Notes under the pieces: model-generated
What the model was told of the DNA's origin: nothing
Seen by the model: the letters and a program-made list of their open reading frames with translations, nothing else
The model's database searches: none
In this document: positions 1 through 64,000 of the stretch, one piece after another
Layout of the letters: every line of letters starts with the position of its first letter
Numbering within the stretch: position 1 is the stretch's first letter
Position numbers and translations under genes: made by a program
NCBI RefSeq assembly: GCF_000379025.1
Contig: NZ_KB900617.1
Location: 106,504-170,503 of the forward strand
Direction of reading: 5' to 3'
Length of the DNA stretch: 64,000 nucleotides
Source of the DNA: Orenia marismortui DSM 5156
Lineage (GTDB): Bacteria > Bacillota > Halanaerobiia > Halobacteroidales > Halobacteroidaceae

Positions 1-301
1 AACTTCTCATCATTCCTTGCAGCCTCATCCCCTGATTAATTATTTCTCTTTCTTGATTGATTATTATTAAACTAGTATCTAATAGTTTTTCTAAATTATT
101 TAAAGAAATATTACTATCAGAATAATCATTCTCAGAAATAATCTTAGCTACAGCCTGCCCTTTCCCTAATAACTCTCTCTCTTTTGCCTGATAAAAATAA
201 TCTTTTAAATAATTAGGTAAAATAACCAATAATAATAATAAAATTAAAATTGGTATTATAATATAACTTCCCATAATCTTTGAAAAAAGATTATTAAACA
301 T
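1..301 (-). CDS. Sensor histidine kinase, N-terminal part (cut by window edge)
   Basis: Only about 100 residues are inside the window; the gene runs off the left edge. It starts at an ATG that overlaps the last 8 bases of the response-regulator gene, so the two are translationally coupled. The product begins with a strongly hydrophobic segment (about residues 10-30), followed by a charged region that looks like an extracytoplasmic sensor. The dimerisation and ATPase domains are not visible. The kinase call therefore rests on the overlap with an OmpR-type regulator and on the N-terminal membrane anchor. It would be the partner that phosphorylates the regulator. Confidence 0.7.
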   Translation of the reverse strand, partial: MFNNLFSKIMGSYIIIPILILLLLLVILPNYLKDYFYQAKERELLGKGQAVAKIISENDYSDSNISLNNLEKLLDTSLIIINQEREIINQGMRLQGMMRS

Positions 302-983
302 CTTCAGTCACCTCAAATTTATAACCAACACCCCAGACTGTCTTAATATAGTTCAAACCTAGTTTATCTCTTAACCAATTTATATGAACATCAACAGTTC
401 TCATATCGCCATAATAATCTATTCCCCATACTTTATCACATAATTGCTCTCTTTCAAATACTTGATTAGGGTGTTTAGACAATAATAATAATAATTCATA
501 TTCTTTAGGTGATAATTCTATCTGCTTTTGATCAACTTTAACACTTCTTTCCTGAGGATCTATCACTAAGCTTGGAAAAGAAATTAATTCTTTTTCTTTA
601 ATAGTTTGATTACTCTTATCGATCCTCTTTAATATTACTTTAACTCTAGCTACTACTTCTCTAGGACTAAAAGGCTTAGTAACATAATCATCTGCTCCTA
701 ATTCTAGCCCTAAAATTCTATCAAACTCTTCACTTCTAGCTGATAATAAGATAATAGGAAGATCATTATTCTTTCTAAGAACTTTTATAACCTCTAAGCC
801 ATCTATTTTAGGCATCATAATATCTAAAATAATTAGATCTGGATTATTTTTTTCAACCTTTTTAAGAGCTTCTTCACCATCTCTAGCTATTACAACATCA
901 AAGTTTTCTTTCTTAAGATATAAGCTTAAAATTTCAATTACATTTTTGTCATCATCAACAATTAGTATCTTCTTAGCATCCAT
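294..983 (-). CDS. OmpR/PhoB-family response regulator
   Basis: Two-domain transcription regulator of 229 residues. The receiver domain (about 1-120) shows the acidic cluster DDD near residues 10-12, the phospho-acceptor Asp54 in LDIMMPK, and the conserved Lys in VTKPFSP. A winged-helix DNA-binding domain of the OmpR/PhoB type (about 130-225) follows, with the typical ELLLLLSKHPNQVFER and VDVHINWLRDKLG stretches. An ATG at 1004 is possible, but the ATG at 983 follows GGAGGAG at a better distance and begins MDAKKILIVDDD, the usual start of the family. It is the first gene of an operon with the kinase. The signal and target genes cannot be told. Confidence 0.93.
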   Translation of the reverse strand: MDAKKILIVDDDKNVIEILSLYLKKENFDVVIARDGEEALKKVEKNNPDLIILDIMMPKIDGLEVIKVLRKNNDLPIILLSARSEEFDRILGLELGADDYVTKPFSPREVVARVKVILKRIDKSNQTIKEKELISFPSLVIDPQERSVKVDQKQIELSPKEYELLLLLSKHPNQVFEREQLCDKVWGIDYYGDMRTVDVHINWLRDKLGLNYIKTVWGVGYKFEVTEDV

Positions 984-1098
984 CGACTTTCTCCTCCAAT
1001 TCATAAACTCTCTTGTATTTATAGTATAACATATAAATATTAAGAAAATATTAAGAATAAACTATTAATAACTTATTGAAATTACAGAAAACTATAAT

Positions 1099-1106
1099 AA
1101 GGAGTG
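1099..1106 (+). promoter_or_regulatory. Ribosome binding site deciding the GmhB-like start
   Basis: AAGGAGTG lies 8 bases before the ATG at 1115. The longer frame from 1076 has no such site and would add 13 residues before the conserved phosphatase motif. Confidence 0.75.
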
Positions 1107-1114
1107 ATTTATTA

Positions 1115-1636
1115 ATGAATAAAGCTATATTTTTAGACCGCGACGGTGTAGTTAACAGCTATGATAAACCAGTTAATAAACCTAAAGATTTGGAATTATA
1201 CCCCTGGACTGCTAAAGCAATTAAAAAGCTTAATAATGAAGGCTATAAAGTATTTATTGTTACAAACCAAGGTGGGATTGAATGTGGATACTTTACTGAA
1301 GAAGATTTAGATGAGATTCATCAATATCTAGTAGCTACCTTAAAAAAGGATAATGCAATTATTGATGATATAGAGTACTGCCCTCATTTTAAATCAGAAT
1401 GCAAATGCCGGAAACCAGAAGCTGGTATGATTCTTAAATTAGCTAAAAAATATAATGTTAATTTAGAAGATTCTTTTATGATTGGTGATAGAAATTCAGA
1501 TATTGAGGCTGGAATAAAAGCGAAATGTAAAACCATAAAACTGGGAAGTAAATACCCTAAAGCCGATTATTCTGTTGAAAATTTAGAAGATGCTGTTGAT
1601 ATCATTATAAACTCTGAGCACTTGATTGGTGTTTAA
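1115..1636 (+). CDS. HAD-family phosphatase, GmhB / histidinol-phosphatase type
   Basis: About 173 residues. The N-terminus carries the HAD nucleophile motif FLDRDGVVN (Asp8, Asp10). A zinc-binding loop CPHFKSECKCRKP in the middle is the hallmark of the GmhB/HisB-N branch. MIGDRNSDIEAG near residue 130 is the late HAD motif that binds Mg. GmhB removes the 7-phosphate of heptose 1,7-bisphosphate on the way to LPS or S-layer heptose; close relatives act on histidinol phosphate. No other heptose or histidine genes lie nearby, so the exact substrate is open. Divergent from the response regulator; ends in a palindromic terminator shared with the convergent hemolysin III gene. Confidence 0.85.
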   Translation: MNKAIFLDRDGVVNSYDKPVNKPKDLELYPWTAKAIKKLNNEGYKVFIVTNQGGIECGYFTEEDLDEIHQYLVATLKKDNAIIDDIEYCPHFKSECKCRKPEAGMILKLAKKYNVNLEDSFMIGDRNSDIEAGIKAKCKTIKLGSKYPKADYSVENLEDAVDIIINSEHLIGV

Positions 1637-1676
1637 AATAAGCTATAGCCCAAAATTTTGGGCTATAGCTTATTTT
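1635..1676. terminator. Bidirectional intrinsic terminator
   Basis: Perfect 42-bp palindrome with A/T-rich outer ends that give U tracts in both directions. It sits between the convergent GmhB-like and hemolysin III genes, and its left edge overlaps the stop codon of the former. Confidence 0.9.
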
Positions 1677-1707
1677 AAAAATGAATTTTATTTAATATAC
1701 AATAAAT

Positions 1708-2349
1708 TTATCTAGGTAGCAAAAATAAAATAGTGAAGAAATGGCATATACTCCCCCCCAAAACAAAGAGATGCCATATAGCATGATTATATCTGATTTT
1801 ATCTACAGCATAGAAAATGGTTCCTATAGTATATAAAGACCCACCTACAACTAAAAATACTATACTAGCAGTAGTCAACACAGATAATAATGGTTTAATA
1901 GCCACTATAACTAACCAACCCATAGCTATATATAAAATAGTAGAAAATATACCAAACCTTCCTGTATAAAAGACCTTGAATATAACTCCTAATAATGCTA
2001 TTGCCCAAACAATCCCAAAAATACTCCAACCTAAAGCTCCTCTTAAAGAAATTAAAGTTAATGGTGTATAAGTACCTGCTATTAGTAAATATATAGATGA
2101 ATGATCAAAAATCCTAAAAATATTCTTTACTTTTCCCTGTGGGAAGCTATGATAGAGAGTAGAAGATAAGTAGAGCATAATTAAAGTAGCACCATAAATA
2201 CTAAAGCTCACTATATACCAAGCATCACCAAAGATACTAGCCAATACTACTAAAACTACAAGAGCAGCAATAGATAATCCTAAACCAACACCATGTAAGA
2301 TAGCATTTGTAATCTCTTCACCACTAATCACTCTTTCTTTGTTATCCAT
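1708..2349 (-). CDS. Hemolysin III family membrane protein (TrhA/YqfA-like)
   Basis: About 213 residues with seven predicted membrane segments. It carries the conserved signatures of the hemolysin III / PAQR-like family: an N-terminal GEEITNAILHGVG, LYHSF, DHSSIYLLIAGTYTP and a C-terminal HAIWHLFVLGGSICHF. The histidines in these motifs are thought to bind a metal. Bacterial members are inner-membrane proteins linked to membrane fluidity control; true haemolytic activity is not implied. The ATG at 2349 follows AAGGAGATTAAA; an upstream ATG at 2400 adds 17 residues with no good ribosome site. Single gene, convergent with the GmhB-like gene. Confidence 0.9.
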   Translation of the reverse strand: MDNKERVISGEEITNAILHGVGLGLSIAALVVLVVLASIFGDAWYIVSFSIYGATLIMLYLSSTLYHSFPQGKVKNIFRIFDHSSIYLLIAGTYTPLTLISLRGALGWSIFGIVWAIALLGVIFKVFYTGRFGIFSTILYIAMGWLVIVAIKPLLSVLTTASIVFLVVGGSLYTIGTIFYAVDKIRYNHAIWHLFVLGGSICHFFTILFLLPR

Positions 2350-2815
2350 TTTAATCTCCTTTTGAATAATTTTGAATATAATAATAATTTGACTTAGCAT
2401 CTAATGAATATTATACCAATAAAAAATAAATTCCTCTATACAAATATCAAATTAAAATCAAGTTTTTATAATCAATAAATTATAGCTAGTAATTATAGTG
2501 TTTTTTTTACTATGTCGATGGAATTAAAGAATTTGATTAAAACATAAGTACTTACTAAAGTAATTTTTAGTCACGAGTTAACACGAATAAAGGGCTGAAG
2601 AATTAATTTATATAGCAACTAGATCTTTATATTATATACTTAAAATTCAAATTCTACTAATCTTTTAAGAACTAAAAACCAAAATAATTTATTAGACAGC
2701 AAGGCTGTGATAGAAATTATTTTCTCCTCGATCAAGTTACGCAGGTATTTTAGCTATTGGCTACTAGCTAATAGCTAAGATCAGAACTTAATCAGATTTA
2801 ATCATTATCACTAAT
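2350..2815. repeat. Intergenic region with a hairpin-repeat remnant
   Basis: No gene is supported here. The region holds one hairpin (2750-2778) with 9-bp perfect arms, TTAGCTATT and AATAGCTAA, made of the same GGCTACTAGCTAATAGC words found in the larger dispersed repeats near 9.4 and 28.2 kb. A short TTAACACGAATAA phrase near 2580 resembles part of the 136-bp tandem repeat at 11.2 kb. Confidence 0.5.
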
Positions 2816-2849
2816 AAAAAAAAGAGCTAAAAGATTTGACCTTTAGCTC
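2816..2849 (-). terminator. Intrinsic terminator of the rpe end of the operon
   Basis: On the minus strand GAGCTAAAGG and a matching CTTTTAGCTC arm enclose a short loop and are followed by eight T residues. It lies just after the rpe stop codon and closes the long housekeeping run. Confidence 0.85.
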
Positions 2850-2861
2850 ATAACATATTTA

Positions 2862-3506
2862 TTAATATTCCTTTAAACCTTGAATTGCTTGGTCTCTATT
2901 TTCAGCACCAAAAACTGCTGAACCTGCTACTAAAATATTAGCCCCAGCATTAATTACATCTATTGAGGTTGTACCAGGTTTAATACCTCCATCTACCTGT
3001 ATATCAATATCTAATCCACGCTTTTCAATCATCGCTCTTAACTCTTTAATTTTAGGTATCATTTCTGGAATAAAACTTTGCCCCCCAAAACCAGGGTTAA
3101 CAGTCATAATTAATACCATATCTAACTCATCTAATATATACTCTATAGCAGTTAAAGGTGTAGCAGGATTTAAAGCTACTGCTGCTTTAACACCATTTGC
3201 TTTAATATTTTGAACTGTACGGTGTAGATGAGGACATGTTTCTATATGCACACTGATAATATCTGCTCCTGCTTTAGCAAACTCAGGGATATATTGATCA
3301 GGGTTTTCAATCATCAAGTGAACATCTAATATCTGATCAGTCTTGTCTTGAATAGAGTTTAAAACCAAAGGTCCAATAGTGATATTTGGAACAAAATGTC
3401 CATCCATCACATCAATATGTAAATATTCTGCTGAACTTACTGTTTCAATCTCTTCTGCTAATTTACTAAAATCTGCTGATAAAATCGATGGTGCCACCTT
3501 TATCAT
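2862..3506 (-). CDS. rpe: Ribulose-phosphate 3-epimerase
   Basis: Interconverts D-ribulose 5-phosphate and D-xylulose 5-phosphate in the pentose phosphate pathway. 214 residues, full length for the family. Visible TIM-barrel signatures are APSILSADF at the N-terminus, [17 protein letters not shown] (metal-binding His and Asp), [21 protein letters not shown] and the phosphate-binding QVDGGI and VAGSAVFG. It begins one base after the rsgA stop; its GGAGGAG ribosome site is inside the rsgA codons, so the two are coupled. Pairing of rsgA and rpe downstream of prkC is the usual Firmicute arrangement. Confidence 0.97.
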
Positions 3507-3507
3507 T

Positions 3508-4398
3508 TTATCTCCTCCAATTTCTTTCTTCTTTTTTCTTAATTTCTTCTAAAAAATCTAAATAATTATTATATCTGTGTTCTGGAATATATCCTTCTTC
3601 TACAGCAGCTTTAACTCCACATTTTGGTTCATGGCTATGGGAACAAGGAGAAAATTTACAGTCATTAAGATAACCTGAAATTTCTGGGAAATAATACTGC
3701 AACTCTTCAGATGGAACAAAAGTAACATCTAAAGAACTAAAGCCTGGAGTATCTGCTACCCAACCACCTATATTTAAGGATAATAGCTCTACATGGCGAG
3801 TAGTATGTCGTCCTCGCTTAATCCGTTCACTTACCTCGCCCATCTTTAACTTTAATCCAGGTTGTATAGCATTCAATAGGCTAGACTTCCCTACACCTGA
3901 AGGTCCAGCAAACACTGATACCTTATCCTTAAGAACTTCTTTTAATTCAGAGATGCCTATACCTTCTTCTACACTAGTATAGACTATTTTATATCCAATC
4001 TCTTCATAGGGTTTCATAACTGCCTTAGCCTTTTCTAAGCCCAGCAAATCAACTTTATTAATACAAATACTAATCTCCAAATCTTCTGTTTCAGCTAATA
4101 CCAATAACCTGTCCAAAAGTTTAAAGTGGAGATCTGGTTGTACAATAGAACAGGTAACCACTGCTTGTTCTACATTTGCTATTGGAGGACGAAAAAGATA
4201 GTTCTTTCTATCCAATCTCCTTTCAACAACTCCAGTATTACCTTCCATCGCTGTATACTCAACTATATCCCCAGCTATTACATCTATTTTTTCTTTCTTT
4301 AACCTTCCTCTAATTCGACACTGATAAACCTCTCTGCTATCAAAATCAGATACAAAGAAAAATCCACCAAAAGCCTTTAATATTCTTCCTTCTTTCAT
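3508..4398 (-). CDS. rsgA: Ribosome small subunit-dependent GTPase A
   Basis: Circularly permuted GTPase that helps mature the 30S subunit. About 296 residues. An N-terminal OB-fold (1-70) is followed by a GTPase core with the G motifs in permuted order: INKVDLLG (G4), [14 protein letters not shown] (G1, about residue 165) and DTPGFSSLD (G3). The C-terminus has the zinc-binding set [16 protein letters not shown]. The ATG at 4398 is preferred over a GTG two codons upstream because it follows AAGGAGAGTGATT at normal spacing. It lies between prkC and rpe, on the minus strand. Confidence 0.97.
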
Positions 4399-4429
4399 AA
4401 TCACTCTCCTTTTTATAATGATATATCTT

Positions 4430-4550
4430 AGGGGTTAGGGTTAGTAGAATCTTCCTAGATTCTATTTCCTAAACTCTAACTCCTAAACTAGCAATCTCTT
4501 TCTATAACTATATATTTAAATTTCATTCTAAGGTTTGATGTCTATACTAA
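4430..4550. repeat. Dispersed hairpin repeat, TTAGG-core variant
   Basis: Between rsgA and prkC. A long imperfect hairpin made of words such as GGGGTTAGGGTTAG and CTAACTCCTAA is followed by the flank TTAAATTTCATTC and GTTTGATGTCTATA. The same flank type ends the repeats at 9.5, 28.3 and 35.4 kb. Confidence 0.6.
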
Positions 4551-4597
4551 GTAAAATAAGGTTAATATTATCTTTTAATATTTTTATTAACATAACA

Positions 4598-4629
4598 ATG
4601 AGTGAAAAGTAAGATTACTTTCCACTCAT
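4598..4629 (-). terminator. Probable terminator after prkC
   Basis: A 15-bp hairpin with one mismatch (ATGAGTGGAAAGTAA arms) lies just downstream of the prkC stop. The following minus-strand sequence is T-rich but not a clean U tract, so termination may be partial and rsgA-rpe may still be read through. Confidence 0.6.
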
Positions 4630-4637
4630 TAATTATA

Positions 4638-6671
4638 CTATAACCTCTTTTCATAATTCAATTGTCCATCAAAATAAACTCTAATAACTGCTGATCCTAC
4701 TGTTATAACTTCCTTCTCAACCTTATCATGGGGTTGGTGCACTTGATCATATACAGTCCTTTGACCATTATCATCGGTAACAACAATCTGAACTCTCTTT
4801 TCATTTCCTGCTGGAACATCAATTCTAACTAAAGGACTTTTAACTTCAGATCCTCTAGGATTCCTAATTCCTTTACTTATAATTAGTTGAATTGTTGTTC
4901 CTTCCATAGTCATCTTTCCAGGACTAGGATTTTGAGCAATTACCCTACCTTTAAGGTAGTTTAAACTCTCCCTTTCCAAAACTTGACCTAATAACAAATT
5001 ACGCTCTCTCAACTTTTCTAGTGCTTCTTCTTTCTTTAAACCAACTAAATTTGGAATTAAAACTTCTTTTGGCTCTTTGCCTTTACTAATTAAGAGGTCT
5101 ACAGTAGCTCCAGATTTAACCTCAATATCTGGTCTCGGATCTTGAGAGATAATCTGTCCCTTCTTAACCTCATTATTATACTCTTCCTTAATCTCTCCTA
5201 TTTCTAAATCCAATTTATCTAATTTAATTTCAGCCTCTCTTAACTCTATACCAAGCAAATTAGGTACCTTAGACAATTTAGCACCTTTACTTACTACAAC
5301 TTCAATTACCCTGTTGACCTTAATCTTCTTATCTGCTTTAATACTTTGAGAAATAATATGATCCTTTTCTACCTCTGAACTATGACTCCTATAATAAACC
5401 TTCAATTCTAAACCCTTATCTGCAAGTTCCTGTCTAGCATTCTCTACATGTTTTCCTACTACATCTGGAACCCTTACTTCTTCTACCTCCATATAATTTA
5501 TTAGCATATAATATCCGACACCCATAATAACAATTCCTATAATTCCCAAAATTAATAAAGCAGTTAAAAATTCATTTCTCTTCTTCTTTTTCTTTTTGGT
5601 ATTTTTCTTAGGAGTTTTTTCAAATGAAGTGGCCTTATGATTTCTTTTGTTCAACTTCCTTACTCCTCTATTATTTTCTTTAAAATCACTTTTTGGAAGA
5701 CTTTCTTTCTTAGTAGTCTTCTTATTTACTTCCTTACTTACTTCCTTACTTACTTTCTTATTTATTTCTTTATTAATCTCTTTTTGATAATCTTCTTTAG
5801 ACATAACCATCGTATGTTGATTAGTTATATCTTTATTTTTTACTTTTTGAGTAGTATTTATTTCAATTTCTTTTAAATCTCTTAACATTTCTACAACTGA
5901 ATTATATCTATCTTCTGGTTTTTTAGCAATAGCCTTTAAAATAATACTTGCTAATTCATCAGAAATGTTTGGATTAATCTCTTGTGGAGAAGGGGGTTTT
6001 TCTTCTAGATGTTTTAAAGCAATTGAAATATGATTTTCCCCAGTAAAAGGAACTTGCCCTGTCAGTAATTCATACAGTACAATGCCTAAGGAATAAATAT
6101 CAGACTTTGTACTTACTTTAGCTCCTTTCGCCTGTTCAGGAGAAAGATAATGAGCAGAACCCATAACTGAATTAGTATGGGCCATTGTAGCTGAAGTAAC
6201 AGCACGAGCAATACCAAAATCAGTTACCTTTGCTCGATTATCCTTAGTCACTAAAATATTATGAGGCTTAATATCACAATGAATAATATTATTGCGATGG
6301 GCTTTAATTAAAGCATTACAAATGCCTGTTATTAATTGAATTGCCTTATCAACCTCAAATCTACCTACCTTTTTTAATTCTTCTTTTAAATCATTACCAG
6401 TAACATACTCCATTACAATATAGTGAAGATCATCATCTCTCCCAATATCAAAAATATTCACAATATTTGGATGAGAAAGGCTAGCTACTGATTGAGCTTC
6501 ACGATTAAACCTTTTTACTGCAGTTTCATTATCTGCAAATTGAGGTTGTAATATCTTTACGGCTACTGGTCGCCCCAATAGTTTATCTGTAGCACGATAA
6601 ACTATTGCCATACCTCCAGTACCTACTTTTTCTATTATTTCATATCGATTATTTAGGACCTTTCCAATCAT
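4638..6671 (-). CDS. prkC: PASTA-domain Ser/Thr protein kinase
   Basis: Membrane kinase of 677 residues that senses muropeptides or lipid II in relatives and phosphorylates cell-wall and translation proteins. The kinase domain (about 8-270) has the glycine loop GTGGMAIVY, Lys39, the catalytic loop HCDIKPHN (131-138; Cys replaces the usual Arg of HRD) and DFG (151-153). A Lys/Glu-rich linker with KEVSKEVNK-type repeats leads to one membrane helix near 370-395 and three PASTA repeats (PDVVG, PNLLG, PNLVG). The ATG at 6671 follows GGGGTGAG; a GTG three codons upstream overlaps that site. Next to its phosphatase, as usual. Confidence 0.95.
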   Translation of the reverse strand: MIGKVLNNRYEIIEKVGTGGMAIVYRATDKLLGRPVAVKILQPQFADNETAVKRFNREAQSVASLSHPNIVNIFDIGRDDDLHYIVMEYVTGNDLKEELKKVGRFEVDKAIQLITGICNALIKAHRNNIIHCDIKPHNILVTKDNRAKVTDFGIARAVTSATMAHTNSVMGSAHYLSPEQAKGAKVSTKSDIYSLGIVLYELLTGQVPFTGENHISIALKHLEEKPPSPQEINPNISDELASIILKAIAKKPEDRYNSVVEMLRDLKEIEINTTQKVKNKDITNQHTMVMSKEDYQKEINKEINKKVSKEVSKEVNKKTTKKESLPKSDFKENNRGVRKLNKRNHKATSFEKTPKKNTKKKKKKRNEFLTALLILGIIGIVIMGVGYYMLINYMEVEEVRVPDVVGKHVENARQELADKGLELKVYYRSHSSEVEKDHIISQSIKADKKIKVNRVIEVVVSKGAKLSKVPNLLGIELREAEIKLDKLDLEIGEIKEEYNNEVKKGQIISQDPRPDIEVKSGATVDLLISKGKEPKEVLIPNLVGLKKEEALEKLRERNLLLGQVLERESLNYLKGRVIAQNPSPGKMTMEGTTIQLIISKGIRNPRGSEVKSPLVRIDVPAGNEKRVQIVVTDDNGQRTVYDQVHQPHDKVEKEVITVGSAVIRVYFDGQLNYEKRL

Positions 6672-6694
6672 CAGTCTCACCCCAAAAATTAAAC

Positions 6695-7405
6695 TTAATT
6701 ACTTTTGTAAATAACAACTGTGATATTATCATATCCACCTTCTTGGTTAGCTAAGAATATCATCTTTTCAACTTTCACTTTCAATCCTTCTTCTGAGGAT
6801 AGTATCTCTTCTATCTCCTTATCAGATAGCATATTTGTTAATCCATCAGAACAGATTAAAATTAAATCTTTTGACTTTAATTCTAAACTTAATAAATCAG
6901 CCTCTACACTATTATCAATTCCTAATGATCTCATCAATAAATTCTTCTTAGGATGATTCTTAGCCTCTTCTTTATTGATTATATTCTTTCTCAATAATTC
7001 ACCTACATAAGAATGATCATCTGTTAACTGAGTTAATTTTTGATTTCTAAACAGATAAGCTCTACTATCTCCTATATGTCCAATTGTTATTATTTTATCT
7101 TTAATAACTCCTAAAGTCAAGGTAGTACCCATCCCTTGACATTCTTCATCCTTTAAACTCTTATTTTTTATATCTTGATTAGCTAGTTCTATACAATTTA
7201 TGATGTCTTCTTTTAACTGATCTGAGTTAAAATTATAATTCTTAATTCTTTCAACAGCCAAAGAACTAGCTATATCTCCACCTTTATGCCCCCCCATACC
7301 ATCAGCTACAGCTATAATATCAAAGTCTTGTTTATTAAGTGCTAAATATTTATCTTCATTCTTACTTCTAACTTTTCCTTTTTCAGAAGCTGCTACATAT
7401 TTCAT
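6695..7405 (-). CDS. stp: PP2C-family Ser/Thr phosphatase
   Basis: About 236 residues, normal for bacterial PP2C proteins. It removes phosphate from PrkC and its substrates in relatives (established for the family). Metal-binding motifs are visible in order: SKNEDKYL, VADGMGGHKGGD, GDSRAYLFR, CSDGLTNML and GGYDNITVV. The start ATG follows GAGGTGAG. It sits 23 bases before prkC and 13 bases after the FHA gene, so kinase, phosphatase and phosphothreonine reader are one transcription unit. Confidence 0.95.
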   Translation of the reverse strand: MKYVAASEKGKVRSKNEDKYLALNKQDFDIIAVADGMGGHKGGDIASSLAVERIKNYNFNSDQLKEDIINCIELANQDIKNKSLKDEECQGMGTTLTLGVIKDKIITIGHIGDSRAYLFRNQKLTQLTDDHSYVGELLRKNIINKEEAKNHPKKNLLMRSLGIDNSVEADLLSLELKSKDLILICSDGLTNMLSDKEIEEILSSEEGLKVKVEKMIFLANQEGGYDNITVVIYKSN

Positions 7406-7418
7406 CTTCTCACCTCTC

Positions 7419-8180
7419 TTACCTCTTCAGACAAAATTCAAGTTGATTTTTACCTAGCCTAATCTTATCTCCATCGCTCAATCTCTTACTTTCAACTAAT
7501 TCACCATTAACTAATACCCCATTAGTACTATTTAAATCATTTATAATATAATAAAAGTTCTTTTTAATAATCTGAGCATGAACTCTTGAAACCTTTGGAT
7601 CTGCTAATACAATTTCATTATTCTCCTGACGTCCTATATTGGTTTCAATAGAATTAATTTCAAAACGTTCTACTTCTCTCTCATTTTTAATTAACTTAAG
7701 ATAAGATTCTATTTCAGAAAATGGCTTTATTTTTAGAGTATGATTTATATCATCATTATTATTACTCATTAGCTTATCACTTTTAAAAACCCTTGTACCT
7801 TCACCTTCAGTATTATCAATATCGTCAATATTAATAAGAAAATCACCTTTAACTATAAAATCCTTATTAATATTGTAGTTAAGAATGAATTCTAGCTTCA
7901 ATTCCTCTTGGATTTTAAAATCTCTTTTATTAATTTCATTTTTAATCAATTCTTCCATCTGATCTTTAACTTTCTTATCTATCTCTTTTAATTCTTCTTT
8001 CCTCTTAGCAGAAACTAATATCTGATATTGACTAGGAACATAATTTTCTCCTGAAATTTCTCTTACTTCTGATTTCATATCTTTAATTACAGCAGTTACT
8101 ATCTTCTGTCCCAAACTACTTAAAGAATCTAAAAAGAATATATGCTTGAATTTTCGAGCAAATTTCATTGGGAGTTTCAT
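7419..8180 (-). CDS. FHA-domain protein with N-terminal DUF3662-like domain
   Basis: 253 residues. The N-terminal half (about 1-120) resembles the DUF3662 domain of FhaA-type proteins. The C-terminal FHA domain (about 165-250) has the phosphothreonine-binding signatures IGRQENNEIVL, SRVHAQI and NDLNSTNGVLVNG. It probably binds PrkC-phosphorylated partners (family knowledge). Its ATG overlaps the rlmN stop (ATGA), and its ribosome site AGGAGG lies in the rlmN coding end. FHA, phosphatase and kinase stay together, pointing to one signalling module. Confidence 0.88.
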   Translation of the reverse strand: MKLPMKFARKFKHIFFLDSLSSLGQKIVTAVIKDMKSEVREISGENYVPSQYQILVSAKRKEELKEIDKKVKDQMEELIKNEINKRDFKIQEELKLEFILNYNINKDFIVKGDFLINIDDIDNTEGEGTRVFKSDKLMSNNNDDINHTLKIKPFSEIESYLKLIKNEREVERFEINSIETNIGRQENNEIVLADPKVSRVHAQIIKKNFYYIINDLNSTNGVLVNGELVESKRLSDGDKIRLGKNQLEFCLKR

Positions 8181-9214
8181 CTTTTATCCTCCTTAGCTTG
8201 TAATTGTCCACAAGCTGCAGCTATATCAGATCCACGTTCAACCCTTACTGTAGCTGCTATGCCTTCTGTTTCCAAACTATCTTTAAATTTATTAATTGTA
8301 TTTCTAGTTGGTTTGGAGTAATTTAAACCTTCTACTTGGTTAATAGGAATTAAATTAACATGGGCCAATATTCCAGATAATAAGTTAGCTAATTCTTCAG
8401 CATCTTTAGCAGAATCATTTACACCTTCTACCAAAGCATACTCAAAGGTTATTCTACGACCAGTCTTATTTATATAATCGCGACAACTTGCTAACAATTC
8501 ATTTAATGGATATTTATCATTAATAGGCATCATCTGACTACGCAATTTATCATTTGAGGCATGTAAAGATATGGCTAAAGTTAATTGCATCTTTTCTTCA
8601 GCTAATCTTCTAATCTGTGGCACTAATCCACAAGTAGATAAAGTTATCCTTCTCATTCCAATGTTCAATCCATTAGAAGCATTCATTAATTTTATTGCCT
8701 TAATTGATTCTTCATAGTTTGCTAAAGGTTCTCCCATTCCCATTAGCACTACATTGCTAATCTCTTCACCTCTAAGTTTCTCAATACTTATAATCTGATT
8801 AATTATCTCTCCAGCAGTTAAATTTCTACTTAAACCTTGCAGCCCTGTTGCACAAAAAGTACATCCCATTCCACACCCTACTTGAGTAGAGATACAAACA
8901 CTTCTCCGATTATCTTCATAAGGCATAAATACGCTTTCCACTTTTTTACCATCATCTAATTGAAAAAGATACTTAATAGTGCCATCTTTAGATTTCTGCT
9001 TAGTGATTAATTTCAATTCTCCAATATAGAATTGATCTTCTAGCTTAGCTCTAAAACTTTTAGCAAGATTAGTCATTTCAGAAAAACTTCTAACCTTCTT
9101 TTCATAAATCCATTTAAATAACTGTTTTGCACGAAAAGCAGGCTCATCTAAAGAAATAACTATCTCTTTTAATTCTTCGACTACAAACCCAATTAAATCC
9201 TTCTTCCTCTTCAT
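8177..9214 (-). CDS. rlmN: Dual-specificity 23S rRNA/tRNA C2-methyladenine methyltransferase
   Basis: Radical SAM enzyme that methylates C2 of A2503 in 23S rRNA and A37 in some tRNAs. 345 residues. The radical SAM cluster motif is CGMGCTFC (about 115-122), preceded by RRSVCISTQVG. GMGEPLANYEE and the C-terminal SDIAAACGQL, with the catalytic Cys that receives the methyl group, are both present. The start ATG is 11 bases after AAGGAAG. It heads the FHA/phosphatase/kinase run. Confidence 0.97.
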   Translation of the reverse strand: MKRKKDLIGFVVEELKEIVISLDEPAFRAKQLFKWIYEKKVRSFSEMTNLAKSFRAKLEDQFYIGELKLITKQKSKDGTIKYLFQLDDGKKVESVFMPYEDNRRSVCISTQVGCGMGCTFCATGLQGLSRNLTAGEIINQIISIEKLRGEEISNVVLMGMGEPLANYEESIKAIKLMNASNGLNIGMRRITLSTCGLVPQIRRLAEEKMQLTLAISLHASNDKLRSQMMPINDKYPLNELLASCRDYINKTGRRITFEYALVEGVNDSAKDAEELANLLSGILAHVNLIPINQVEGLNYSKPTRNTINKFKDSLETEGIAATVRVERGSDIAAACGQLQAKEDKR

Positions 9215-9612
9215 GATTCAATTACTTCCTTCCTAGTACTCTATTAATTACAAAATTACAATTTTATAGTTTATTAATAATTAACTTCTTAGTCATAACT
9301 ATATATTAAGAAAATTAAAAGCTTATCTTTATCATGAACAAACACAAATTTGAATTTCTTCATTCCATTCTAAACTTAGACATCTATAGACAAACAAATC
9401 TAAAAAGAAATTTAAATATATCGTTATAGATAGATAATACGGCACTTTTAGCTTCCTTCTGGCTATTGGCTACTAGCCTCTGGCTTAGAACTTATAAAAA
9501 TAATACTAATAGCTAGAGGCTAAAAGCTAGTAGCTAGTGGCCAAAATATCACTTTATATCAATTAAATTTCACTTTAAAGTTCGATATCTATATTGAAAT
9601 TAGAATAATAAA
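9215..9612. repeat. Intergenic region with dispersed hairpin repeat
   Basis: No gene seen. 9421-9597 is a full copy of the dispersed element: left flank TCGTTATAGATAGATAA, a near-palindromic core built from GGCTATTGGCTACTAGCC and its inverted partner, then the right flank AATTAAATTTCACTTTAAAG and CGATATCTATA. A second, core-less copy of the right flank (CATTCCATTCTAAAC, GACATCTATAGA) lies at about 9361-9392. Confidence 0.7.
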
Positions 9613-10953
9613 CTAAGCTTTTTTAATCAACTTAGCAACAAAAAAACCTTCAATAAAATAATCATCTGGTATTAATTGTAGATTACCATCTTCTAAGTAA
9701 TCTTCTAAAGAGAATTCTTCTGCCTCTTTTTCTAAATCAACTAATGAAAAATCACTATTTTTTTCTAAAAATTTATTAATAACCTCTTTATTCTCTTCAG
9801 GGGTAATAGTACAGGTACTATAAACTAATTCACCACCACTTTTAAGAAATTCAGCTGCATTATCTAATAATTCTAGTTGTAATTCTTGTAATTGTAATAA
9901 ATCCTGTGGTTTCTTCTGCCATCTGATTTCAGGTTTTTTAGCCATAATACCTAAACCAGAACAAGGTGCATCTACTAATACCTTATCAATTCTTCTATCA
10001 AAACTGACTTCTCTACCATCAGCACAAATCTTTTCAACATTAGTAATAGCTAATCTTTCACAGTTCTCTTCAATTAAATCCAATTTATGATCATGGACAT
10101 CTACTGCATAAATCTGCCCCTTATTATCCATTAATTGTGCTAAATGAGTAGTCTTCCCACCTGGTGCACTACATAAATCAACAACCACATCATCTGTTTT
10201 AGGATTAACAATATGTGCTACTAACATAGAACTTAAACCTTGTACTTGAAACTTACCTTCATCAAAGGCTTTTAATCTATCTACAGATGGATACTTAATT
10301 AAATTAATAGCCTCTTCTACCCTCTCTATAGCTTCAACTTGAGCATCTTCACCTATTAATTCTTCTAATAAATCCGCTCTACTTGTCTTTAAAGTATTAG
10401 TTCTAATCACTGTTGGTGGTACTTGATTTAAATGATTACAGATCTCTACTGCTTTATCCACTCCATACCTTTTGACCCACCTTTCAACTAGCCACTGTGG
10501 TTGAGAATACTTATATCTAATATGTTGAACTGGATCTTTATCTATGCTTGGGTACTGGATTTGATCGAGATTACGAATAATATTTCTTAAAACCCCATTA
10601 ATAAATTTTATTGCTCCACGGTTACATCTTCCTTTAGCAGCCTCTACTGTTTCATTACAAGCTACAGGAGCAGGAATCTTATCTAAAAACTGAATCTGAT
10701 AAACCCCTAATCTTAATGCATTTCTAACCCATGGTGTCATCTTCTTTACTTTACGATTAGCAAATTTATTGATAATCCAGTCTAAAGTATTTCTTCTTCT
10801 AGTAACTCCATAAATCAAATAAGTAGCTAAGGATCTATCCCTCTTATCTAAATTGGACTTATTTAACAGACTATTAACAACTAAATTTGAAAATCCACCC
10901 TTTTCATTTATCTGATAAATTGCTTCTAATGCAACTTCACGTGTTTTTTTCAT
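9613..10953 (-). CDS. rsmB: 16S rRNA (cytosine(967)-C(5))-methyltransferase
   Basis: About 446 residues. An N-terminal NusB-like RNA-binding domain (1-140) is fused to a SAM methyltransferase. Motifs: DLCSAPGGKTTHLAQ (SAM binding, about 260), DAPCSGLG (catalytic and release Cys) and YSTCTITPEEN. The ATG at 10953 follows GGAGGATATTAT; an upstream in-frame ATG would add 14 unlikely residues. It usually lies next to fmt and rlmN in Firmicutes, as here. Confidence 0.96.
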   Translation of the reverse strand: MKKTREVALEAIYQINEKGGFSNLVVNSLLNKSNLDKRDRSLATYLIYGVTRRRNTLDWIINKFANRKVKKMTPWVRNALRLGVYQIQFLDKIPAPVACNETVEAAKGRCNRGAIKFINGVLRNIIRNLDQIQYPSIDKDPVQHIRYKYSQPQWLVERWVKRYGVDKAVEICNHLNQVPPTVIRTNTLKTSRADLLEELIGEDAQVEAIERVEEAINLIKYPSVDRLKAFDEGKFQVQGLSSMLVAHIVNPKTDDVVVDLCSAPGGKTTHLAQLMDNKGQIYAVDVHDHKLDLIEENCERLAITNVEKICADGREVSFDRRIDKVLVDAPCSGLGIMAKKPEIRWQKKPQDLLQLQELQLELLDNAAEFLKSGGELVYSTCTITPEENKEVINKFLEKNSDFSLVDLEKEAEEFSLEDYLEDGNLQLIPDDYFIEGFFVAKLIKKA

Positions 10954-11230
10954 ATAATATCCTCCAATTTTTATTATAACAAAGTTTTTAGCCATTAACT
11001 AGTAATTATAGCTTATTAAAAAAACAATTAATTGCTAGTTAAAAATTCTACCTAATCCTATAATTAGTATTTGTATCTTTTAGCTTTTATATTTTATTAA
11101 ATTATAATCCAACTTTAATCTCCATAATCTGGAATAAATTCTTTATGTAAATTCAACTATTCTTTTTAGTAAAAAATAAATTCAAACACTATTATTCAAC
11201 TAAATATCAAATAACAATTCAAAATCTTTT

Positions 11231-11520
11231 CTCACCACTAATTAACACTAATTTACACAAATTAAATTCAAAATTATCTTAAACTCTAATTTCATAAACT
11301 AATCCTTTACTCTCTATTCATGTTTTATTCGTGATCATCTGTGGTTAAACAATCTTTTAATCTTTTCTCACCACTAATTAACACTAATTTGCACAAATTA
11401 AATTCAAAATCATCTTAAACTCTAATTTCATAAACTAATCCTTTACTCTCTATCCGTGTGTTATTCGTGATCATCTGTGGTTAAACAATCTTTTAATCTT
11501 TTCTCACCACTAATTAGCAA
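11231..11520. repeat. 136-bp tandem direct repeat, two copies plus a partial third
   Basis: Copies begin at 11231, 11367 and 11503, giving an exact 136-base period. Each starts CTCACCACTAATTA and ends TTTTAATCTTTT. The first two are almost identical; the third stops after about 15 bases. The reverse strand reads as phrases like ACCACAGATGATCACGAATAA. It fills most of the 10954-11548 gap, where no gene is evident. Confidence 0.9.
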
Positions 11521-11548
11521 ACAACTAAAAATCAAGTCCCTGTAATAC

Positions 11549-11580
11549 GAAAAAGAGTAATATGTGTTCACATATTACTC
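11549..11580 (-). terminator. Terminator overlapping the zinc peptidase stop codon
   Basis: Perfect 12-bp stem GAGTAATATGTG with a two-base apex, followed on the minus strand by TTTTT. The stop codon of the peptidase gene is inside the stem. Confidence 0.85.
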
Positions 11581-12270
11581 ATCATCTAACATACCTCTCA
11601 TAACTATTAATCTGACTAAATGACCAATAGCAACTAAAGTTGCTGCTACATAAGTTAAAGCAGCTGCATTTAATACTTTTTTAGTTCCTTTGGCTTCTTT
11701 CCCAGTTAAGTAATTATGCTTCTTAAGAAGTTTTAAAGCTCTGCTACTTGCATTAAACTCTACTGGCAAAGTAACAATTTGGAATAAGACCGCAGCAGTA
11801 AATAATAATATTCCTATACTAACTAATAATTCAGACCTAAAGAAGAAAAAACCAAAAGCTCCTAATCCTAACCCAAATTGAGACCCAAAGTTAGCTACTG
11901 GAACTAAACTATGGCGAAAACGTAATGGTGCATAATCAACATTATCCTGAATAGCATGACCAGTTTCATGGGCTGCTACACCTATAGAAGCTAAGGAATT
12001 ACCATCATAAACATCTGGTGATAGTCTCAATACTTTATCTTTAGGATCGTAATGATCCGATAATTTACCACTGGTTCTTGATACCTGAACATCATAAATT
12101 CCCTCTTTGTTTAATAACTCTCTTGCCACATCTGCTCCAGTCTTAGCAGTCTGTGCTCTAACATTTAGATATCTATTAAAAGTACTCTTAACTTTAAACT
12201 GTGCATACATTGCTAAGATAATAGCTGGAATTAAAATTACCATAGTTGGATCAAAAAAGAAGAATGGCAT
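11575..12270 (-). CDS. Membrane zinc metallopeptidase, YugP family
   Basis: 231 residues. A hydrophobic N-terminus anchors the protein. GVAAHETGHAIQD holds the HExxH zinc site (about residue 105), and further membrane segments follow near 140-170 and 205-225. LPVEFNASSRALK is a typical YugP/DUF2268-like signature. The cellular substrate is unknown. The ATG at 12270 follows GGAG 9 bases away; the longer frame from 12297 would put a charged tail before the membrane anchor. It lies in the fmt-DUF116 run, common in clostridia. Confidence 0.9.
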   Translation of the reverse strand: MPFFFFDPTMVILIPAIILAMYAQFKVKSTFNRYLNVRAQTAKTGADVARELLNKEGIYDVQVSRTSGKLSDHYDPKDKVLRLSPDVYDGNSLASIGVAAHETGHAIQDNVDYAPLRFRHSLVPVANFGSQFGLGLGAFGFFFFRSELLVSIGILLFTAAVLFQIVTLPVEFNASSRALKLLKKHNYLTGKEAKGTKKVLNAAALTYVAATLVAIGHLVRLIVMRGMLDDE

Positions 12271-12303
12271 TAATATCAACTCCTCATTATTTTTCACTTT
12301 TTG

Positions 12304-13059
12304 CTAGTCACTTGTCACTAATAACTTCCTTATCGCTTCTTCTAGCTTATCTACTTCCACACCTGTATTTATACAAGGACCATTAGGTCTTAAATTAACT
12401 ACACCTATAACAGGTAATGGATAAATATCTTGAATCCCGCTACTTAAGTCTCGTTCACAAGCAACAGCAATTATAGCCTTAGGTCGCGTTTCCTTAATAA
12501 TCTTTCGAGCTAAAGTTCCTCCTGTGGCAATAGCCAAATGTATCCCATACTTTTCTTTTAATTCAATTAAATCTTGAACCTGACACCTTCCACATCTTTG
12601 ACAATTATCTAGATCACTTGTAACTCTATAGGAACAATCAGATAATTGAATACAGTGGGGAAGTAATAATAAAATATCTTCAGCTTTTACATTCATATCT
12701 TCTGGATTAATCAAGTGATTACTTACATTAATAAAAGATGATTGAATAACTTCCTTATCTAAACCAAATAGACCACCTATGTAAATAATAACAGGAAGGA
12801 AATAGGAGATAACTATCTTAGTAGGAAAATAAAGCCACTTTATTGGCTTACCCCGTTTGATTGTCAACACAATACCTAAAATACCCAAAATTAAAATAGA
12901 TACTAAAATTGATAAAGCAATACTTATAATTAACAACACACCTTTACTTAACAGGCTAAAACCAAAAAGGTTAAGGTACCAAACCCCTACTACAAATACA
13001 CTTAATATAGCTAATACTATCAATAATAATCCGATAAATAGACCTTTAGATTTTTGCAT
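12304..13059 (-). CDS. DUF116 family membrane protein
   Basis: 251 residues. Two or three membrane segments occupy the first 100 residues. A cysteine-rich domain with CIQLSDC and CQRCGRCQV, plus a late VACERDL, suggests metal or Fe-S binding. This matches DUF116, a family of unknown function that sits next to fmt in many Firmicutes. The gene starts 5 bases after the fmt stop, with an A/G-rich ribosome site inside the fmt end. Confidence 0.85.
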   Translation of the reverse strand: MQKSKGLFIGLLLIVLAILSVFVVGVWYLNLFGFSLLSKGVLLIISIALSILVSILILGILGIVLTIKRGKPIKWLYFPTKIVISYFLPVIIYIGGLFGLDKEVIQSSFINVSNHLINPEDMNVKAEDILLLLPHCIQLSDCSYRVTSDLDNCQRCGRCQVQDLIELKEKYGIHLAIATGGTLARKIIKETRPKAIIAVACERDLSSGIQDIYPLPVIGVVNLRPNGPCINTGVEVDKLEEAIRKLLVTSD

Positions 13060-13064
13060 AAATT

Positions 13065-14012
13065 CTATTCCCCTAACCTATTCCCCTCTTTAATTTGATA
13101 ACCTCTTAAATAATCTGTAGCAGACATTCTCTGTTTACTTGCTGGCTGTACCTCTTTTAGAAGTAATTTCCCTCTACCTGTTTGAACTACTATACCTAAG
13201 TCATTATCAACTTTAACAATTGTACCTACCTCTACTTGATCATTTGTACCTTGAAGATCATAAACCTCTGAAGCCCACAATTTTAATAAGCTTCCATTCT
13301 GATATGTATAAGCTCCTGGCCAAGGATTCATTCCTCTAATTAAGTTCCAAATACTTTTTGCATCTTGATTCCAATCTACTTTTCCTTCTTCTTTATTAAT
13401 CTTTGGTGCATATGTAGCTAAATCATCATTCTGTTCTTCACGTGGTGCTGTACCCTTGAGAATCTTATCTAATGTCTTTACTATTAAGCTTGCCCCTACT
13501 TCTGACAACTTATCATGTAAAGATCCTACAGTCTCCTCTGATGTAATCCTTAGCTCTTCTTTCAAAATCATATCACCAGTATCCATGCCTATATCCATAT
13601 GCATAGTAGTAATCCCTGTCTTATCTTCACCATTAATGATCGCTCTATGAATTGGAGCTGCACCTCTATATTTAGGTAATAAAGAAGCATGAATATTGAC
13701 ACATCCATGTTTAGGTAACTCAAGAACCTCTTTCTTTAATATCTGCCCATAAGCAACTACTACAATAACATCAGGATTCCATGATTCTAACTTAGCAATT
13801 CCTTCTGGAGTAGATACCTTTTCTGGTTGAAATACTTCTAGATTATGTTTTAAGGCTTCTTTCTTTACAGGTGTAGGCTTTAGTTTTTGGCCTCGACCTC
13901 TTCTACGATCAGGTTGACTAACAACACCTACTACATCTATAAAATCAGCTTCTATTAAAGCACTCAAACAAGGTACTGCAAAATCTGGTGTTCCCATAAA
14001 TGCAACCTTCAT
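13065..14012 (-). CDS. fmt: Methionyl-tRNA formyltransferase
   Basis: Formylates initiator Met-tRNA. 315 residues, full length. MKVAFMGTPDFAVP opens the formyltransferase domain; the catalytic HASLLPKYRGAAPI and MDTGDMI follow. The C-terminal tRNA-binding domain contains GMNPWPGAYT. The ATG at 14012 follows GGAGGG with 7 bases spacing; the longer frame from 14060 lacks support. Downstream of def, as in most bacteria. Confidence 0.97.
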   Translation of the reverse strand: MKVAFMGTPDFAVPCLSALIEADFIDVVGVVSQPDRRRGRGQKLKPTPVKKEALKHNLEVFQPEKVSTPEGIAKLESWNPDVIVVVAYGQILKKEVLELPKHGCVNIHASLLPKYRGAAPIHRAIINGEDKTGITTMHMDIGMDTGDMILKEELRITSEETVGSLHDKLSEVGASLIVKTLDKILKGTAPREEQNDDLATYAPKINKEEGKVDWNQDAKSIWNLIRGMNPWPGAYTYQNGSLLKLWASEVYDLQGTNDQVEVGTIVKVDNDLGIVVQTGRGKLLLKEVQPASKQRMSATDYLRGYQIKEGNRLGE

Positions 14013-14080
14013 TACTAATCCCTCCGATTTTAAAATAAGTCTAAATAACTTATTAGCCATAGACTAACATAAATAAATAT

Positions 14081-14119
14081 GCTTACTAGCTAATGACTAA
14101 TAGCCACTAGCTAGTAAGC
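14081..14119. repeat. Hairpin of the TAGC-word repeat family
   Basis: Perfect 11-bp arms GCTTACTAGCT and AGCTAGTAAGC around a 17-base loop, in the gap between def and fmt. The words match the cores of the larger repeats. Confidence 0.6.
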
Positions 14120-14172
14120 AACTAATTTATCGATCTAAATTCATGGCAACAATAATAAGTTTTTAAATTTTA

Positions 14173-14610
14173 TTAAATATAATCAACAAATAGTCTACCT
14201 TCTAAATGATCAATTTCATGCTGTAAAGCTCGGGCTAATAACCCTTTACCCTTAACCTCTATCTCTTTTCCATTACGATCTAATGCTTTAACCTTTACTT
14301 TATAAGCTCTTTCTACTTTTCCAGTTTTATCTGGAATACTTAAACAACCTTCTTGATCAATATAAGTCTTTTTAGACTCTTCTACAATTTCAGGGTTAAT
14401 CAATTCCACTAGTCCTGATCCTACATCTATTACAATAATTCGTTTAGAAATTCCTATCTGTGGAGCAGCTAACCCTACACCTGGAGCATCATACATAGTC
14501 TCTGCCATATCATCAAGTAACTTTCTAGTCTTATCCGTTACTTCTGTTACCTCTTTTGCTTTAGTTCTTAAAACTGGATCTCCCAACTCTCTAATTTTTA
14601 AAATTGCCAT
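14173..14610 (-). CDS. def: Peptide deformylase
   Basis: Removes the N-formyl group from new proteins; works with fmt next door. 145 residues, slightly short but with all three catalytic motifs: GVGLAAPQIG, EGCLSIP (metal Cys) and QHEIDHLEG (metal His pair and catalytic Glu). The start follows GGAGGTG. The ORF ends soon after LFVDYI, so the C-terminal helix of longer enzymes is missing. Confidence 0.97.
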   Translation of the reverse strand: MAILKIRELGDPVLRTKAKEVTEVTDKTRKLLDDMAETMYDAPGVGLAAPQIGISKRIIVIDVGSGLVELINPEIVEESKKTYIDQEGCLSIPDKTGKVERAYKVKVKALDRNGKEIEVKGKGLLARALQHEIDHLEGRLFVDYI

Positions 14611-14877
14611 TTTTACACCTCCATAAAATCAATCAATAATTTACAGCTTATAATTGATAATTAATGCTTTATAATTTTAAATTAATAATTAAATTCTATT
14701 AAATATTATAGCCTTATAAGAAATCAAATAACATTAGCATTATTTCTAAAAGCTTATCTTTTCAAAAAATACTATTCAACTCTAAGGAAAAACTAATTAT
14801 AGAGTTAGATAGTCATAATATAATTTTAGCTTTCTATCTAGAATTATCAATTATAGATTTTTAGTTCTTAATTATTA

Positions 14878-17112
14878 TTATAACATTCCTAAGGGGTCTA
14901 CATCAACACTAACTCTAACACTCTTCAATGTTGACAAATCCTTCAATTCAGTTAAAGCCTGACTAGTCAAAAATCTGAGTTGATTTAAATCCTTCCCCTT
15001 TAATAATAACTGCCATCTATATTGCCCTCTAACCTTTGCTAATGGAGCTTGAACTGGACCTAATAATATGATATCTTCACCATCTATTTTATTCATTTCT
15101 GCGCTTAGAATTTCACCTAATTGATTTGATAATTTAATTACTTTATCCTCATCTTCATTACTCATAGTTATATTAATCAGATGAGTAAAAGGAGGGTATA
15201 AAGCAATCTCTCTTGTCCCAATTTCTAGTTGATAGAATGACTTATAGTCATGCTCCTGAGCCAATTGAATACTATAATGTTCAGGGGTATAACTTTGAAT
15301 AATAACCTTTCCCTCTTTGTCTCCACGTCCAGTTCTACCAGCTACTTGAGTTAATAATTGAAAGGTTCTCTCGCCTGCTCTAAAATCCGGTAAATTAAGA
15401 GCAGTATCTGCTGTTATCACTCCTACAAGGGTTACATTAGCAAAATCATGACCTTTAGCTATCATCTGTGTCCCTACTAAAATATCTATTTCCCCCTGTT
15501 TAAAAGATGATAATATCCGCTGATAAGCTCCTTTACGCCTTGTCGTATCTACATCCATTCTAGCTATAGTGGCTTCTGGATATAACTCTTTTAATGATTC
15601 TTCTACCTTTTGAGTACCTACACCAAAATATTTGATATAAATACTACCACAATTTGGACAAGTGTTAGGTACATCCTCTTTATAATCACAATAATGGCAT
15701 TGTAAAATAGTAGGATTAGCATGATAAGTCAAGGAAACATCACAATCATTACACTCCATAACATGTCCACATTCTCGACATTGAACAAAGGTTGAAAATC
15801 CACGGCGATTCAAGAAGATCATACTCTGTTCACCCTTTGCTAATCTATCTTTCAATTCTTCTTGTAAGAGTTCGCTAAACATTGTTTTATTTCCAGACTT
15901 TAATTCTTCTCTTAAATCTATTATCTCCACTTCTGGTAAAGGTCGATCATCTACCCGATTAGGTAACTCAATTAACTTATATTCACCGATTTGAGTGCGA
16001 TGATAGGATTCTAAAGATGGTGTGGCTGTACCTAATAATACTAGTGCATCTGATAACTCAGCTCTCTTAATTGCTACTTCTCTAGCATGATATTTAGGGT
16101 GATCATCTTGCTTATAGCTACTTTCATGTTCTTCGTCAATAATAATTAGTCCTAAATTATTAAAAGGAGCAAAAACTGCTGATCTAGCTCCTACTACAAT
16201 CTTTACATTACATTCTTTAATTCTGCGCCATTCATCAAATCTCTCTCCAGTCGATAATTGACTATGCAGAACAGCTACTTGATTCCCAAAACGTCCCTTA
16301 AACCTTGAAATTGTCTGTGGTGTCAAAGAAATTTCTGGCACTAAAACAATTGTTTCTTTACCTGCCTCTAAAACTTTAGCTATAGCCTGCAGATATACTT
16401 CTGTCTTTCCACTACCAGTAACCCCTTTCAATAGAATAGTTGAAGACTTCTCTTCAGCTAGTGAATTAGAAACCTCTTTAATAGCTATCTCTTGATCTTC
16501 AGTTGGGCTTAATGCTTTTGTAGTCTTAAAATTAAGATGACTACAAGGATTTCTTCTAACCTCTTCTTCTTGGTATAAAATGAAGCCTTTGTCAACTAAA
16601 GCTCTAATTGTACTTGGTGTAGTATCCACTTTCTGAGCTAATTCTGTGCTTGTTAAAAGAAGATTAGGGTTTTCGACCAAATAAGATAATACTTCAATCT
16701 GCTTATATGCCCTACCATTCATTTCATTTATAATTTCTTTGCTCTGAGCAATAGATTGAGCAAGTTTTATAACTCTTTTCGTCTTTATCTTATTCTTTCC
16801 ACTAGGTACAATAGCTTTTAGAGCACTAATTAAATAACATTGATAATATTCTGAAATCCATTTAGCCAAATCTAATAACTCTTGATTAAAAAACTGAAAA
16901 GAGGTAAAAATATTTATAACATCTTTAGTATCAAAATCCACCTCTTCAACTATATCGATTATATAACCTTCAATCTTTCTTCGACCAAAAGGAACTATTA
17001 CCCTCCTACCAATCTCTACATCTTTTTGAAATCTATCAGGGACCTTATAAGTAAAAGGCTTATCAACCTGTTCTACCGGTAAATCAACCATCACAGCTAC
17101 ATATTTGCACAT
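14878..17112 (-). CDS. priA: Primosomal protein N' (replication restart helicase)
   Basis: About 744 residues. Superfamily 2 helicase that reloads the replisome at stalled forks. The 3'-end-binding domain is N-terminal; the helicase core starts with GVTGSGKTEVYLQ (Walker A) and IIDEEHESSYKQ (DEEH box). A zinc module with CRECGHVMECNDCD and CHYCDYKEDVPNTCPNCG is embedded before motif IV, diagnostic of PriA. Two ATGs six bases apart are possible; the one at 17112 gives normal spacing from GGTGGG. The ribosome site overlaps the end of the upstream flippase-like gene. Confidence 0.96.
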   Translation of the reverse strand: MCKYVAVMVDLPVEQVDKPFTYKVPDRFQKDVEIGRRVIVPFGRRKIEGYIIDIVEEVDFDTKDVINIFTSFQFFNQELLDLAKWISEYYQCYLISALKAIVPSGKNKIKTKRVIKLAQSIAQSKEIINEMNGRAYKQIEVLSYLVENPNLLLTSTELAQKVDTTPSTIRALVDKGFILYQEEEVRRNPCSHLNFKTTKALSPTEDQEIAIKEVSNSLAEEKSSTILLKGVTGSGKTEVYLQAIAKVLEAGKETIVLVPEISLTPQTISRFKGRFGNQVAVLHSQLSTGERFDEWRRIKECNVKIVVGARSAVFAPFNNLGLIIIDEEHESSYKQDDHPKYHAREVAIKRAELSDALVLLGTATPSLESYHRTQIGEYKLIELPNRVDDRPLPEVEIIDLREELKSGNKTMFSELLQEELKDRLAKGEQSMIFLNRRGFSTFVQCRECGHVMECNDCDVSLTYHANPTILQCHYCDYKEDVPNTCPNCGSIYIKYFGVGTQKVEESLKELYPEATIARMDVDTTRRKGAYQRILSSFKQGEIDILVGTQMIAKGHDFANVTLVGVITADTALNLPDFRAGERTFQLLTQVAGRTGRGDKEGKVIIQSYTPEHYSIQLAQEHDYKSFYQLEIGTREIALYPPFTHLINITMSNEDEDKVIKLSNQLGEILSAEMNKIDGEDIILLGPVQAPLAKVRGQYRWQLLLKGKDLNQLRFLTSQALTELKDLSTLKSVRVSVDVDPLGML

Positions 17113-17123
17113 CTTCATCCCAC

Positions 17124-18158
17124 CTATAATCTAACTAATGATTTAGCTATCATTTTAAATAAAATTATTCCTCCAATAATTATCACTAAGTAAAAAGTTA
17201 AAAACCTCCAAAGTATCGCTAATAAACCAATCAATCCAGCTGGTACAAAACTGGAAAATAAAGTAGCAAAACCAAATTCAGCTACTCCACTTCCCCCTGG
17301 AGTTGGAATATAAGGAAGTATTAAATAAAATATCGTCTGGGTTACAAAGGCTTGAACAAAAAATGGTTTAGCACCTAAACCTAATAGAATTATTGGAGCA
17401 ATTATAAAGAATAAAACCCAAAAAACTACTGTAAAAAATGCAGCCCAAATTAAACTAGTCTTTTTATATTTGGTTAGCTCCCACAAGCTGTCATGAAACT
17501 CTTCCATCTCTTTATATAATTTATCTAATAGGCTATTAGCCCTTTCACTTTTCATTAATACTTTTAAAAAATTTAACTTTTTTAAACTCTTAGCTATAAC
17601 CTTTATTTTGTCAGGCTGCCAAATAAAATAAACAATAATAGCTGAAATAACTAAAGATATTATAATTAGAGAATTAAATATGCTACTTGGTATTATCCCT
17701 GGATTAATTAAATCAGAGAATAAAAAGAAGAAAAGAGGAGATAAAAAAGAAAAAAATAATAACCTAAGTACAAACTGTACGATGATTACTGTTGAAGATT
17801 TACCTAAAGAGATACCTTTACGATGTAATAATAAAACCTGAAAAGGGCCTCCACCTGATGCAAAAGGAGTTACATTAGAGACAAAAGCTCCAACTAAAAA
17901 AGTTTGTACTGCAAATTTTAAAGAGATCTCTTCCTCTAAAGCATTAGCAATTAATTTAATTCTTAGACCTCCTACAACCCACATCAACATATTTACTACT
18001 ATAGCTAATAATAAATAAAAATGATTAAGCTTTTTTATCTTATTAATTGTATCCTCATTTATAGTAAAGGCAAAAAGAAGAACTAAAGCCAAAATACTGA
18101 CTACTAGTGATAGCTTTAAACCTTTTTTTATCGTTGCCTTATCTATTCCTTCATTCAT
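17124..18158 (-). CDS. Lysylphosphatidylglycerol synthase TM region / UPF0104 membrane protein
   Basis: 344 residues with about eight membrane segments. The family signature NVTPFASGGGPFQ and a late PTPGGSGVAEFGF are present. These mark the flippase-like half of MprF/YbhN proteins; the catalytic C-terminal domain of MprF is absent. It probably moves or senses a lipid (inference). The start follows AGGAGG by 7 bases. It ends 11 bases before priA. Confidence 0.88.
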   Translation of the reverse strand: MNEGIDKATIKKGLKLSLVVSILALVLLFAFTINEDTINKIKKLNHFYLLLAIVVNMLMWVVGGLRIKLIANALEEEISLKFAVQTFLVGAFVSNVTPFASGGGPFQVLLLHRKGISLGKSSTVIIVQFVLRLLFFSFLSPLFFFLFSDLINPGIIPSSIFNSLIIISLVISAIIVYFIWQPDKIKVIAKSLKKLNFLKVLMKSERANSLLDKLYKEMEEFHDSLWELTKYKKTSLIWAAFFTVVFWVLFFIIAPIILLGLGAKPFFVQAFVTQTIFYLILPYIPTPGGSGVAEFGFATLFSSFVPAGLIGLLAILWRFLTFYLVIIIGGIILFKMIAKSLVRL

Positions 18159-18617
18159 TAATTTGCCTCCTAATATAAAAAGTTAACTTTTTAAAAACAT
18201 TCATATGATAAAATTACTTTTTAAATAAACTCCTCTAAGAATTACTATTGAAATACTTACATCAATTAGATTAAAGACTTTAATATATTCAGAGTCTACT
18301 ATTTTAACAAAAATAAAATCAAACTACAAAATATATTAAGCCAATATAAATTATAATACATTTTAGACAAAAAACAAAATAAGATCCTTATCTATACCCT
18401 ATAAGCATCTTAATTTATCTAAATTTACTTATATTATTATTCAATAACCCCTACTATATTCCTTTATTAAATTCCATTTCACTTTAATTCAAAATAGAAA
18501 CTCTTATCCTCTATAAGTAGTAGGTTGATAATAAGTTACAGCCATGGAGATCCATCCCCATGGCTTTTTAAATTAAAAATATAAACTTAAAACAAAGATT
18601 CTAATGTTTAATTCTTC
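18159..18617. other. Intergenic region with repeat flank and orphan plus-strand hairpins
   Basis: AT-rich gap between two minus-strand genes. 18460-18495 carries the right-flank phrase ATTAAATTCCATTTC of the dispersed repeats. Just after it, on the plus strand, come a small hairpin CTTAT-CCTCT-ATAAG (18503-18517) and a terminator-like hairpin. No coding sequence was found. Confidence 0.5.
18540..18570 (+). terminator. Orphan plus-strand terminator-like hairpin
   Basis: AGCCATGG and CCATGGCT arms (8 bp) around a 10-base loop, followed by TTTTT on the plus strand. Both neighbouring genes run on the minus strand, so it may end an unannotated plus-strand RNA. No clear promoter was recognised upstream. 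Confidence 0.5.
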
Positions 18618-19958
18618 TTAAATATCTAAGCCTTTAATATTAGGCTTTCCTAAAGGACCACTTAATTCAAGTAAAATATCTTCTCCATCGCTTGGAAATT
18701 CCTGTCCTAACCTCATTTCAAATCTTTTTAAAATCATCTTCATATTAGGAGTTAAATCCCCTATTCTTACTTCTAAATCATTAATTTGAGAAAGTTTAAT
18801 GTTATCTTTATTGATATTAAGATCACCACTAATATCTAAATCGATAATTGAACTATCTAATTTCCACTTATCTATATCCATATTATTATCTTCTATGCTA
18901 TAGGAGATTTCCCAATTATCCAAAGCAATTTCACTTATATCAATCCCTGTCATCAAAACAAGAGGGTGATAGGATAGCCTTTCTTTTAATTGGCCATCTA
19001 ATTCAACCTTAAACCCTTCTAATTTAAAATCAGCTTTACCCTCTCCAAGATTTTTCCATGATTCCACCCAAGCAGTTTTAATATCTTGTGGTGCTTCTTT
19101 CATTATCCTCTGATTAAGATTGTTATTAAATTCAGAACTTGATTTAATATTACCAAGAGTATATCTACCTACAGTACTAGCTTCCCCAAATTGCATTCCA
19201 TTACCGCGAAATTCAAAATCACCTTCTCCAGATAAGTCTTTTATTGTTAAATTTTCTAGCCTATCACCACTATAATGGAAGACCTCTGAAACATTTGCTA
19301 CAACTAAAGGTGAATCTATTTTATAATTTTGAACACTAATCTCCTTCTTATCAGGATTGTAACTAATATCAAATGATATCTCATCTACTTCTGTAAACTT
19401 CTGCTCTAATTCTGAAGATCCTAACATCTCCTTAAATGCTATAGGTAGATCTAACTTTAACCCATTGACCGCTAAAGATAATTGTTGTTTTTCATCAGAA
19501 AACACTTGAGCTTCTTTTTCTAAATGTTGTAATGGTATCAATCCTTCAAAATTTAAATCAATATCTTCAAAATCTATAGCATAAACCATATCTTCATAAA
19601 CCTCTAAATTCAAATTACTCAAATTAATATCCAAAGTATGTAATTCTTTAAGCTCACCTGCTCTTCCTAATTCAACTAAATCTGAGTAGGATAACTTAGT
19701 TGTTAATTTATCAGCATATATATAGACAGTACCTTCCTCATCTGAAAGTACTAAGTTATTATAAGTGACTTTAGCCAAAATAGGATTAACCTTTAAATCA
19801 TCATATTCTAACTTAAAAGAAGCATCAGCCTCTTTCATCTCTTTAGTTATTCTGTCTTCCAGCTTCCTTTCTGCCATATTACCAATATACCAGTTAGCAA
19901 CCATTAATCCAATAATTAAAAATAAAATAACTCCTATTACAATCTTCTTTTTATTCAT
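18618..19958 (-). CDS. AsmA-like anchored protein of unknown function
   Basis: 446 residues. One N-terminal membrane anchor (about 5-24) is followed by a long soluble region rich in beta-strand patterns, with phrases such as LEYDDLKVNPILAKV and DLNINKDNIKLSQI. This layout resembles AsmA/TamB-like or DUF748-like proteins that act between inner and outer membranes, but I cannot assign a family with certainty. The start follows AAGGAGG. An AsmA-like protein would fit a diderm cell. Single gene, divergent from the helical-protein pair. Confidence 0.6.
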   Translation of the reverse strand: MNKKKIVIGVILFLIIGLMVANWYIGNMAERKLEDRITKEMKEADASFKLEYDDLKVNPILAKVTYNNLVLSDEEGTVYIYADKLTTKLSYSDLVELGRAGELKELHTLDINLSNLNLEVYEDMVYAIDFEDIDLNFEGLIPLQHLEKEAQVFSDEKQQLSLAVNGLKLDLPIAFKEMLGSSELEQKFTEVDEISFDISYNPDKKEISVQNYKIDSPLVVANVSEVFHYSGDRLENLTIKDLSGEGDFEFRGNGMQFGEASTVGRYTLGNIKSSSEFNNNLNQRIMKEAPQDIKTAWVESWKNLGEGKADFKLEGFKVELDGQLKERLSYHPLVLMTGIDISEIALDNWEISYSIEDNNMDIDKWKLDSSIIDLDISGDLNINKDNIKLSQINDLEVRIGDLTPNMKMILKRFEMRLGQEFPSDGEDILLELSGPLGKPNIKGLDI

Positions 19959-20279
19959 AAATTACCTCCTTGAATTTGTTAACAATATTTCTTCTTAATT
20001 CTAAAAAGAGAATTATATAACTATAATTTTAGATTAAAACTTACCAAAGTCCTGCTTAATTAAAAATATAATCCAAAATAATTATATTATTAAATTAAAG
20101 AAATTATAAATTAACTATAAATAAAAAGAATAAACGGCTAGGAGTTACCCTTATTTACTCTAATTAGAAATAATGATTTAAAATGACTTTATATCTTGTA
20201 TTTTTTATATTTAACATTTTTTAAATAAAAACGATAATTATAGAAGAGTAATTAAATTTTAAAAAGAGGAGGTGTAAAG
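19959..20279. other. Divergent intergenic region
   Basis: AT-rich, about 320 bases, between divergent genes. Apart from the sigma-D-like promoter near its right end, nothing recognisable was seen. Confidence 0.5.
20211..20237 (+). promoter_or_regulatory. Sigma-D (flagellar sigma-28) type promoter
   Basis: TTAA, 15 bases, then AACGATAA, compared with the sigma-D consensus TAAA-N15-GCCGATAA. It lies 43 bases before the start of the first helical protein. The same AACGATAATT box precedes the gene at 28586. Confidence 0.5.
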
Positions 20280-20735
20280 ATGTTAACGGAAGCAAGCTTG
20301 TATTCATTATCATCATCATTAAAACAGATAAGTACTTTGAGTTCTACACATATAAAGATGAAAGGGCAGACTAATATATTAAAAAGTGAAATCGAACTTG
20401 ACGGTGGAAGAGGTCTTGATGTAACAAGAAAAAAAGAAGAAGTATCTAAACTTAATTCTAAAATAGAAAAAACGAGTGGTATGATGGGAAGTGTTTACAA
20501 CGAATTAGGCGAAAAAATAGAGAAGATTAACAAAAAAGCAAAAGAAGAGGCAAAAGAAAAAGTAGAAAAGATTAATGAAGAAGAAGAAGAAAATACACAA
20601 GAAAAAATAGAAGAAGATAACGGAGAAATAAAAGAAAATGTAAACAAAAATGCTGATGAAATAGAAAATCTAAACAAAGAAGAACAGACAGCAAAATCAT
20701 TAAAGACAACAGAAAAAATAGTTATTTATGCTTAA
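20280..20735 (+). CDS. Uncharacterised helical protein, Glu/Lys-rich tail
   Basis: 151 residues. The first 70 residues are mixed; residues 75-135 are almost only Lys, Glu, Asn and Ile, which suggests a long charged helix or coiled coil. There is no signal peptide and no family I recognise. The start follows GAGGAGGTG by 5 bases, a very strong ribosome site. It is followed 27 bases later by a second small helical protein in the same direction, and both lie behind a sigma-D-like promoter, so a link with motility or the cell surface is possible (inference). Confidence 0.7.
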   Translation: MLTEASLYSLSSSLKQISTLSSTHIKMKGQTNILKSEIELDGGRGLDVTRKKEEVSKLNSKIEKTSGMMGSVYNELGEKIEKINKKAKEEAKEKVEKINEEEEENTQEKIEEDNGEIKENVNKNADEIENLNKEEQTAKSLKTTEKIVIYA

Positions 20736-20762
20736 TCTATTTTTAAGGAGGAAATAGGTGAA

Positions 20763-21263
20763 ATGAATTTAATAACTCCAGGTGTCATACAAAATTTAGT
20801 AAGCGCAGATTCATTCGCGAAGTTATCTGATGTTTCAATGGGAGTTTATTATAAAGCAAAAGCCAAAGGTGATAAAGCAGCCATGGAACAAGCAGCAGGT
20901 TATGCTGTGGACTCTATGAATAGTGCCAATAAATGTAGTAAACACACACAGAAAGCATTAAAAGAAGCTCAGCAAAAAGCTAAAAAGCAGGCTAAAGCTG
21001 AACAAGAAGAAGCTATAGAAAAACACCGTCAAGAAACTTCCAAAAATGAAAAAACAATAAAAGAAAAAAAGATTACTGACACAGTTGAAATTAGCAAAGA
21101 AGGACAAGAATACATTGATAGTAAAGATCATGCTAAATCTGTACAAAAAACAGAGAATAAGGCTCATAAAGCAATTAAAAATACAGTTAGTCAAGAACAA
21201 TATACTTCAGAAGCTAAAAGTGATTCTTTATCCGCTGATTCTAAATTTTCGATAACAGCATAG
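20763..21263 (+). CDS. Uncharacterised helical protein with FlgM-like TDTVEIS motif
   Basis: 166 residues. The N-terminal 60 residues are Ala-rich and probably helical. A Lys/Glu/Gln-rich middle follows, then TDTVEISKEGQEYID (about 101-115), which resembles the DxVEIS stretch common in anti-sigma-28 (FlgM) and other flagellum-associated small proteins. The match is short, so function is not assigned. AGGAGG lies 11 bases before the ATG. It forms a two-gene unit with the upstream gene and ends at a strong palindromic terminator. Confidence 0.7.
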   Translation: MNLITPGVIQNLVSADSFAKLSDVSMGVYYKAKAKGDKAAMEQAAGYAVDSMNSANKCSKHTQKALKEAQQKAKKQAKAEQEEAIEKHRQETSKNEKTIKEKKITDTVEISKEGQEYIDSKDHAKSVQKTENKAHKAIKNTVSQEQYTSEAKSDSLSADSKFSITA

Positions 21264-21325
21264 TTGATATTGCTAAGCTCTACTCCAGATCTTCACCTTA
21301 GACCAGAAAATCATAACAAGCAAAT

Positions 21326-21367
21326 AAAAAAGATCTTGATTATGATATCATAATCAAGATCTTTTTT
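21326..21367. terminator. Bidirectional terminator
   Basis: Perfect 42-bp palindrome with A6/T6 ends, centred between the plus-strand helical pair and the minus-strand flavodiiron gene. Confidence 0.92.
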
Positions 21368-21412
21368 ATTAAATATCCAATATCCCAATGCCTCTACAAC
21401 TAAAAACTCACT

Positions 21413-22603
21413 TTATCCTCTTATCTGCTCTGCTACTTTTTTAGCTAAAATAACACAATCATCAAACTCATTTTCTGTAGGAGCACATTTAACCTCAATG
21501 ATTGGGTGAATAGGATCACAATTAATCTTATTAGCAAAATCCTTTAACCTATCACGAGACTCTCCACTCCAACTATATGAGCCGATCAGCCCTAAAACCT
21601 TATTCTTAATCTTCTTATTCTCTAAAAAGCGAAGAAGATTATCCATTAACGGAAATACACCTGTATTATAAGTACAACTTGCTAAGATCAATCCTTTATA
21701 ACGCCAAACATCATTAATAATATAGGACATATGAGTTTTAGAAACATTGTATACCCTAATATTCTTAATTCCCTCTTTAGCAAGTTGGCGAGCAGTTGCC
21801 TCTACCATCTTTTCAGTATTACTGTACATAGAACCATAAGCAATTACTACACCATCTTCTGCTTCCTGATTGCTCCATTTCACATACTTATCTATGATAT
21901 ATTGAGGGTTACTACGCCAGATAGGACCATGAGCTGAACAGATAGTTTGAATATCTACTTCTTCTAGCTTAGAAATAGCTCTTAATACCATTGGACTATA
22001 TTTCGCAACAATATTGGTAAAATAGCGAGAAATCTCATCTTCATAAAAATCAATATTTAATTCATCATCAAAGATTCCCCCATCTAAATTTCCAAAGCCA
22101 CCAAAAGCATCACCTGCAAATAATATCTTATCTTTTTGATCATAAGTCATCATTGTCTCAGGCCAATGTACCATAGGTGTTAGGTAAAATTTAAGTTGTC
22201 TATCTCCTAAATCTAAAGTATCCCCATCTTTAATCTCATGAAAATCTTCCTTTATTCCATAAAAACCTTCTACAAAATTAAGAGTCTTCTTATTTCCTGC
22301 AATTTTAATATTAGGATACTCATTCTTAATTGCTTTTATAGATCCAGAATGATCAGGCTCCATATGATTAATAACCAGATAATCTATCGATCTATCTCCA
22401 ATTACACTCTTAATATTTCTTAAATAAGAATTTATATAGCTATTCTTAACAGTATCTACTACAACTATCTTCTCCCCAACAATCAAATATGAATTGTAAG
22501 CCACCCCTTTAGGTAAAGGCCATAAAGCTTCAAAAAGTTCAGTCTCTCGATCATTAACACCAACCCAATAAACATTATCAGTTATTGCTGTAATCTGATT
22601 CAT
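21413..22603 (-). CDS. Flavodiiron protein (oxygen/NO reductase, FprA type)
   Basis: 396 residues. An N-terminal metallo-beta-lactamase domain binds the di-iron site with HMEPDH (HxExDH, about 80-85), a later His in HWPETM and DAFGGFG. A C-terminal flavodoxin domain (about 255-395) holds FMN, starting VVIAYGSMYSNTEKM. These enzymes reduce oxygen to water or NO to N2O in anaerobes. The ATG at 22603 follows AGGAGGGGG; the longer frame adds six unlikely residues. It has no rubredoxin neighbour, so its electron donor is elsewhere. Confidence 0.95.
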   Translation of the reverse strand: MNQITAITDNVYWVGVNDRETELFEALWPLPKGVAYNSYLIVGEKIVVVDTVKNSYINSYLRNIKSVIGDRSIDYLVINHMEPDHSGSIKAIKNEYPNIKIAGNKKTLNFVEGFYGIKEDFHEIKDGDTLDLGDRQLKFYLTPMVHWPETMMTYDQKDKILFAGDAFGGFGNLDGGIFDDELNIDFYEDEISRYFTNIVAKYSPMVLRAISKLEEVDIQTICSAHGPIWRSNPQYIIDKYVKWSNQEAEDGVVIAYGSMYSNTEKMVEATARQLAKEGIKNIRVYNVSKTHMSYIINDVWRYKGLILASCTYNTGVFPLMDNLLRFLENKKIKNKVLGLIGSYSWSGESRDRLKDFANKINCDPIHPIIEVKCAPTENEFDDCVILAKKVAEQIRG

Positions 22604-22819
22604 AATACCCCCTCCTAACAAGTGTATGTACTTTTACTGATGATAAATATCAACAACTAAATCATCCTATAATTAACTATCTTTCATATATGCATATTAT
22701 TATCTTTATTTTAAATAAATATGATAAAATTTTCAAGTAGTCCACTATAAAACTATTATCAACTGTAACAAATAAGAAAAAATTAAAAGATGGGATTTTA
22801 AGTTTTTTCTAAAATATAG

Positions 22820-23203
22820 CTAACGGCTCTTATTTATGCAGTTAATCAATCTTTCTTCTATATTTTCAGCAATAGCTGTTAATTCTGGGTTATCTACTAA
22901 CTCAATCAAAGCAGTTGGTTTAGGTAGACCTATTTTAGTTTTACCTTGATCATTATATACAACAATCTTACATGGTAAGAAATAACCAACCAATTGATTT
23001 TTGTTTAAGATCCTTTGAGCTTCTTGAGGATTACAGACTTCAAGTACATAATACTCTTGATTAAACTCTAATCCTTTCGCTTGGAGCTTCTTTTGAACAT
23101 CAAATTCCCACAACACTCCAAATTGCTCCTCCTTAAGATTATCCTTTAATAACTCTATTGCCTGCTGTGTAGACTTGTCTATCTTTATATTATAATGAAA
23201 CAT
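22820..23203 (-). CDS. DUF302 domain protein
   Basis: 127 residues, one DUF302 domain covering almost the whole protein, with EVCNPQEAQRIL and GYFLPCKIVVY typical of the family. Function unknown; relatives are often near redox and sulfur genes. The start follows AAGGGGG. It lies between the flavodiiron gene and the sulfur operon, but is separated from both by about 135-215 bases. Confidence 0.85.
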   Translation of the reverse strand: MFHYNIKIDKSTQQAIELLKDNLKEEQFGVLWEFDVQKKLQAKGLEFNQEYYVLEVCNPQEAQRILNKNQLVGYFLPCKIVVYNDQGKTKIGLPKPTALIELVDNPELTAIAENIEERLINCINKSR

Positions 23204-23337
23204 CGCTTTTCCCCCTTATAATTGTATATTTACTTTGCAATTAATTTTATCTTTGATATAGGTTAGATCTATGCAGAGATGTTATTTAATCTCTCGTTAC
23301 TAAATAAAAACTCTAACATATTATCACTTCTTTTAAA

Positions 23338-25008
23338 TTAATCATTTAATAACTTCATATCTGCTAATATATCTTCTATGCTTAAATATTTAATTTTATC
23401 TCTATAGCTTTCATACCACCCCGCACCTTTTAGTACATCTCTAACAGGTCCTTTAATTCCAGCAAAATAAAACTCAATCCTATTCTCTTTACACTCAGTC
23501 ATTAATTCTTCTAGTGCTCCAATAGATACAGCATCTATGTCATTTATTCCCGAAAAATCTAAAATTATAGATTTCAAATTAGCTCTATCTCCCACTATTT
23601 CACAGAGCTTATCTTCTAGGAAGTTCATATTAGCAAAATATAATGATGCATCTATTCTAATAATAGCAACTTGACTATAAGTTTTAGCTTCTAAATATCG
23701 CTCAACATTTCTAAACACACCCTCCTCTTCTAAATATCCTAGCTCTGCTATATGTGGATAGGCACTTCGTTTTATAAAGACAGATAAAGAGTATATAAAT
23801 CCAAATAAGATTCCACTTTCAACTCCTAATAATAAGGTAGAGATAAAAGTAACCACTAATATCCAGCCATCACTCTTTTTAACCTCAAATAAATGCTTAG
23901 CTTCTTTTATATCAATCAACCCAAAAACAGCTACCATAACAATAGACCCCAAAACAGCTCTAGGTAAAAAATAAAACAAAGGAGTAAAATACAATAGAAT
24001 TACAATCATCAATATCGCTGTAATAATTGATGCCAAAGGTGTCTTAGCTCCAGACTGATAGTTTACAGCAGAACGGCCAAACCCTCCTGTTACAGGATAA
24101 GCTGAGAAGAAAGAACCTACTATATTAGCCAACCCTAAAGCTCTTAATTCTTGGCTTGAGTCAATCTTGTACTTATCTTTAGCAGCCAGTGATTTAGCTA
24201 CTGCAATAGATTCCATAAAACCAATAAAAGCAATAGTTAAGGCTACCGGTAATAAAGCATTGATATTTCTAAGGTTAAATTCAGGTATTGAAAAACTAGG
24301 AAAGCCACCAGGAATATCGCCAACAATTTTGACACCTACTGCTTCTAAATTTAATAATCTAACAACAAGAATTCCACCTATTACAACTACTAAAGGGGCA
24401 GGTATAGGTGATTTAATCTTCTTTAGTGAAAATAAAATTATAATACTGGCTAATCCAATAATTAGAGTCGGAATATTTGTCTCACCAATTTTGGAAATAG
24501 CCGCTATAATAAGATGAAATACTGAATGGCCTCCAGCCAAGTTAACACCTAAAATATGCTTTAATTGGCTGAAACCAATAATAAGCGCTGCTGCTGAAGT
24601 AAACCCACTAATTACAGCATGAGATAAGAAATTGACTAAAAACCCCAGACCAAATAATCCCATAAGTAAGTTAATTATCCCTATCAGCAATGATAACAAT
24701 AAAACTATATTGATATATTCTGCTGAACCAGTTTCTGCAAAATTAACTACTGTAGTTCCAATCATCATAGAAACTAACGCTACTGGTCCTACAGCCAATT
24801 GGCGTGATGACCCAAATAATGCATAAACCATTAAAGGTAATGTTACAGAATAAAGACCAATCACTGGAGGTAATCCAGCTAACATAGCATATGCCATTCC
24901 TTGTGGTACTAACATAATTGCCACAATTATACCTGCTGACAAATCCCCCTTTAGATCTTTTAAATCATATTTTTTTAGCCACTTCACTGCCGGAATTAGA
25001 TTACTCAT
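23338..25008 (-). CDS. SulP family anion transporter with STAS domain
   Basis: 556 residues. The membrane domain (about 1-420) has the SulP signatures DLSAGIIVAIMLVPQGMAYA and GLYSVTLPLMVYALFGSS. A cytoplasmic STAS domain (about 435-550) includes LDFSGINDIDAVSIGALEEL. SulP proteins carry sulfate, bicarbonate or other anions. Since it is the last gene of a sulfur-relay operon, a sulfur oxyanion is likely (inference). GGAG is 12 bases before the ATG, rather far. Confidence 0.92.
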   Translation of the reverse strand: MSNLIPAVKWLKKYDLKDLKGDLSAGIIVAIMLVPQGMAYAMLAGLPPVIGLYSVTLPLMVYALFGSSRQLAVGPVALVSMMIGTTVVNFAETGSAEYINIVLLLSLLIGIINLLMGLFGLGFLVNFLSHAVISGFTSAAALIIGFSQLKHILGVNLAGGHSVFHLIIAAISKIGETNIPTLIIGLASIIILFSLKKIKSPIPAPLVVVIGGILVVRLLNLEAVGVKIVGDIPGGFPSFSIPEFNLRNINALLPVALTIAFIGFMESIAVAKSLAAKDKYKIDSSQELRALGLANIVGSFFSAYPVTGGFGRSAVNYQSGAKTPLASIITAILMIVILLYFTPLFYFLPRAVLGSIVMVAVFGLIDIKEAKHLFEVKKSDGWILVVTFISTLLLGVESGILFGFIYSLSVFIKRSAYPHIAELGYLEEEGVFRNVERYLEAKTYSQVAIIRIDASLYFANMNFLEDKLCEIVGDRANLKSIILDFSGINDIDAVSIGALEELMTECKENRIEFYFAGIKGPVRDVLKGAGWYESYRDKIKYLSIEDILADMKLLND

Positions 25009-25093
25009 CAGAAAACAATGCTCCTTTCAACTCTTTACTGCAAAATCTTTTAAATTATTGTACTAAGAGGTATCTTTAAGATACCCCTTAACT

Positions 25094-25324
25094 TTAATGA
25101 ACCTTTTTAATATAAAATTTAAATACCACACCCTCCTCAGTATGATCTAACAATTCATGACCTGCAGACTTTGCCCAAGCGGCAAAATCATTGACTGCAC
25201 CTTTATCTGTTGCATCAACTTCTAATATTTCTCCCACTTCTAGCTCTTCTAATTTCTTCTTAGTCTTTACTATAGGCATTGGACAAGATTGCCCTTTTAC
25301 ATCTAATACTTTATCAGCTTTCAT
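25094..25324 (-). CDS. TusA-family sulfur carrier
   Basis: 76 residues. The family motif GQSCPMPIVKTKK holds the sulfur-carrying Cys14 (CPxP). These small proteins accept persulfide sulfur from rhodaneses or DsrE proteins and pass it on. It is the fourth gene of a five-gene unit, 15 bases after the rhodanese-MBL stop. It resembles the TusA half of the fusion protein two genes upstream. Confidence 0.93.
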   Translation of the reverse strand: MKADKVLDVKGQSCPMPIVKTKKKLEELEVGEILEVDATDKGAVNDFAAWAKSAGHELLDHTEEGVVFKFYIKKVH

Positions 25325-25339
25325 CTTGCTTCTCCTCCT

Positions 25340-26482
25340 TTAATTATGGACAGCACAACGATTTGGACCAATCTCCATCTCTCTTGCCTGATCTTCATCA
25401 GGGTTAATTTTACCCATATTAGTTTGACGTATCTCCTGATAAGAGTTGGGTTGAGGAGGTAAATTCTCAGTTACTGTCTTTCTAAATACCTCTTCATCTT
25501 CAATAGTTAACCCTTCATTAACTTGATACATCTTATCTAAACTTGCCATAACTCTTCCTTGACTATCCATTTCATTTACTTTTCCAAAATGAGCAGGAAG
25601 AATAAACAATTCTTCTGGCAACTCTTTATACAATTTATATAAGGTATTACGTAAATCTCCAACCCAATCTTCTGCTAATCCTGCTAAGTCCGGACGACCA
25701 ATTGACTTTACAAAAAGAATATCTCCAGTAAATAAGTATTTATTATCTATCATAAAAGAAGTACTCCCTATAGTATGTCCTGGAGAATAAACAACTCTAA
25801 CTTCTAAATCATTGCCTATACTAATCTTACTTTCTTCAGTTAATGGCTCATAATCAAAGGTTACTTCACCTGCATCCTTTGGTGATAACCAATAGCTTGC
25901 TCCTGTTTTTTCTCTTAACTTACGAGCTCCAGAGATATGATCTGCATGTAAATGGGTATCTAAGATATGCTTAATTGTAATACCCTTCTTTTCTGCAAAA
26001 TCTAAGAAGTCATCTATAGTTCTAACAGCATCTATAATAACGCCCTCTCCATCTTGTTCTATTAGATAAGATAAACAACCCTTACCTACCCTAACAAATT
26101 GATATACACTCCCGCCAGTACTTAAATCTCCTATCTTTACTGGATGTAAATATTCACTCCAAGACTTCATCCCACCTTTTAAATAGTAGACTTGCACTCC
26201 ATGTTCAGCTAACTGTTCTGCAACAAATTGAGATGACCCTTCTTTAGCACATACTACTAATATTTCTTTGTCTTTTGGCAACCTCTCTAATACTTCTTCA
26301 ACACCATCTAATAAATTAAAATAAGGAATATTGATACTCTCTACAGTTTTTCCTTCTATTCTCCAGTCAGAATATTCTCCTTCATTTCGAACATCTAAGA
26401 TAAACAAGTCTTTTTCCTCTAATATTCTATTAAAAGCTTCTTTTGCGCTTAGTATTTTTGGCTGTACAGCTGTTATTCCCAT
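25340..26482 (-). CDS. Rhodanese-MBL fold protein, probable persulfide dioxygenase/sulfurtransferase
   Basis: 380 residues. Order: an N-terminal rhodanese (about 8-112, Cys78 in VVCAKEGSS) followed by an MBL domain of the ETHE1/glyoxalase II type (about 115-330). The metal motif is HLHADH (177-182), with GHTIGSTSF and PAHFGKVNE later. The tail ends NRCAVHN with a further Cys. Relatives such as CstB oxidise persulfide to sulfite or thiosulfate; CstB usually has the MBL first and rhodaneses behind, so the order here is different. Operon with TusA and DsrE genes. Confidence 0.88.
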
Positions 26483-26510
26483 ACTTACCTCCTCTTTTTC
26501 CAGTTAATTA

Positions 26511-26906
26511 TTAAAATGTTAATGTAATATCTGCATCATAGGCAAACTCTAAGAAACTTGCAGCTCCTCCTACATCAATCCCTTCAATGAAGTCTTCTTT
26601 TTCTAAACTCATTACATCCATTGTCATCTGGCAAGCAATTATCTTAACACCTAACTCCTGTGCCATCTCTACCAATTGAGGAATACTTGGAACATTAGCT
26701 GCTTTAAAACCTTCCGCATAATGCTCCTTTCCTGCTGGTAATGGTAAATTAGCATGTGCTTCTTTATGAATTAAATTTAGCCCTTCAAAAGTAAAGAAAA
26801 TCCCCACTTCAGAATCTGATGAAGCTGCTGCTACAGCTATATTAAAGACCTTATAAGCATCAAAGATTTCCCCATTACTTGCAATAATCGCTACTCTTTT
26901 ACTCAT
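26511..26906 (-). CDS. DsrE/DsrF-family sulfur relay protein (DsrE2-like)
   Basis: 131 residues. DsrE2-type signatures: AIIASNGEIFDAYKVFNIA, FFTFEGLNLI and the conserved Cys92 in IIACQMTMDVM. These proteins carry sulfur as a persulfide between rhodaneses and TusA. Spaced 28 bases from the next gene and 38 from the previous one, in a sulfur-transfer operon. Confidence 0.92.
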   Translation of the reverse strand: MSKRVAIIASNGEIFDAYKVFNIAVAAASSDSEVGIFFTFEGLNLIHKEAHANLPLPAGKEHYAEGFKAANVPSIPQLVEMAQELGVKIIACQMTMDVMSLEKEDFIEGIDVGGAASFLEFAYDADITLTF

Positions 26907-26944
26907 ATTTAATAACCTCCATTTTATTTTCTGTTTCTTAGATA

Positions 26945-27514
26945 CTAGCTATTTTTTTCTGTTGCACCTTCCCAGCATGCCATCCCCTTTGTAACGGTCT
27001 TTACATTTTTAAATCCATTTTCAGATAGAATATTTGCTGCCATATTACTTCTATTTTCAGTTCTACAGATTACATAAATCTCATCATCTTTATTAAGTTC
27101 ATCTAATTTATCTTCTATTTCACCTAAAGGAATTGAAACAGCCCCTGGAATATGTCCAAAAGCATATTCGGCTGGTTCTCTAGTATCTAAGATTACAACA
27201 CCCTCTGTATTCAACTTATCCTTTAGTTCTTCTTGACTGATTGAATAAGGATATTTAACCTCATCCTTGATCTCTTCAGCATTAGCTTTTCTAATATAAT
27301 GTTTTAATACTTCACCTTCTTCTTGACTGCCTATATAATTATGTCCAGTACTCTTAGCCCAAGCTTGAATATCAGCTAGAGAACCTTTATCAGTAGCCTC
27401 TACTTCTAATACTTCTCCAGGCTTTATCTGATCCATGGCCTTCTTAGTTTTTACAATTGGCATTGGACAAGCTAGACCTTTCGCATCTACAACTTCATCT
27501 ACTTGAATACTCAT
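26945..27514 (-). CDS. TusA-rhodanese fusion protein
   Basis: 189 residues. The N-terminal TusA domain (1-75) has LACPMPIVKTKK (Cys16); the C-terminal rhodanese (about 90-185) has the active loop CRTENRS (Cys150). The two halves are normally separate partners, so the fusion places donor and acceptor in one chain. A final MACWEG adds another Cys. First gene of the operon; the ATG follows GAGGAGG. No regulator gene (CsoR/CstR or ArsR type) is next to it. Confidence 0.93.
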   Translation of the reverse strand: MSIQVDEVVDAKGLACPMPIVKTKKAMDQIKPGEVLEVEATDKGSLADIQAWAKSTGHNYIGSQEEGEVLKHYIRKANAEEIKDEVKYPYSISQEELKDKLNTEGVVILDTREPAEYAFGHIPGAVSIPLGEIEDKLDELNKDDEIYVICRTENRSNMAANILSENGFKNVKTVTKGMACWEGATEKNS

Positions 27515-27974
27515 CTTTGAACCTCCTCTTTAATAAATCTTACCCCTGCTGTTTTTATCTTAACCTTTTATGAATAAAAATATTTAACTATATACCTATA
27601 AAAATCTTAATATCAAGACAAATCAATTTTTGTTATTTGCCAAAATTCAATAATAATTATATCTGCCCAGTACTGATAATTATTAAAACAAACTAATAAA
27701 AATCCTAAATTTAACATCTGTATTTATATTAAAATAGTCAAAAGTTTTTTCATCCTCTATATCTAAAAATAATTATGATTCCTATAAACTCCACCAATCT
27801 TTTTTTCTTTAAAAATAATTTTTATCATAAATGCATATTATTCTTACTAATTACTTCACAAGATATTTAAGTTTCAAATTTATTCTTTAATGCTTATAGA
27901 TTTTATCTTTAATAACTCGTAATTACTTATTTTATTGATATTTCTTAACTATTAATCCTATTGATTTTCTTCAT
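27515..27974. other. Upstream region of the sulfur operon
   Basis: About 460 bases of AT-rich DNA between the sulfur operon and the candidate small RNA. It must hold the operon promoter, but no clear box or known operator was recognised. Confidence 0.4.
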
Positions 27975-28014
27975 AAAAAAAGGACGATATTGTGTATACA
28001 CAATATCGTCCTTT
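27975..28014 (-). terminator. Terminator of the candidate small RNA
   Basis: Perfect palindrome 27979-28014 (18-base arms around GTATAC) followed on the minus strand by seven T residues. The plus direction has only three T, so it works mainly on the minus strand. Confidence 0.9.
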
Positions 28015-28120
28015 AAGTAAATTACTATTTAATAACAAGGGAGGCTTGTTATTAGATAATATCATTATTTAACTAAGGGGAGGAATTTAATCTTTGGCTT
28101 AGTTAGTAATGATTGTTGAT
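27975..28120 (-). ncRNA. Candidate small RNA with CCUCC loops
   Basis: A consensus sigma-A promoter (TTGACA, 17 bases, TATAAT) on the minus strand is followed by about 146 bases with no usable ORF and then by a perfect intrinsic terminator. The RNA can fold into two arms: a stem of eight pairs whose 20-base loop contains UUCCUCCC (28070-28105), and a perfect 10-bp stem with the five-base loop CCUCC (28030-28054). ATTACT and AGTAAT segments on either side could close both arms into a junction. Loops of this kind pair with GGAGG ribosome sites in known Firmicute regulatory RNAs. Sequence class unknown to me. Confidence 0.75.
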
Positions 28121-28126
28121 ATCAAC

Positions 28127-28155
28127 ATTATATTATGTTTCCGCTTTTTTGTCAA
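28127..28155 (-). promoter_or_regulatory. Consensus sigma-A promoter for the small RNA
   Basis: TTGACA (28155-28150), 17-base spacer, TATAAT (28132-28127): a perfect match. A 12-bp palindrome GTTGATATCAAC (28113-28124) lies over the expected start point and could be an operator. Confidence 0.88.
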
Positions 28156-28205
28156 GTACATTTCTTATTTTTCCCATTGCTAAGATTTTTATTAATTTTA
28201 TATAA

Positions 28206-28378
28206 CTAACTCTATAGATAGAGATTGCGACAGTTTTAGCTGCTGGCTATTGGCTACTAGCCGTTGGCTTAGAGCTTATAAAAATAATACTAATAGCTAG
28301 AGGCTAAAAGCTAGTAGCTAGCGACCAAAATGTCGCTTTATACCTATTAAATTCCATTTCAAACTTTGGATCTATAAA
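28206..28378. repeat. Dispersed hairpin repeat, full copy
   Basis: Left flank CTATAGATAGAGATTGCGACAG, near-palindromic core of GGCTATTGGCTACTAGCC words, then TGTCGCTTTATACC, ATTAAATTCCATTTC and GGATCTATA. GCGACA at the left and TGTCGC at the right form a terminal inverted repeat. Closest relatives are at 9421-9597 and 35327-35473. Confidence 0.8.
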
Positions 28379-28509
28379 AAATAAATTAGCATCAAATTAT
28401 TAGCACCGTAACTAATTAAAGGATCATGAGAATGACATAAATAAGATAGTTTAATAGATAATGGCAAAGTTAATTTGCTTTAACTCTATTTTTTTATATT
28501 ATGCTAGAC

Positions 28510-28536
28510 TAAATTTTTTTGCGATATTAACGATAA
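28510..28536 (+). promoter_or_regulatory. Sigma-D type promoter
   Basis: TAAA, 15 bases, AACGATAA, close to the flagellar sigma consensus TAAA-N15-GCCGATAA, about 50 bases upstream of the gene at 28586. The box is shared with the promoter at 20211. Confidence 0.6.
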
Positions 28537-28585
28537 TATTAGTAGATATAGTTTGAATATAGTATTTGTAAAAGGAGGGGTTAAT

Positions 28586-29173
28586 ATGTTTGAAAGTAAT
28601 AAAGTTGTTCCAGTTAGGCCTGTAAGTAGAATTAAAAAGATAAATTCTAAAAAATCCAAACATAATCAAAATGAAAAGAAAAAGTCAAAACACAAAAAAA
28701 ATCAAAAAGATTTTATTGATATATCTATAAATCATCATCACAATAAGAAAAATCAACAATCAACATATTCTAATCCCAAAAACAATCCAAATAATAACCT
28801 AAACTCTATAGAAAAAATATCAAATGAACTCTTAACCTTCTTGAAGCTTATGTATGAAATTTATAAAGAAAATCATCATATTGATGATAAATCACTCATA
28901 TTAAATAAATTCTATACTCTAGCTAAAAAAGGAATTAATGCTGGATATGAAGAGATATCTAATAATCTACCTTACAATCAAAAAAGTTTAATTAAAACAA
29001 CTTCTAATCAATCATTAGCTAGATTAACAGCTTGGTTTAATGAACACAATATAGAAATTACAGAAGTTAATATATCTGATGCAATCTCTAAAAAAACCAG
29101 AAATCAAATCAAAAAAATGACCAGTAAAATATTTATAGAAGAAATTAAGAATATAAATAATAAAAGTAATTAA
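28586..29173 (+). CDS. Uncharacterised Lys/Asn-rich protein, probably motility-linked
   Basis: 195 residues, no signal peptide. It opens with MFESNKVVPVRPVSRIKK, a short conserved-looking motif; residues 20-85 are a low-complexity Lys/Asn/His/Gln stretch, and the C-terminal 110 residues look helical and folded. I do not recognise the family. The ATG at 28586 follows AAAGGAGGGG; the longer frame adds 11 residues before it. The sigma-D-like promoter suggests expression with flagellar or chemotaxis genes (inference). Ends at the bidirectional terminator shared with adhE. Confidence 0.65.
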   Translation: MFESNKVVPVRPVSRIKKINSKKSKHNQNEKKKSKHKKNQKDFIDISINHHHNKKNQQSTYSNPKNNPNNNLNSIEKISNELLTFLKLMYEIYKENHHIDDKSLILNKFYTLAKKGINAGYEEISNNLPYNQKSLIKTTSNQSLARLTAWFNEHNIEITEVNISDAISKKTRNQIKKMTSKIFIEEIKNINNKSN

Positions 29174-29218
29174 TTTTAAAACTTAAATATTAAGACCTAA
29201 AATATTTAAATTAGATAT

Positions 29219-29249
29219 AAAAAACGACCAGCTCAGCTGGTCGTTTTTT
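29219..29249. terminator. Bidirectional terminator
   Basis: GACCAGCT and AGCTGGTC arms with A6 on one side and T7 on the other, between the convergent gene at 28586 and adhE. Confidence 0.92.
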
Positions 29250-29258
29250 TATATTAAC

Positions 29259-31907
29259 TTACTCATCATCATTTTCAGTATTTTCTTTATCTTCATTAAC
29301 TTCAACAGTTTCAACTTTTTCACCATTGAAAGCATTGATATAAAGTCCTTTAATCTCACTAATTAATGGGTATCTTGGGTTAGCACCTGTACACTGATCA
29401 TCAAAGGCTAACTCTGACATCTCATCTAATTCAGAATAGAAGTTACTTTCGCTAACTCCTGCTTCCTCAATAGTAGCTGGAATATCAATCTCAGCTTTAA
29501 GTTCATTAATAGCTTCAATTAATAATTGTACTTTTTCATCTTCACTATTTCCACCTAATCCTAAGTGGTCAGCAATCTTAGCATAATTTGTCTTAGCTAA
29601 TGGGTACTTATATTGTGGGAATGCAGTCTGTTTAACTGGTACATCACTAGCATTGTATTCAATTACTTCATTAATTAATAATGCATTTGCTAAACCATGT
29701 GGAATATGGAAAGTAGACCCTAATTTATGTGCCATAGAATGACAAATTCCTAAGAATGCATTGGCAAAGGCCATACCTGCTGTAGTAGCAGCATAATGCA
29801 TCTTCTCTTTAGCTTTTCTATCCTCTGCTCCATTCTTATAAGAACTAGGTAGATATTTGAATACTAACCTAATAGCTTCTAAAGCTAATCCTTTAGTATA
29901 CTCATTAGAGAATACAGATACATAAGCTTCGATTGCATGTACTAATGCATCAATACCAGAGTAAGCTGTTAATTTAGCTGGCATAGATAATACTAAGTCA
30001 GGATCAACAATTGCCATATCTGGAGTTAACTCATAATCAGCAATTGGATATTTAATACCAGTATTTTGGTCTGTAACAACAGCAAATGGTGTTACCTCTG
30101 ATCCAGTTCCTGAAGTTGTTGGAACAGCTACAAAGTAAGCTTTCTGTCCTAACTCTGGGAATTTATAAATTCTTTTTCTAATATCCATAAAGGTCATAGA
30201 TAACTCTTTAAACTCTGCTTCTGGGTGTTCATACATTAACCACATAATCTTAGCAGCATCCATTGGAGAACCTCCACCAAGAGCAATAATTACATCTGGC
30301 TCAAAAGAATCCATTAACTTAACTGCTTTCTCAACTGTAGCTAAAGTTGGATCTGGTTCTACATCTGCAAATACTCTATAGTCTACACCAATTTTATCTA
30401 ATTCACTAGTAATTCTTTCTGTATAACCTAAATCATCTAATGCTTTATCAGTTACGATAAATGCTTTCTTTTTACCTTCTAATTCCTGTAATGCAATTGG
30501 TAATGCGCCATATTTAAAGTAAATCTTTTCTGGTACTCTAAACCATAACATATTCTCTTTTCTTTCTGCAATTGTTTTTACATTCATAAGATGTTTAACC
30601 CCCACGTTTTCACTTACTGAGTTACCTCCCCAAGATCCGCAACCAAGAGTTAGAGAAGGACTCAATTTGAAGTTATAGATATCACCAATAGCACCCTGAG
30701 AAGTTGGCATATTCACTAAAATTCTTCCTGTCTTCATCTTAGAACCAAAGTAATCTTTTCTATCACTATTGATTTGATCTGTATAAAGAACTGAAGTATG
30801 TCCGTATCCACCGAATTTAACTAATTCTACAGCATTATCAACAGCTGCTTTGAAGTCCTTTACTTTATACATAGCTAATGTTGGTGATAGTTTTTCATAA
30901 GAGAATGGCTCTCCTTCACCAACCTCATCTACTTCTGCAATTAATACTTTAGTCTCTTTTGGAACAGTTACCCCTGCTAATTCAGCGATCTTATAAGCAG
31001 GTTGACCAACGATTTGAGCATTAACGTGTCCATCAACAATGATCACCTTTTCAACTTTTGCTCTTTCTTCAGCAGTTAAAATATGAGCTCCACGATCGAT
31101 AAACTCTTGTCTTACCTCAGCATAAACATCCTCTACAACACTTACTGATTGCTCAGAAGCACAGATAACACCATTATCAAAGGTCTTACTCATTAAGATT
31201 GAACTAACTGCCATCTTAATATGTGCTGTTTCATCAATAATTGCTGGAGTATTTCCTGCACCTACTCCAACTGCAGGTTTTCCAGAAGAATAAGCTGCTT
31301 TTACCATTCCTGGCCCACCAGTAGCTAAGATCATACTAATATCATCATGCTTCATTAATAATTGAGATAATTCAATTGATGGCTCATCAATCCATCCAAT
31401 AATATGATCTGGAGCTCCTGCTTCAACCGCTGCTTCTAAAACAGTTTTAGCTGCTTCAATCGTACATCTTTTAGCTCTTGGATGTGGTGAAAAGATAATT
31501 GCATTTCTAGTTTTTAAAGAAATTAAAGACTTAAATATTGCAGTAGAAGTAGGGTTTGTTGTTGGCACAATCCCTGCTAAAATACCAATCGGTTCTGCTA
31601 ACTTCTTTGTTCCATAAGCAGCATCTTCTTCAAGTATTCCACAAGTCTTCTCATCTCTATATTTATTGTAGATAAACTCTGATGAAAAGTGATTCTTAAT
31701 TACTTTATCTTCAACTATTCCCATTCCAGTATCTGCAACAGCCATCTTAGCTAATTTAATTCTCTTATCATTAGCTGCTATAGCTGCTCTTCTAAAAATT
31801 TCATCTACTTGTTCTTGTGAATATGTAGCATACTCTGCTTGAGCTTCCTTTACCTTTTGAATCAATGCTTCAAATTCTTCAGCATTAGTTACTTTCATAA
31901 TTCCCAT
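29259..31907 (-). CDS. adhE: Bifunctional acetaldehyde-CoA/alcohol dehydrogenase (copy 1)
   Basis: Reduces acetyl-CoA to acetaldehyde and then ethanol, using NADH. 882 residues. The N-terminal aldehyde dehydrogenase (1-440) has its catalytic Cys in FDNGVICASEQS; the C-terminal iron-dependent alcohol dehydrogenase (450-870) has GGGSPMDAAK and HSMAHKLGSTFHIPHG, with metal-binding His residues. The ATG at 31907 follows AAGGGGG by 8 bases. The tail is acidic (ENTENDDE). A paralogue lies directly upstream; this copy has a Rex-like operator. Confidence 0.97.
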   Translation of the reverse strand: MGIMKVTNAEEFEALIQKVKEAQAEYATYSQEQVDEIFRRAAIAANDKRIKLAKMAVADTGMGIVEDKVIKNHFSSEFIYNKYRDEKTCGILEEDAAYGTKKLAEPIGILAGIVPTTNPTSTAIFKSLISLKTRNAIIFSPHPRAKRCTIEAAKTVLEAAVEAGAPDHIIGWIDEPSIELSQLLMKHDDISMILATGGPGMVKAAYSSGKPAVGVGAGNTPAIIDETAHIKMAVSSILMSKTFDNGVICASEQSVSVVEDVYAEVRQEFIDRGAHILTAEERAKVEKVIIVDGHVNAQIVGQPAYKIAELAGVTVPKETKVLIAEVDEVGEGEPFSYEKLSPTLAMYKVKDFKAAVDNAVELVKFGGYGHTSVLYTDQINSDRKDYFGSKMKTGRILVNMPTSQGAIGDIYNFKLSPSLTLGCGSWGGNSVSENVGVKHLMNVKTIAERKENMLWFRVPEKIYFKYGALPIALQELEGKKKAFIVTDKALDDLGYTERITSELDKIGVDYRVFADVEPDPTLATVEKAVKLMDSFEPDVIIALGGGSPMDAAKIMWLMYEHPEAEFKELSMTFMDIRKRIYKFPELGQKAYFVAVPTTSGTGSEVTPFAVVTDQNTGIKYPIADYELTPDMAIVDPDLVLSMPAKLTAYSGIDALVHAIEAYVSVFSNEYTKGLALEAIRLVFKYLPSSYKNGAEDRKAKEKMHYAATTAGMAFANAFLGICHSMAHKLGSTFHIPHGLANALLINEVIEYNASDVPVKQTAFPQYKYPLAKTNYAKIADHLGLGGNSEDEKVQLLIEAINELKAEIDIPATIEEAGVSESNFYSELDEMSELAFDDQCTGANPRYPLISEIKGLYINAFNGEKVETVEVNEDKENTENDDE

Positions 31908-31978
31908 TTTCCAGTCCCCCTTTTGTTTTAACACTACACTGTGTCAATAATTAATAACCGTTAAAATATTAATACACC

Positions 31979-32013
31979 TTGTGAAATTATTAACTATTGT
32001 TCTTATAGTACAA
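31979..32013 (-). promoter_or_regulatory. Rex-like redox operator upstream of adhE copy 1
   Basis: TTGTGAAATTATTAACTA (31979-31996) matches the Firmicute Rex consensus TTGTTAA-N4-TTAACAA at 12 of 14 fixed positions. It is followed at once by TTGTTCTTATAGTACAA (31997-32013), a second TTGT/ACAA inverted pair. Rex represses adhE genes in clostridia and lets go when NADH is high. Confidence 0.6.
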
Positions 32014-32391
32014 TATTTCCTCTTCGCTTGATAAAACTATATCAAATCAAATTGTTTCTTTCAACCCTATTATAAGCAGATAAAAGACGATAATTGTCGA
32101 TAAATATGGTTTATCTTTATAATAGTGAACATAACTAACATTAGCTACATTTATTTGCGTTATATAATTATCAAAGTTATAATAGATTCCTAAAAAAGCT
32201 TTATATTGTGGATTTACAACAAACTACAGCCCTATATATTGTATTTGAACTCCATTGCTAAAAAAATAATTTTAAGATTTTTAATCAAATTACTCAGCTT
32301 AAAGTTTCACCTTTGTTAAATATTAATCAATGAGTTTGAAGACTTTTATTCTCTAATTAAATATCTAATTTAAAATCAGTAACTTTAAAAT
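32014..32391. other. Rest of the intergenic region between the adhE genes
   Basis: AT-rich leader and promoter region of copy 1. A TATAAT box (GCTTATAATAGGG on the minus strand, near 32070) is visible without a good -35. An inverted pair CGATAATTGTCG lies near 32088-32099. No gene seen. Confidence 0.4.
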
Positions 32392-32423
32392 TATAAAAAG
32401 GTCAGCATTAATGCTGACCTTTT
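32392..32423 (-). terminator. Terminator of adhE copy 2
   Basis: Perfect palindrome AAAAGGTCAGCATT and its complement (32396-32423), followed on the minus strand by T5, 17 bases after the stop codon. Confidence 0.92.
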
Positions 32424-32439
32424 AGATATCTAAAAGTGA

Positions 32440-35034
32440 TTAAATTTCACCTTTAAAGGCTTTAGTATATAAACCTTTAATTTCATCAATTAAAGGATAA
32501 CGAGGATTAGCTCCTGTACATTGATCATCAAAAGCTAATTCTGCCATCTTGTCTAATTTTTTATAGAAATTGCTTTCACTGACTCCTGCTTCTTCAATGG
32601 TCATTGGCATATCAATTTCTCTTCTGAGCTTATTAATTTCTTTGATTAATAAGTCAACCTTTTGGTCATCACTATTACCACCAAGTTGTAAATGCTCCGC
32701 AATCTTAGCATATCTTCGCTTAGATAGTGGATATTTATATTGTGGGAAAGAGGCCTGTTTTATTGGCACATCAGTAGCATTATATTTAATAATAGGTGTA
32801 ATTAATAGTCCATTAGCTAATCCATGAGGCAGATCAAAGGTAGAACCTAATTTATGGGCCATAGAGTGACAAATTCCCAAGAAAGCATTAGCAAAGGCCA
32901 TACCTGCAGTCGTTGCTGCATAATGCATCTTCTCTTTTGCTTTCCTATCTTCTGAACCATTCTTGTAAGAACGTGGTAAATACTTGAATACTAAACGAAT
33001 TGCCTCTAATGCCAATCCTTTAGTATATTCATTAGACAATACTGAAACATAGGCTTCAATTGCATGAACTAAAGCATCAAATCCAGAGTAAGCAGCTAAT
33101 TTTGGTGGCATAGATAATACTAAGTCTGGATCTACAATTGCCATATCTGGTGTTAACTCATAGTCAGCAATTGGATACTTAATTCCTGTCTTATCATCGG
33201 TTACTACTGCAAAAGGAGTTACCTCTGAACCTGTTCCTGAAGTTGTAGGAATAGCTACAAAACACGCCTTCTTTCCTAGCTTAGGGAATTGATAAATTCT
33301 CTTTCTAATATCCATAAAGGTCATTGATAATTCTTTAAACTCTGCTTCTGGATGTTCATACTTTAACCACATAATCTTGGCTGCATCCATTGGTGATCCT
33401 CCACCAAGTGCAATAATAATATCAGGTCCAAAGTTTCTCATCTGCTTTACAGCTTTCTCCACTGTAGTAATCGAAGGATCTGGTTCAACATCAGAGAAGA
33501 CCTTATGATCAATACCCATCTCATCTAGTTCATCAATAATCTTATCGGCATATCCAAGGTCATAGAGTGGTTTATCAGTAACAATGAAGGCTCTTTTCTT
33601 ATGCTCTAACTCACTCATTGCTGTAGGTAAAGAACCATATTTAAAGTAGATCTTTTCTGGTACCCTAAACCATAGCATGTTTTCTTTTCTTTCAGCGATA
33701 GTCTTAATATTAAGCAAATGTCTAACCCCCACATTCTCACTAACTGAATTTCCTCCCCAAGAACCACAACCTAAGGTTAGAGAAGGATCTAGTTTAAAGT
33801 TATAAATATCCCCGATCGCTCCTTGAGAAGCAGGCATATTGATTAAACATCTTCCCGTTTTCATCTTGGAACCAAAATAATCTATTCTTCCTTGGTTAAT
33901 TAATTCAGTATAAAGTACTGAAGTATGCCCAATTCCGCCAAAACGAACTAACTCTACAGCTATATCTACAGCATCAGCAAATTTATTAGCTCTATACATT
34001 GCTAAGGTTGGAGATAACTTTTCATAAGAGAAGGGTTCCGCTTCTCCTATCTTTTCAACCTCGGCTATAAGTACCTTAGTACTTTCAGGCACTTCTAAAC
34101 CTGCCAACTCAGCTATCTGATAAGCTGGTTTTCCAACAATTTGGGGGTTAACATGTCCATCCACTATTACTACCTCGCCTACCTGTTTCTTCTCTTCTGG
34201 TGAAAGTATATAGGCTCCTCTTTCAGAAAATTCCTTCTTAACATCTTCATATACCTCATCAACAACTACAACTGACTGTTCTGAAGCACAGATTACACCA
34301 TTATCAAAAGTCTTACTCATTAGAATAGAACTAACTGCCATCTTAAGATGACAAGTCTCATCAACAACCACAGGAGTATTCCCTGATCCTACCCCAATTG
34401 CTGGCTTACCAGAAGAATAAGCTGCTTTTACCATTCCTGGTCCACCAGTAGCTAAGATCATGCTAATATACTTGTGGCGCATTAGGGTCTGGGACATCTC
34501 AATAGATGGTTCATCTATCCATCCAATAATTCCTTCTGGAGCTCCTGCTTTCACAGCTGCTTCTAAGACAATTCTAGCAGCTTCAGTAGTACACCTTTTT
34601 GCTCTAGGATGAGGAGAGAAGATAATTGCATTTCTAGTCTTCAAAGCAATCAATGATTTAAAAATTGTAGTTGAAGTTGGATTGGTTACAGGTACAATAC
34701 CAGCTAATACTCCCACAGGCTCAGCTATCTTTTTTAAGCCAAAAGAAGTATCATGCTCAACAATCCCACAGGTCTTATCATCTTTATATTTATTATAGAT
34801 AAATTCTGCTGAAAAATGATTTTTGATTACCTTATCTTCTACAATTCCCATTCCAGTATCTTCAACGGCTAACTTAGCTAAAGATATTCGATTATCATTA
34901 GCTGCAATAGCTGCTCTTCTAAAAATTTCATCTACTTTCTTTTGAGAATATGTAGCATACTCTCTTTGGGCAGATTTAACCCTCTCTATTAACTCTTCTA
35001 ACTCTTCTTTATTAGTAACTCTCATAATTTCCAT
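32440..35034 (-). CDS. adhE: Bifunctional acetaldehyde-CoA/alcohol dehydrogenase (copy 2)
   Basis: 864 residues with the same two-domain layout and active-site motifs as copy 1 (FDNGVICASEQS; GGGSPMDAAK; HSMAHKLGSTFDLPHG). The two proteins are clearly close paralogues, probably an old tandem duplication. It lacks the acidic tail of copy 1. The ATG at 35034 follows AAGGGAGGG, 11 bases away; the longer frame adds 23 residues with no support. It has its own terminator and a different upstream region, so the copies are separately controlled. Confidence 0.96.
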   Translation of the reverse strand: MEIMRVTNKEELEELIERVKSAQREYATYSQKKVDEIFRRAAIAANDNRISLAKLAVEDTGMGIVEDKVIKNHFSAEFIYNKYKDDKTCGIVEHDTSFGLKKIAEPVGVLAGIVPVTNPTSTTIFKSLIALKTRNAIIFSPHPRAKRCTTEAARIVLEAAVKAGAPEGIIGWIDEPSIEMSQTLMRHKYISMILATGGPGMVKAAYSSGKPAIGVGSGNTPVVVDETCHLKMAVSSILMSKTFDNGVICASEQSVVVVDEVYEDVKKEFSERGAYILSPEEKKQVGEVVIVDGHVNPQIVGKPAYQIAELAGLEVPESTKVLIAEVEKIGEAEPFSYEKLSPTLAMYRANKFADAVDIAVELVRFGGIGHTSVLYTELINQGRIDYFGSKMKTGRCLINMPASQGAIGDIYNFKLDPSLTLGCGSWGGNSVSENVGVRHLLNIKTIAERKENMLWFRVPEKIYFKYGSLPTAMSELEHKKRAFIVTDKPLYDLGYADKIIDELDEMGIDHKVFSDVEPDPSITTVEKAVKQMRNFGPDIIIALGGGSPMDAAKIMWLKYEHPEAEFKELSMTFMDIRKRIYQFPKLGKKACFVAIPTTSGTGSEVTPFAVVTDDKTGIKYPIADYELTPDMAIVDPDLVLSMPPKLAAYSGFDALVHAIEAYVSVLSNEYTKGLALEAIRLVFKYLPRSYKNGSEDRKAKEKMHYAATTAGMAFANAFLGICHSMAHKLGSTFDLPHGLANGLLITPIIKYNATDVPIKQASFPQYKYPLSKRRYAKIAEHLQLGGNSDDQKVDLLIKEINKLRREIDMPMTIEEAGVSESNFYKKLDKMAELAFDDQCTGANPRYPLIDEIKGLYTKAFKGEI

Positions 35035-35063
35035 ATCTAAATCGACCCTCCCTTTGCTATAAT

Positions 35064-35084
35064 AATACATATAAACAATTGTTA
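35064..35084 (-). promoter_or_regulatory. Possible operator before adhE copy 2
   Basis: TATAACAATTGTTTATA is nearly palindromic around CAATTG and lies between the likely promoter boxes. It holds TTGT/ACAA half sites in an everted arrangement, so it is not a standard Rex site. Confidence 0.3.
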
Positions 35085-35200
35085 TAAAGTCATAATAAAT
35101 CACCTATCACTTCTATATTTTGCAAATTAGTAAATATAAATTCATACTAAAATAAATAATTTTGAAATTACTAAACTAACTCTAATAAAAACTATGTTAA

Positions 35201-35239
35201 AAAATAAAAATCCAAGCCTATAAAATAAGCTTAGATTTT
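35201..35239 (-). terminator. Terminator-like hairpin downstream of the L,D-transpeptidase
   Basis: 15-base arms AAAATCTAAGCTTAT with two G-U-type mismatches, followed by T5ATTTTTT on the minus strand. It lies about 240 bases after the transpeptidase stop, with a repeat in between. Confidence 0.65.
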
Positions 35240-35326
35240 ATTTGAATTATCTTTTAGACTTTATAATATTATTGATCTTAAACTTTAAATAAAGATATTT
35301 AAATCTAGAGTAAAGGCTTAATATGT

Positions 35327-35473
35327 GGTTATAGATAGATAAAGCGACAGTTTCGGAGTTAGGCGTTAGGAAATGGGAGGTAGGAAGACCTTACTATCCC
35401 CTATAACCTAACTCCTATCACCTAAAAATGTCTCTTTATACCCATTAAGTTCAACTTTAAACTTACAGAAATA
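35327..35473. repeat. Dispersed hairpin repeat with a different core
   Basis: The flanks match the 28.2-kb copy (GATAGATAAAGCGACAG at left; TGTCTCTTTATACC, CATTAAGTTCAACTTTAAAC at right). The core is unrelated: GGAGTTAGGCGTTAGG pairs with CCTAACTCC words instead of the TAGC words. Confidence 0.75.
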
Positions 35474-35481
35474 TAATAGAC

Positions 35482-36429
35482 TCACTTAATATTTAACAAA
35501 TAAAAAATATTTTCATCTGCAATTAAGTCATCATTAAAACCATATATATATTTTAACTCTCTCATAATTATTTTAGTATCCTCACCAAATCTGCCATCAG
35601 TGCAGTTTGGATCAAAACCAAATTCTCTCAGCTTCTCTTGAAATAATAATACATCTTTTCCTTTATGACCTGGTTTAAGAATTCGATCTATTGTAATAGG
35701 TTCTCTATATCCAACAATCTTTACTATAGTACCAACTTTGACCCATGAATATAACACAGCAACATCTTTATTAAACATTCTAATACATCCATTACTAGAA
35801 GCATAACCTATAGAACCAGGCTTATTTGTACCATGAATTCCATAATTCCCCCAAGGAACACTTAACCTCATCCATTTATCACCAAAAGCACTTTTATCCC
35901 ACATATCTACCTTTTCAATTATCTTAAATTCTCCTACAGGTGATTTAGTCGAGTATTTCCCAACAGCTACTGGAAATTCAGCATACTTCTTATCATCTGA
36001 ATAAACAATTAATCTCTTCTCATAAGTATTAACTAGAATTGATACAATCCCTTGGGGATTACTCTCTTTGCCTCTCAGATTAGAGCCTGCACTTATAGAA
36101 GTTTGACTATGTATAGCCTGACCTAGACTTAACCAAACTTCTGCTGTAACTACACCAGTATCAGATAATTTACTGGCATATTGAAAGTTTCTAACAGCTA
36201 AGTAAGTCTTCCAATCATAATATGAATTTATCTTTCCCCGATAAAAGCCAAGTTGCCTTAATTCCCTTTGTAATTCCCAAACATCACTCCCATATAATAA
36301 TGGTGATTGCAAAGAAAGCTCACGCTCTTGGTGACGATTATAAAAATAATTATCTGGCGCAGATATTAGAACTGGAGAGAAGATAATTAAATTTAAAAGA
36401 AGATACAAAGTTATTAGCCTAACTTTCAT
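35482..36429 (-). CDS. L,D-transpeptidase (YkuD) with two peptidoglycan-binding domains
   Basis: 315 residues. Signal peptide (1-23), peptidoglycan-binding domain (about 45-105), YkuD catalytic domain (about 125-245) with YGIHGTNKPGSIG and the catalytic SNGCIRM, then a second binding domain at the C-terminus. It makes 3-3 cross-links or attaches proteins to peptidoglycan outside the membrane. The start follows AAGGGAG. Single gene, divergent from the secreted protein at 36571. Confidence 0.93.
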   Translation of the reverse strand: MKVRLITLYLLLNLIIFSPVLISAPDNYFYNRHQERELSLQSPLLYGSDVWELQRELRQLGFYRGKINSYYDWKTYLAVRNFQYASKLSDTGVVTAEVWLSLGQAIHSQTSISAGSNLRGKESNPQGIVSILVNTYEKRLIVYSDDKKYAEFPVAVGKYSTKSPVGEFKIIEKVDMWDKSAFGDKWMRLSVPWGNYGIHGTNKPGSIGYASSNGCIRMFNKDVAVLYSWVKVGTIVKIVGYREPITIDRILKPGHKGKDVLLFQEKLREFGFDPNCTDGRFGEDTKIIMRELKYIYGFNDDLIADENIFYLLNIK

Positions 36430-36570
36430 TTTTTAATCTCCCTTAATTTTATAATAGTTTAATATATTTTTATTATTTATTGTCAATAATAATTACTAAC
36501 TATTAAAAAACAAATTAAAAGAATTTTTTTTTGATATCTCCAAAGAATATAATCATAGGGAGGGATAACT

Positions 36571-37392
36571 ATTAAGAAAATCTGTTATTTGGTTTTACTA
36601 ACTTCTATCTTCTTAACCTCAGTCTTTAGTCTATCATCAATCACACCTGTATCAGCTCAAAGTAGAGCAATTAAAGTAAGTAGTGAAAATTGTACAGATG
36701 GAAGATTATCAGAGGATAAGGTTATCAAAATATTAAAGGGGGAAACTAAAGGAGATATCAAAAAAGCTGAAGAAAAAGTCATTAATACTACTTTAAAAAA
36801 ATTAAATTTAGAAGAGTGGTTAAAAACTCCTCCTCTTGAACACAAAATAATATTTGGTGATATCTATCCAAATCAAGGGGAAGAATTAATAGTTGCTATC
36901 TCTATGGGGAAGGATAATGGAATATTAGCAGTCTTCAGTAAACAAGATGATAAGCTTTACCAAATAACAGAAACACTAGATGATTTAGTGCCAATCACAA
37001 GTCTAAGTCTAATCAATCTTCCTAATAGCAAATATCAATCCCTTGTAATAGAAGAGTATCTAGATGAACGCATGGGTGGTTTTTTCGAAATAAAGATAAC
37101 CTCAATTTATAACTTTCATAAGAAGAAGTTTAATAAAGTTTGGGAAAGAAAGAATTACCTTAAAGAAGCAAAACCTTGCAAAGGCAAAGATATAAAATGG
37201 TTAATTCATCTAGAAAAAGTAGATATTTCTTTAATATCTCAAGGAAAGATAGAAGTTAGTGGTATTAATAAGTATTGGAAAAGCAATAATTTAGATTCTA
37301 CAGCCAAAGAGGAGCAACTAATAAAATCTAATCCTGTAAAAGAAACTTATATTTGGGATGAGTCTACGAGTAAATTTAAAGAAATATCCTAA
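36571..37392 (+). CDS. Secreted protein of unknown function, probable ATT start
   Basis: 273 residues from this start. The strong ribosome site AGGGAGGG (36558-36565) is followed 5 bases later by ATT AAG AAA ATC, which restores a complete signal peptide, (M)KKICYLVLLTSIFLTS with cleavage near VSAQS. No ATG or GTG is in frame nearby; the next start codon is TTG at 36589, which would remove the basic n-region and sit far from the ribosome site. ATT starts are rare (infC is the known case). The mature part has alpha/beta patterns, e.g. VPITSLSLINLPNSKYQ; family not recognised. Confidence 0.7.
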   Translation: MKKICYLVLLTSIFLTSVFSLSSITPVSAQSRAIKVSSENCTDGRLSEDKVIKILKGETKGDIKKAEEKVINTTLKKLNLEEWLKTPPLEHKIIFGDIYPNQGEELIVAISMGKDNGILAVFSKQDDKLYQITETLDDLVPITSLSLINLPNSKYQSLVIEEYLDERMGGFFEIKITSIYNFHKKKFNKVWERKNYLKEAKPCKGKDIKWLIHLEKVDISLISQGKIEVSGINKYWKSNNLDSTAKEEQLIKSNPVKETYIWDESTSKFKEIS

Positions 37393-37412
37393 TGTTATAA
37401 AGCTTCATTTTG

Positions 37413-37446
37413 AGGGAGTAACCCTAGTTAGGGTTACTCCCCTTTA
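37413..37446 (+). terminator. Terminator of the secreted-protein gene
   Basis: GGGAGTAACCCTA and TAGGGTTACTCCC, 13-base perfect arms, then CTTT. The T tract is short. Confidence 0.75.
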
Positions 37447-37470
37447 ATCTATTAATTTATACTTTCAAAG

Positions 37471-37501
37471 AAAAAGAAGAGAGCTAATGCCCTCCTCTTC
37501 T
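37471..37501 (-). terminator. Terminator of the glt operon
   Basis: AGAAGAG and CTCTTCT arms followed by TTTTC on the minus strand, about 75 bases after the gltD stop. Confidence 0.6.
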
Positions 37502-37502
37502 G

Positions 37503-37599
37503 GACGAGTATTTAATTGTTCATTAAATTATTTTTTCCCTCCGGGTCTGAATACATGACCCTCCGTGACGAGTATTTAATTATTCATTAAATACTCGTC
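37503..37599 (-). repeat. Duplicated 3' end of gltD
   Basis: GACGAGTATTTAAT occurs at 37503 and again at 37568, each followed by an ATTAAAT segment; the second lies over the gltD stop and forms a hairpin (about 37568-37599). Between the copies, GGGTC and GACCC form a small stem flanked by two GGAGGG words. A 14-codon minus-strand ORF here ends in the same LMNN as GltD. Confidence 0.7.
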
Positions 37600-39027
37600 T
37601 ACTTCTGCCGCTACATCTCGCCCTTCTCTAATTGCCCAAACAATTAAAGAAGCACCTCTTCTCATATCTCCGGCAGCAAAGAATTTATCGTCGCTTGTTT
37701 GATAGTTATCACTTGTCTTTACATTACCCCGTTCATCTAAGTCTAGTCCTAATTGATTTAACATTCCATCATGTTCTGGATGAACAAATCCTATAGCCAA
37801 CAATACTAAATCAACTTCTAGATTAAATTCACTACCTTCTATTTCTTTCATTGTCTTCTTAGCATTTTCATCTTCAACCCATTCAACTTTAACAGCTTGA
37901 ACTTCTTTTAACTTACCTTGATTATTACCTACAAAACGTTTAGTTAAAATAGTCCATTCTCTAAGTCCAAATTTTTCATCTTTGGCTAATTCTTCTGCCT
38001 CTTCATGAGAGGTTGAAGTCTTGAGTACCTGTGGATATCGTGGCCAAGGATTATCTGGTGCTCTTTCTGCTAGAGGCTTATCTAATAGCTCTATTTGATA
38101 AACTGCTTCAGCACCTTGTCTAGTAGCAGTACCTACACAGTCAGAACCTGTGTCTCCACCACCAATTACAAGGACTTTCTTGCCTTGTGCATCTATTTGT
38201 TCCTCTGTAACCTCTTCACCAGCTACAAGTTTATTCTGTTGAGTTAAATAATCCATAGCATAATGAATTCCTTTTAAGTCACGGCCATAAACTGGTAGAT
38301 CTCTAGCCTCTCTAGCACCACCAGCCAAGACTACAGCATCATATTCACTTTCTAGTTTTTCAACTGGATAGTCAGTACCAATCTCTGTATTAAAGACAAA
38401 TTCTACGCCTTCTTCTTTAATCTGATTTACTCTTCTTTCTACAACCCATTTCTCAATCTTAAAATCAGGAATTCCATAAGTTAACATTCCACCTGCTTTG
38501 GAATCTCTCTCAAATACAGTTACATTATGACCTTTACGATTTAACTGTTGAGCAGCCGCTAATCCAGCAGGACCAGAACCTACAACTGCTACTTTCTTTC
38601 CTGTTCTTACTTTTGGTGGTTGAGGTTTAATCCAACCTTCTTTCCAAGCTTTTTCTGAAATAGCAAATTCAATATTCTTAATACTTACTGGATCATCATT
38701 AATTCCCAGGACACATCCTCCCTCACAAGGGGCAGGGCATACTCGCCCTGTAAAATCTGGAAAATTATTTGTACTGTGTAAGTTCTCTAATCCCTTCTTC
38801 CATTCACCACGATAAACAAAGTCTTGCCATTCAGGACATAGATTATTTACAGGACAAGAGAAGCTACAAAAAGGAACACCACAGTCCATACATCTAGCTG
38901 CTTGTATAGTTATCTCTTCTTCTTCGATAGGTTCATAGACTTGTTTATAATCTTTGACTCTCTCTTCTACAGAACGTTTCTTTCTGGGCTCACGATCAAA
39001 TTCTAAAAATCCTCCTAATTTCCCCAT
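37576..39027 (-). CDS. gltD: Glutamate synthase, small subunit
   Basis: 483 residues. Passes electrons from NAD(P)H to the large subunit for glutamate formation. The N-terminus has the Fe-S cysteines CMDCGVPFCSFSCPVNNLCPEW and CPAPCEGGC. Two nucleotide-binding sites follow: VGSGPAGLAAAQQL (FAD, about 150) and VIGGGDTGSDCVG (NAD(P)H, about 285). Its ATG shares a base with the gltB stop (TAATG), so the subunits are coupled. The stop codon lies in a hairpin. Confidence 0.97.
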   Translation of the reverse strand: MGKLGGFLEFDREPRKKRSVEERVKDYKQVYEPIEEEEITIQAARCMDCGVPFCSFSCPVNNLCPEWQDFVYRGEWKKGLENLHSTNNFPDFTGRVCPAPCEGGCVLGINDDPVSIKNIEFAISEKAWKEGWIKPQPPKVRTGKKVAVVGSGPAGLAAAQQLNRKGHNVTVFERDSKAGGMLTYGIPDFKIEKWVVERRVNQIKEEGVEFVFNTEIGTDYPVEKLESEYDAVVLAGGAREARDLPVYGRDLKGIHYAMDYLTQQNKLVAGEEVTEEQIDAQGKKVLVIGGGDTGSDCVGTATRQGAEAVYQIELLDKPLAERAPDNPWPRYPQVLKTSTSHEEAEELAKDEKFGLREWTILTKRFVGNNQGKLKEVQAVKVEWVEDENAKKTMKEIEGSEFNLEVDLVLLAIGFVHPEHDGMLNQLGLDLDERGNVKTSDNYQTSDDKFFAAGDMRRGASLIVWAIREGRDVAAEVDEYLMNN

Positions 39028-42000
39028 TATTCTGCCTCCTCTCTACTCTTCGCCAATAGTTCTTTATAAGCTGGAGAAATAACTTTAACAAACTTACTTA
39101 AACTTTTGTCCCAATCTGCTAAGATTTCTTTTCCACGTTCACTGTCTGTATACTCAACATGCTTTTCTAGCAAAGATTTAAGCTCTAAAATATCATCTTC
39201 TTCAAGCTCTTCTATATTAACAATTCCTTGATTTACTTTATCTTCAAAGTTTCCTGCTATGTCATATACATAAGCAATACCACCGCTCATACCTGCTCCA
39301 AAGTTACGACCAGTCTCTCCTAAGACAACTACTCTACCACCAGTCATATATTCACAACAGTGATCTCCAACACCTTCAACTACTGCTGAAGCACCAGAGT
39401 TTCTTACAGCAAATCTCTCACCTGCAATACCATTCATATATAGTTCTCCTCGAATAGCACCATAAAGAATAGTATTACCACCAATGATATTCTCTTCAGC
39501 TTTAAAGTCTGAGGTTTTAGGTTTTTTAATGATTATTTTAGCACCAAATAACCCTTTACCAATATAATCATTAGCTTGACCTTCTAAGTTTAAAGTAAGT
39601 CCTTGCATACCAAAGGTACCAAAACTCTGTCCGGCATAACCTTTGAAATTAATATTAATAGTATCATCATCTAATCCTTGTGCACCATAACGTTTAGCTA
39701 TTTCACCACTTAACATAGTTCCAGCAGTACGATTAGTATTATAAATATCAAGATCTAAGTCTACCTTTTCACCCTTTTCAAGAGCTGGAGTCGCAAGATC
39801 GATTAATTTACGATCAAGAACCTCATCAATACCATGATCTTGTTTCTCTACACATCTACCTGCAATCTTCTTAGGTAAGGTTGGTTGGTGTAAGATCTTA
39901 GTTAGATCAATTCCTTCAGATTTCCAATGCTTAATAGCTTCATTCATCTCTAATTTATCAACTCTACCTACCATTTCATCTACAGTTCTAAATCCTAGTT
40001 CTGCCATGATCTCTCTCATCTCTTGAGCAATAAATGTAAAGAAGTTAATTAAATCATCTACTCTACCAGAAAATCTCTTACGCAATTCTGGATTTTGAGT
40101 AGCAACACCTACAGGACAAGTATTACTATGGCAAGCTCTCATCATAATACAACCTAATACTACTAATGAACTTGTAGAGAATCCATACTCTTCTGCACCA
40201 AGTAAAGCTGCAATAGCGATATCCCTTCCTGTCTTCATCTGACCATCAGCTTGTACTCTAACTCTACCTCTTAGATTGTTCTTAATTAATACTTGATGAG
40301 TTTCAGATAATCCTAACTCCCAAGGTAAACCAGTATGTTTAATAGACGTAAGTGGGGCAGCACCAGTTCCTCCATCATATCCAGATACTAAGATCATATC
40401 AGCATGAGCCTTAGATACTCCAGCTGCAATAGTACCAATACCTATTCGTGATACTAACTTAACACTTACTCTTGCCTCTGGATTAACATTTTTAAGATCA
40501 AAAATTAACTGTGCTAAATCTTCAATCGAATAGATATCATGATGCGGCGGAGGTGAGATAAGATCTATACCTGGAGAAGTATGCCTTACTCTTGCAATCT
40601 CTTCTGTTACCTTATGGCCTGGTAAATGACCACCTTCACCTGGTTTAGCACCCTGTGCCATCTTAATCTGTAATTCATCGGCATTAACTAGATAATGAGT
40701 TGTTACACCAAAGCGACCAGAAGCCACCTGTTTAATAGCACTTCTACGATTGTCTTCAAATCTTTCTGGATCCTCTCCACCTTCTCCAGAGTTAGACATA
40801 CCACCAATAGCATTCATCGCTTTAGCAATAGTTTCATGAGCTTCTTTAGAAATTGAACCATAAGACATTGCTCCAGTTACAAAGCGTTTTCTAATCTCTT
40901 CTACTGGCTCTACTTCTGAAATAGGAATTGGATTTCTATCTTTAAATTTGAATAATCCCCTAATTGTAGATAGATTTCCACTTTGATCATTGATCATCTT
41001 AGAATACTCTTTATAAAGTTCATAGTCATTAGTTTTGGCAGCATATTGGAGAGTAGAAATTGCCTCTGGTGTAAATAAGTGATGTTCACCTTTAGGTCTC
41101 CACTTATACTTACCTTCATTCTCTAATAAATTTTCATTACTATCATTTAATTCTTTAAAAGCTTTACTATGATTATCTAAAATTTCTCTTTCTAAGACGT
41201 CAAGAGCAATTCCTTCAATTCTAGATGTAGTACCAGGGAAATATTGGTCGATAAATCCTTGGCTTAATCCTACAGCTTCAAAGATTTGAGCTCCTCGATA
41301 ACTTTGAATTGTAGAGATTCCCATCTTAGACATAATCTTTAGTAAACCTTTATTAATTGCCTTAATATAACCTTTTTTACGACTATTGAGTGTATCACTA
41401 TCAGCAGCATCCAGATATAATTCTTTATCTGTCATGTAAGAGATTGTTTCTAAAGCTAAGTATGGATTTACTGCTAAGGCTCCATAACCAATTAATAATG
41501 CAAAATGCATTACTTCTCTAGCTTCACCAGTCTCTACAATTATATCTACACCATTTCTTTTATTCTCTTTAATTAAATAATTGTGCAATGCAGAAGTAGC
41601 CAATAAACTTGGAATTGGAGCATTGAAATCATCTATTTTTCGATCACTTAATACAAGTACATTATAACCTGCATCAATACTCTCTTCAGCATAGTGGAAC
41701 AATCTATCTAATCCCTTTTCTAATCCGTTTTTCTCTTCTGGGTCAAAGACCATTGGAATAGACTTGGCTCTAAATTCTTCATCATTTAAATGAATTATCT
41801 TATCCAAATCTTCATTACTTAAGATTGGAGATTCCAATTCAATCGTTCTAGCTTTATCTGCTGTCTTTTCTAAGATATTAGCTTTTACGCCAAGATTGGT
41901 CTTAAGAGACATAACAATCTCTTCTCTAATTGGATCAATTGGCGGATTAGTTACCTGAGCAAATAACTGTTTAAAGTAATCAAATAAAGATTTTGAACGA

Positions 42001-43529
42001 TTAGACAGAACAGCTAATGGTTCATCATTACCCATAGAACCGATTGATTCTTTCTTGTTCTCAGCCATTGGCGAAATGATTACACTCAAGTCTTCTCTAC
42101 TATAACCAAAAGATTTTAATCTAGTAACAATAGTATCAAAATCTTCTCCATATCTCTCTTTACCACCTGTTAAGTCTTTTAAATACTTTTTATTTTCTTT
42201 TAGCCACTCACCATAAGGACGAGCTGTACTAACCTTTTCTTTTATCTCTTCATCAGATAATATTCTACCTTCTTCAGTATCGATAAGTAGCATCTTACCT
42301 GGTTGCAATCTACGACTTTCTGATATATTAGCAGGATCTACTTCTAAAGTACCTATTTCCGAAGCCATAATTACAAAACCATCCTTAGTTACTATATATC
42401 TAGCTGGTCTTAATCCATTACGATCTAAAGTAGCCCCCATTTGAGTACCATCTGTAAAGGCAATAGCTGCTGGACCATCCCACGGTTCCATTAAACCAGC
42501 ATTATATTCATAATAATCTCTAACTTGATCTTTTAAGAAATCGTTCTTCTCCCATGGTTCTGGAACTAGCATGGTCATAGCTTCAACTAAGCTCATACCT
42601 GAAGCAACTAGTAGTTCAAAAGCATGATCTAAGTTAGCTGAATCACTATCTATAGGATTGGTAATTGGGAATAACTTATCTATATCATTTCCTATTCTTT
42701 CACAATCTAAATCCGGTTCTCTAGCATCCATCCAATTAATATTTCCAGTTAAAGTATTAATCTCACCATTATGTGCTAAATATCTAAAAGGTTGTGCTAA
42801 ATCCCAAGATGGGAATGTATTAGTACTAAATCTTTGATGTACTAATGCAATAGCTGACTTTAATGTTGGATCTTGTAAATCCAAATAAAATTCTTTAATC
42901 TGTGCTGGTAAGATTAAACCTTTATATACTAAAACACGATTAGATAAACTAGGAATACTGAAAAATTCAGTGTTCTTAATCTCACTATCTTCGATAGCCT
43001 TTTCAATTCTTCTTCTAATTATATATAACTTCAATTCAAAATTATCTATGTTATCTGCCTTTTTAATAAAGACCTGCTTAATTACAGGTAAAGTACTAGC
43101 TGCACTTTCACCAATTACAGTCTCATTTAAAGGTACATCTCTCCATCCTAATACTTCTTGACCTTCTTCTTCAATAATTTTCTCTGTAATTCCTTCAGCT
43201 AGAAGGCATTCATCTGATTTACGAGGTAAAAAGATCATCCCTACCCCATAATCACCTTTCTGTGGTAATTCTAGCCCTTCTTCTTTCATCTTAGTTCGTA
43301 AAAACTCATCAGGTAGCTGCATCAAAATACCAGCTCCATCACCTGTTTCTGGATCGGCTCCGACTGCACCCCTGTGTTCTAATCTCACTAAAATTTCTAA
43401 CCCCTTCTCTACTACTTTATGGCTCTTCTCACCATTAATATTGGTAATAAAACCAACACCACAATTATCCCTTTCATATTCAGGATAATAAAGGCCCTCT
43501 TGTGAAGGGATTCCTTTTCGTTTAATCAT
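39027..43529 (-). CDS. gltB: Glutamate synthase, large subunit
   Basis: 1500 residues, full length. Combines glutamine and 2-oxoglutarate into two glutamates. A 22-residue propeptide precedes the catalytic Cys23 (NCGVGF) of the class II amidotransferase domain. The central and FMN domains follow, with GGEDPERF, the 3Fe-4S site CIMMRACHSNTCPVG (about 1150) and the C-terminal GXGXG beta-helix (GERFAVRNSGASAVVEGVGDH). First gene of gltBD with a good promoter upstream. Confidence 0.97.
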   Translation of the reverse strand: MIKRKGIPSQEGLYYPEYERDNCGVGFITNINGEKSHKVVEKGLEILVRLEHRGAVGADPETGDGAGILMQLPDEFLRTKMKEEGLELPQKGDYGVGMIFLPRKSDECLLAEGITEKIIEEEGQEVLGWRDVPLNETVIGESAASTLPVIKQVFIKKADNIDNFELKLYIIRRRIEKAIEDSEIKNTEFFSIPSLSNRVLVYKGLILPAQIKEFYLDLQDPTLKSAIALVHQRFSTNTFPSWDLAQPFRYLAHNGEINTLTGNINWMDAREPDLDCERIGNDIDKLFPITNPIDSDSANLDHAFELLVASGMSLVEAMTMLVPEPWEKNDFLKDQVRDYYEYNAGLMEPWDGPAAIAFTDGTQMGATLDRNGLRPARYIVTKDGFVIMASEIGTLEVDPANISESRRLQPGKMLLIDTEEGRILSDEEIKEKVSTARPYGEWLKENKKYLKDLTGGKERYGEDFDTIVTRLKSFGYSREDLSVIISPMAENKKESIGSMGNDEPLAVLSNRSKSLFDYFKQLFAQVTNPPIDPIREEIVMSLKTNLGVKANILEKTADKARTIELESPILSNEDLDKIIHLNDEEFRAKSIPMVFDPEEKNGLEKGLDRLFHYAEESIDAGYNVLVLSDRKIDDFNAPIPSLLATSALHNYLIKENKRNGVDIIVETGEAREVMHFALLIGYGALAVNPYLALETISYMTDKELYLDAADSDTLNSRKKGYIKAINKGLLKIMSKMGISTIQSYRGAQIFEAVGLSQGFIDQYFPGTTSRIEGIALDVLEREILDNHSKAFKELNDSNENLLENEGKYKWRPKGEHHLFTPEAISTLQYAAKTNDYELYKEYSKMINDQSGNLSTIRGLFKFKDRNPIPISEVEPVEEIRKRFVTGAMSYGSISKEAHETIAKAMNAIGGMSNSGEGGEDPERFEDNRRSAIKQVASGRFGVTTHYLVNADELQIKMAQGAKPGEGGHLPGHKVTEEIARVRHTSPGIDLISPPPHHDIYSIEDLAQLIFDLKNVNPEARVSVKLVSRIGIGTIAAGVSKAHADMILVSGYDGGTGAAPLTSIKHTGLPWELGLSETHQVLIKNNLRGRVRVQADGQMKTGRDIAIAALLGAEEYGFSTSSLVVLGCIMMRACHSNTCPVGVATQNPELRKRFSGRVDDLINFFTFIAQEMREIMAELGFRTVDEMVGRVDKLEMNEAIKHWKSEGIDLTKILHQPTLPKKIAGRCVEKQDHGIDEVLDRKLIDLATPALEKGEKVDLDLDIYNTNRTAGTMLSGEIAKRYGAQGLDDDTININFKGYAGQSFGTFGMQGLTLNLEGQANDYIGKGLFGAKIIIKKPKTSDFKAEENIIGGNTILYGAIRGELYMNGIAGERFAVRNSGASAVVEGVGDHCCEYMTGGRVVVLGETGRNFGAGMSGGIAYVYDIAGNFEDKVNQGIVNIEELEEDDILELKSLLEKHVEYTDSERGKEILADWDKSLSKFVKVISPAYKELLAKSREEAE

Positions 43530-43637
43530 CTCTACTCCTCCTCTTCTATTTATATAAAGAAAATCTTTAAAAACTTAGAAATCATCGTATTTTCATATTG
43601 TGAAAATCGATTTCATAATAAAAAATCTTGTTCTTCT
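43530..43637 (-). promoter_or_regulatory. gltB leader with a palindrome
   Basis: About 105 bases of untranslated leader. It contains the near-perfect palindrome TGAAAATCGATTTCA (about 43602-43616), a possible operator for a nitrogen or LysR-type regulator. Confidence 0.4.
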
Positions 43638-43666
43638 ATTATAATGGATATCTAGTCGAAAATCAA
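43638..43666 (-). promoter_or_regulatory. Sigma-A promoter of gltBD
   Basis: TTGATT (43666-43661), 17-base spacer, TATAAT (43643-43638). Confidence 0.8.
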
Positions 43667-43803
43667 ACAAAAGTTATTCAAGCTAAGTAAATACAACAAC
43701 AATTATTATTTTTTCAAAAATAAAATTATAGAAATAATAATTCAACACCAAAATTTAGTAAATGTTTTTTCACTTTTCACTTGCACTAAATATCACAATA
43801 CAG

Positions 43804-43833
43804 AAAAGCCAGTGCTAACAAGCACCGGCTTTT
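43804..43833. terminator. Terminator after the LysM gene
   Basis: 13-base arms AAAAGCCAGTGCT with one G-U pair around AACA; U tracts on both sides. Located 20 bases after the LysM gene stop. Confidence 0.88.
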
Positions 43834-43852
43834 TATCATATTTATTATTCTA

Positions 43853-44395
43853 TTATATCGGTAAACAAATCTTCTGCCCAAGCAATAATGCTTCTGGATC
43901 AATATTAGGATTAGCCTCTTTCAAATTAGATAAAGAAAGATTATACTTCTTAGCTATCGATTCAAAACTATCTCTATATTTTACAATATAAATTATAGAG
44001 TCTTTAGAGCAAAAAGGATTTGAAGGAAGTAGTGGAATTAAAATCAGCTGATTCACCTCTAATTCAGCCTCATCTAGCAAAGGATTAACCTCTCTTAGCT
44101 GATCTAATTTTACATTAAACTTTTGAGCTATAGAAGGCAGAGTTTCTCCATCCTTTATTCTATAATAACTCATTTCAGAATATCCTAACTCCTCTTGCTT
44201 AGGAAGATACAAACTCTGCCCTAGTCTCAAAAAGTTATAATTCAAAGATGGATTAACAGCAGCAAGTGAAGCTACTGAAACATTAAATCTACGTGATAAA
44301 GCAGCAATTGTATCTCCTAGTTTGACTTGATATAATTTAGTTTTCACTAAAGATTGCTGGATTTCTCGGAAATGATCTTTAGAACAATTACCCAA
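43853..44395 (-). CDS. Three-LysM protein, no signal peptide
   Basis: About 180 residues from a TTG start at 44395. Three LysM repeats are visible: YQVKLGDTIAALSRRFNVS, YRIKDGETLPSIAQKFNV and YIVKYRDSFESIAKKYNLS. LysM binds N-acetylglucosamine chains. There is no signal peptide with either start, which fits spore-coat LysM proteins such as SafA made in the mother cell (inference). TTG is preferred because GAGGTG lies 5 bases before it; the ATG at 44440 has no ribosome site. Confidence 0.85.
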   Translation of the reverse strand: MGNCSKDHFREIQQSLVKTKLYQVKLGDTIAALSRRFNVSVASLAAVNPSLNYNFLRLGQSLYLPKQEELGYSEMSYYRIKDGETLPSIAQKFNVKLDQLREVNPLLDEAELEVNQLILIPLLPSNPFCSKDSIIYIVKYRDSFESIAKKYNLSLSNLKEANPNIDPEALLLGQKICLPI

Positions 44396-44505
44396 GCAAT
44401 CACCTCTTTCCAGAATATAATTATGGGTTATTATATTCATAGATAGAGGTTTTGTTATTTATTAAAGGTAATTTTTAAGATAAAATATATTATTTACTTA
44501 TATCT

Positions 44506-45255
44506 TTAGTAAGACTTTCTAAATCTAATCTTCTCTCCACGCTTTTCAATTATTGCCCCATCTACTTGTAAGTCTTTGATCTCTTTGCTAAAGTTTTTAG
44601 TGATAGCATAGTTATCACTAAAGTGAATAGGTATTAATAATTTAGGCTTAATAGTTTCTGCAAAATACCGTCCTGCTAGATGATAAAACTCTTCTAATCT
44701 CGGATCGACTGGAACAAAGGCTATGTCCACATCTTTTTCCTTTAGCTTTTCAATCTCTTTTTTATAATCTTCTTCTTCTACTTGTTGCTTTTCAGAGCTA
44801 AACTTCTTCCAATGCCACCAGTTCAAATCACCAGAATGAAAGATATTAAGTCCATCTACTTCGACATAGTAAGATAAACCTTGATCAGTAGTACCATAAG
44901 TCTTAATATAAATATCATTAGACCAATTTATCTCTTGATATTTCTTCATTATATATCGATTATCTTCTTCTTCAACCTCAATATCATCACTTAAGATATA
45001 AGTTATATCTTCATTCCACTTCTCCCATTCAAAGATAATAGGGTTGAAATGATCATGATGACTATGTGTTACAAAGACAATCGGATTCTCTTCTTTATTT
45101 AGGTCTTTTTTACTTATAACCCCATTATCTATCTTCCTAATCCCTTTTTTAGGCGTATCATTATAATAATCAAAGATTAAAAAATGATTCGATGTTTTAA
45201 TGGCTACTCCACTATGAAAGAGATGATGAATTATAGCTTCTTTATCTCTAACCAC
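44506..45255 (-). CDS. MBL-fold metallohydrolase (UlaG-like)
   Basis: 249 residues. The metal motif THSHHDHFNP (HxHxDH) lies near residue 64; HSGDLNWWHW and PIHFSDNY supply later ligands. It belongs to the broad UlaG/YtkL-like group; the substrate is unknown. Coupled loosely with DUF503 upstream, 35 bases apart. Confidence 0.85.
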   Translation of the reverse strand: MVRDKEAIIHHLFHSGVAIKTSNHFLIFDYYNDTPKKGIRKIDNGVISKKDLNKEENPIVFVTHSHHDHFNPIIFEWEKWNEDITYILSDDIEVEEEDNRYIMKKYQEINWSNDIYIKTYGTTDQGLSYYVEVDGLNIFHSGDLNWWHWKKFSSEKQQVEEEDYKKEIEKLKEKDVDIAFVPVDPRLEEFYHLAGRYFAETIKPKLLIPIHFSDNYAITKNFSKEIKDLQVDGAIIEKRGEKIRFRKSY

Positions 45256-45290
45256 AATAATTCCTCCTTTTTAATTTAGTCTCTTACTTA

Positions 45291-45575
45291 TTAAATAAAC
45301 TCAATTGACTCATCTAATAACTGTACCTCTATATAGTTAGATTCAATATAATCTAATACTTTATTTAATAATTTTTCTACATATATTCTATCACAACTAA
45401 CTGTTACTATTCCCAAGCTTGCTAATTTCAAATCATCATGTTTAGCAACTTCAGAAATAGAGACATTAAAACGATTCTTAATCCGATTGATCATACTCTT
45501 AAGTACTCCACGTTTGTTCTTTAAAGACTGGCTCATAGGTACTCTTAATTCTACTCTACATAATCCTACTATCAT
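45291..45575 (-). CDS. DUF503 family protein (YlxP-like)
   Basis: 94 residues from the ATG at 45575. The family motifs LRVPMSQSLKNKRGVLKS and VSISEVAKHDDLKLASLGI are clear. YlxP relatives often lie near infB/rbfA and may bind RNA or help ribosome assembly; function not settled. A GTG four codons upstream overlaps the AAGGTGGTG ribosome site and is less likely. Confidence 0.9.
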   Translation of the reverse strand: MIVGLCRVELRVPMSQSLKNKRGVLKSMINRIKNRFNVSISEVAKHDDLKLASLGIVTVSCDRIYVEKLLNKVLDYIESNYIEVQLLDESIEFI

Positions 45576-45604
45576 GCTAAACACCACCTTTATAGATAAA
45601 CCTT

Positions 45605-46288
45605 CTATTCATCCCCCTTAAGTTCCTGTACAACCTCTGTAATTCTGGCATTTAAAGCTCTAATATCTGTATTTATCTCTTCTATATTATCTACTAGTTC
45701 ACTTGATCTCCCTGATAAATTCTTTACCTCTTTAGCTACTATAGCAAAACCTTTACCATTCCCTTGATTTGAAGTTGCTCTAGCAGCTTCAATAGAAGCA
45801 TTTAAGGCTAACATATTTAAGTTCTTAGTAATCCGTTGAATTTGACCTAAAAGTTGATTAATATTCTGTGAATCATCTTCTATTTCATGATATACTTCAT
45901 CTAAATGAGAAATCACCTTTGTTAATAGTTGATTATGAAAATTATTATACTCTTCAATTAGATTATAAATTAAATAAGAGCCTTCACTACTAATTAATTC
46001 TGTATTTTCTCCTTTATTATCTTGGACAGACTGTAATACTTCATTTACTCCAGTAACTTCAAGAATTAGATCTAAACTATAGTCTTGCACAATTTCCATC
46101 ATATTTGATGTAGTCTTAATCTGTTCCTGCTTGGCTAGTTTTATACCTGGCGCATTATCATTTATATCAGAAATGAATTCTACTTGAATAGAATTCATCT
46201 GCAAAAATATCTCTAATAGTTTTCTGCCTATCTCTCCACCACCTATTATTCCTAATCTTATCTCTTTGGTAGCTCTCTTCTTGGCCAT
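45605..46288 (-). CDS. Rossmann-fold and MCP signalling domain fusion protein
   Basis: About 227 residues, soluble. The N-terminal 110 residues look like a Rossmann NAD(P)-binding domain (RLGIIGGGEIGRKLLE, with ISDIN at the end of strand 2). The C-terminal half is a short methyl-accepting signalling hairpin with the tip NMLALNASIEAARA and GKGFAIVAKEVKNLS. This would be a cytoplasmic chemoreceptor-like protein that could read a nucleotide or redox ligand (inference). GGAGGAG precedes the ATG at 46288. A TTGACA box near 46675 may be its promoter. Confidence 0.75.
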   Translation of the reverse strand: MAKKRATKEIRLGIIGGGEIGRKLLEIFLQMNSIQVEFISDINDNAPGIKLAKQEQIKTTSNMMEIVQDYSLDLILEVTGVNEVLQSVQDNKGENTELISSEGSYLIYNLIEEYNNFHNQLLTKVISHLDEVYHEIEDDSQNINQLLGQIQRITKNLNMLALNASIEAARATSNQGNGKGFAIVAKEVKNLSGRSSELVDNIEEINTDIRALNARITEVVQELKGDE

Positions 46289-46753
46289 TATAATCTCCTC
46301 CATAAACTGATCTTAATTTTTATATTATTTAAGTTAGATTAAGTATCTTCTCTGAACTTAAGATTTAGTATCTACTAGTAAATTTTTATACTTAACTAGA
46401 TAGCACAATATTTTTTATTATTAAAAAATAAATTCTTAGATAGAGCCTAAGGCAAGCTTGCTTTTCTAGTCTAAAACTAATTAATCTTGTGATTTTAATT
46501 TAAATATTACAATATTATCTTTTAAAATTATTGCTTCCTTAAAAGATTAATTTTCTGGAGTTTAAAACTCTCAACTAATAACTAAATAATACGAAATATA
46601 ATTAAATTCAACTAGCATAATAAGTTAAATTTAGAATTACCTATTTAGATTACTATAGATAACTTAGATTGTCAAAGAAAATGAAGTTATATAGTTTTTT
46701 GATATATTTAGACTATAATCGTATAATCCATTTATATCTAGCTTTAAAATAAT
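46289..46753. other. Intergenic region before the Rossmann-MCP gene
   Basis: AT-rich and non-coding as far as I can see. TTGACA at 46675-46670 on the minus strand with a weak TAATCT box 17 bases on is a possible promoter. Confidence 0.4.
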
Positions 46754-46785
46754 AAAGATGGTTATGAAATTTCATAACCATCTTT
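46754..46785 (-). terminator. Terminator of the LexA-like gene
   Basis: Perfect 32-bp palindrome (AAAGATGGTTATGAAA arms), six bases after the stop codon, followed on the minus strand by TTATTTT. Confidence 0.88.
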
Positions 46786-46790
46786 AAGAA

Positions 46791-47309
46791 TTAAATATTT
46801 TTAATTAGTCCTACAGCTACCCCTAAGATTCTAATATCTTCTTCCAGTTTAATCTGCTGATAATCTTCATTCTCTGGCAGAAGATAGATATCTCCTTCTT
46901 TCTTCTTAAATCGCTTTAAGGTAACTCCATCTTCTATAATAGCTGCCACTATCTGTCCACTAGAAGCAGTATCTTGCTGTCTAACAACTACATAGTCACC
47001 ATCTTCTATATCAGCATTTAACATACTATCACCCTCAACCTGTAATACAAAATTATCATAGCAGCTTTTAAACCATCTTTTAGGTAGAGGAAATTCTTCA
47101 TCCATAGTAGTATTAATATTAATTTCTTGACCGGCAGCAATATCTCCATAAACTAATAGTCTCTTTACTTTGTTATGAGGGATTGATTCTTTTTCAAATC
47201 CATCATCTACTTCCAGTTCTGTTAACATATTATTAGCTTTGATATCAACTTTATAGCTATGCTTTGATTTAAAATTTATATATCGAAAAGATCCCATAGG
47301 AAGATCCAT
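46791..47309 (-). CDS. LexA-like S24 peptidase lacking a helix-turn-helix
   Basis: 172 residues. The C-terminal part (about 50-170) is an S24 self-cleaving protease domain: possible cleavage site DIAAGQEI, catalytic Ser in VEGDSMLNADIEDGD and Lys in DGVTLKRFKK. The first 50 residues do not look like the winged helix of LexA, and no helix-turn-helix remains upstream. It could be a UmuD-like or regulatory protein with a novel N-terminus. The ATG follows GGGGTGAT. Single gene with its own terminator. Confidence 0.8.
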   Translation of the reverse strand: MDLPMGSFRYINFKSKHSYKVDIKANNMLTELEVDDGFEKESIPHNKVKRLLVYGDIAAGQEININTTMDEEFPLPKRWFKSCYDNFVLQVEGDSMLNADIEDGDYVVVRQQDTASSGQIVAAIIEDGVTLKRFKKKEGDIYLLPENEDYQQIKLEEDIRILGVAVGLIKNI

Positions 47310-47679
47310 CTTATCACCCCTATATTAGCTATTACTTACTATAATCTTTCTGGAAGTAATAAGAAAAACCTCTAAGGCACTTTAAAAATTATAAGCTCTC
47401 TTCTAACAAAACATAGATTTAAATCTATAGTTTTATTCTTAATTTGTTTGCTTAGATAGTGATACATAATGGAAAAGTCTAATTTATTTTTGATTTTTGT
47501 TAGCTGGTTTATACGCCGTAGCCTTTAAATATAAACCTTCATTCAATATCTTTTTTATAAATATTATTTATTCTATCAACATTATCTTTAATTACATTAA
47601 AACTATTAACATTTGAAACACAAAGACCTAAAACTTCCAAAACTAATTTAGTAGAAAATTTACTAATTAAAGCTCACAT
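47310..47679. other. Upstream region of the LexA-like gene
   Basis: No gene recognised and no CGAAC-N4-GTTCG SOS box seen. TGTTAGCTGG, TTTATACGCCGTAGCC near 47500 may be a remnant of mobile DNA. Confidence 0.4.
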
Positions 47680-47742
47680 CCTAACACAAGTCAGCCCATC
47701 CTTCATTTATACACTCATCCAGGATATCGCTAAGGTGCTGTT
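47680..47742 (-). repeat. Truncated attC-like element
   Basis: Matches the first half of the element at 54479-54623, including GAACAGCACCTTAGCGA, GGCTGACTT and TGTTAGGATGTG on the minus strand. Similarity stops at 47743, where IS110-related sequence begins. Confidence 0.65.
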
Positions 47743-47989
47743 CATATAATAGGTACATAATCAGTTCAATCTGGTATGTACCTTTTTTTATTATTCATAA
47801 TAAAAAAACTAGAATTAGGATGAAGAACGTATCCGCTGTTGGCAGTCGTTGATTAAGATACTGATTTAGATGAATCAACCTATTTTAAGCATTGATGTGT
47901 CAAAATCTAATAATTATGCTACTGCTTTTTTAGCTTATGGACAACCTTTTAGTTCACCGATTAGTTTTTCTAACACTATAAGAGGTTAG
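47743..47989 (+). mobile_element. IS110-family remnant: left end and transposase start
   Basis: About 130 bases of non-coding DNA precede a truncated transposase frame. It contains a hairpin AGGTACATA/TATGTACCT (47751-47783) followed by T6. In IS110-group elements the corresponding region encodes the guide (bridge) RNA. It abuts the truncated attC-like element. The right end and the rest of the transposase are missing. Confidence 0.65.
47870..47989 (+). pseudogene. IS110 transposase N-terminal fragment
   Basis: 39 codons, MNQPILSIDVSKSNNYATAF and so on, ending at TAG. This is the start of the IS110 DEDD (RuvC-like) transposase, with its first catalytic Asp in SIDVSKS. Full proteins have about 400 residues, so this is a dead fragment. 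Confidence 0.75.
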
Positions 47990-48005
47990 TATGTTTATAT
48001 AAGAT

Positions 48006-48617
48006 CTACCTTAAATTCAAATTTCCTTCTATACCCAGAACTCTTTCAATAACTTCTGTAATCGCTTTAATTCTTTTATCAAGTATCTTTTTATTATTTA
48101 AAGTATTATAGCAAATATGTATATATCTATCTATCCCCAAAAACAAAATTTTACTTGTTTCTCCTATATTATTAGTATTGAAACTTCCTTTCTCTACTCC
48201 TTCTTTTACAACCATCTCAATATAGGGTTCAAAGATCTCAAAAAAAAGAACATCTCGTTTTTGATGAATTTTGGCATTTTCGTCTATCTTTATATTATTA
48301 ACATAATTATTGCCTTCTTTATGAGGAAAAATAAGTTCAATTAATAACATTTCTAACTTTTTTATAGGAGTATATGTTTTATCATTAATCACTTTGTTAA
48401 TTTTCTTCTTAATATAATTAAATCTTCTCTCTAGTATAGCGACAATAATATCTTCTTTAGAATTAAAATAATAATAAAATGTCCCCTTAGCAACACCAAC
48501 CTTATTAACAATTTTACTTACAGGGGTATTATCAAAGCCTTCTTTTGCAAACAACTCTTCAGCAACATCTAAAATTTCATTTTTCCTTATCTCCGGTTTT
48601 TTTGATATTCTTGTCAT
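48006..48617 (-). CDS. TetR-family repressor
   Basis: About 203 residues. The N-terminal helix-turn-helix (about 10-55) has IRKNEILDVAEELFAKEGF and VSKIVNKVGVAKGTFYYYF, typical of TetR. The C-terminal ligand domain is not classifiable by eye. The ATG at 48617 follows AAGAAGTG. It is the last gene of a three-gene unit whose promoter carries two matching palindromes, so it is probably self-regulating. Confidence 0.93.
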   Translation of the reverse strand: MTRISKKPEIRKNEILDVAEELFAKEGFDNTPVSKIVNKVGVAKGTFYYYFNSKEDIIVAILERRFNYIKKKINKVINDKTYTPIKKLEMLLIELIFPHKEGNNYVNNIKIDENAKIHQKRDVLFFEIFEPYIEMVVKEGVEKGSFNTNNIGETSKILFLGIDRYIHICYNTLNNKKILDKRIKAITEVIERVLGIEGNLNLR

Positions 48618-48641
48618 ATATATCACTTCTTTCTAAGTATT

Positions 48642-49145
48642 TTATCTATAGTAATTATTATAAGCTAAATAAGTATGATAACTATGAATTATTATAAAGA
48701 ATACAGATAGAACTATATATAACCATGGTTTATAATCTGAATTTATAAATAAATTTTCGCCTAATAGAGCTAATCCAATCAACCATACTATTGGTGTATA
48801 GGCAGGAGCCATAAAACCTATTAAACTTGTACTCCAGCTACTATTTGGAAAATAAATTAAAAGCAACCATGAAATAAAATATATTATTACTCCCATAATA
48901 TAGACAACTAAGCCTATTTTATTAATATCTTTTTTTAATCCTACTTTTATTAATATAGGAAGAAAGAAAACTAATATCCTAAAAATAGTCTCACTATATA
49001 AGACATAATTGGGAATTGACTTGTCAAACAAATCTGTATTAAAGGGTTCAGGTAACTTATTAGCTAAAAATGCATTCCATAATAATACTAGTACAATAAA
49101 CCAAAAACCACTGGTTAACAATTTTATCATATTTTCATTAAACAT
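48642..49145 (-). CDS. Small membrane protein of unknown function
   Basis: 167 residues with about five membrane segments and little else, e.g. VVYIMGVIIYFISWLLLIYF. No family recognised. Its start shares one base with the stop codon of the ferredoxin gene (TAATG), and it lies 24 bases before the TetR gene, so the three are co-transcribed. Confidence 0.8.
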   Translation of the reverse strand: MFNENMIKLLTSGFWFIVLVLLWNAFLANKLPEPFNTDLFDKSIPNYVLYSETIFRILVFFLPILIKVGLKKDINKIGLVVYIMGVIIYFISWLLLIYFPNSSWSTSLIGFMAPAYTPIVWLIGLALLGENLFINSDYKPWLYIVLSVFFIIIHSYHTYLAYNNYYR

Positions 49146-49897
49146 TATACCACCCCTTTGATTGTAACAGAATCCTTTTTGCCCTTTATATAAATGGCTC
49201 TTTCAGTACAATTAGTTATACATCTTCCGCAAAACTGGCATTTATTTAAGTGCTGAGGGAAATAATTCATTTTGATGTTACTGATAGGACAATTATTTAC
49301 ACAAACTTTGCATTGCTGACAGACCTCTTTATCAACTTTAAACTTACAGAAAAGTCTACTTGTAATCCAAGGTAGGGGAGTATTCCTTGCTAACCATGAA
49401 ACAAATCTGGGACCTTTCATATTTAAATCCCAAACAGATGATCCTTCCAGTAAACTTATTGTAAACTCTCTAATCTTTCTTTTTCCTAAAGTCACCCTAT
49501 TATTTTCATCAGGCTTCATAGAATCAAACTGAATATTGTTTGGCATTAAAATTTCACAAGAAGCAACTGGATTATAACCTTTTCCTTTTAGGAGTTTAAA
49601 TAAAGGATGAGATATAGCAGGTGTACCATTATTTGTATTAACCATAAATATCGGATTACCATTAGCCTCAGGTAAAGATTTAAAAAACTCCCAAACAAAT
49701 GGCATTGTTGCGTTTGTATTAATTGGAAATAATAGACCAACTAATGAATCTTTGTTGATTTTAGGCGAATATGTATTTTCTATTTTTTTCACGCTAACTT
49801 TTATCTCATTTTCCTTAAATACTTCTTTCATTTCTTTAACAAGTAACAATGTATTTCCAGTTCCAGAAAAATAAAACAGTTCAACACTTTTAAACAT
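49145..49897 (-). CDS. EFR1-type flavodoxin-ferredoxin fusion
   Basis: 250 residues. The N-terminal flavodoxin-like domain begins ELFYFSGTGNTLLLVKEM (FMN phosphate loop). The C-terminus carries two 4Fe-4S motifs, CQQCKVCVNNCP and CQFCGRCITNCTE. These EFR1 proteins are electron carriers of clostridia. The ATG at 49897 follows GGAGGAG by 5 bases. First gene of the TetR-controlled operon. Confidence 0.92.
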   Translation of the reverse strand: MFKSVELFYFSGTGNTLLLVKEMKEVFKENEIKVSVKKIENTYSPKINKDSLVGLLFPINTNATMPFVWEFFKSLPEANGNPIFMVNTNNGTPAISHPLFKLLKGKGYNPVASCEILMPNNIQFDSMKPDENNRVTLGKRKIREFTISLLEGSSVWDLNMKGPRFVSWLARNTPLPWITSRLFCKFKVDKEVCQQCKVCVNNCPISNIKMNYFPQHLNKCQFCGRCITNCTERAIYIKGKKDSVTIKGVV

Positions 49898-49928
49898 AAC
49901 CACTCCTCCAATTTTAATAGTTTATTTA

Positions 49929-49979
49929 GACTGACCGTCAGTCAGAAACATTATAACATAATTACTGACTATCAGTCAA
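49929..49979 (-). promoter_or_regulatory. TetR-type promoter with two operators
   Basis: On the minus strand TTGACT (49979-49974), 18 bases, TATAAT (49955-49950). GACTGACGGTCAGTC (49943-49929) is a perfect 7-1-7 palindrome over the start point; a related ACTGATAGTCAGT (49976-49964) covers the -35 region. This is a classic self-repressing layout for the TetR gene at the operon end. Confidence 0.85.
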
Positions 49980-50033
49980 ATACATTCTATGAATTCAATT
50001 ACAATCAACAATAAGATAGAAAGTATAGGGGGA

Positions 50034-50175
50034 ATTTCGTATAATCTCCCGCAGCTTCGCAAGGTCTCATCAATGCTCCTAATCTTGGAAAAATATAAAA
50101 CTTTTATATGTCATTCTCAACTTTCATATATACTATATAGTTAGATGTCTCTAAGCTCATATTATCTGAAGTTGC
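50034..50175 (-). repeat. attC-like element, degenerate
   Basis: About 142 bases. On the minus strand it begins AACTTCAGATAAT, has CTTAGAGACATC, and ends GCGAAGCTGCGGG, ATTATACGAAAT. Each part lines up with the better copy at 54479-54623. It lies 34 bases after the stop of the outer-membrane protease gene. Confidence 0.6.
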
Positions 50176-50209
50176 AAAACTACATTTTACAAGCTTCTAT
50201 TTTTCAAAT

Positions 50210-52795
50210 TTAAAAACTGATTTTAAAATCCCAAAATGCTTCAATCTCTCTACCTGAATAACTAATCCCTAACTTAGGAACTAATTTAAGTCTATTAAGG
50301 GTACCAATCTCACATGATAATTCATATCCATAAGCAACTTTATCAGATATTGTATCAATATCTGTATAATCAACAAATAAACTACCATAAATATTATCCA
50401 TAAAGATATTGGGATTCCACAACCCCTTCCTAAATTGCAATAATTTATGACTATAATCAACACTAACTTGATAACCACTTACATTATTGTCATAAATCTC
50501 TTCCAAAGCAACTCCTCTAATATTACTCTCTTTTTCAAAATCTTTAAAGAGGCTACCTTTAATTTTTATACCACTATTATCCATTAAATATTTATAGTCA
50601 AACTTACTATTAACTCCTTCATCATTTATATAACTTTGTACATAAAGTTCTAAATCATGATGTGGATAAGTAAAATCGAATTTTACCCCTGGTATAGCTT
50701 CACTAAAATCTGTAGTATAATCTATCTTAACCCCTGATAAGCCTTGTTTAGAACTATAAAGTTGATAATCAAGATTTAATTCTGTTTCTCGCCCATCCTT
50801 TTTAGCTTTATTATTAACATTAATAGCTAATGGATCTAAAAATTTGGAAGTAAGACCAAAGTTTATTCCTCCATACTGAGAAGGAGAAATCGTATATGAG
50901 TTCATCCCTAATCCATCCATGCCAACCAATAATCCCGCTGAAGGACTAAGTTGAGAATCTAACTTTATAATTCCATTGGGTTTTAACAAATATTTTAAAC
51001 TTTTAGCCATAGCTTTTCCTTCTTTTACTTCTTCTTTAATATCAGAAATAAGTATGCTATCTTTTTTAATACTCTCTTCTCTTTTAGGTAAGTTATATTC
51101 TTTGCCATTTACTTTCTTCTTATATATCCCTCCACCATTATTATTCATTGCAATAAAATACAGATTATCTTTGTAAAACTGACCATTATTAGCATAGCAA
51201 TCTGTTAATTTATATGTTTTATAAGTATTTAAATCATACTGATATATAGACTGTTGATGATTATAATTAGCGGTAAAATATAGCTTATCCCCTTTAATAC
51301 TTATCTCTTTTTCTGTCCAATCAGTATCAATTATAGGAATAAGTAACATTTTCTCTAAGTCTAAATACTTAATTCCCCAACTACCTAGATTCTCTTTACT
51401 GACTACAATAAATCTATCTTTGTATCTTTTTATCTCTGAAATTAACTCCTTAGTAATGCCCAGTTTCTTCTTTTTATCCTGTTGATATTTCCAGATTTCA
51501 GAGCCAATTCCCTGCTTGTTAGCCTTTGTATAAATAATATCACCATTAGCAAGAACAATAAAATCTTTAAATTCATCCTCAAATAATCTCTTATTCTTTC
51601 CTGTCTTTAAATCATATTTATATAATCTAGCTATTCCACCATATCCTGATTCTACTAAATTATTATAGTCTTTGCTATAATCTAAAACTGAATAATATAA
51701 TTTACCATTAACAATCTGTAAAAATCCATTGCTTGTGTTACTACTTGCTATAACCTTCTTTTCTCTAGTAAGTAGATCATATTCAACTAATTCATAAACC
51801 TCTTTATAATCATAAGGAAAAGATTTTAAATATCTATTTTGAAAATAATAAATCTTATTATCAGCTATATCAAATGTAGAAATCTCTCCTTGCTGACTAT
51901 GAAGAACTTCCTGACCACTTAACTCCCAATCCTTATATTTTTCCTTAACATAGCCTTTCCAATCTGCAAATAATTCAGGGAAAGTTTTATTATAAACATC
52001 TTTAGCTGCCTTATCCAAACCTATAGCAGGAAACAGATTCCCCTCTATAGGAACCCAAAAATAAGAACCATGTAGAGTAAAAAATTCTGCTAATTTTTCT
52101 TCTCCATAAACTCTAGCTAGATAATCCATAAATTCTGAACCATAAAGATAGCCCTGATTATAAGGATAATAATCCTTTACATAAGTTACTTCATTTAATG
52201 ATGGTAATTGGTCTTCTTTAGCTTTAGTGGCTATTAAAGCATCATAATACCCAGCATTTAATCTACCTTCATATTGATTTAATTGGGATTCACTATAAAC
52301 TGCAGTTCCTTCAGTTAACCAAATTGGACTATGAAAATTAGGAGAAAATAACCTTCCGAATAAGGTAGTAGTTATTTTAGATACTCCTGAATAATTATTA
52401 TACTGAGCTAAATGGGTAAATTCATGAACTACAGTCCTTCTATGTCGATTCTTATCTTCTGGTTTATAGGTTATTGTAGAAGGAATATTAGTAAACATTC
52501 CTATAGTATTAGTAAATATATTAGCATATCCATTGCTTTCCATTCCTAAATCTTGAATAATAATTGTTGGCTTAAAATCTAATTCAGTTCCAGTTAAACC
52601 AATAACCTCCGATTTATACTCTTCTAAATAATATATCATTTCCAAAGCCCTTTGTTGATATTCTTGAGGATAAAAAACAAGAAAATTGTCAGTCTCATAA
52701 TATCTCCAATCAATCATATTAGCCGAAACATTACAAGAAAATCCTAAAAATATAATAATAAAAATTATAAATGCTACTACCTTATCCTTCAGCAT
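50210..52795 (-). CDS. Secreted zinc metalloprotease with predicted outer-membrane beta-barrel
   Basis: 861 residues. Signal peptide (1-26); peptidase MA-like domain with VVHEFTHLAQ (HExxH, 124-128) and WLTEGTAVY giving the third ligand; a beta-propeller-like middle (about 300-590) with repeated YYFQN, LYKYDLKTGK and IYQYDLNTYK strands; and a C-terminal 220-residue region of alternating beta-strands ending in WDFKISF. A terminal Phe after alternating residues is the BAM outer-membrane signature. Start: ATG at 52795, with GGAGG 5 bases upstream. Co-transcribed with the secreted protein before it. Confidence 0.85.
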   Translation of the reverse strand: MLKDKVVAFIIFIIIFLGFSCNVSANMIDWRYYETDNFLVFYPQEYQQRALEMIYYLEEYKSEVIGLTGTELDFKPTIIIQDLGMESNGYANIFTNTIGMFTNIPSTITYKPEDKNRHRRTVVHEFTHLAQYNNYSGVSKITTTLFGRLFSPNFHSPIWLTEGTAVYSESQLNQYEGRLNAGYYDALIATKAKEDQLPSLNEVTYVKDYYPYNQGYLYGSEFMDYLARVYGEEKLAEFFTLHGSYFWVPIEGNLFPAIGLDKAAKDVYNKTFPELFADWKGYVKEKYKDWELSGQEVLHSQQGEISTFDIADNKIYYFQNRYLKSFPYDYKEVYELVEYDLLTREKKVIASSNTSNGFLQIVNGKLYYSVLDYSKDYNNLVESGYGGIARLYKYDLKTGKNKRLFEDEFKDFIVLANGDIIYTKANKQGIGSEIWKYQQDKKKKLGITKELISEIKRYKDRFIVVSKENLGSWGIKYLDLEKMLLIPIIDTDWTEKEISIKGDKLYFTANYNHQQSIYQYDLNTYKTYKLTDCYANNGQFYKDNLYFIAMNNNGGGIYKKKVNGKEYNLPKREESIKKDSILISDIKEEVKEGKAMAKSLKYLLKPNGIIKLDSQLSPSAGLLVGMDGLGMNSYTISPSQYGGINFGLTSKFLDPLAINVNNKAKKDGRETELNLDYQLYSSKQGLSGVKIDYTTDFSEAIPGVKFDFTYPHHDLELYVQSYINDEGVNSKFDYKYLMDNSGIKIKGSLFKDFEKESNIRGVALEEIYDNNVSGYQVSVDYSHKLLQFRKGLWNPNIFMDNIYGSLFVDYTDIDTISDKVAYGYELSCEIGTLNRLKLVPKLGISYSGREIEAFWDFKISF

Positions 52796-52807
52796 CAAAT
52801 CCTCCTT

Positions 52808-53530
52808 TTATTTTAAATATTTAATTTCAATTGATTCAATAATTTCATTAGCTGTAGTTATAGTTTCTAAATTTCTAAATAATTTTCCATTCTTTCCTGA
52901 AGGATGACCATGTCCAACCTTTTTAAGAACAGTAGTAAATCCGTCTTTAATTTCAATTTCACCTTCCCAAAGTAAAGATGGCTGACCTGAAGTATCATTA
53001 TAATTAAAATTATTTTTAGATAATTTTTTCTTGTACGTTTCATTGTAATCAATAGATTGATTAACTTCCAATCTTATAACAAGTTGTTTTAATTTTATAT
53101 CAGCTGGAATTATCCATTTGCGAGTAAAACCTTTTTTAGGTGTAGCACCTGTAATTGCATCAACTAATGGTTTATCTTTTGTTGGCATATATAGTCCATC
53201 ATTATATTTTATCCCTCTTTTATGTGACCAAATAGGCAAAGCATCTGGTCTGCGAATATCCTTCCCACCTGACCATTTAGATTTTCCACTAGATTCAGTT
53301 ACATAAATAGTATCTATATAATTACCTTGCTCATCTTCTAACCAAATTGCCATTTGTGGATTACTTTTAATTGGAAAAATACCAAGCCAATACCAAGTAA
53401 CATCCTTATACCTCTCGCCTGGTTTTACTTCAACAGAAATTCTTCCTTCACTTTGTGCTCTTATAATTCCTGAAATTAATACAACTAAAATCATAACTAA
53501 AGCCATTAATTTCATTCTACTCTTAAACAT
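52808..53530 (-). CDS. Secreted DUF2271-like protein
   Basis: 240 residues. Signal peptide (1-25), then WLEDEQGNYIDTIYVTE, RRPDALPIWSHKRG and DAITGATPKKG. These phrases resemble the DUF2271 group of periplasmic proteins; I hold this with moderate certainty. Function unknown. The start follows GAGGAGG. It ends 12 bases before the metalloprotease gene, so the pair probably works together at the cell envelope. Confidence 0.75.
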   Translation of the reverse strand: MFKSRMKLMALVMILVVLISGIIRAQSEGRISVEVKPGERYKDVTWYWLGIFPIKSNPQMAIWLEDEQGNYIDTIYVTESSGKSKWSGGKDIRRPDALPIWSHKRGIKYNDGLYMPTKDKPLVDAITGATPKKGFTRKWIIPADIKLKQLVIRLEVNQSIDYNETYKKKLSKNNFNYNDTSGQPSLLWEGEIEIKDGFTTVLKKVGHGHPSGKNGKLFRNLETITTANEIIESIEIKYLK

Positions 53531-53581
53531 ATTATATTTCCTCCTCAGATTGTCTATATTTTATTAATATCTTGTTTTGCA

Positions 53582-53723
53582 ATTTTAGATAACGTTCCTG
53601 GGGTTCGCGACGTTCCCGATAATGCTCCCAACTATAATGAAACAACCAAATCTAACATAAGTCAGCCCAGCTTTCACTTATGCTCATAGCTGGGATGTCG
53701 CTAATCCGTTGTTATGTGAAGTT
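53582..53723 (-). repeat. attC-like element
   Basis: 142 bases. Minus strand: AACTTCACATAACAAC, GGATTAGCGACATCCC, an internal stem AGCTGGG/CCCAGCT, GCTGACTTATGTTAGAT, then GGGAACGTCGCGAAC and GTTATCTAAAAT. It starts 10 bases after the racemase stop and ends 52 bases before the next gene. Confidence 0.7.
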
Positions 53724-53733
53724 CCCCGTTCTT

Positions 53734-54426
53734 TTAGACTAATTTTCTGATAATACTTTCAACATGAATTTCTGTAGTATTTAAAAATTTTATATTAGAT
53801 TCATCTTCTTCCTTTAATATCAAAGGCAGTTCTGTACATCCTAAAATTAATCCATCTATCTTGTCCTCTTCTTTCATTCTTTCAATAATTTTTAATAATT
53901 CTTTTTTAGTATCCTCTTTAACTATTCCTAACTCTAATTCAGTCATTATTTTATTATGTATATACTCCTGCTCTTTATTATTAGGTACAACTGTTGTTAC
54001 ACCATATTTTAAAATTTCTTTTTTGAAAAAATCCTCTTGCATAGTAAATTTTGTTCCAAATAGTCCTACACTCTTCATCTTTAAATCTTTCGCTTTTTTT
54101 CCTGTCTCTTCAACTATACTTATAAGAGGTATCGGGGACTGTTCTTTTAATCTATCAAATACAATGTGTGGAGTGTTTGCACCTATTGCACCAAAATTAG
54201 CACCCGCATTATATCCTTCCTTTATAGCTGATAATAAATAATCTGTTAATTTATCATAATCTTTTCTATCTACCATATTAAGTAGTTTATTTACATTTAA
54301 AGAATTAATAAAAAATTCTGGGATTTCTTCTTTTCCTTCTAATTTTTGATAATGTTTAATGATTAATTTATAATAGTCAATTGTCGACTCTGGTCCCAAT
54401 CCTCCAATTAAACAAAATTTACTCAT
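53734..54426 (-). CDS. Aspartate/glutamate racemase family protein, one catalytic Cys replaced
   Basis: 230 residues. Family signatures CLIGGLGPESTIDYY and LGCTELPLIL (second catalytic Cys) are present. The first catalytic Cys site reads GANTPH where aspartate racemases have CNTxH. YgeA-type enzymes also lack this Cys and racemise L-Asp/L-Glu or homoserine with one Cys and a Thr; here it is Ala, so activity may differ. The ATG at 54426 follows AGAGAGGAG; the longer frame would run into the repeat element. Flanked on both sides by attC-like elements. Confidence 0.85.
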   Translation of the reverse strand: MSKFCLIGGLGPESTIDYYKLIIKHYQKLEGKEEIPEFFINSLNVNKLLNMVDRKDYDKLTDYLLSAIKEGYNAGANFGAIGANTPHIVFDRLKEQSPIPLISIVEETGKKAKDLKMKSVGLFGTKFTMQEDFFKKEILKYGVTTVVPNNKEQEYIHNKIMTELELGIVKEDTKKELLKIIERMKEEDKIDGLILGCTELPLILKEEDESNIKFLNTTEIHVESIIRKLV

Positions 54427-54478
54427 TATTATTACTCCTCTCTTTTTACAATAAAAATTCAAAGTTTTTAATAGGGGG

Positions 54479-54623
54479 ATTTCATCTAACGTCCAACAGC
54501 TTCGCGACGTCCCCAATAAAGCTTTCAATCTCTAGATAACCACTATATCTAACATAAGTCAGCACTTATTCTCATTGATGCTCATAACTGGGATGTCGCT
54601 AAGGTGCTGTTATGCGAAGTGTT
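54479..54623 (-). repeat. attC-like element, best copy
   Basis: 145 bases. Minus strand: AACACTTCGCATAACAGC, CTTAGCGACATCCC, a centre with GCTGACTTATGTTAGAT, then GGGGACGTCGCGAAGCTGTT, GGAC, GTTAGATGAAAT. The ends pair with each other (AACAGC...GCGAC with GTCGCGAAGCTGTT). GTTAGAT fits the attC R' core GTTRRRY, and GCATAAC is one base from RYYYAAC. It begins 13 bases after the nuclease stop. Confidence 0.75.
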
Positions 54624-54636
54624 GCTCTCTTTAATC

Positions 54637-56337
54637 CTATCGAGAAGAATTAATTCTTTTAGCTTCTTTTAAATCAATTTTTGCTTTATAACCATGTTTC
54701 TCTAAAAGATGAAGAAGATTTGAGCCATTTAAAAGTGTAATAGGTTTATCTTTAGCAAAATTATGCGAATCTGCCCCATAATTTGATGTTGTAACTAAAA
54801 TTCCTTTTGTTGCTCCTTCATTTACTACAGTTCCATAAAGATCACGAACTGCTGAAACTCCAACAACATTAGTATATCTTTTAGCTTGAATAACAATTTT
54901 ACCACCACGAATTGGATCTGGATCAAAAGCTATAGCATCTACTCCTCCATCTCTACTAGATTGAGTAACTTTTACCTCTCCACCAGTTTGTGAAAATTCT
55001 TTTTCAAATATTTCTCTTATAAGATGTTCAAAATCTTGCCAATCCATTGCAGCCAAATTGTCAGCATCATTTAAATTATCACTAACATCATAGGATTCTA
55101 TAAATCTACTATCTTCCTTATCGATTTTTATTATAGGAGCAACAGGAGATAATTTATATAGTCTAGAGGCTCCAACCCCTTTTAAATTCTTAAAACATTC
55201 TTTAGGGTCAACTAAATCTAAATTGATTTCATGAAATTCCTTTTTAGTAACTTGAATAGATAAAACACAAGGACTAATTTTTTTACCAGTTGCTTTATCT
55301 ATTGTCCTTACAAACCCATTAAAAACAATTGCATCTATAATATCAATTTCATCGGTTTGATATATATCATTTATAGTTTTAAGAGCTATCTGATAAAGAA
55401 TACCATCATATAATTTTCTAAAAGCTGTTTTTGATAATTCTTTTTCTTTAAAAGAATCTCTAGTTTTTATATATTTAACTTCTTGAATCTTAGGTAAATC
55501 TTCATGAGAAGGCAATCTATAGTCTAATAATAAAATATTATTGTCAGGGTTATAATCAATTTCAAATTCTTGTGGAAAAATATCAGGATATTTAACATTA
55601 TCTAAAACTATATCATAATATTCAGCAATAGCAGAAGGTACTTTATTAAAGTATGCTTTTTCTAAATTAATTATATACTGATTATATTCTTCTTGTTTTT
55701 TATAAAATTCCTGTTTGTTATAATCCCATTTCTTTAAGCTTGTTTCGTATTCTTTTTCAATTTTTTCATTTTCCTTTATAATTTTATTTTTTCTCTCTTT
55801 CCAACTCTTTATATCTTTTTTATGTCTTTCTAAAGCTTTATTATATTGATTATTAGATATTTGTTGCTTTTTTATTTTGCGTTTTTTGAAAAGTTTATCT
55901 AATAAATTTATTTTAGGTTTATAATATTCTCTTTTTGGTTCCCCTACTGGCTTAGGAGGAAGCGACTTTAATCTTGCTTTTTTAGGTTTTCTTTTTTCAA
56001 ATTTAGATTCATCTTTTAATTTATCCCAGTTAATACTATTATCAATTTTTAGTGAATTTACTAACATGTTTTCTAGACTTGCCTTTAGTTTTTGAGCTTT
56101 TTCCGTTTTTTCTTTTGCTATTTCACTTTTTCTTTCTTGATCTAGTTTTTTTAATTCTTTTCTTTGTCTTTTTTCTTCTTTTTCTAATTTTTTTTGCCAC
56201 TGCTCATCCCATCTTGCAAGTTGTGCATTAGCTTTTCTTTGAGCTTCTCTCTTGGTTTTTCCCTTGATAATTTTGTATTTATTTAATCCATTATGACTTA
56301 TTTCAATTTCATATGTAGGATAAATTGCTCTTGGCAT
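54637..56337 (-). CDS. Mrr-type restriction endonuclease protein
   Basis: 566 residues. A long Lys/Glu-rich coiled coil fills the first 230 residues. The C-terminal 120 residues are a PD-(D/E)XK Mrr-cat domain: DWQDFEHLIREIFEKEF, SSRDGGVDAIAFD (catalytic Asp) and IVIQAKRYTN (QxK). Mrr-like enzymes cut modified or foreign DNA. No methyltransferase lies nearby. The ATG at 56337 follows AAGGAGTG. It starts 64 bases after a GTTAGGC core and ends 13 bases before an attC-like element. Confidence 0.85.
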   Translation of the reverse strand: MPRAIYPTYEIEISHNGLNKYKIIKGKTKREAQRKANAQLARWDEQWQKKLEKEEKRQRKELKKLDQERKSEIAKEKTEKAQKLKASLENMLVNSLKIDNSINWDKLKDESKFEKRKPKKARLKSLPPKPVGEPKREYYKPKINLLDKLFKKRKIKKQQISNNQYNKALERHKKDIKSWKERKNKIIKENEKIEKEYETSLKKWDYNKQEFYKKQEEYNQYIINLEKAYFNKVPSAIAEYYDIVLDNVKYPDIFPQEFEIDYNPDNNILLLDYRLPSHEDLPKIQEVKYIKTRDSFKEKELSKTAFRKLYDGILYQIALKTINDIYQTDEIDIIDAIVFNGFVRTIDKATGKKISPCVLSIQVTKKEFHEINLDLVDPKECFKNLKGVGASRLYKLSPVAPIIKIDKEDSRFIESYDVSDNLNDADNLAAMDWQDFEHLIREIFEKEFSQTGGEVKVTQSSRDGGVDAIAFDPDPIRGGKIVIQAKRYTNVVGVSAVRDLYGTVVNEGATKGILVTTSNYGADSHNFAKDKPITLLNGSNLLHLLEKHGYKAKIDLKEAKRINSSR

Positions 56338-56400
56338 AAATTTCACTCCTTTAACTTTAGTATTATTGTCCATTTAAACCATAAATATTCCTTGAGCAAC

Positions 56401-56412
56401 ATTTCGCCTAAC
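56401..56412 (-). repeat. attC R'-like core upstream of the nuclease gene
   Basis: GTTAGGCGAAAT on the minus strand fits GTTRRRY exactly and shares GAAAT with the ends of two of the other elements. The rest of this element is badly worn. Confidence 0.5.
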
Positions 56413-57035
56413 TTAATTTAAACGACATACTTCATATAAACTATCTATTTAGAAGTATTAACCACATATCTCATACACAAATAATATCTACCTCAAAACA
56501 TCTTTTCCTTCCATTGCTTTATCAAAAATAAAAACTCAACCATAATATAATCATCTTAACTATAAACTCTACATTATCAACTCTAAACTATCTTTTAACT
56601 CGGAATCTTTAACAAATGCTTTGCAGAATACTCATAGAATTTATCCTTATAGCATTTTACCCCTTGATAGTATTTATGGCAATTAGACTCTTTAAAATTA
56701 GATATTAACTCTATCTCTTCTAGCAAAAGCTAATAAAGCATAATAATGAGCATCTATCTTCATTTACTAGCCCCTTTCTCACCACTTAAAAATAACTTTA
56801 CAAAATCAGTCAAATCTTATATAAGTAAGCTCTTAACTGTAGCCAGAAACTAGTAGCTAAAAGCCAGCAGCAAATTTCGACATCTATATCCATTTAATCC
56901 ATTAAATAACAATAATCTTATTTTTTATTTCTCTAAATAATACTTTTCCCCTGCTTAATTGCTAAAAAATTATCATAACACCTGAGGAGAATATTTTTAT
57001 CGAGTGAAGAAGTAGTCTTGGGGTGAAAGATAGTA
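56413..57035. other. Intergenic region with gene debris and repeat remnant
   Basis: Mostly non-coding. It holds the broken reading frame at 56595-56763 and a partial dispersed repeat at 56821-56905 (AACTAGTAGCTAAAAGCC and CGACATCTATATCC). Confidence 0.45.
56595..56763 (-). pseudogene. Frameshifted small gene remnant (DUF6765-like start)
   Basis: AAAGGGG lies 7 bases before an ATG at 56763 that reads MKIDAHYYALLAFARR and stops after 21 codons. In the next frame a coherent stretch continues, ELISNFKESNCHKYYQG and so on to 56595. The opening resembles the MQxDFHYYxxYxLAR start of DUF6765 proteins. It is most likely a decayed gene. Confidence 0.35.
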
Positions 57036-57069
57036 AAATAAAAAAAGAGAGTCCAATAACCTTGAACTC
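57036..57069 (-). terminator. Terminator after the tiny acidic ORF
   Basis: GAGTTCAA and TTGGACTC arms (one G-U) around GGTTA, followed on the minus strand by a T-rich tract with a run of six T. Confidence 0.7.
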
Positions 57070-57097
57070 CCCCAATCATTCTTATCCTCTTAACTTA

Positions 57098-57208
57098 CTA
57101 CTCTTCTTCTGCTTCATCTTTAAAAATAATTCCCATAATCTCCTCAACAGCCATATTTAACTCTTCATCATCCACTAAATTCTCTTCTTCTCTAATCTGC
57201 TCAGCCAA
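57098..57208 (-). CDS. Tiny acidic protein, TTG start
   Basis: 36 residues, opening (M)AEQIREEENLVDDEELN and ending DEAEEE. About 15 of the residues are acidic. Ribosome site GGGGTGA lies 5-6 bases before the TTG, and an intrinsic terminator follows 30 bases after the stop, so it looks like a real small gene. No family recognised. Divergent from the DUF815 ATPase. Confidence 0.5.
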   Translation of the reverse strand: MAEQIREEENLVDDEELNMAVEEIMGIIFKDEAEEE

Positions 57209-57407
57209 AAAAATCACCCCATTGTTTAATTTGGAATTACAAACTCTGGTAGTGCATTATTTATTCTTTATTCTACAAATTACACTTTCTTCCTGCTTAT
57301 ACTAACAAAAAAATATAAAATTTTAGTAGATTTAACCTTTTAATTTTGCAGGTATATCAACTTTCAAATAGAAATAAATATCAAATAATTAATCTTTGGA
57401 GGGATAA

Positions 57408-58721
57408 GTGATTAATATGTGCACTAATCTAAATTCTTTTTCTAAATTAAACTCTTTATTGCTTTATAGAAATATCTTAGATGATCAGATAGTAAAAAAA
57501 TTATCTAAACTAATTTCAAGCTTAAATAAAAATAACAATACTGATACTAAAACTTTGAAAAATAATTATTATGAATTAATTGCTGACTTAATCAAAATTG
57601 CTGAACAAGAAAACTTTGCAGGTGATATCTGGAAGGAATATCTCTTAAAACTTATCATTACAGATCAGAATATCTTCAGCCTTCGTTGTGAACAAGATGC
57701 TAAAAATATTGGAGATAGCTTATATCAGGCTGCAATACATGACTTTAAGATTCTACAACAGATCTATCAATTTAAACTGCAAAATTTAGCTCAACAAATA
57801 GAGCTTAAAAATCTTAATTTTATTAATAATTTTCTACCTTCTAAAAGATCTAAAAATAAAGAAACTCCTGCTAGAAACTTCAAGAAAATAATCGATGCTT
57901 TCAATAATCATCAACCAACAACAACCTTAACTAAATCTTTAATGGAATATTATCAAGATCATGGTGTTGGAAAGTTAGGGATTTACAAAGCCTTTCGCTG
58001 GAAAGATAATCAACTTATTGGAATTAAAGATCCTGACTCTATCAGCTTTGATAACTTGGTAGGCTATGAAAACCAGCAAAAGAAATTAATCCAAAACACA
58101 GAAGCCTTCTTAAATGATAAAGCTGCTAATAATGTACTCTTATTTGGTGATAGTGGCACAGGAAAGTCATCTTCTGTAAAGGCATTACTTAATCAATATT
58201 CTGAAGCCGGACTAAGACTAATAGAGCTTAATAAAGATCAAATGAAAGAACTACCTAAGATATTAGAAAACCTTAAGAAAAGAGGATTACATTTTATTAT
58301 CTTCATGGATGATCTATCCTTTGAGGATTTTGAAACAGAATATAAGTATATGAAAGCAATTATTGAAGGAGGAGTAGAAGTAAAACCAGATAATGTACTC
58401 TTTTATGCCACCTCTAACCGCAGGCACCTAATCAAAGAAAAATGGAGTGATCGTGATCAAGAAAGTGGAGAAGTTCATTTATCAGATGCAATACAAGAAA
58501 AATTATCATTATCAAGCCGCTTTGGATTAACAATCTTTTATGAATCTCCAAATCAGAAAGATTACTTGACTATAGTTAAAGAACTTGCTAAACAGAATAA
58601 ACTCACTATAGGTGAAGAAGAACTCAAAACTAAGGCAATACAATGGGAGATGTGGCATAATGGTAGGTCAGGAAGAACAGCACAACAATTTATTAATTAT
58701 TTATTAGGACAAAAAGCTTAA
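57408..58721 (+). CDS. DUF815 AAA-type ATPase
   Basis: 437 residues. The N-terminal 200 residues are helical. The ATPase core has VLLFGDSGTGKSSSVKALL (Walker A, about 245) and HFIIFMDDLSFED (Walker B), then FYATSNRRHL and a C-terminal NGRSGRTAQQFI. This matches DUF815, a conserved ATPase family of unknown role. The GTG at 57408 follows GGAGGGATAA by normal spacing; an ATG three codons later is too far. Monocistronic. Confidence 0.88.
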   Translation: MINMCTNLNSFSKLNSLLLYRNILDDQIVKKLSKLISSLNKNNNTDTKTLKNNYYELIADLIKIAEQENFAGDIWKEYLLKLIITDQNIFSLRCEQDAKNIGDSLYQAAIHDFKILQQIYQFKLQNLAQQIELKNLNFINNFLPSKRSKNKETPARNFKKIIDAFNNHQPTTTLTKSLMEYYQDHGVGKLGIYKAFRWKDNQLIGIKDPDSISFDNLVGYENQQKKLIQNTEAFLNDKAANNVLLFGDSGTGKSSSVKALLNQYSEAGLRLIELNKDQMKELPKILENLKKRGLHFIIFMDDLSFEDFETEYKYMKAIIEGGVEVKPDNVLFYATSNRRHLIKEKWSDRDQESGEVHLSDAIQEKLSLSSRFGLTIFYESPNQKDYLTIVKELAKQNKLTIGEEELKTKAIQWEMWHNGRSGRTAQQFINYLLGQKA

Positions 58722-58738
58722 CTTTAAGCCTCAACAAA

Positions 58739-58767
58739 AATACCAGCCTATTATAGGTTGGTATTTT
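58739..58767. terminator. Bidirectional terminator
   Basis: AATACCAGCCTA and TAGGTTGGTATT arms around TTA; T5 on the minus strand, T4 on the plus strand, between convergent genes. Confidence 0.82.
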
Positions 58768-60172
58768 AAAATATATTACTATTAATAAATTCATCCACCA
58801 ATCTAGGATCAAATCTCTTGCCCTTCATGTGATCTATCTCGTTTAGTACCTCCTGATGGGATAGAGAATCAACTTCTGTCCTTATATCATAATAATGCAC
58901 AATACTGATTATTCTGGCTAACAGAGGAATTCTATTTTCTTTTATCCCTTGAGGATATCCTTTTCCATCCCAGCGTTCATGGTGAAATAAGATAGCATTA
59001 GCAATTGGAAGTAACTCTTGAAAGCTTCTTGCTATCCGATAACCAATCTCACAATGCTGCTTAAGTTGACTTCTCTCTAATTTAGTTAAAGAAGTAGATT
59101 TATTGAATACCTCCTGAGAGATTCCTATCTTCCCTATATCATGTAATCTAGCCAATAACTTTAAATGATTGATATTATCTTGATCTAAGCCTAATATCTT
59201 CCCAAAGTTCAATAATAAGCTTTTTATCCTTCTTATATGAGCCTTACTTTCATAATTGCTCACTGTTAGGTTATTTTCTAAAGATATAATCATAGCATTA
59301 TCTATAATTCTCTTACTCTCCAATTTATCCTGATACATCCTTCTTTCTGCTAATTTAATTATTTCTTCTATATTTTGACTAATATCTGTTTTAGTTGCTA
59401 CTCCTAAAGCAATACTTGGCATGATAATATCAACATTAACCTTTTCAACTTCCCTTTTAATTCTTTTGATGACTTTCTTAGCATTATCAATATCTGTATT
59501 AGGTAAGATAATGCTAAATTCATCACCACCCCAACGAGCTATAATATCTCTATCTCTAGTAGATTTCTTGAGAATCTTAGCTACAAGCTTAATAACTTTA
59601 TCACCTTGCCCATGACCAAAAGTATCATTAATCAACTTTAATCTATTATTATCAGCAATAATAATACTTAATGGCAACTGTTCAACATCATCTAAACAGT
59701 TAAGCATCTTTTGGTAATAGGAACGATTATAAAGTTCTGTTAAATCATCATGGTACATTAGATGCTCTATTCTTTCTTCAAACTCCTTACGTCTACTAAT
59801 ATCTATCAGTGAAACAATACTCTTACTCTCCATAATTGACTCAATCTGAAGCAATACTGTTTTTATATTTCCCCATTTATCAACTATTCTTAATTCACAA
59901 TTATCAGATTTATCATCTTTTCTACGTTGCTTTTCATAACACTTAAATTTAATTTTATCATCTGCTACAATTAAATCTTCAAACTTCATATTAGCTTCTA
60001 ACTCTTCTTTGGAATATCCTATTAAATTTTCTAGCTTATCATTAATTAAGGCTATAGAACTATTATCTTCACTAATAAACATAGCTGTTCCATTATTTTT
60101 AAATAAAAGTTTATAAATATCTTCACTTTGCTTCATTCTTCTATTCTTCATAGAGTCTTGATATATATCCAT
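58766..60172 (-). CDS. PAS-GGDEF-HD-GYP signalling protein (c-di-GMP turnover)
   Basis: 468 residues. PAS domain (about 15-135), GGDEF domain (about 140-290) with the intact RWGGDEF active loop, and HD-GYP phosphodiesterase domain (about 300-465) with LHDIGKIGI and HHERWDGKGYP. It could both make and break c-di-GMP, depending on the PAS signal. No membrane segments, so cytoplasmic. The ribosome site is weak (AAGGG). It lies between the DUF815 ATPase and the sugar transporter, but is probably separate from both. Confidence 0.93.
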   Translation of the reverse strand: MDIYQDSMKNRRMKQSEDIYKLLFKNNGTAMFISEDNSSIALINDKLENLIGYSKEELEANMKFEDLIVADDKIKFKCYEKQRRKDDKSDNCELRIVDKWGNIKTVLLQIESIMESKSIVSLIDISRRKEFEERIEHLMYHDDLTELYNRSYYQKMLNCLDDVEQLPLSIIIADNNRLKLINDTFGHGQGDKVIKLVAKILKKSTRDRDIIARWGGDEFSIILPNTDIDNAKKVIKRIKREVEKVNVDIIMPSIALGVATKTDISQNIEEIIKLAERRMYQDKLESKRIIDNAMIISLENNLTVSNYESKAHIRRIKSLLLNFGKILGLDQDNINHLKLLARLHDIGKIGISQEVFNKSTSLTKLERSQLKQHCEIGYRIARSFQELLPIANAILFHHERWDGKGYPQGIKENRIPLLARIISIVHYYDIRTEVDSLSHQEVLNEIDHMKGKRFDPRLVDEFINSNIF

Positions 60173-60231
60173 TGTTACTAACCCTTCGCCTCCTCATTAC
60201 TCACACTACACAGATATTACTATATAGCCCT

Positions 60232-61059
60232 CTAGCCTTTTACAGATCCATTTAACAGACCTCTCATAAAATATCTACCTAGAAATATATAGATAAACAA
60301 AGTAGGTATTGCAGAAATAATAGCCCCACTCATCTGTACATTCCATTCAATGACTTTACTTCCTGCTAAATTTACCAATGCTACAGTAACTGGTTGACTA
60401 GCAGGATTATTAGTTAAGGTTACAGCAAATAAGAACTCATTCCATATATTTGTAAACTGCCAGATAGTTACTACAACAAATCCAGGTATAGAAATTGGCA
60501 AAAACACCTTAGTATAAGTTTTAAATATACCTGCTCCATCAACTTGAGCAGCTTCAATTAAAGCATCTGGAATCTCTGCATAATAGTTTCTAAAGATCAA
60601 GGTAGTTATTGGTATTCCATAAATAACATGTACCAAAATCAAGCCATAAATAGAACCATAGAGATCAATCTTTTGTAAGAACCTAACCAAAGGAATTAAA
60701 ATACTTTGATAAGGAATAAACATCCCAAAAAGTAATAAGGCAAATAGGAAATTTGATCCTTTAAATCTCCATTTAGCTAACACATATCCATTCAAAGAAC
60801 CAAACAAAGCCGAAAGAATCGTTGCCGGAATTGCTATATAAAAACTATTTAAGATATTTGGTGATAGATGTTTAAAGGCCTTTATAAATGGCTTAAATGA
60901 AAATTGAACAGGTAAGTTCCACATGTTCGTAGCAGATATTTCATTAAAACTTTTAAAACTTGTTGCTAATAGTACATACATTGGAACTAAGAACAAACAA
61001 GATAGAAGTATTAAAAATAAATACATCACAGTCTTCTTTCCCAGTTTATTTGAAGTCAA
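60232..61059 (-). CDS. Sugar ABC transporter permease (MalG type, CUT1)
   Basis: 275 residues, six membrane segments. The EAA loop IEAAQVDGAGIFKTYTKVFLP contacts the ATPase. A TTG start at 61059 follows GAGAGG; the ribosome site lies inside the end of the upstream permease gene, so the two are coupled. No ATPase gene is in the window; a shared MsmK-like subunit elsewhere is likely (inference). Confidence 0.93.
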   Translation of the reverse strand: MTSNKLGKKTVMYLFLILLSCLFLVPMYVLLATSFKSFNEISATNMWNLPVQFSFKPFIKAFKHLSPNILNSFYIAIPATILSALFGSLNGYVLAKWRFKGSNFLFALLLFGMFIPYQSILIPLVRFLQKIDLYGSIYGLILVHVIYGIPITTLIFRNYYAEIPDALIEAAQVDGAGIFKTYTKVFLPISIPGFVVVTIWQFTNIWNEFLFAVTLTNNPASQPVTVALVNLAGSKVIEWNVQMSGAIISAIPTLFIYIFLGRYFMRGLLNGSVKG

Positions 61060-61061
61060 TT

Positions 61062-61988
61062 TTATCCATCCTCTCTATAGTTATTAGATAAGTAAGGTAT
61101 AATTAATATACCTACTAAGATCAATAGCACAACAGCAATACTTGCCCCTGTAGAATATCTATTTGATTTAAAAGCAGCTTCAAACATATATATAGCTGGA
61201 ATATCAGTTACATTATTAGGTCCACTACCAGTCATAGCATAGATTAAAGCAAAGAACTTTAATGATATATGAGCCAAAATAACTATTGCTGATAAGGTAA
61301 GAGGTTTAAGCATTGGAAATAAAACTCTCCTAAAAATTTGCCAATTAGAAGCCCCATCTACTCTTGCTGCTTCAATCAATGATTTAGGAATTCCTCTTAT
61401 TCCTGAAAGCCATAAAGCCATTATATAACCAGAAAATTGCCAAATTGCCACAATAACTATAGGAATTAAAGCAACATTAAAACCAAAAAAACTAGAATCG
61501 GTACTAATAAACCACTCCCATTGCAAATTAGACAGACCTATCTTTCCTAAAAGAAAATTTATTCCTTCAGGATTATTAGGTAAAGTACCTGGTGCAAAGA
61601 TCCATCGCCACACTGTCCCAGATATCACAAAGGAAATAGCCATAGGAAATAAAAATATACTCTTGAAAAAACTTCTACCCTTTTTTATCCCATTAATTAT
61701 AAGTGCTAATACTATACCCAATGCCAAGGTATAGGCTATGAAATAAATACTAAAAAATACAATATTTTTAAGATCTGTTAAAAATCTTTGATCGTTGAAT
61801 AGATCTATATAGTTTTCAAACCAAACATAGTTCTTTTCACCCCTTAATAAAGTAGCAAAATCATCCCAATTTAATAATGAAATTTCAACTGTTTTAGCAA
61901 TAAAGCCATAGACAAATATAAGAATTGCAATGATTGATGGTAAAACAAATAGAAAAGATATAAACCTTTCTTTTTTATTTTGTTTCAT
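61062..61988 (-). CDS. Sugar ABC transporter permease (MalF type, CUT1)
   Basis: 308 residues, six to seven membrane segments, with the EAA loop IEAARVDGASNWQIFRRVLFP. Partner of the MalG-type permease, 2 bases apart. GGAGGTG is 12 bases before the ATG. It follows the binding-protein gene by 50 bases. Confidence 0.93.
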   Translation of the reverse strand: MKQNKKERFISFLFVLPSIIAILIFVYGFIAKTVEISLLNWDDFATLLRGEKNYVWFENYIDLFNDQRFLTDLKNIVFFSIYFIAYTLALGIVLALIINGIKKGRSFFKSIFLFPMAISFVISGTVWRWIFAPGTLPNNPEGINFLLGKIGLSNLQWEWFISTDSSFFGFNVALIPIVIVAIWQFSGYIMALWLSGIRGIPKSLIEAARVDGASNWQIFRRVLFPMLKPLTLSAIVILAHISLKFFALIYAMTGSGPNNVTDIPAIYMFEAAFKSNRYSTGASIAVVLLILVGILIIPYLSNNYREDG

Positions 61989-62038
61989 TTTAATAAGTTC
62001 ACCTCCGTTAAATTATAAAATCAATCTTTCTAAAGGTT

Positions 62039-63361
62039 TTATTTAAGGTATTTATCTGCTATATCTTGAATGTTATTAAAGCTTCTTTCTATATTTCTTT
62101 CACTAACAAATTCATTAATAACATCATCTAAAGCTACCATAAAATTTTCTGGAGCTGCAGAACCATGAGCAATTGATGGAGTTAATATGTTATTTGAAAA
62201 ATCATCTATTGCTTCTTTCATATATAAGTCATACTTGTTTTTATCAACATCAATTCTAGAAGGAATTGAACCCTTGATTTGATTGAAAACATCTTGTCCT
62301 TCACGTGAAGCTATGACTTTTAACCATGATTTTGTACTTTCAGGATTAGCAGCTTCTTTAGGTAATCCAAAACTATCAACAATTACCATAAAACTTCCTT
62401 TAGTCCCAGGAAAGTTTGACCATCCAAATTCTTGATCTGCCTCCCAGCCTAAAGCTTTAAAATAACCTTCCTCCCAATCACCCATGATATTAAATACAGC
62501 CTTTCCTTCATACAAACGCCTAGCTGAATCTTGCCAACTCAAGGCTGCATGATCTTGATTAGTATATCTTAATATTTCATTAAATCTAACTAAAGCTTCT
62601 TTAACCTTAGGATTACTAAAGCTTGTCTTGCCATTCCATAAACCATTATAAGCTTTTGGACCTAAAGTTGATAAAAGCAGTGATTCAAAAATATGAGTTG
62701 CAGGCCAGCGGTCCTTATCTCCTAATGATAATGGAGTTATTCCTTGCTTTGATAATTCTTCTAAACTACTTAGAAAAGAAGAAAAGTTAGTAGGAGGCTT
62801 GAGATTATATTTTTTCAGAAGTGATTTATTATACCACAGTATATTTCCACGATGTACTGCTAGAGGGATTGCATAGACTTCCCCTTGATAACTACACATC
62901 TCCAGTATCTCTTGGTTAAACTTATCCTTAATCCCCAATTCATTAATCAAGTTTGTAATAGGCTCCATTACACCAGCTCTAACATAAGTATCTATAAGTT
63001 CTGAACCACCATGAACTTGAAAAGAATCTGGAGGATTTCCGCCAAGCATTCTAGTTTTTAATACTGCTTTAGCACTAGAACCGCCACCTCCTGATATAGC
63101 AGCATTAATAATTTCCATATCTGAATTCTTTTGATTAAAAATCTCAAATAAAGCTTCTAATCCTTGTGCCTCTCCTCCACCAGTCCACCAACTAAAAATT
63201 TCTAATTCTTCTTCTTTTAGAATTTTATCTTCCTTAGACTTAGAAAAATTAATAGTAATCTCTCCAGTTTTATACATGAATAAAAAAGAACCTACCACTA
63301 TCGCCGATGATATACCTATCAACAGAGTTAAAACCATAATAACCTTTTTAAAGTTACTCAT
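62039..63361 (-). CDS. Sugar-binding protein of the ABC transporter, membrane-anchored
   Basis: 440 residues. The N-terminal hydrophobic segment (about 7-30) lacks a lipobox Cys, so it is probably an uncleaved anchor or an ordinary signal peptide. The mature part resembles the glucose/mannose-type solute-binding proteins: EIFSWWTGGGEAQGLEAL, GGNPPDSFQVHGG and FNIMGDWEEGYFKA. The start follows GGGAGGGGAAG. First gene of the operon; its leader contains a terminator-like hairpin. Confidence 0.9.
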   Translation of the reverse strand: MSNFKKVIMVLTLLIGISSAIVVGSFLFMYKTGEITINFSKSKEDKILKEEELEIFSWWTGGGEAQGLEALFEIFNQKNSDMEIINAAISGGGGSSAKAVLKTRMLGGNPPDSFQVHGGSELIDTYVRAGVMEPITNLINELGIKDKFNQEILEMCSYQGEVYAIPLAVHRGNILWYNKSLLKKYNLKPPTNFSSFLSSLEELSKQGITPLSLGDKDRWPATHIFESLLLSTLGPKAYNGLWNGKTSFSNPKVKEALVRFNEILRYTNQDHAALSWQDSARRLYEGKAVFNIMGDWEEGYFKALGWEADQEFGWSNFPGTKGSFMVIVDSFGLPKEAANPESTKSWLKVIASREGQDVFNQIKGSIPSRIDVDKNKYDLYMKEAIDDFSNNILTPSIAHGSAAPENFMVALDDVINEFVSERNIERSFNNIQDIADKYLK

Positions 63362-63606
63362 ACTTCCCCTCCCATACTAATCATTTTAGCCATCATTAAT
63401 AAATTATAATTTCCTAGATAAGAAAAATAAAAAAAGCTAGAAAAAATCTAATTATAGTTAATACTATAACCTAAGATTTTCCCTAGCTAATGCCTGTACT
63501 CCCAACAGTAACACGCTAATTTTATTTTTTATTTTAATATATCCAAAAACTATTAAAACAAGCTTTTTTATGAAGATAATTGGAAAACACAATTAAAAAT
63601 TATATT
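63362..63606 (-). promoter_or_regulatory. Leader of the sugar transporter operon with attenuator-like hairpin
   Basis: About 245 bases between a strong promoter and the first gene. A small hairpin (CTGT/ACAG arms, 63494-63508) is followed by a strong intrinsic terminator. Transcription would normally stop before the genes, so some readthrough control is expected. I could not match it to a known riboswitch class. Confidence 0.55.
63429..63488 (-). terminator. Terminator inside the transporter leader
   Basis: AGCTAG...AAAATCT pairs with AGATTTT...CTAGCT, with an inner stem TTATAGT/ACTATAA; the minus strand continues with T6. It lies between the promoter at 63640 and the gene start at 63361. 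Confidence 0.75.
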
Positions 63607-63613
63607 ATTATCC

Positions 63614-63642
63614 ATTATATGATATTTTTATGACTCTGTCAA
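63614..63642 (-). promoter_or_regulatory. Consensus sigma-A promoter of the sugar transporter operon
   Basis: TTGACA (63642-63637), 17-base spacer, TATAAT (63619-63614). Confidence 0.87.
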
Positions 63643-63867
63643 TAATAACTAATATAAATTTATTCTATAATATCCTTCTCCACTTCGAAGATAATACTTT
63701 AAATATAATTGCAATTTGTTTAATTAATAATAATTTTAATTCATCAATCATCTAAAATTGGTAAGATTTTTAAGACTTAATTCTATTTCATTCTTGTCTT
63801 ATCTCTAAGCTTTATTAAGAAATAATTAAATTATCACTTGCCTTTGATATATATAATCTAAAATAAA

Positions 63868-64000
63868 CTAATTAGCAAGATCTATTATATATTTTTGGAG
63901 ATTCTCATGGTCTGACCTAATAGTACTTCCACTTGGAATATTCTTATCTTCAAAATCATTCTCTAAAACCCCCGATAAAATTCTACAATTACGACCAATT
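63868..64000 (-). CDS. 3' end of an unidentified gene (cut by window edge)
   Basis: The last 43 codons of a minus-strand gene, with coherent protein sequence (IGRNCRILSGVLENDFEDKN ... DLAN) ending at TAG. IGRNCRIL and NIPSGSTIR recall the ends of sugar nucleotidyltransferases or left-handed beta-helix proteins, but this is too short to assign. Confidence 0.6.
   Translation of the reverse strand, partial: IGRNCRILSGVLENDFEDKNIPSGSTIRSDHENLQKYIIDLAN

Follow-up and report, generated by a model that had tools for sequence, protein, structure and literature searches.

A small attI-headed cassette array in Orenia marismortui as a probable part of an integron system with an I2-less recombinase

Introduction

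In the 64,000-nucleotide stretch of the Orenia marismortui DSM 5156 genome that was analysed here (the window), long repeats separate genes that all face the same way. A preliminary description read them as possible integron-like cassettes without an integrase. Integron integrases (IntI) are recognised or selected through the additional domain I2 (PMC2426708; PMC9668308; PMC9024848), which is held to be necessary for cassette capture, to confer single-strand recombination and to be absent from other proteins (PMC7790495). How attC sites or I2 could evolve one before the other has been called a chicken-and-egg problem (PMC4792948), and a 2022 survey listed a single complete integron in Firmicutes (PMC9024848). 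We consider it very likely that the window contains a small satellite array, made of an attI-like site and about four cassettes, which is part of a large chromosomal integron system whose cassettes would be handled by an I2-less recombinase via the folded bottom strand of attC.

Repeat elements and cassettes

A covariance model was built from the repeats, with attC1 and attC2 in the training set and attC3 and the decayed attC4 excluded from it. In the window, the model detected three intact attC-like repeats and one decayed repeat (Table 1). The three full elements had been placed correctly in the preliminary description, as had their core letters, GAAAT tail and direction. The half copy that it gave at 47680-47742 is real, being the 5' half of the decayed attC4; this half is retained (47680-47749), the R' side is gone and the right half fails to align. 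The end-only copy at 56401-56412, on the other hand, turned out to be the right half of the attI-like site.

The search of the remaining genome with the model raised the number of copies to 46, in the same direction inside each array, and most of them belong to larger arrays elsewhere, on other contigs. Independently of the model, a blastn search of the genome with one element as the query returned 25 copies (best non-self E-value 1e-47). The 46 elements carry the GTTRRRY-like core and the R and L boxes of an IntI-type integron array, and Rfam gave nothing for the repeats at the gathering threshold.

Table 1. Features of the window array and the recombinase gene of the same genome. Positions without a prefix refer to the window, and C3 and C6 are other contigs.
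Feature	Position	Strand	Remarks
attI-like core, head of array	56409-56427	minus	TGTCGTTTAAATTAAGTTA; 19/19 identical to C6:92-110 and C3:13298-13316
Cassette 1, nuclease gene	54490-56411	minus	TT of attI core to G of attC1 core; bounds are core positions
Type IV (Mrr-like) restriction endonuclease gene, cassette 1	54637-56373	minus	PF04471, E 4e-31; PADLOC mREase_IV, E 6e-70
attC1	54479-54618	minus	131.0 bits (covariance model)
Cassette 2, Asp/Glu racemase	53593-54489	minus	Core positions; PF01177, E 8e-42 for 53734-54426
attC2	53582-53720	minus	131.8 bits, E 7e-29 (covariance model)
Cassette 3, two genes	50045-53592	minus	Core positions
DUF2271 protein gene, cassette 3	52808-53530	minus	
Large protein gene, cassette 3	50210-52798	minus	Weak, sub-threshold peptidase MA match
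attC3, diverged, core ATTA	50034-50170	minus	84.4 bits
Probable cassette 4, three genes	47750-50044	minus	Between attC3 and decayed attC4
Fer4/flavodoxin-like protein gene, cassette 4	49145-49903	minus	
Membrane protein gene, cassette 4	48642-49145	minus	
TetR regulator gene, cassette 4	48006-48626	minus	
attC4, decayed	47611-47749	minus	36.3 bits, E 2e-6
Tyrosine recombinase gene	C6:204-1247		Beside attI-like core

Cassette ends and crossover point

The arms of each repeat had been thought to pair with each other; this pairing was found at chance level only, and it is the two ends of one cassette that pair instead. Genome-wide, the variable core triplets of these ends were perfectly complementary in 27 out of 36 cases (mean 2.61 versus 1.32 expected). 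The complementary ends are cassette-specific and 17-19 nt long, and they contain one fixed mismatch, which forms a wobble pair on the bottom strand only. In the window, inspection by eye gave 17/19 complementary positions for cassette 1 and 17/20 for cassette 3, the core triplet of the latter being fully paired (3/3), while only one of the three positions pairs in cassette 2. Unpaired ends occur in some older arrays, namely in window cassette 2 and in parts of G002, G007, and G011, and are read here as decay or as misplaced element ends. Pairing beyond chance was also seen in eight relatives and in dozens of other loci, for which upstream sequence, the reverse strand and Markov sequences served as detector controls.

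The same cassettes were found to occupy different attC and attI sites, with identity between the copies after G^TT and much lower identity before it. When cassettes change, the attI spacer is left behind. The longest cargo gene is codirectional with the repeats in all 21 cassettes that have one. Complementary ends and copies that match from G^TT onwards identify these units as integron cassettes, as proposed for the window on the basis of attC-like cores and codirectional genes. From this pattern, the cassettes would move as units with the crossover at G^TT, the recombination point predicted earlier, which holds in both the end pairing and the breaks of the shared cassettes.

One cassette, present at least two times, contains a gene for a Y2/IS91-type transposase, and its first 94 bases follow two attI sites. 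The presence of this cassette would fit a dispersed mobile repeat, either MITE-like or formed by IS91-type element ends, with a secondary resemblance to cassettes. However, the repeats and the longest cargo genes are codirectional, neighbouring repeats pair across the cargo while the arms of a single repeat do not, and the other repeated cassettes start differently from the Y2 cassette, which leaves this explanation with next to no probability.

Structure of the attC-like elements

When the bottom strands were folded and compared with 200 shuffles, the element at 54479 beat all of them (z = -3.65), but the elements at 53582 and 50034 singly did not. As single-element folding was thus indecisive (one of the three window elements), the structure was based on covariation among 118 elements. 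An initial structure model without a central stem showed weak covariation, and the stem became visible once the reconstituted site was folded as the bottom strand. The covariation of the central stem was 0.60 versus 0.19 (0 of 500 shuffles), the counts coming from an alignment made without fitting to that stem. The arms were more stable on the bottom than on the top strand in 35 out of 36 cases. Likewise, wobble mismatches favored the bottom strand by 91 to 9 at the cassette ends and by 184 to 32 in the hairpin, and other loci showed the same bias (73 to 9). The R arm is extended, measuring 17-19 bp, and its position 11 is a fixed G.T. The two arms of the L box are equally long, their fixed mismatches being A.G and A.C (top), and extrahelical single bases are missing from the box. 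A one-sided bulge of 4-5 nt, GGRAC on top, lies between the R box and the central stem.

The stability of the fold, the covariation and the wobble bias point the same way, and attC may be recombined as a folded bottom strand. XerC and XerD, which are relatives of the recombinase described below, act on double-stranded DNA. The attC could be used in the same manner, the hairpin being incidental or otherwise employed, and on inspection of the sequences attI looks like an Xer-type site with two arms, and its spacing is similar in the L''-R'' half of attC. Double-stranded recognition would not, however, select for covarying base pairs between distant arms or for mismatches that are wobble-biased to one strand, and both the single crossover point and the retained attI spacer speak against it. 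We therefore regard double-stranded use as highly improbable.

attI-like sites and the recombinase

The core TGTCGTTTAAATTAAGTTA and the GGCGAAAT that follows it (to 56401) together yield the R' core of the first cassette. With an attI-like site of its own at the head, the array makes a better case for a satellite array than for sites clustered by chance. The identical core on C6 adjoins the recombinase gene, and the second attI, on C3, shares 178 bases with C6 at 99% identity. No recombinase remnant was found beside the C3 attI or near the window attI, and no recombinase is encoded by the ORFs of the window region. The absence of an integrase is thus true for the window; the genome, on the other hand, does possess a recombinase with an attI-like site.

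This recombinase has no additional (I2, or patch) domain and carries at its N-terminus an extra domain of about 70 residues, and for these reasons it is not an IntI. The N-terminal domain is weakly HARP-like, with a score under the cut-off of Pfam. The spacing from KG.K.R to H.LRH is 58-63 residues in the recombinase family versus 99-106 in six IntI, and the match to TIGR02249 stayed below the cut-off and skipped profile positions 180-233. No protein of the genome scored above the IntI cut-off. The best NCBIfam match was NF040815 (recomb_XerA_Arch), over the core-binding and catalytic domains, with a score of 245.5 against a cut-off of 220; family members of Saccharibacillus (210.6), Fusibacter (201.0), and Algoriphagus (219.1) fell below it. 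The catalytic residues are invariant with an XerC/D-like spacing, and the C-terminus (SPLD) is IntI-like.

Distribution and phylogeny

In O. marismortui, the recombinase gene and the big arrays sit on different contigs, so their link in this genome rests on the identity of the attI cores and on the relatives. Orthologues were found in 10 out of 13 genomes of the order, and in all ten an attI-like site lies 3' of the gene. The recombinase gene immediately precedes attI and the array and shares their orientation. In the three other genomes elements were present and the recombinase was undetected. The family also extends to Paenibacillus, Saccharibacillus, Cohnella, Alkaliphilus and others, where the gene is followed by cassette arrays. 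Judged from sequence, the patch-less recombinase is most likely the enzyme that mobilises the cassettes.

Alternatively, the arrays could consist of ordinary IntI-type cassettes derived from a canonical IntI elsewhere, with the patch-less recombinase as a mere neighbor; the GTTRRRY core and the cassette logic match IntI integrons, and CALINs without intI are common (PMC9668308). Yet, in addition to the lack of any protein above the IntI cut-off in this genome, no strong match to canonical IntI was obtained in 61 genomes of the phylum, a sample that had no positive control, and a position directly before attI and array in successive relatives and many Bacillota is unexpected of a chance neighbor. 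A canonical origin thus appears very unlikely.

In a quick tree, IntI was nested within the patch-less family, and a careful tree grouped the family to the exclusion of IntI in 24% of its bootstrap trees. It is a tentative possibility that patch-less integrons are an older or parallel form, with folded-strand recombination of attC predating I2 and IntI arising within the family. No published report of attC arrays in Halanaerobiales, Paenibacillus, Saccharibacillus, Cohnella, or Alkaliphilus was found in the open-access literature, and the main text of a paper on halophile integrons does not include Orenia, Halanaerobacter, or Halobacteroidaceae (PMC7923331). The novelty of the patch-less integron is accordingly provisional.

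Proposed mechanism

Cassettes would be excised and inserted as units, with one crossover at G^TTA. A hairpin would form from the bottom strand of attC, and on it the recombinase would bind the R arm (17-19 bp, with the fixed G.T) and the L box. Cleavage would fall between AA and C of R', and the end would be joined to attI or to another attC. As only one strand would be exchanged, the junction would have to be resolved by replication. IntI uses I2 and extrahelical bases for strand choice and for blocking the second cleavage; here, both could be set by the fixed mismatches, the one-sided bulge and the long R arm, the latter perhaps held by the N-terminal domain. The roles given to the N-terminal domain and the bulge are conjecture.

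Comparison with known systems

As I2 is held necessary for cassette capture, a patch-less system would represent a major new integron variant. If true, the I2 filter has missed integrons in Bacillota and other phyla. Cassette arrays of this kind accompany the recombinase in numerous bacteria, Gram-positive and other, among which integrons had seemed to be nearly lacking. I2-less cassette systems would also bear on the origin of attC and I2 and make this problem testable in living systems.

The window array was initially called CALIN-like and, as in a CALIN, its cluster of attC-like sites has no adjoining integron integrase; it differs in being attI-headed and in that a recombinase adjoins an identical attI core elsewhere in the genome. 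With the XerA/XerC/XerD-type recombinases (NF040815, "site-specific tyrosine recombinase/integron integrase"), the present enzyme shares the core-binding and catalytic domain match and the catalytic spacing, but it is distinguished by the extra N-terminal domain, the IntI-like C-terminus and the attI and cassette arrays nearby. The IntI integrons (class 1, class 2, the Vibrio superintegron, and Shewanella) likewise have attI beside a tyrosine recombinase, codirectional cassettes ending in attC, very long chromosomal arrays, the GTTRRRY core with crossover at G^TT, R and L boxes and a bottom-strand hairpin. In contrast to them, the present recombinase lacks the additional domain, has the N-terminal one and lies upstream of and codirectional with the array, whereas intI is divergently oriented in the records for class 1 and Shewanella. 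The L box is without an extra base, and fixed mismatches and the 4-5-nt bulge are present instead. The complementary cassette ends of 17-19 nt are seen in the present family and may set it apart as well.

Elements and attI-like sites in the genome

A covariance model trained on 25 genomic copies of the element, an attC-like cassette recombination site, matched the window at the places named in the preliminary description, all on the minus strand. Across the whole genome blastn alone found 25 copies and the model 46, spread over contigs C1, C2, C3 and C5, which answers the search for further copies. Several arrays of this draft assembly are interrupted by contig ends, where repeats commonly break draft assemblies.

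The sequence at 56401-56412, described earlier as an end-only copy of the element, is present, but it is the right half of an attI-like core, TGTCGTTTAAATTAAGTTA, and not an attC. The C6 copy of this core sits just beyond the stop codon of a tyrosine recombinase gene. With an attI-like head, no recombinase and a decaying distal end, the window array most plausibly represents a satellite of the main system. A comparable second attI was seen in a related genome (G011, C9:373 kb). No recombinase remnant was detected beside the further array heads at loci L049 (C3) and L075 (G011 C9); thus, a single recombinase may serve several attI sites. In the stretch from the recombinase stop to the attI core there are extra inverted repeats of the type TTAACGAC...GTCGTTAA, both here and in the 3' flanks of the recombinase gene in the other genomes. 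They are possibly accessory binding sites, by analogy with the DR sites that have this role in attI1. The gene just past the far end of the window array resembles, by eye, a LexA-type S24 peptidase; canonical intI genes are under SOS control, so a link is conceivable.

Features of the arrays and their surroundings (C, contigs; L, studied loci; bare coordinates refer to the window)
Feature	Location	Strand	Basis or remark
Element	53582-53720	minus	covariance model, 131.8 bits
Element	54479-54618	minus	covariance model, 131.0 bits
Element	50034-50170	minus	covariance model, 84.4 bits
Element, decayed	47611-47749	minus	covariance model, 36.3 bits
Elements	C1, window array	minus	covariance model
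Elements	C2:432-481 kb	minus	array reaches contig end
Elements	C2:1.7-13 kb	plus	covariance model
Elements	C3:0-13 kb	minus	covariance model
Element, single	C5		covariance model
attI-like core	56409-56427; C6:92-110; C3:13298-13316
Further attI-like array heads	L049:13208-13385 (C3); L075:7498-7516 (G011 C9)
Inverted repeats	L044:110-205		putative accessory sites
Tyrosine recombinase, 347 aa	C6:204-1247	minus	attI-like core just past stop
Putative S24 peptidase, LexA-type	46791-47309	minus	by eye
Type IV restriction enzyme, racemase, DUF2271/peptidase-like pair, TetR/membrane/ferredoxin-like operon	window array	minus	family searches
QatA-like KAP NTPase, Fic protein, cyclase, LysE transporter, chemotaxis-like protein	other arrays		family searches
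Defence-matching cargo	L049:7379-8773; L049:2576-3718; L046:5389-6213; window 54637-56373		defence models
Group II intron reverse transcriptase/maturase	L046:9618-11084 (C2:445618-447084)	array strand	RVT_1, GIIM
Second maturase copy	L046:18041-19507		same protein start
Y2/IS91-type transposase cassette	L047:11398-12591 (C2:466398-467591)
Near-identical transposase cassette	after C2:440322-440462
Patch-less relative, repeats and genes	L174:7119-11770		Chryseobacterium plasmid NZ_CP041688.1

Cassettes as units

In integrons, the R' core after a repeat is part of the next cassette. Pairing is therefore expected between the ends of a single cassette, but is not required between the arms of one standing repeat. 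In the window genome, the variable core triplet was paired at all three positions in 27 of 36 cassettes (mean 2.61), versus a mean of 1.33 within the same repeat. The permutation null had a mean of 1.32 (sd 0.14), and none of 10,000 permutations reached the cassette value. For 67 cassettes of related genomes the pairing was 2.37 versus 1.29, and it was perfect in all 25 cassettes of Halanaerobacter jeridensis. We know of no way to account for this asymmetry unless cassettes move as units, with a crossover at G^TT. Cassettes shared between sites were 98-100% identical over the 92-250 bases compared after G^TT, but their identity across the preceding 110 bases was 51-84%. One 94-base cassette start recurred behind an attI and behind an attC, and the only upstream match (91%) was between the attI copies of C3 and C6, which are near-identical. 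Thus, it is shown at the sequence level that cassettes move as units with G^TT as the crossover point, as had been predicted.

The complementarity of a cassette's two ends reaches well past the R box. In 64 cassettes, offsets 11-18 from GTTA matched at 0.91, dropping to 0.59, whereas shuffled partners gave 0.26-0.29 (offsets 12-18); from offset 19 the values were near background. A fixed mismatch occupies offset 10 (the 11th base): the top strand has A.C in 59 of the 64, which reads T.G on the bottom. A further 51 cassettes, drawn from 21 other loci, showed the same pattern (A.C in 45); they were picked for a fully paired core triplet, a choice that does not force the outer positions. Each cassette therefore carries an R arm of its own, 17-19 bp long and formable only with both ends together.

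Predicted fold of the attC site

The circle form was reconstituted by joining the attC body of a cassette to that cassette's own R'. On folding, the bottom-strand arms were more stable than the top in 35 of 36 reconstituted sites, and the reconstituted bottom strand was more stable than the standing repeat in 33. In the bottom-strand hairpin, the R box is followed by a bulge of 4-5 nt on the R' side, near-invariant as GGRAC when read on the top strand; then come a central stem and an L box carrying two fixed mismatches. In an alignment not fitted to the stem, the central stem covaried strongly (79% paired vs 52%, score 0.60 vs 0.19); none of 500 shuffles, which ignore relatedness, scored as high, and slid versions reached only 0.06-0.10. 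Wobble-type mismatches numbered 184 on the bottom versus 32 on the top strand (73 versus 32 excluding the fixed column). Covariation and wobble bias show, as sequence patterns, selection on the folded attC form and an asymmetry of the strands.

A recombinase without the I2 domain

The window array had been described as lacking an integrase. No protein of the genome scored above the IntI cut-off; the recombinase aligns with TIGR02249 (profile 2-180 and 233-314) below that cut-off. The genome is not integrase-less, as an I2-less recombinase adjoins attI on C6. Ten of the 13 genomes of the order carry an orthologue (55-62% identity over its own length, one truncated). An attI-like site lies 3' of the gene in all 10, and six of these genomes have elements further along that contig, pointing the same way. 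Elements were present in all 13 genomes, with up to 78 per genome.

Against the integron integrase PDB 2A3V, residues 5-185 and 239-319 align and the middle stretch is skipped. The distance from KG.K.R to H.LRH is 59 residues, and 58-63 in 56 measurable family members, compared with 62-66 in E. coli XerC/D and 99-106 in six IntI. Unlike IntI, the recombinase has about 70 added N-terminal residues, whose match to HARP is weak (E 0.008) and falls short of the Pfam cut-off. All nine aligned orthologues share the catalytic residues R, K, H, R, H and Y without exception. Foldseek ranked 2A3V first and XerA next for a model of moderate quality (pLDDT 77.8, pTM 0.51). Judged by the alignments and the motif spacing, the recombinase lacks I2, the additional (patch) domain of IntI, and is not an IntI.

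In a careful tree, with archaeal XerA sequences left out, IntI and the patch-less family split from E. coli XerC/D with 100/100 support; the same tree did not separate IntI inside the family from IntI beside it. A quicker tree placed IntI inside.

Scanning species genomes yielded at least 542 relatives, of which the best 80 include Clostridium, Alkaliphilus, Paenibacillus, Saccharibacillus, Cohnella and Fusibacter, as well as Algoriphagus, Nitrospirota and archaeal-labelled MAGs, whose labels may be binning errors. In many relatives, direct-repeat families, mostly of about 90-210 bases, begin right after the recombinase. With one simple detector, element density at these loci was 5.42 per 10 kb downstream versus 0.14 upstream, with controls of 0.17 (reverse strand) and 0.24 (Markov sequence), and cassette-end pairing was 2.36 versus 1.12 (sd 0.09). 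On Altarchaeum and Micrarchaeota contigs no repeats were found downstream of the recombinase; attI-like sequences are visible on some. In a phylum sample, 22 of 199 genomes had a strong recombinase match, some without the N-terminal part. On a Chryseobacterium plasmid, a patch-less relative is followed by three near-identical 176-base repeats with codirectional genes, hinting at mobile versions of the system.

Cassette cargo

The longest ORF follows the array direction in all 21 cassettes having an ORF of at least 60 aa. Among ten cargo proteins scanned, several matched the defence models QatA, SoFic, PDC-S14 and mREase_IV, which suggests that the arrays partly stock anti-phage defence genes. 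One cassette contains a group II intron maturase, with a second copy further along the array; group IIC-attC introns target attC sites. A Y2/IS91-type transposase cassette occurs twice in the C2 array, and its first 94 bases follow attI on C6 and C3 before a contig end or Ns.

Proposed mechanism and comparison with known integrons

We propose that the I2-less recombinase would carry out cassette recombination on the bottom strand of attC, with replication resolving the junction. The long R arm, the fixed wobble and the bulge, together with the N-terminal domain, would replace the combination of I2 and extrahelical bases.

IntI is recognized by its extra domain (PMC9668308, PMC9024848, PMC2426708), which has been described as necessary (PMC7790495). 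IntegronFinder 2.0 reported one complete Firmicutes integron and a few CALIN (PMC9024848). A search of the open-access literature turned up no attC arrays headed by an I2-less recombinase; the integron-like subgroup of Smyshlyaev and colleagues, in which the insertion is incompletely conserved (PMC8138268), may be a glimpse of such proteins. Under the usual definition the present system falls outside the IntI integrons, since I2, the domain that defines them, was tested for and is absent from its recombinase; by every sequence test applied, it works like an integron.

Follow-up and report, generated by a model that had tools for sequence, protein, structure and literature searches.

The gene described here lies in a 64,000-nucleotide stretch (the window) of the genome of the halophilic diderm Orenia marismortui DSM 5156 and encodes a protease, a propeller, and an outer-membrane barrel in a single predicted chain. 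As modelled, the domain order is signal peptide, metallopeptidase, TolB-type propeller, and Omp85-type barrel. Our analysis supports the assignment of the protein as a protease–propeller–Omp85 fusion. The earlier note was right in proposing a barrel, and its main point is sharpened here; the function that we suggest is tentative. Computation established the architecture and the class of the barrel, and also that the catalytic residues do not vary in the family and that the host has BamA. The coordinates are collected in Table 1.

Table 1. Features of the protease gene, its product, and the upstream neighbour (positions in the window).
Feature	Residues	Positions	Strand	Basis
Whole gene		50210..52795	-	ORF, ATG, ribosome-binding site; AlphaFold2 pLDDT 90.4, pTM 0.91
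Signal-peptide-like N-terminus (hydrophobic run, then VSA-N)	1-26	52718..52795	-	sequence; helix 2-21 in model
Gluzincin-like metallopeptidase domain	28-291	51923..52714	-	PF13485 Peptidase_MA_2
HEFTH zinc-binding/catalytic motif	124-128	52412..52426	-	H124, E125, H128 invariant 59/59
Glu162 of W-x-x-E-G (WLTEG), candidate third zinc ligand	162	52310..52312	-	invariant 59/59
TolB-type beta-propeller	293-565	51101..51919	-	VIA-align to E. coli TolB; profile match
Omp85-type beta-barrel	608-861 (modelled domain 592-861)	50213..50974	-	model, VIA rows, profile-profile homology
L6-like loop motif IRGV, between strands 11 and 12	759-762	50510..50521	-	domain model; family conservation
Last strand, ..EAFWDFKISF, terminal Phe861 (beta-signal-like)		50213..50242	-	sequence, domain model
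Upstream neighbour, secreted DUF2271 protein		52808..53530	-	PF10029 27.9 bits vs cut-off 27.3

The open reading frame runs on the minus strand from the ATG at 52795 to the stop codon at 50210–50212, and its product of 861 amino acids has the C-terminus EAFWDFKISF. This ATG, preceded by the ribosome-binding site AAAGGAGG, was chosen as the start in preference to the TTG at 52798, which was a mechanical call of the ORF tool. In line with the signal peptide claimed previously, a signal-peptide-like stretch is evident in the N-terminal sequence, and a crude hydrophobic-run test for such a peptide was passed by all 59 family proteins. The full-length protein was modelled by AlphaFold2 from 59 aligned proteins, with the confidence values given in Table 1.

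The named genomes contained 147 stretches encoding relatives, and 80 of these were kept. The 59-row alignment used throughout consisted of the window protein and 58 of the 80 kept loci. The loci cut by contig ends (L124, L138, L140, L146), those with broken or shortened frames (L148, L151, L153), the truncated L157, L125 with its long N-terminal extension, the weak L155 and L156, and L158–L168, which matched in the N-terminal part or were cut, were left out. Intact members of the family were found in Orenia metallireducens MSL40 and Halonatronum saccharophilum DSM 13868. A contig scan using the single window protein as the query gave no match.

The C-terminal part of the protein is, according to the model and the profile comparison, an Omp85-superfamily barrel. 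When the last 270 residues were modelled alone, AlphaFold2 gave a pLDDT of 92.1, a pTM of 0.81, and 16 strands, whereas the full-length model had 15 strands with a weak first one. The alternating strands up to the terminal WDFKISF, noticed before from the sequence, are present in both models. The previously expected barrel of 8–14 strands was found as a barrel in a confident model, but its strand number had to be corrected to 15–16, and the barrel belongs to the Omp85 superfamily, which is characterised by 16-stranded transmembrane barrels. It should be noted that strand 1 is short and that residues 611–620 were modelled below pLDDT 50, which counts against the assignment. In the domain model, a single long loop connects strands 11 and 12.

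The barrel domain was compared with known structures by Foldseek, and Foldseek's best 1000 PDB chains were re-aligned by VIA-align. Foldseek alone placed general porins on top at E ~1e-3, with none at E<=0.001, which also counts against the assignment. The Omp85 ranking results from the VIA-align re-alignment and not from Foldseek's own order. Among those 1000 chains, the best 50 VIA-align rows all belonged to the Omp85 superfamily: FhaC (Z 15.9, rmsd 4.4, 228 aligned), BamA (Z 15.9, rmsd 5.1, 250 aligned), TamA (Z 15.1, rmsd 4.8, 242 aligned), and Deinococcus BamA (Z 15.0, rmsd 3.5, 234 aligned), rows less than 1 Z unit apart being tied, and, lower among the 50, CdiB, Sam50, and Toc75.

Profile–profile comparison supports the homology of this barrel with Omp85. 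The alignment of the 59 family barrels with 22 Omp85 barrels from diderm Bacillota by hhalign had a probability of 87.5 and an E of 3.6e-6 over 83 columns. In a local repeat the score was 44.9. Meanwhile, 200 block-shuffled profiles scored 18.4 on average (sd 2.7, maximum 28.2), 100 column-shuffled profiles reached at most 20.0, and the reversed profile, the propeller, and the peptidase scored 16.1, 13.9, and 18.5, respectively. The shuffled and reversed profiles excluded a chance strand pattern as the source of the match.

For a bridge set of 15 distant relatives, selected by eye because their ends looked like barrels, the match to Omp85 had a probability of 99.1 (E 5.6e-19, 253 columns), and the match to the window family had an E of 6.3e-22 (271 columns). 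A less selective bridge of 28 sequences gave an Omp85 probability of 98.6 (E 9.5e-16, 235 columns) and an E of 1.1e-20 with the window family. The 13 of these 28 that lay outside the first bridge set reached a probability of just 48 with Omp85 (E 1.8e-4); both the 28 and the 13 include L163_4278_7064, an unrelated neighbour and the one sequence without HExxH. In four peptidase-bearing proteins of 855–879 amino acids (L074, L079, L081, L082), the C-terminal part had no Omp85 homology (hhalign probability 0.8), and it may form another type of barrel.

Searches with single sequences or against PDB sequences were less productive. The Omp85 model PF01103 matched none of the 59 single family barrels at E<=1, and the barrel profile found no match at E<=1 in the PDB sequence search. 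Seven stray Pfam families were hit on the family barrels, three of them being outer-membrane families (Usher, ShlB, Porin_4). Because the Pfam model misses such barrels, the counts of the Omp85 superfamily are probably too low.

In Omp85 proteins, the loop between strands 11 and 12 carries the L6 motif (V/I/L)RG(F/Y). The corresponding loop of the family has the consensus IRGY, with R in 54/59 proteins, G in 51/59, and Y or F in 51/59. The loop of the window protein itself reads IRGV instead of IRGY/F, which counts against the assignment. In strands 13–14, D809 (49/59), G823 (58/59), and E829 (56/59) are conserved, and the consensus of the family barrel can be written as IRGY...EY...L...LF.D.A...S.G.EL.

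The terminal Phe pointed out in the earlier note is indeed the last residue of the protein (Phe861). This ending is commoner in the family than expected by chance: 24/59 proteins end in F against a background of 6.2% F, the rows being related and the draws thus not independent. The last residue is F, W, Y, L, I, V, or M in 48/59 proteins; in the other 11 it is not hydrophobic, which counts against the proposed reading.

The propeller-like repeats seen previously turned out to be a TolB-type propeller. Namely, residues 312–565 could be fitted to E. coli TolB by VIA-align with a Z of 21.5 (rmsd 2.8 A, 232 aligned), and the propeller profile matched TolB 7mx5 with an E of 2.7e-6. TolB, which has the same propeller fold, is a separate soluble periplasmic protein, whereas the propeller of the window protein is part of a fused chain. 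In the full model just one short helix lies between the propeller and the barrel. No POTRA domain could be matched to this protein at E<=1. A Pfam scan covered 12 of the 15 bridge proteins (L066, L069, and L073 were left out); PD40 repeats were found in all 12 and POTRA in none of them at E<=0.01.

The HExxH motif from which a peptidase was assigned earlier was likewise confirmed. Both HEFTH and the downstream Glu162 are preserved throughout the family, H124, E125, H128, and E162 being unchanged in 59/59 aligned full-length proteins, so that HExxH with a downstream Glu, the criterion of Peptidase_MA or gluzincins, is present in every one of them. HExxH was also found in 15/15 distant relatives. 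By the gluzincin pattern, Glu162 is a candidate for the third zinc ligand. Judged by these sequences, the peptidase is apparently active.

The peptidase domain was matched by PF13485 (Peptidase_MA_2). Its match to the whole protein (E 9.6e-6, 26 bits) lay below the gathering cut-off of 32.4 bits, as did that to the peptidase domain alone (28.6 bits). PF13485 was matched at E<=0.01 by 22 of the 30 family peptidase domains scanned, which were every second row of the 59-protein alignment. For M48, the family of BepA-like proteases, the search of the window protein gave nothing at E<=1, and one distant relative (L166) scored 20.0 against the M48 cut-off of 20.3. In the PDB sequence search, the sole match of the peptidase profile was an aminopeptidase at E 0.059, and the match lists of the structure searches with the whole model were filled by the propeller. 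The domain of the Omp85 'Metallo' subfamily is PF00149, which we take to be a metallophosphatase and not an HExxH protease; that of the window protein is an HExxH peptidase. In the 2014 survey text the 'Metallo' subfamily is described as a hydrolase domain on an Omp85 barrel and called a metalloprotease (PMC4104836).

At E<=1e-10, the family was found in 31 of the 398 genomes of the phylum, and Omp85 in 102. All 31 family genomes also have Omp85 (Fisher p 9.5e-21, kinship being ignored). A query with the barrel only found 18/398 genomes at E<=0.001, all within these 31. Of the 13 genomes of the order, seven gave a match, two of the seven (G006, G009) having remnants only. The gene is dispensable, being absent from the other six genomes of the order and decayed in those two, which counts against the proposed reading.

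The 59 rows carry 12 phylum labels (among them Caldifarciminota, Cloacimonadota, Spirochaetota, and Goldiibacteriota), and 11 rows belong to no group. The phyla with family members are described as diderm. In a quick tree with many weak forks, the Bacillota rows stand at two places, and at least two changes are needed. Plain vertical inheritance among the firmicutes was rejected, as the Halanaerobiales rows join one Margulisbacteria and one Cloacimonadota row and not the other Bacillota clade.

The host genome (3.46 Mb, 9 contigs) contains four Omp85 loci. The earlier note had made its reading depend on BamA, and one of these loci does encode a BamA with three POTRAs. It adjoins TamB (PF04357), three genes that we presume to be Skp-like, and one that we presume to be LpxD-like, both labels being given by sequence likeness. 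A BamA–TamB–Skp cluster is on record from Halanaerobiales and Negativicutes (PMC5007114). The host genome encodes two BamA-like proteins that carry POTRAs (L086 7756–9477, L087 7785–9554); a 2016 survey gives a single BamA for the halanaerobes that it analysed (PMC5007114). The locus L088 7785–8810 on contig C7 encodes a stand-alone Omp85 barrel of 341 amino acids without POTRA (PF01103, 73 bits).

The window protein shares the barrel fold, the strand count, and the position of the L6 motif with BamA, TamA, and FhaC. These proteins have POTRA domains and no enzyme domain, whereas in the window protein it is the reverse. BepA, YcaL, and LoiP are not known to carry a barrel fusion. These M48 zinc metalloproteases of E. 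coli are, like the function considered here, linked to the assembly of outer-membrane proteins and are tied to the removal of stalled ones (PMC13067283). In PlpD, a patatin-Omp85 protein, the enzyme is N-terminal to the Omp85 barrel, as in the window protein, but it is a patatin lipase followed by POTRA instead of a peptidase followed by a propeller. The patatin domain of PlpD, formerly thought to be exported, has been located in the periplasm, and the same source lists the WD40-like and metalloprotease Omp85 classes as poorly characterised (PMC11116518).

The closest known relatives by description belong to the WD40-Omp85 class. Heinz and Lithgow, who defined the Omp85/TpsB superfamily by its barrel, distinguished ten Omp85 subfamilies in 2014, and the WD40-Omp85 subfamily with its TolB-like propeller was likened to a BamA–BamB fusion (PMC4104836). 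As in the window protein, an N-terminal TolB-like propeller is joined there to an Omp85 barrel without POTRA; the text of that survey names no peptidase before the propeller, whereas the window protein has one, the two being compared by description only (PMC4104836). It may be that the distant relatives with PD40 repeats are this very WD40-Omp85 class, in which case the peptidase is a feature that the survey text leaves unmentioned (PMC4104836). The class has thus been named since 2014, and the HExxH peptidase fused ahead of the propeller is what appears to be new: we found no description of a peptidase–propeller–Omp85 fusion in the literature searched, which included few subscription papers.

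Judging from the model, the sequence, and the analogy with these systems, the protein is probably a periplasmic metalloprotease tethered to the outer membrane, with a role in the quality control or maturation of outer-membrane proteins. The periplasmic placement, the activity, the substrate, and any role of the barrel beyond that of an anchor are what we infer. After Sec export, BamA would fold the C-terminal third into the 16-strand Omp85-type barrel, the last strand being the recognition signal that BamA reads. The TolB-type propeller would sit near the barrel mouth, at the position of the POTRA domains in BamA, and would carry the HExxH peptidase; most likely it would dock or filter substrates. 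The peptidase would then act on the inner side of the outer membrane, cleaving misassembled outer-membrane proteins or proteins needing trimming. A tethered counterpart of the job done by BepA, YcaL, and LoiP would be our first guess.

In this arrangement, the active site most likely sits at the outer membrane on its periplasmic side. Because an even number of strands keeps the N- and C-terminus on the same side, the part before the barrel is expected to be periplasmic. The surface or the periplasm had both been considered before; the predicted even strand count and the normal topology of outer-membrane barrels favour the periplasm and speak against the surface. Surface display or secretion, with the barrel passing the propeller and the peptidase outside so that the protease acts on an extracellular protein, would nevertheless agree with the exporters FhaC and CdiB among the best structural matches, and PlpD was long believed to work in this way (PMC4104836). 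We regard it as quite unlikely, as the order of peptidase, propeller, and barrel, the short linker, and the even strand count all oppose it, and as the same idea, when tested for PlpD, ended with the enzyme domain in the periplasm (PMC11116518). A soluble beta-sandwich, or another extracellular domain merely resembling a barrel in its strand pattern, was the outcome that the earlier note had set against its own proposal. The failure of single-sequence family searches to find any barrel family in the window protein would fit it, but the model is a confident Omp85-type barrel and no sandwich, the best 50 VIA-align rows are Omp85 only, and the profile homology withstood its controls, making this reading extremely improbable.

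The tethered protease also has to be weighed against readings that give the other domains the leading part. An assembly factor, in which a BamA-like barrel opens laterally, the propeller acts as POTRA or BamB, and the peptidase clears stalled substrates, all in one chain, would explain the Omp85 barrel with its conserved L6 motif and its D809, G823, and E829, as well as the TolB/BamB-like propeller, and WD40-Omp85 has been likened to a BamA–BamB fusion (PMC4104836). Since every family genome tested has a separate Omp85 protein and the gene is often missing or decayed, we consider such a factor unlikely. That the HExxH domain is inactive and serves for binding only is very unlikely: the invariance of the motif and Glu162 in 59/59 proteins, and of HExxH in 15/15 distant ones, is unlike a dead enzyme, even though the O. 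metallireducens locus L022 (7578–9344) has lost the peptidase and kept the signal peptide, propeller, and barrel, which tells that the remaining domains can exist alone.

Omp85 proteins build the outer membrane. The tethered protease preferred here would mean that an apparently active protease has been added to a predicted Omp85 barrel, with catalytic residues invariant over about a dozen phyla, which raises the question of whether an Omp85 barrel can anchor a protease that works at the outer membrane. A bolder reading, which we hold to be unlikely, is a single-chain machine in which the propeller and an active HExxH protease would take the place that POTRA domains have in an Omp85 insertase. 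Assembly, inspection, and destruction of outer-membrane proteins would then be brought together in about a dozen phyla, diderm Bacillota among them, in a form invisible to the Omp85 Pfam model.

The gene neighbourhood was examined in the window and across the family. The DUF2271 gene lies on the same strand and ends 12 bases before the ATG of the protease gene, so that co-transcription of the two is possible. The gene was not recurrent among the neighbours of the family. A conserved operon partner was rejected, as none is shared across phyla and both the DUF2271 neighbour and the Omp85–patatin pair described below are local. Because no partner gene recurs across phyla, the gene order points to no substrate.

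The DUF2271 protein itself (52808–53530, minus strand) has a signal-peptide-like start, and its LVDAITGATPKKG fits the [S/T]GA[S/T] site. ApbE flavinylates such a site in DUF2271 (PMC8238504). A paralogue of the window protein, 45% identical, is encoded on a different contig of the host genome. At this locus (L016 6208–11290, contig C2), a POTRA-less Omp85 of 443 amino acids is followed by a patatin and then by the protease paralogue; the patatin has DUF6363 and no signal peptide. Elsewhere in the window, the minus-strand gene at 54637–56373 encodes a protein in which a long charged N-terminal part accompanies a restriction endonuclease domain of the Mrr type (PF04471, 108 bits).
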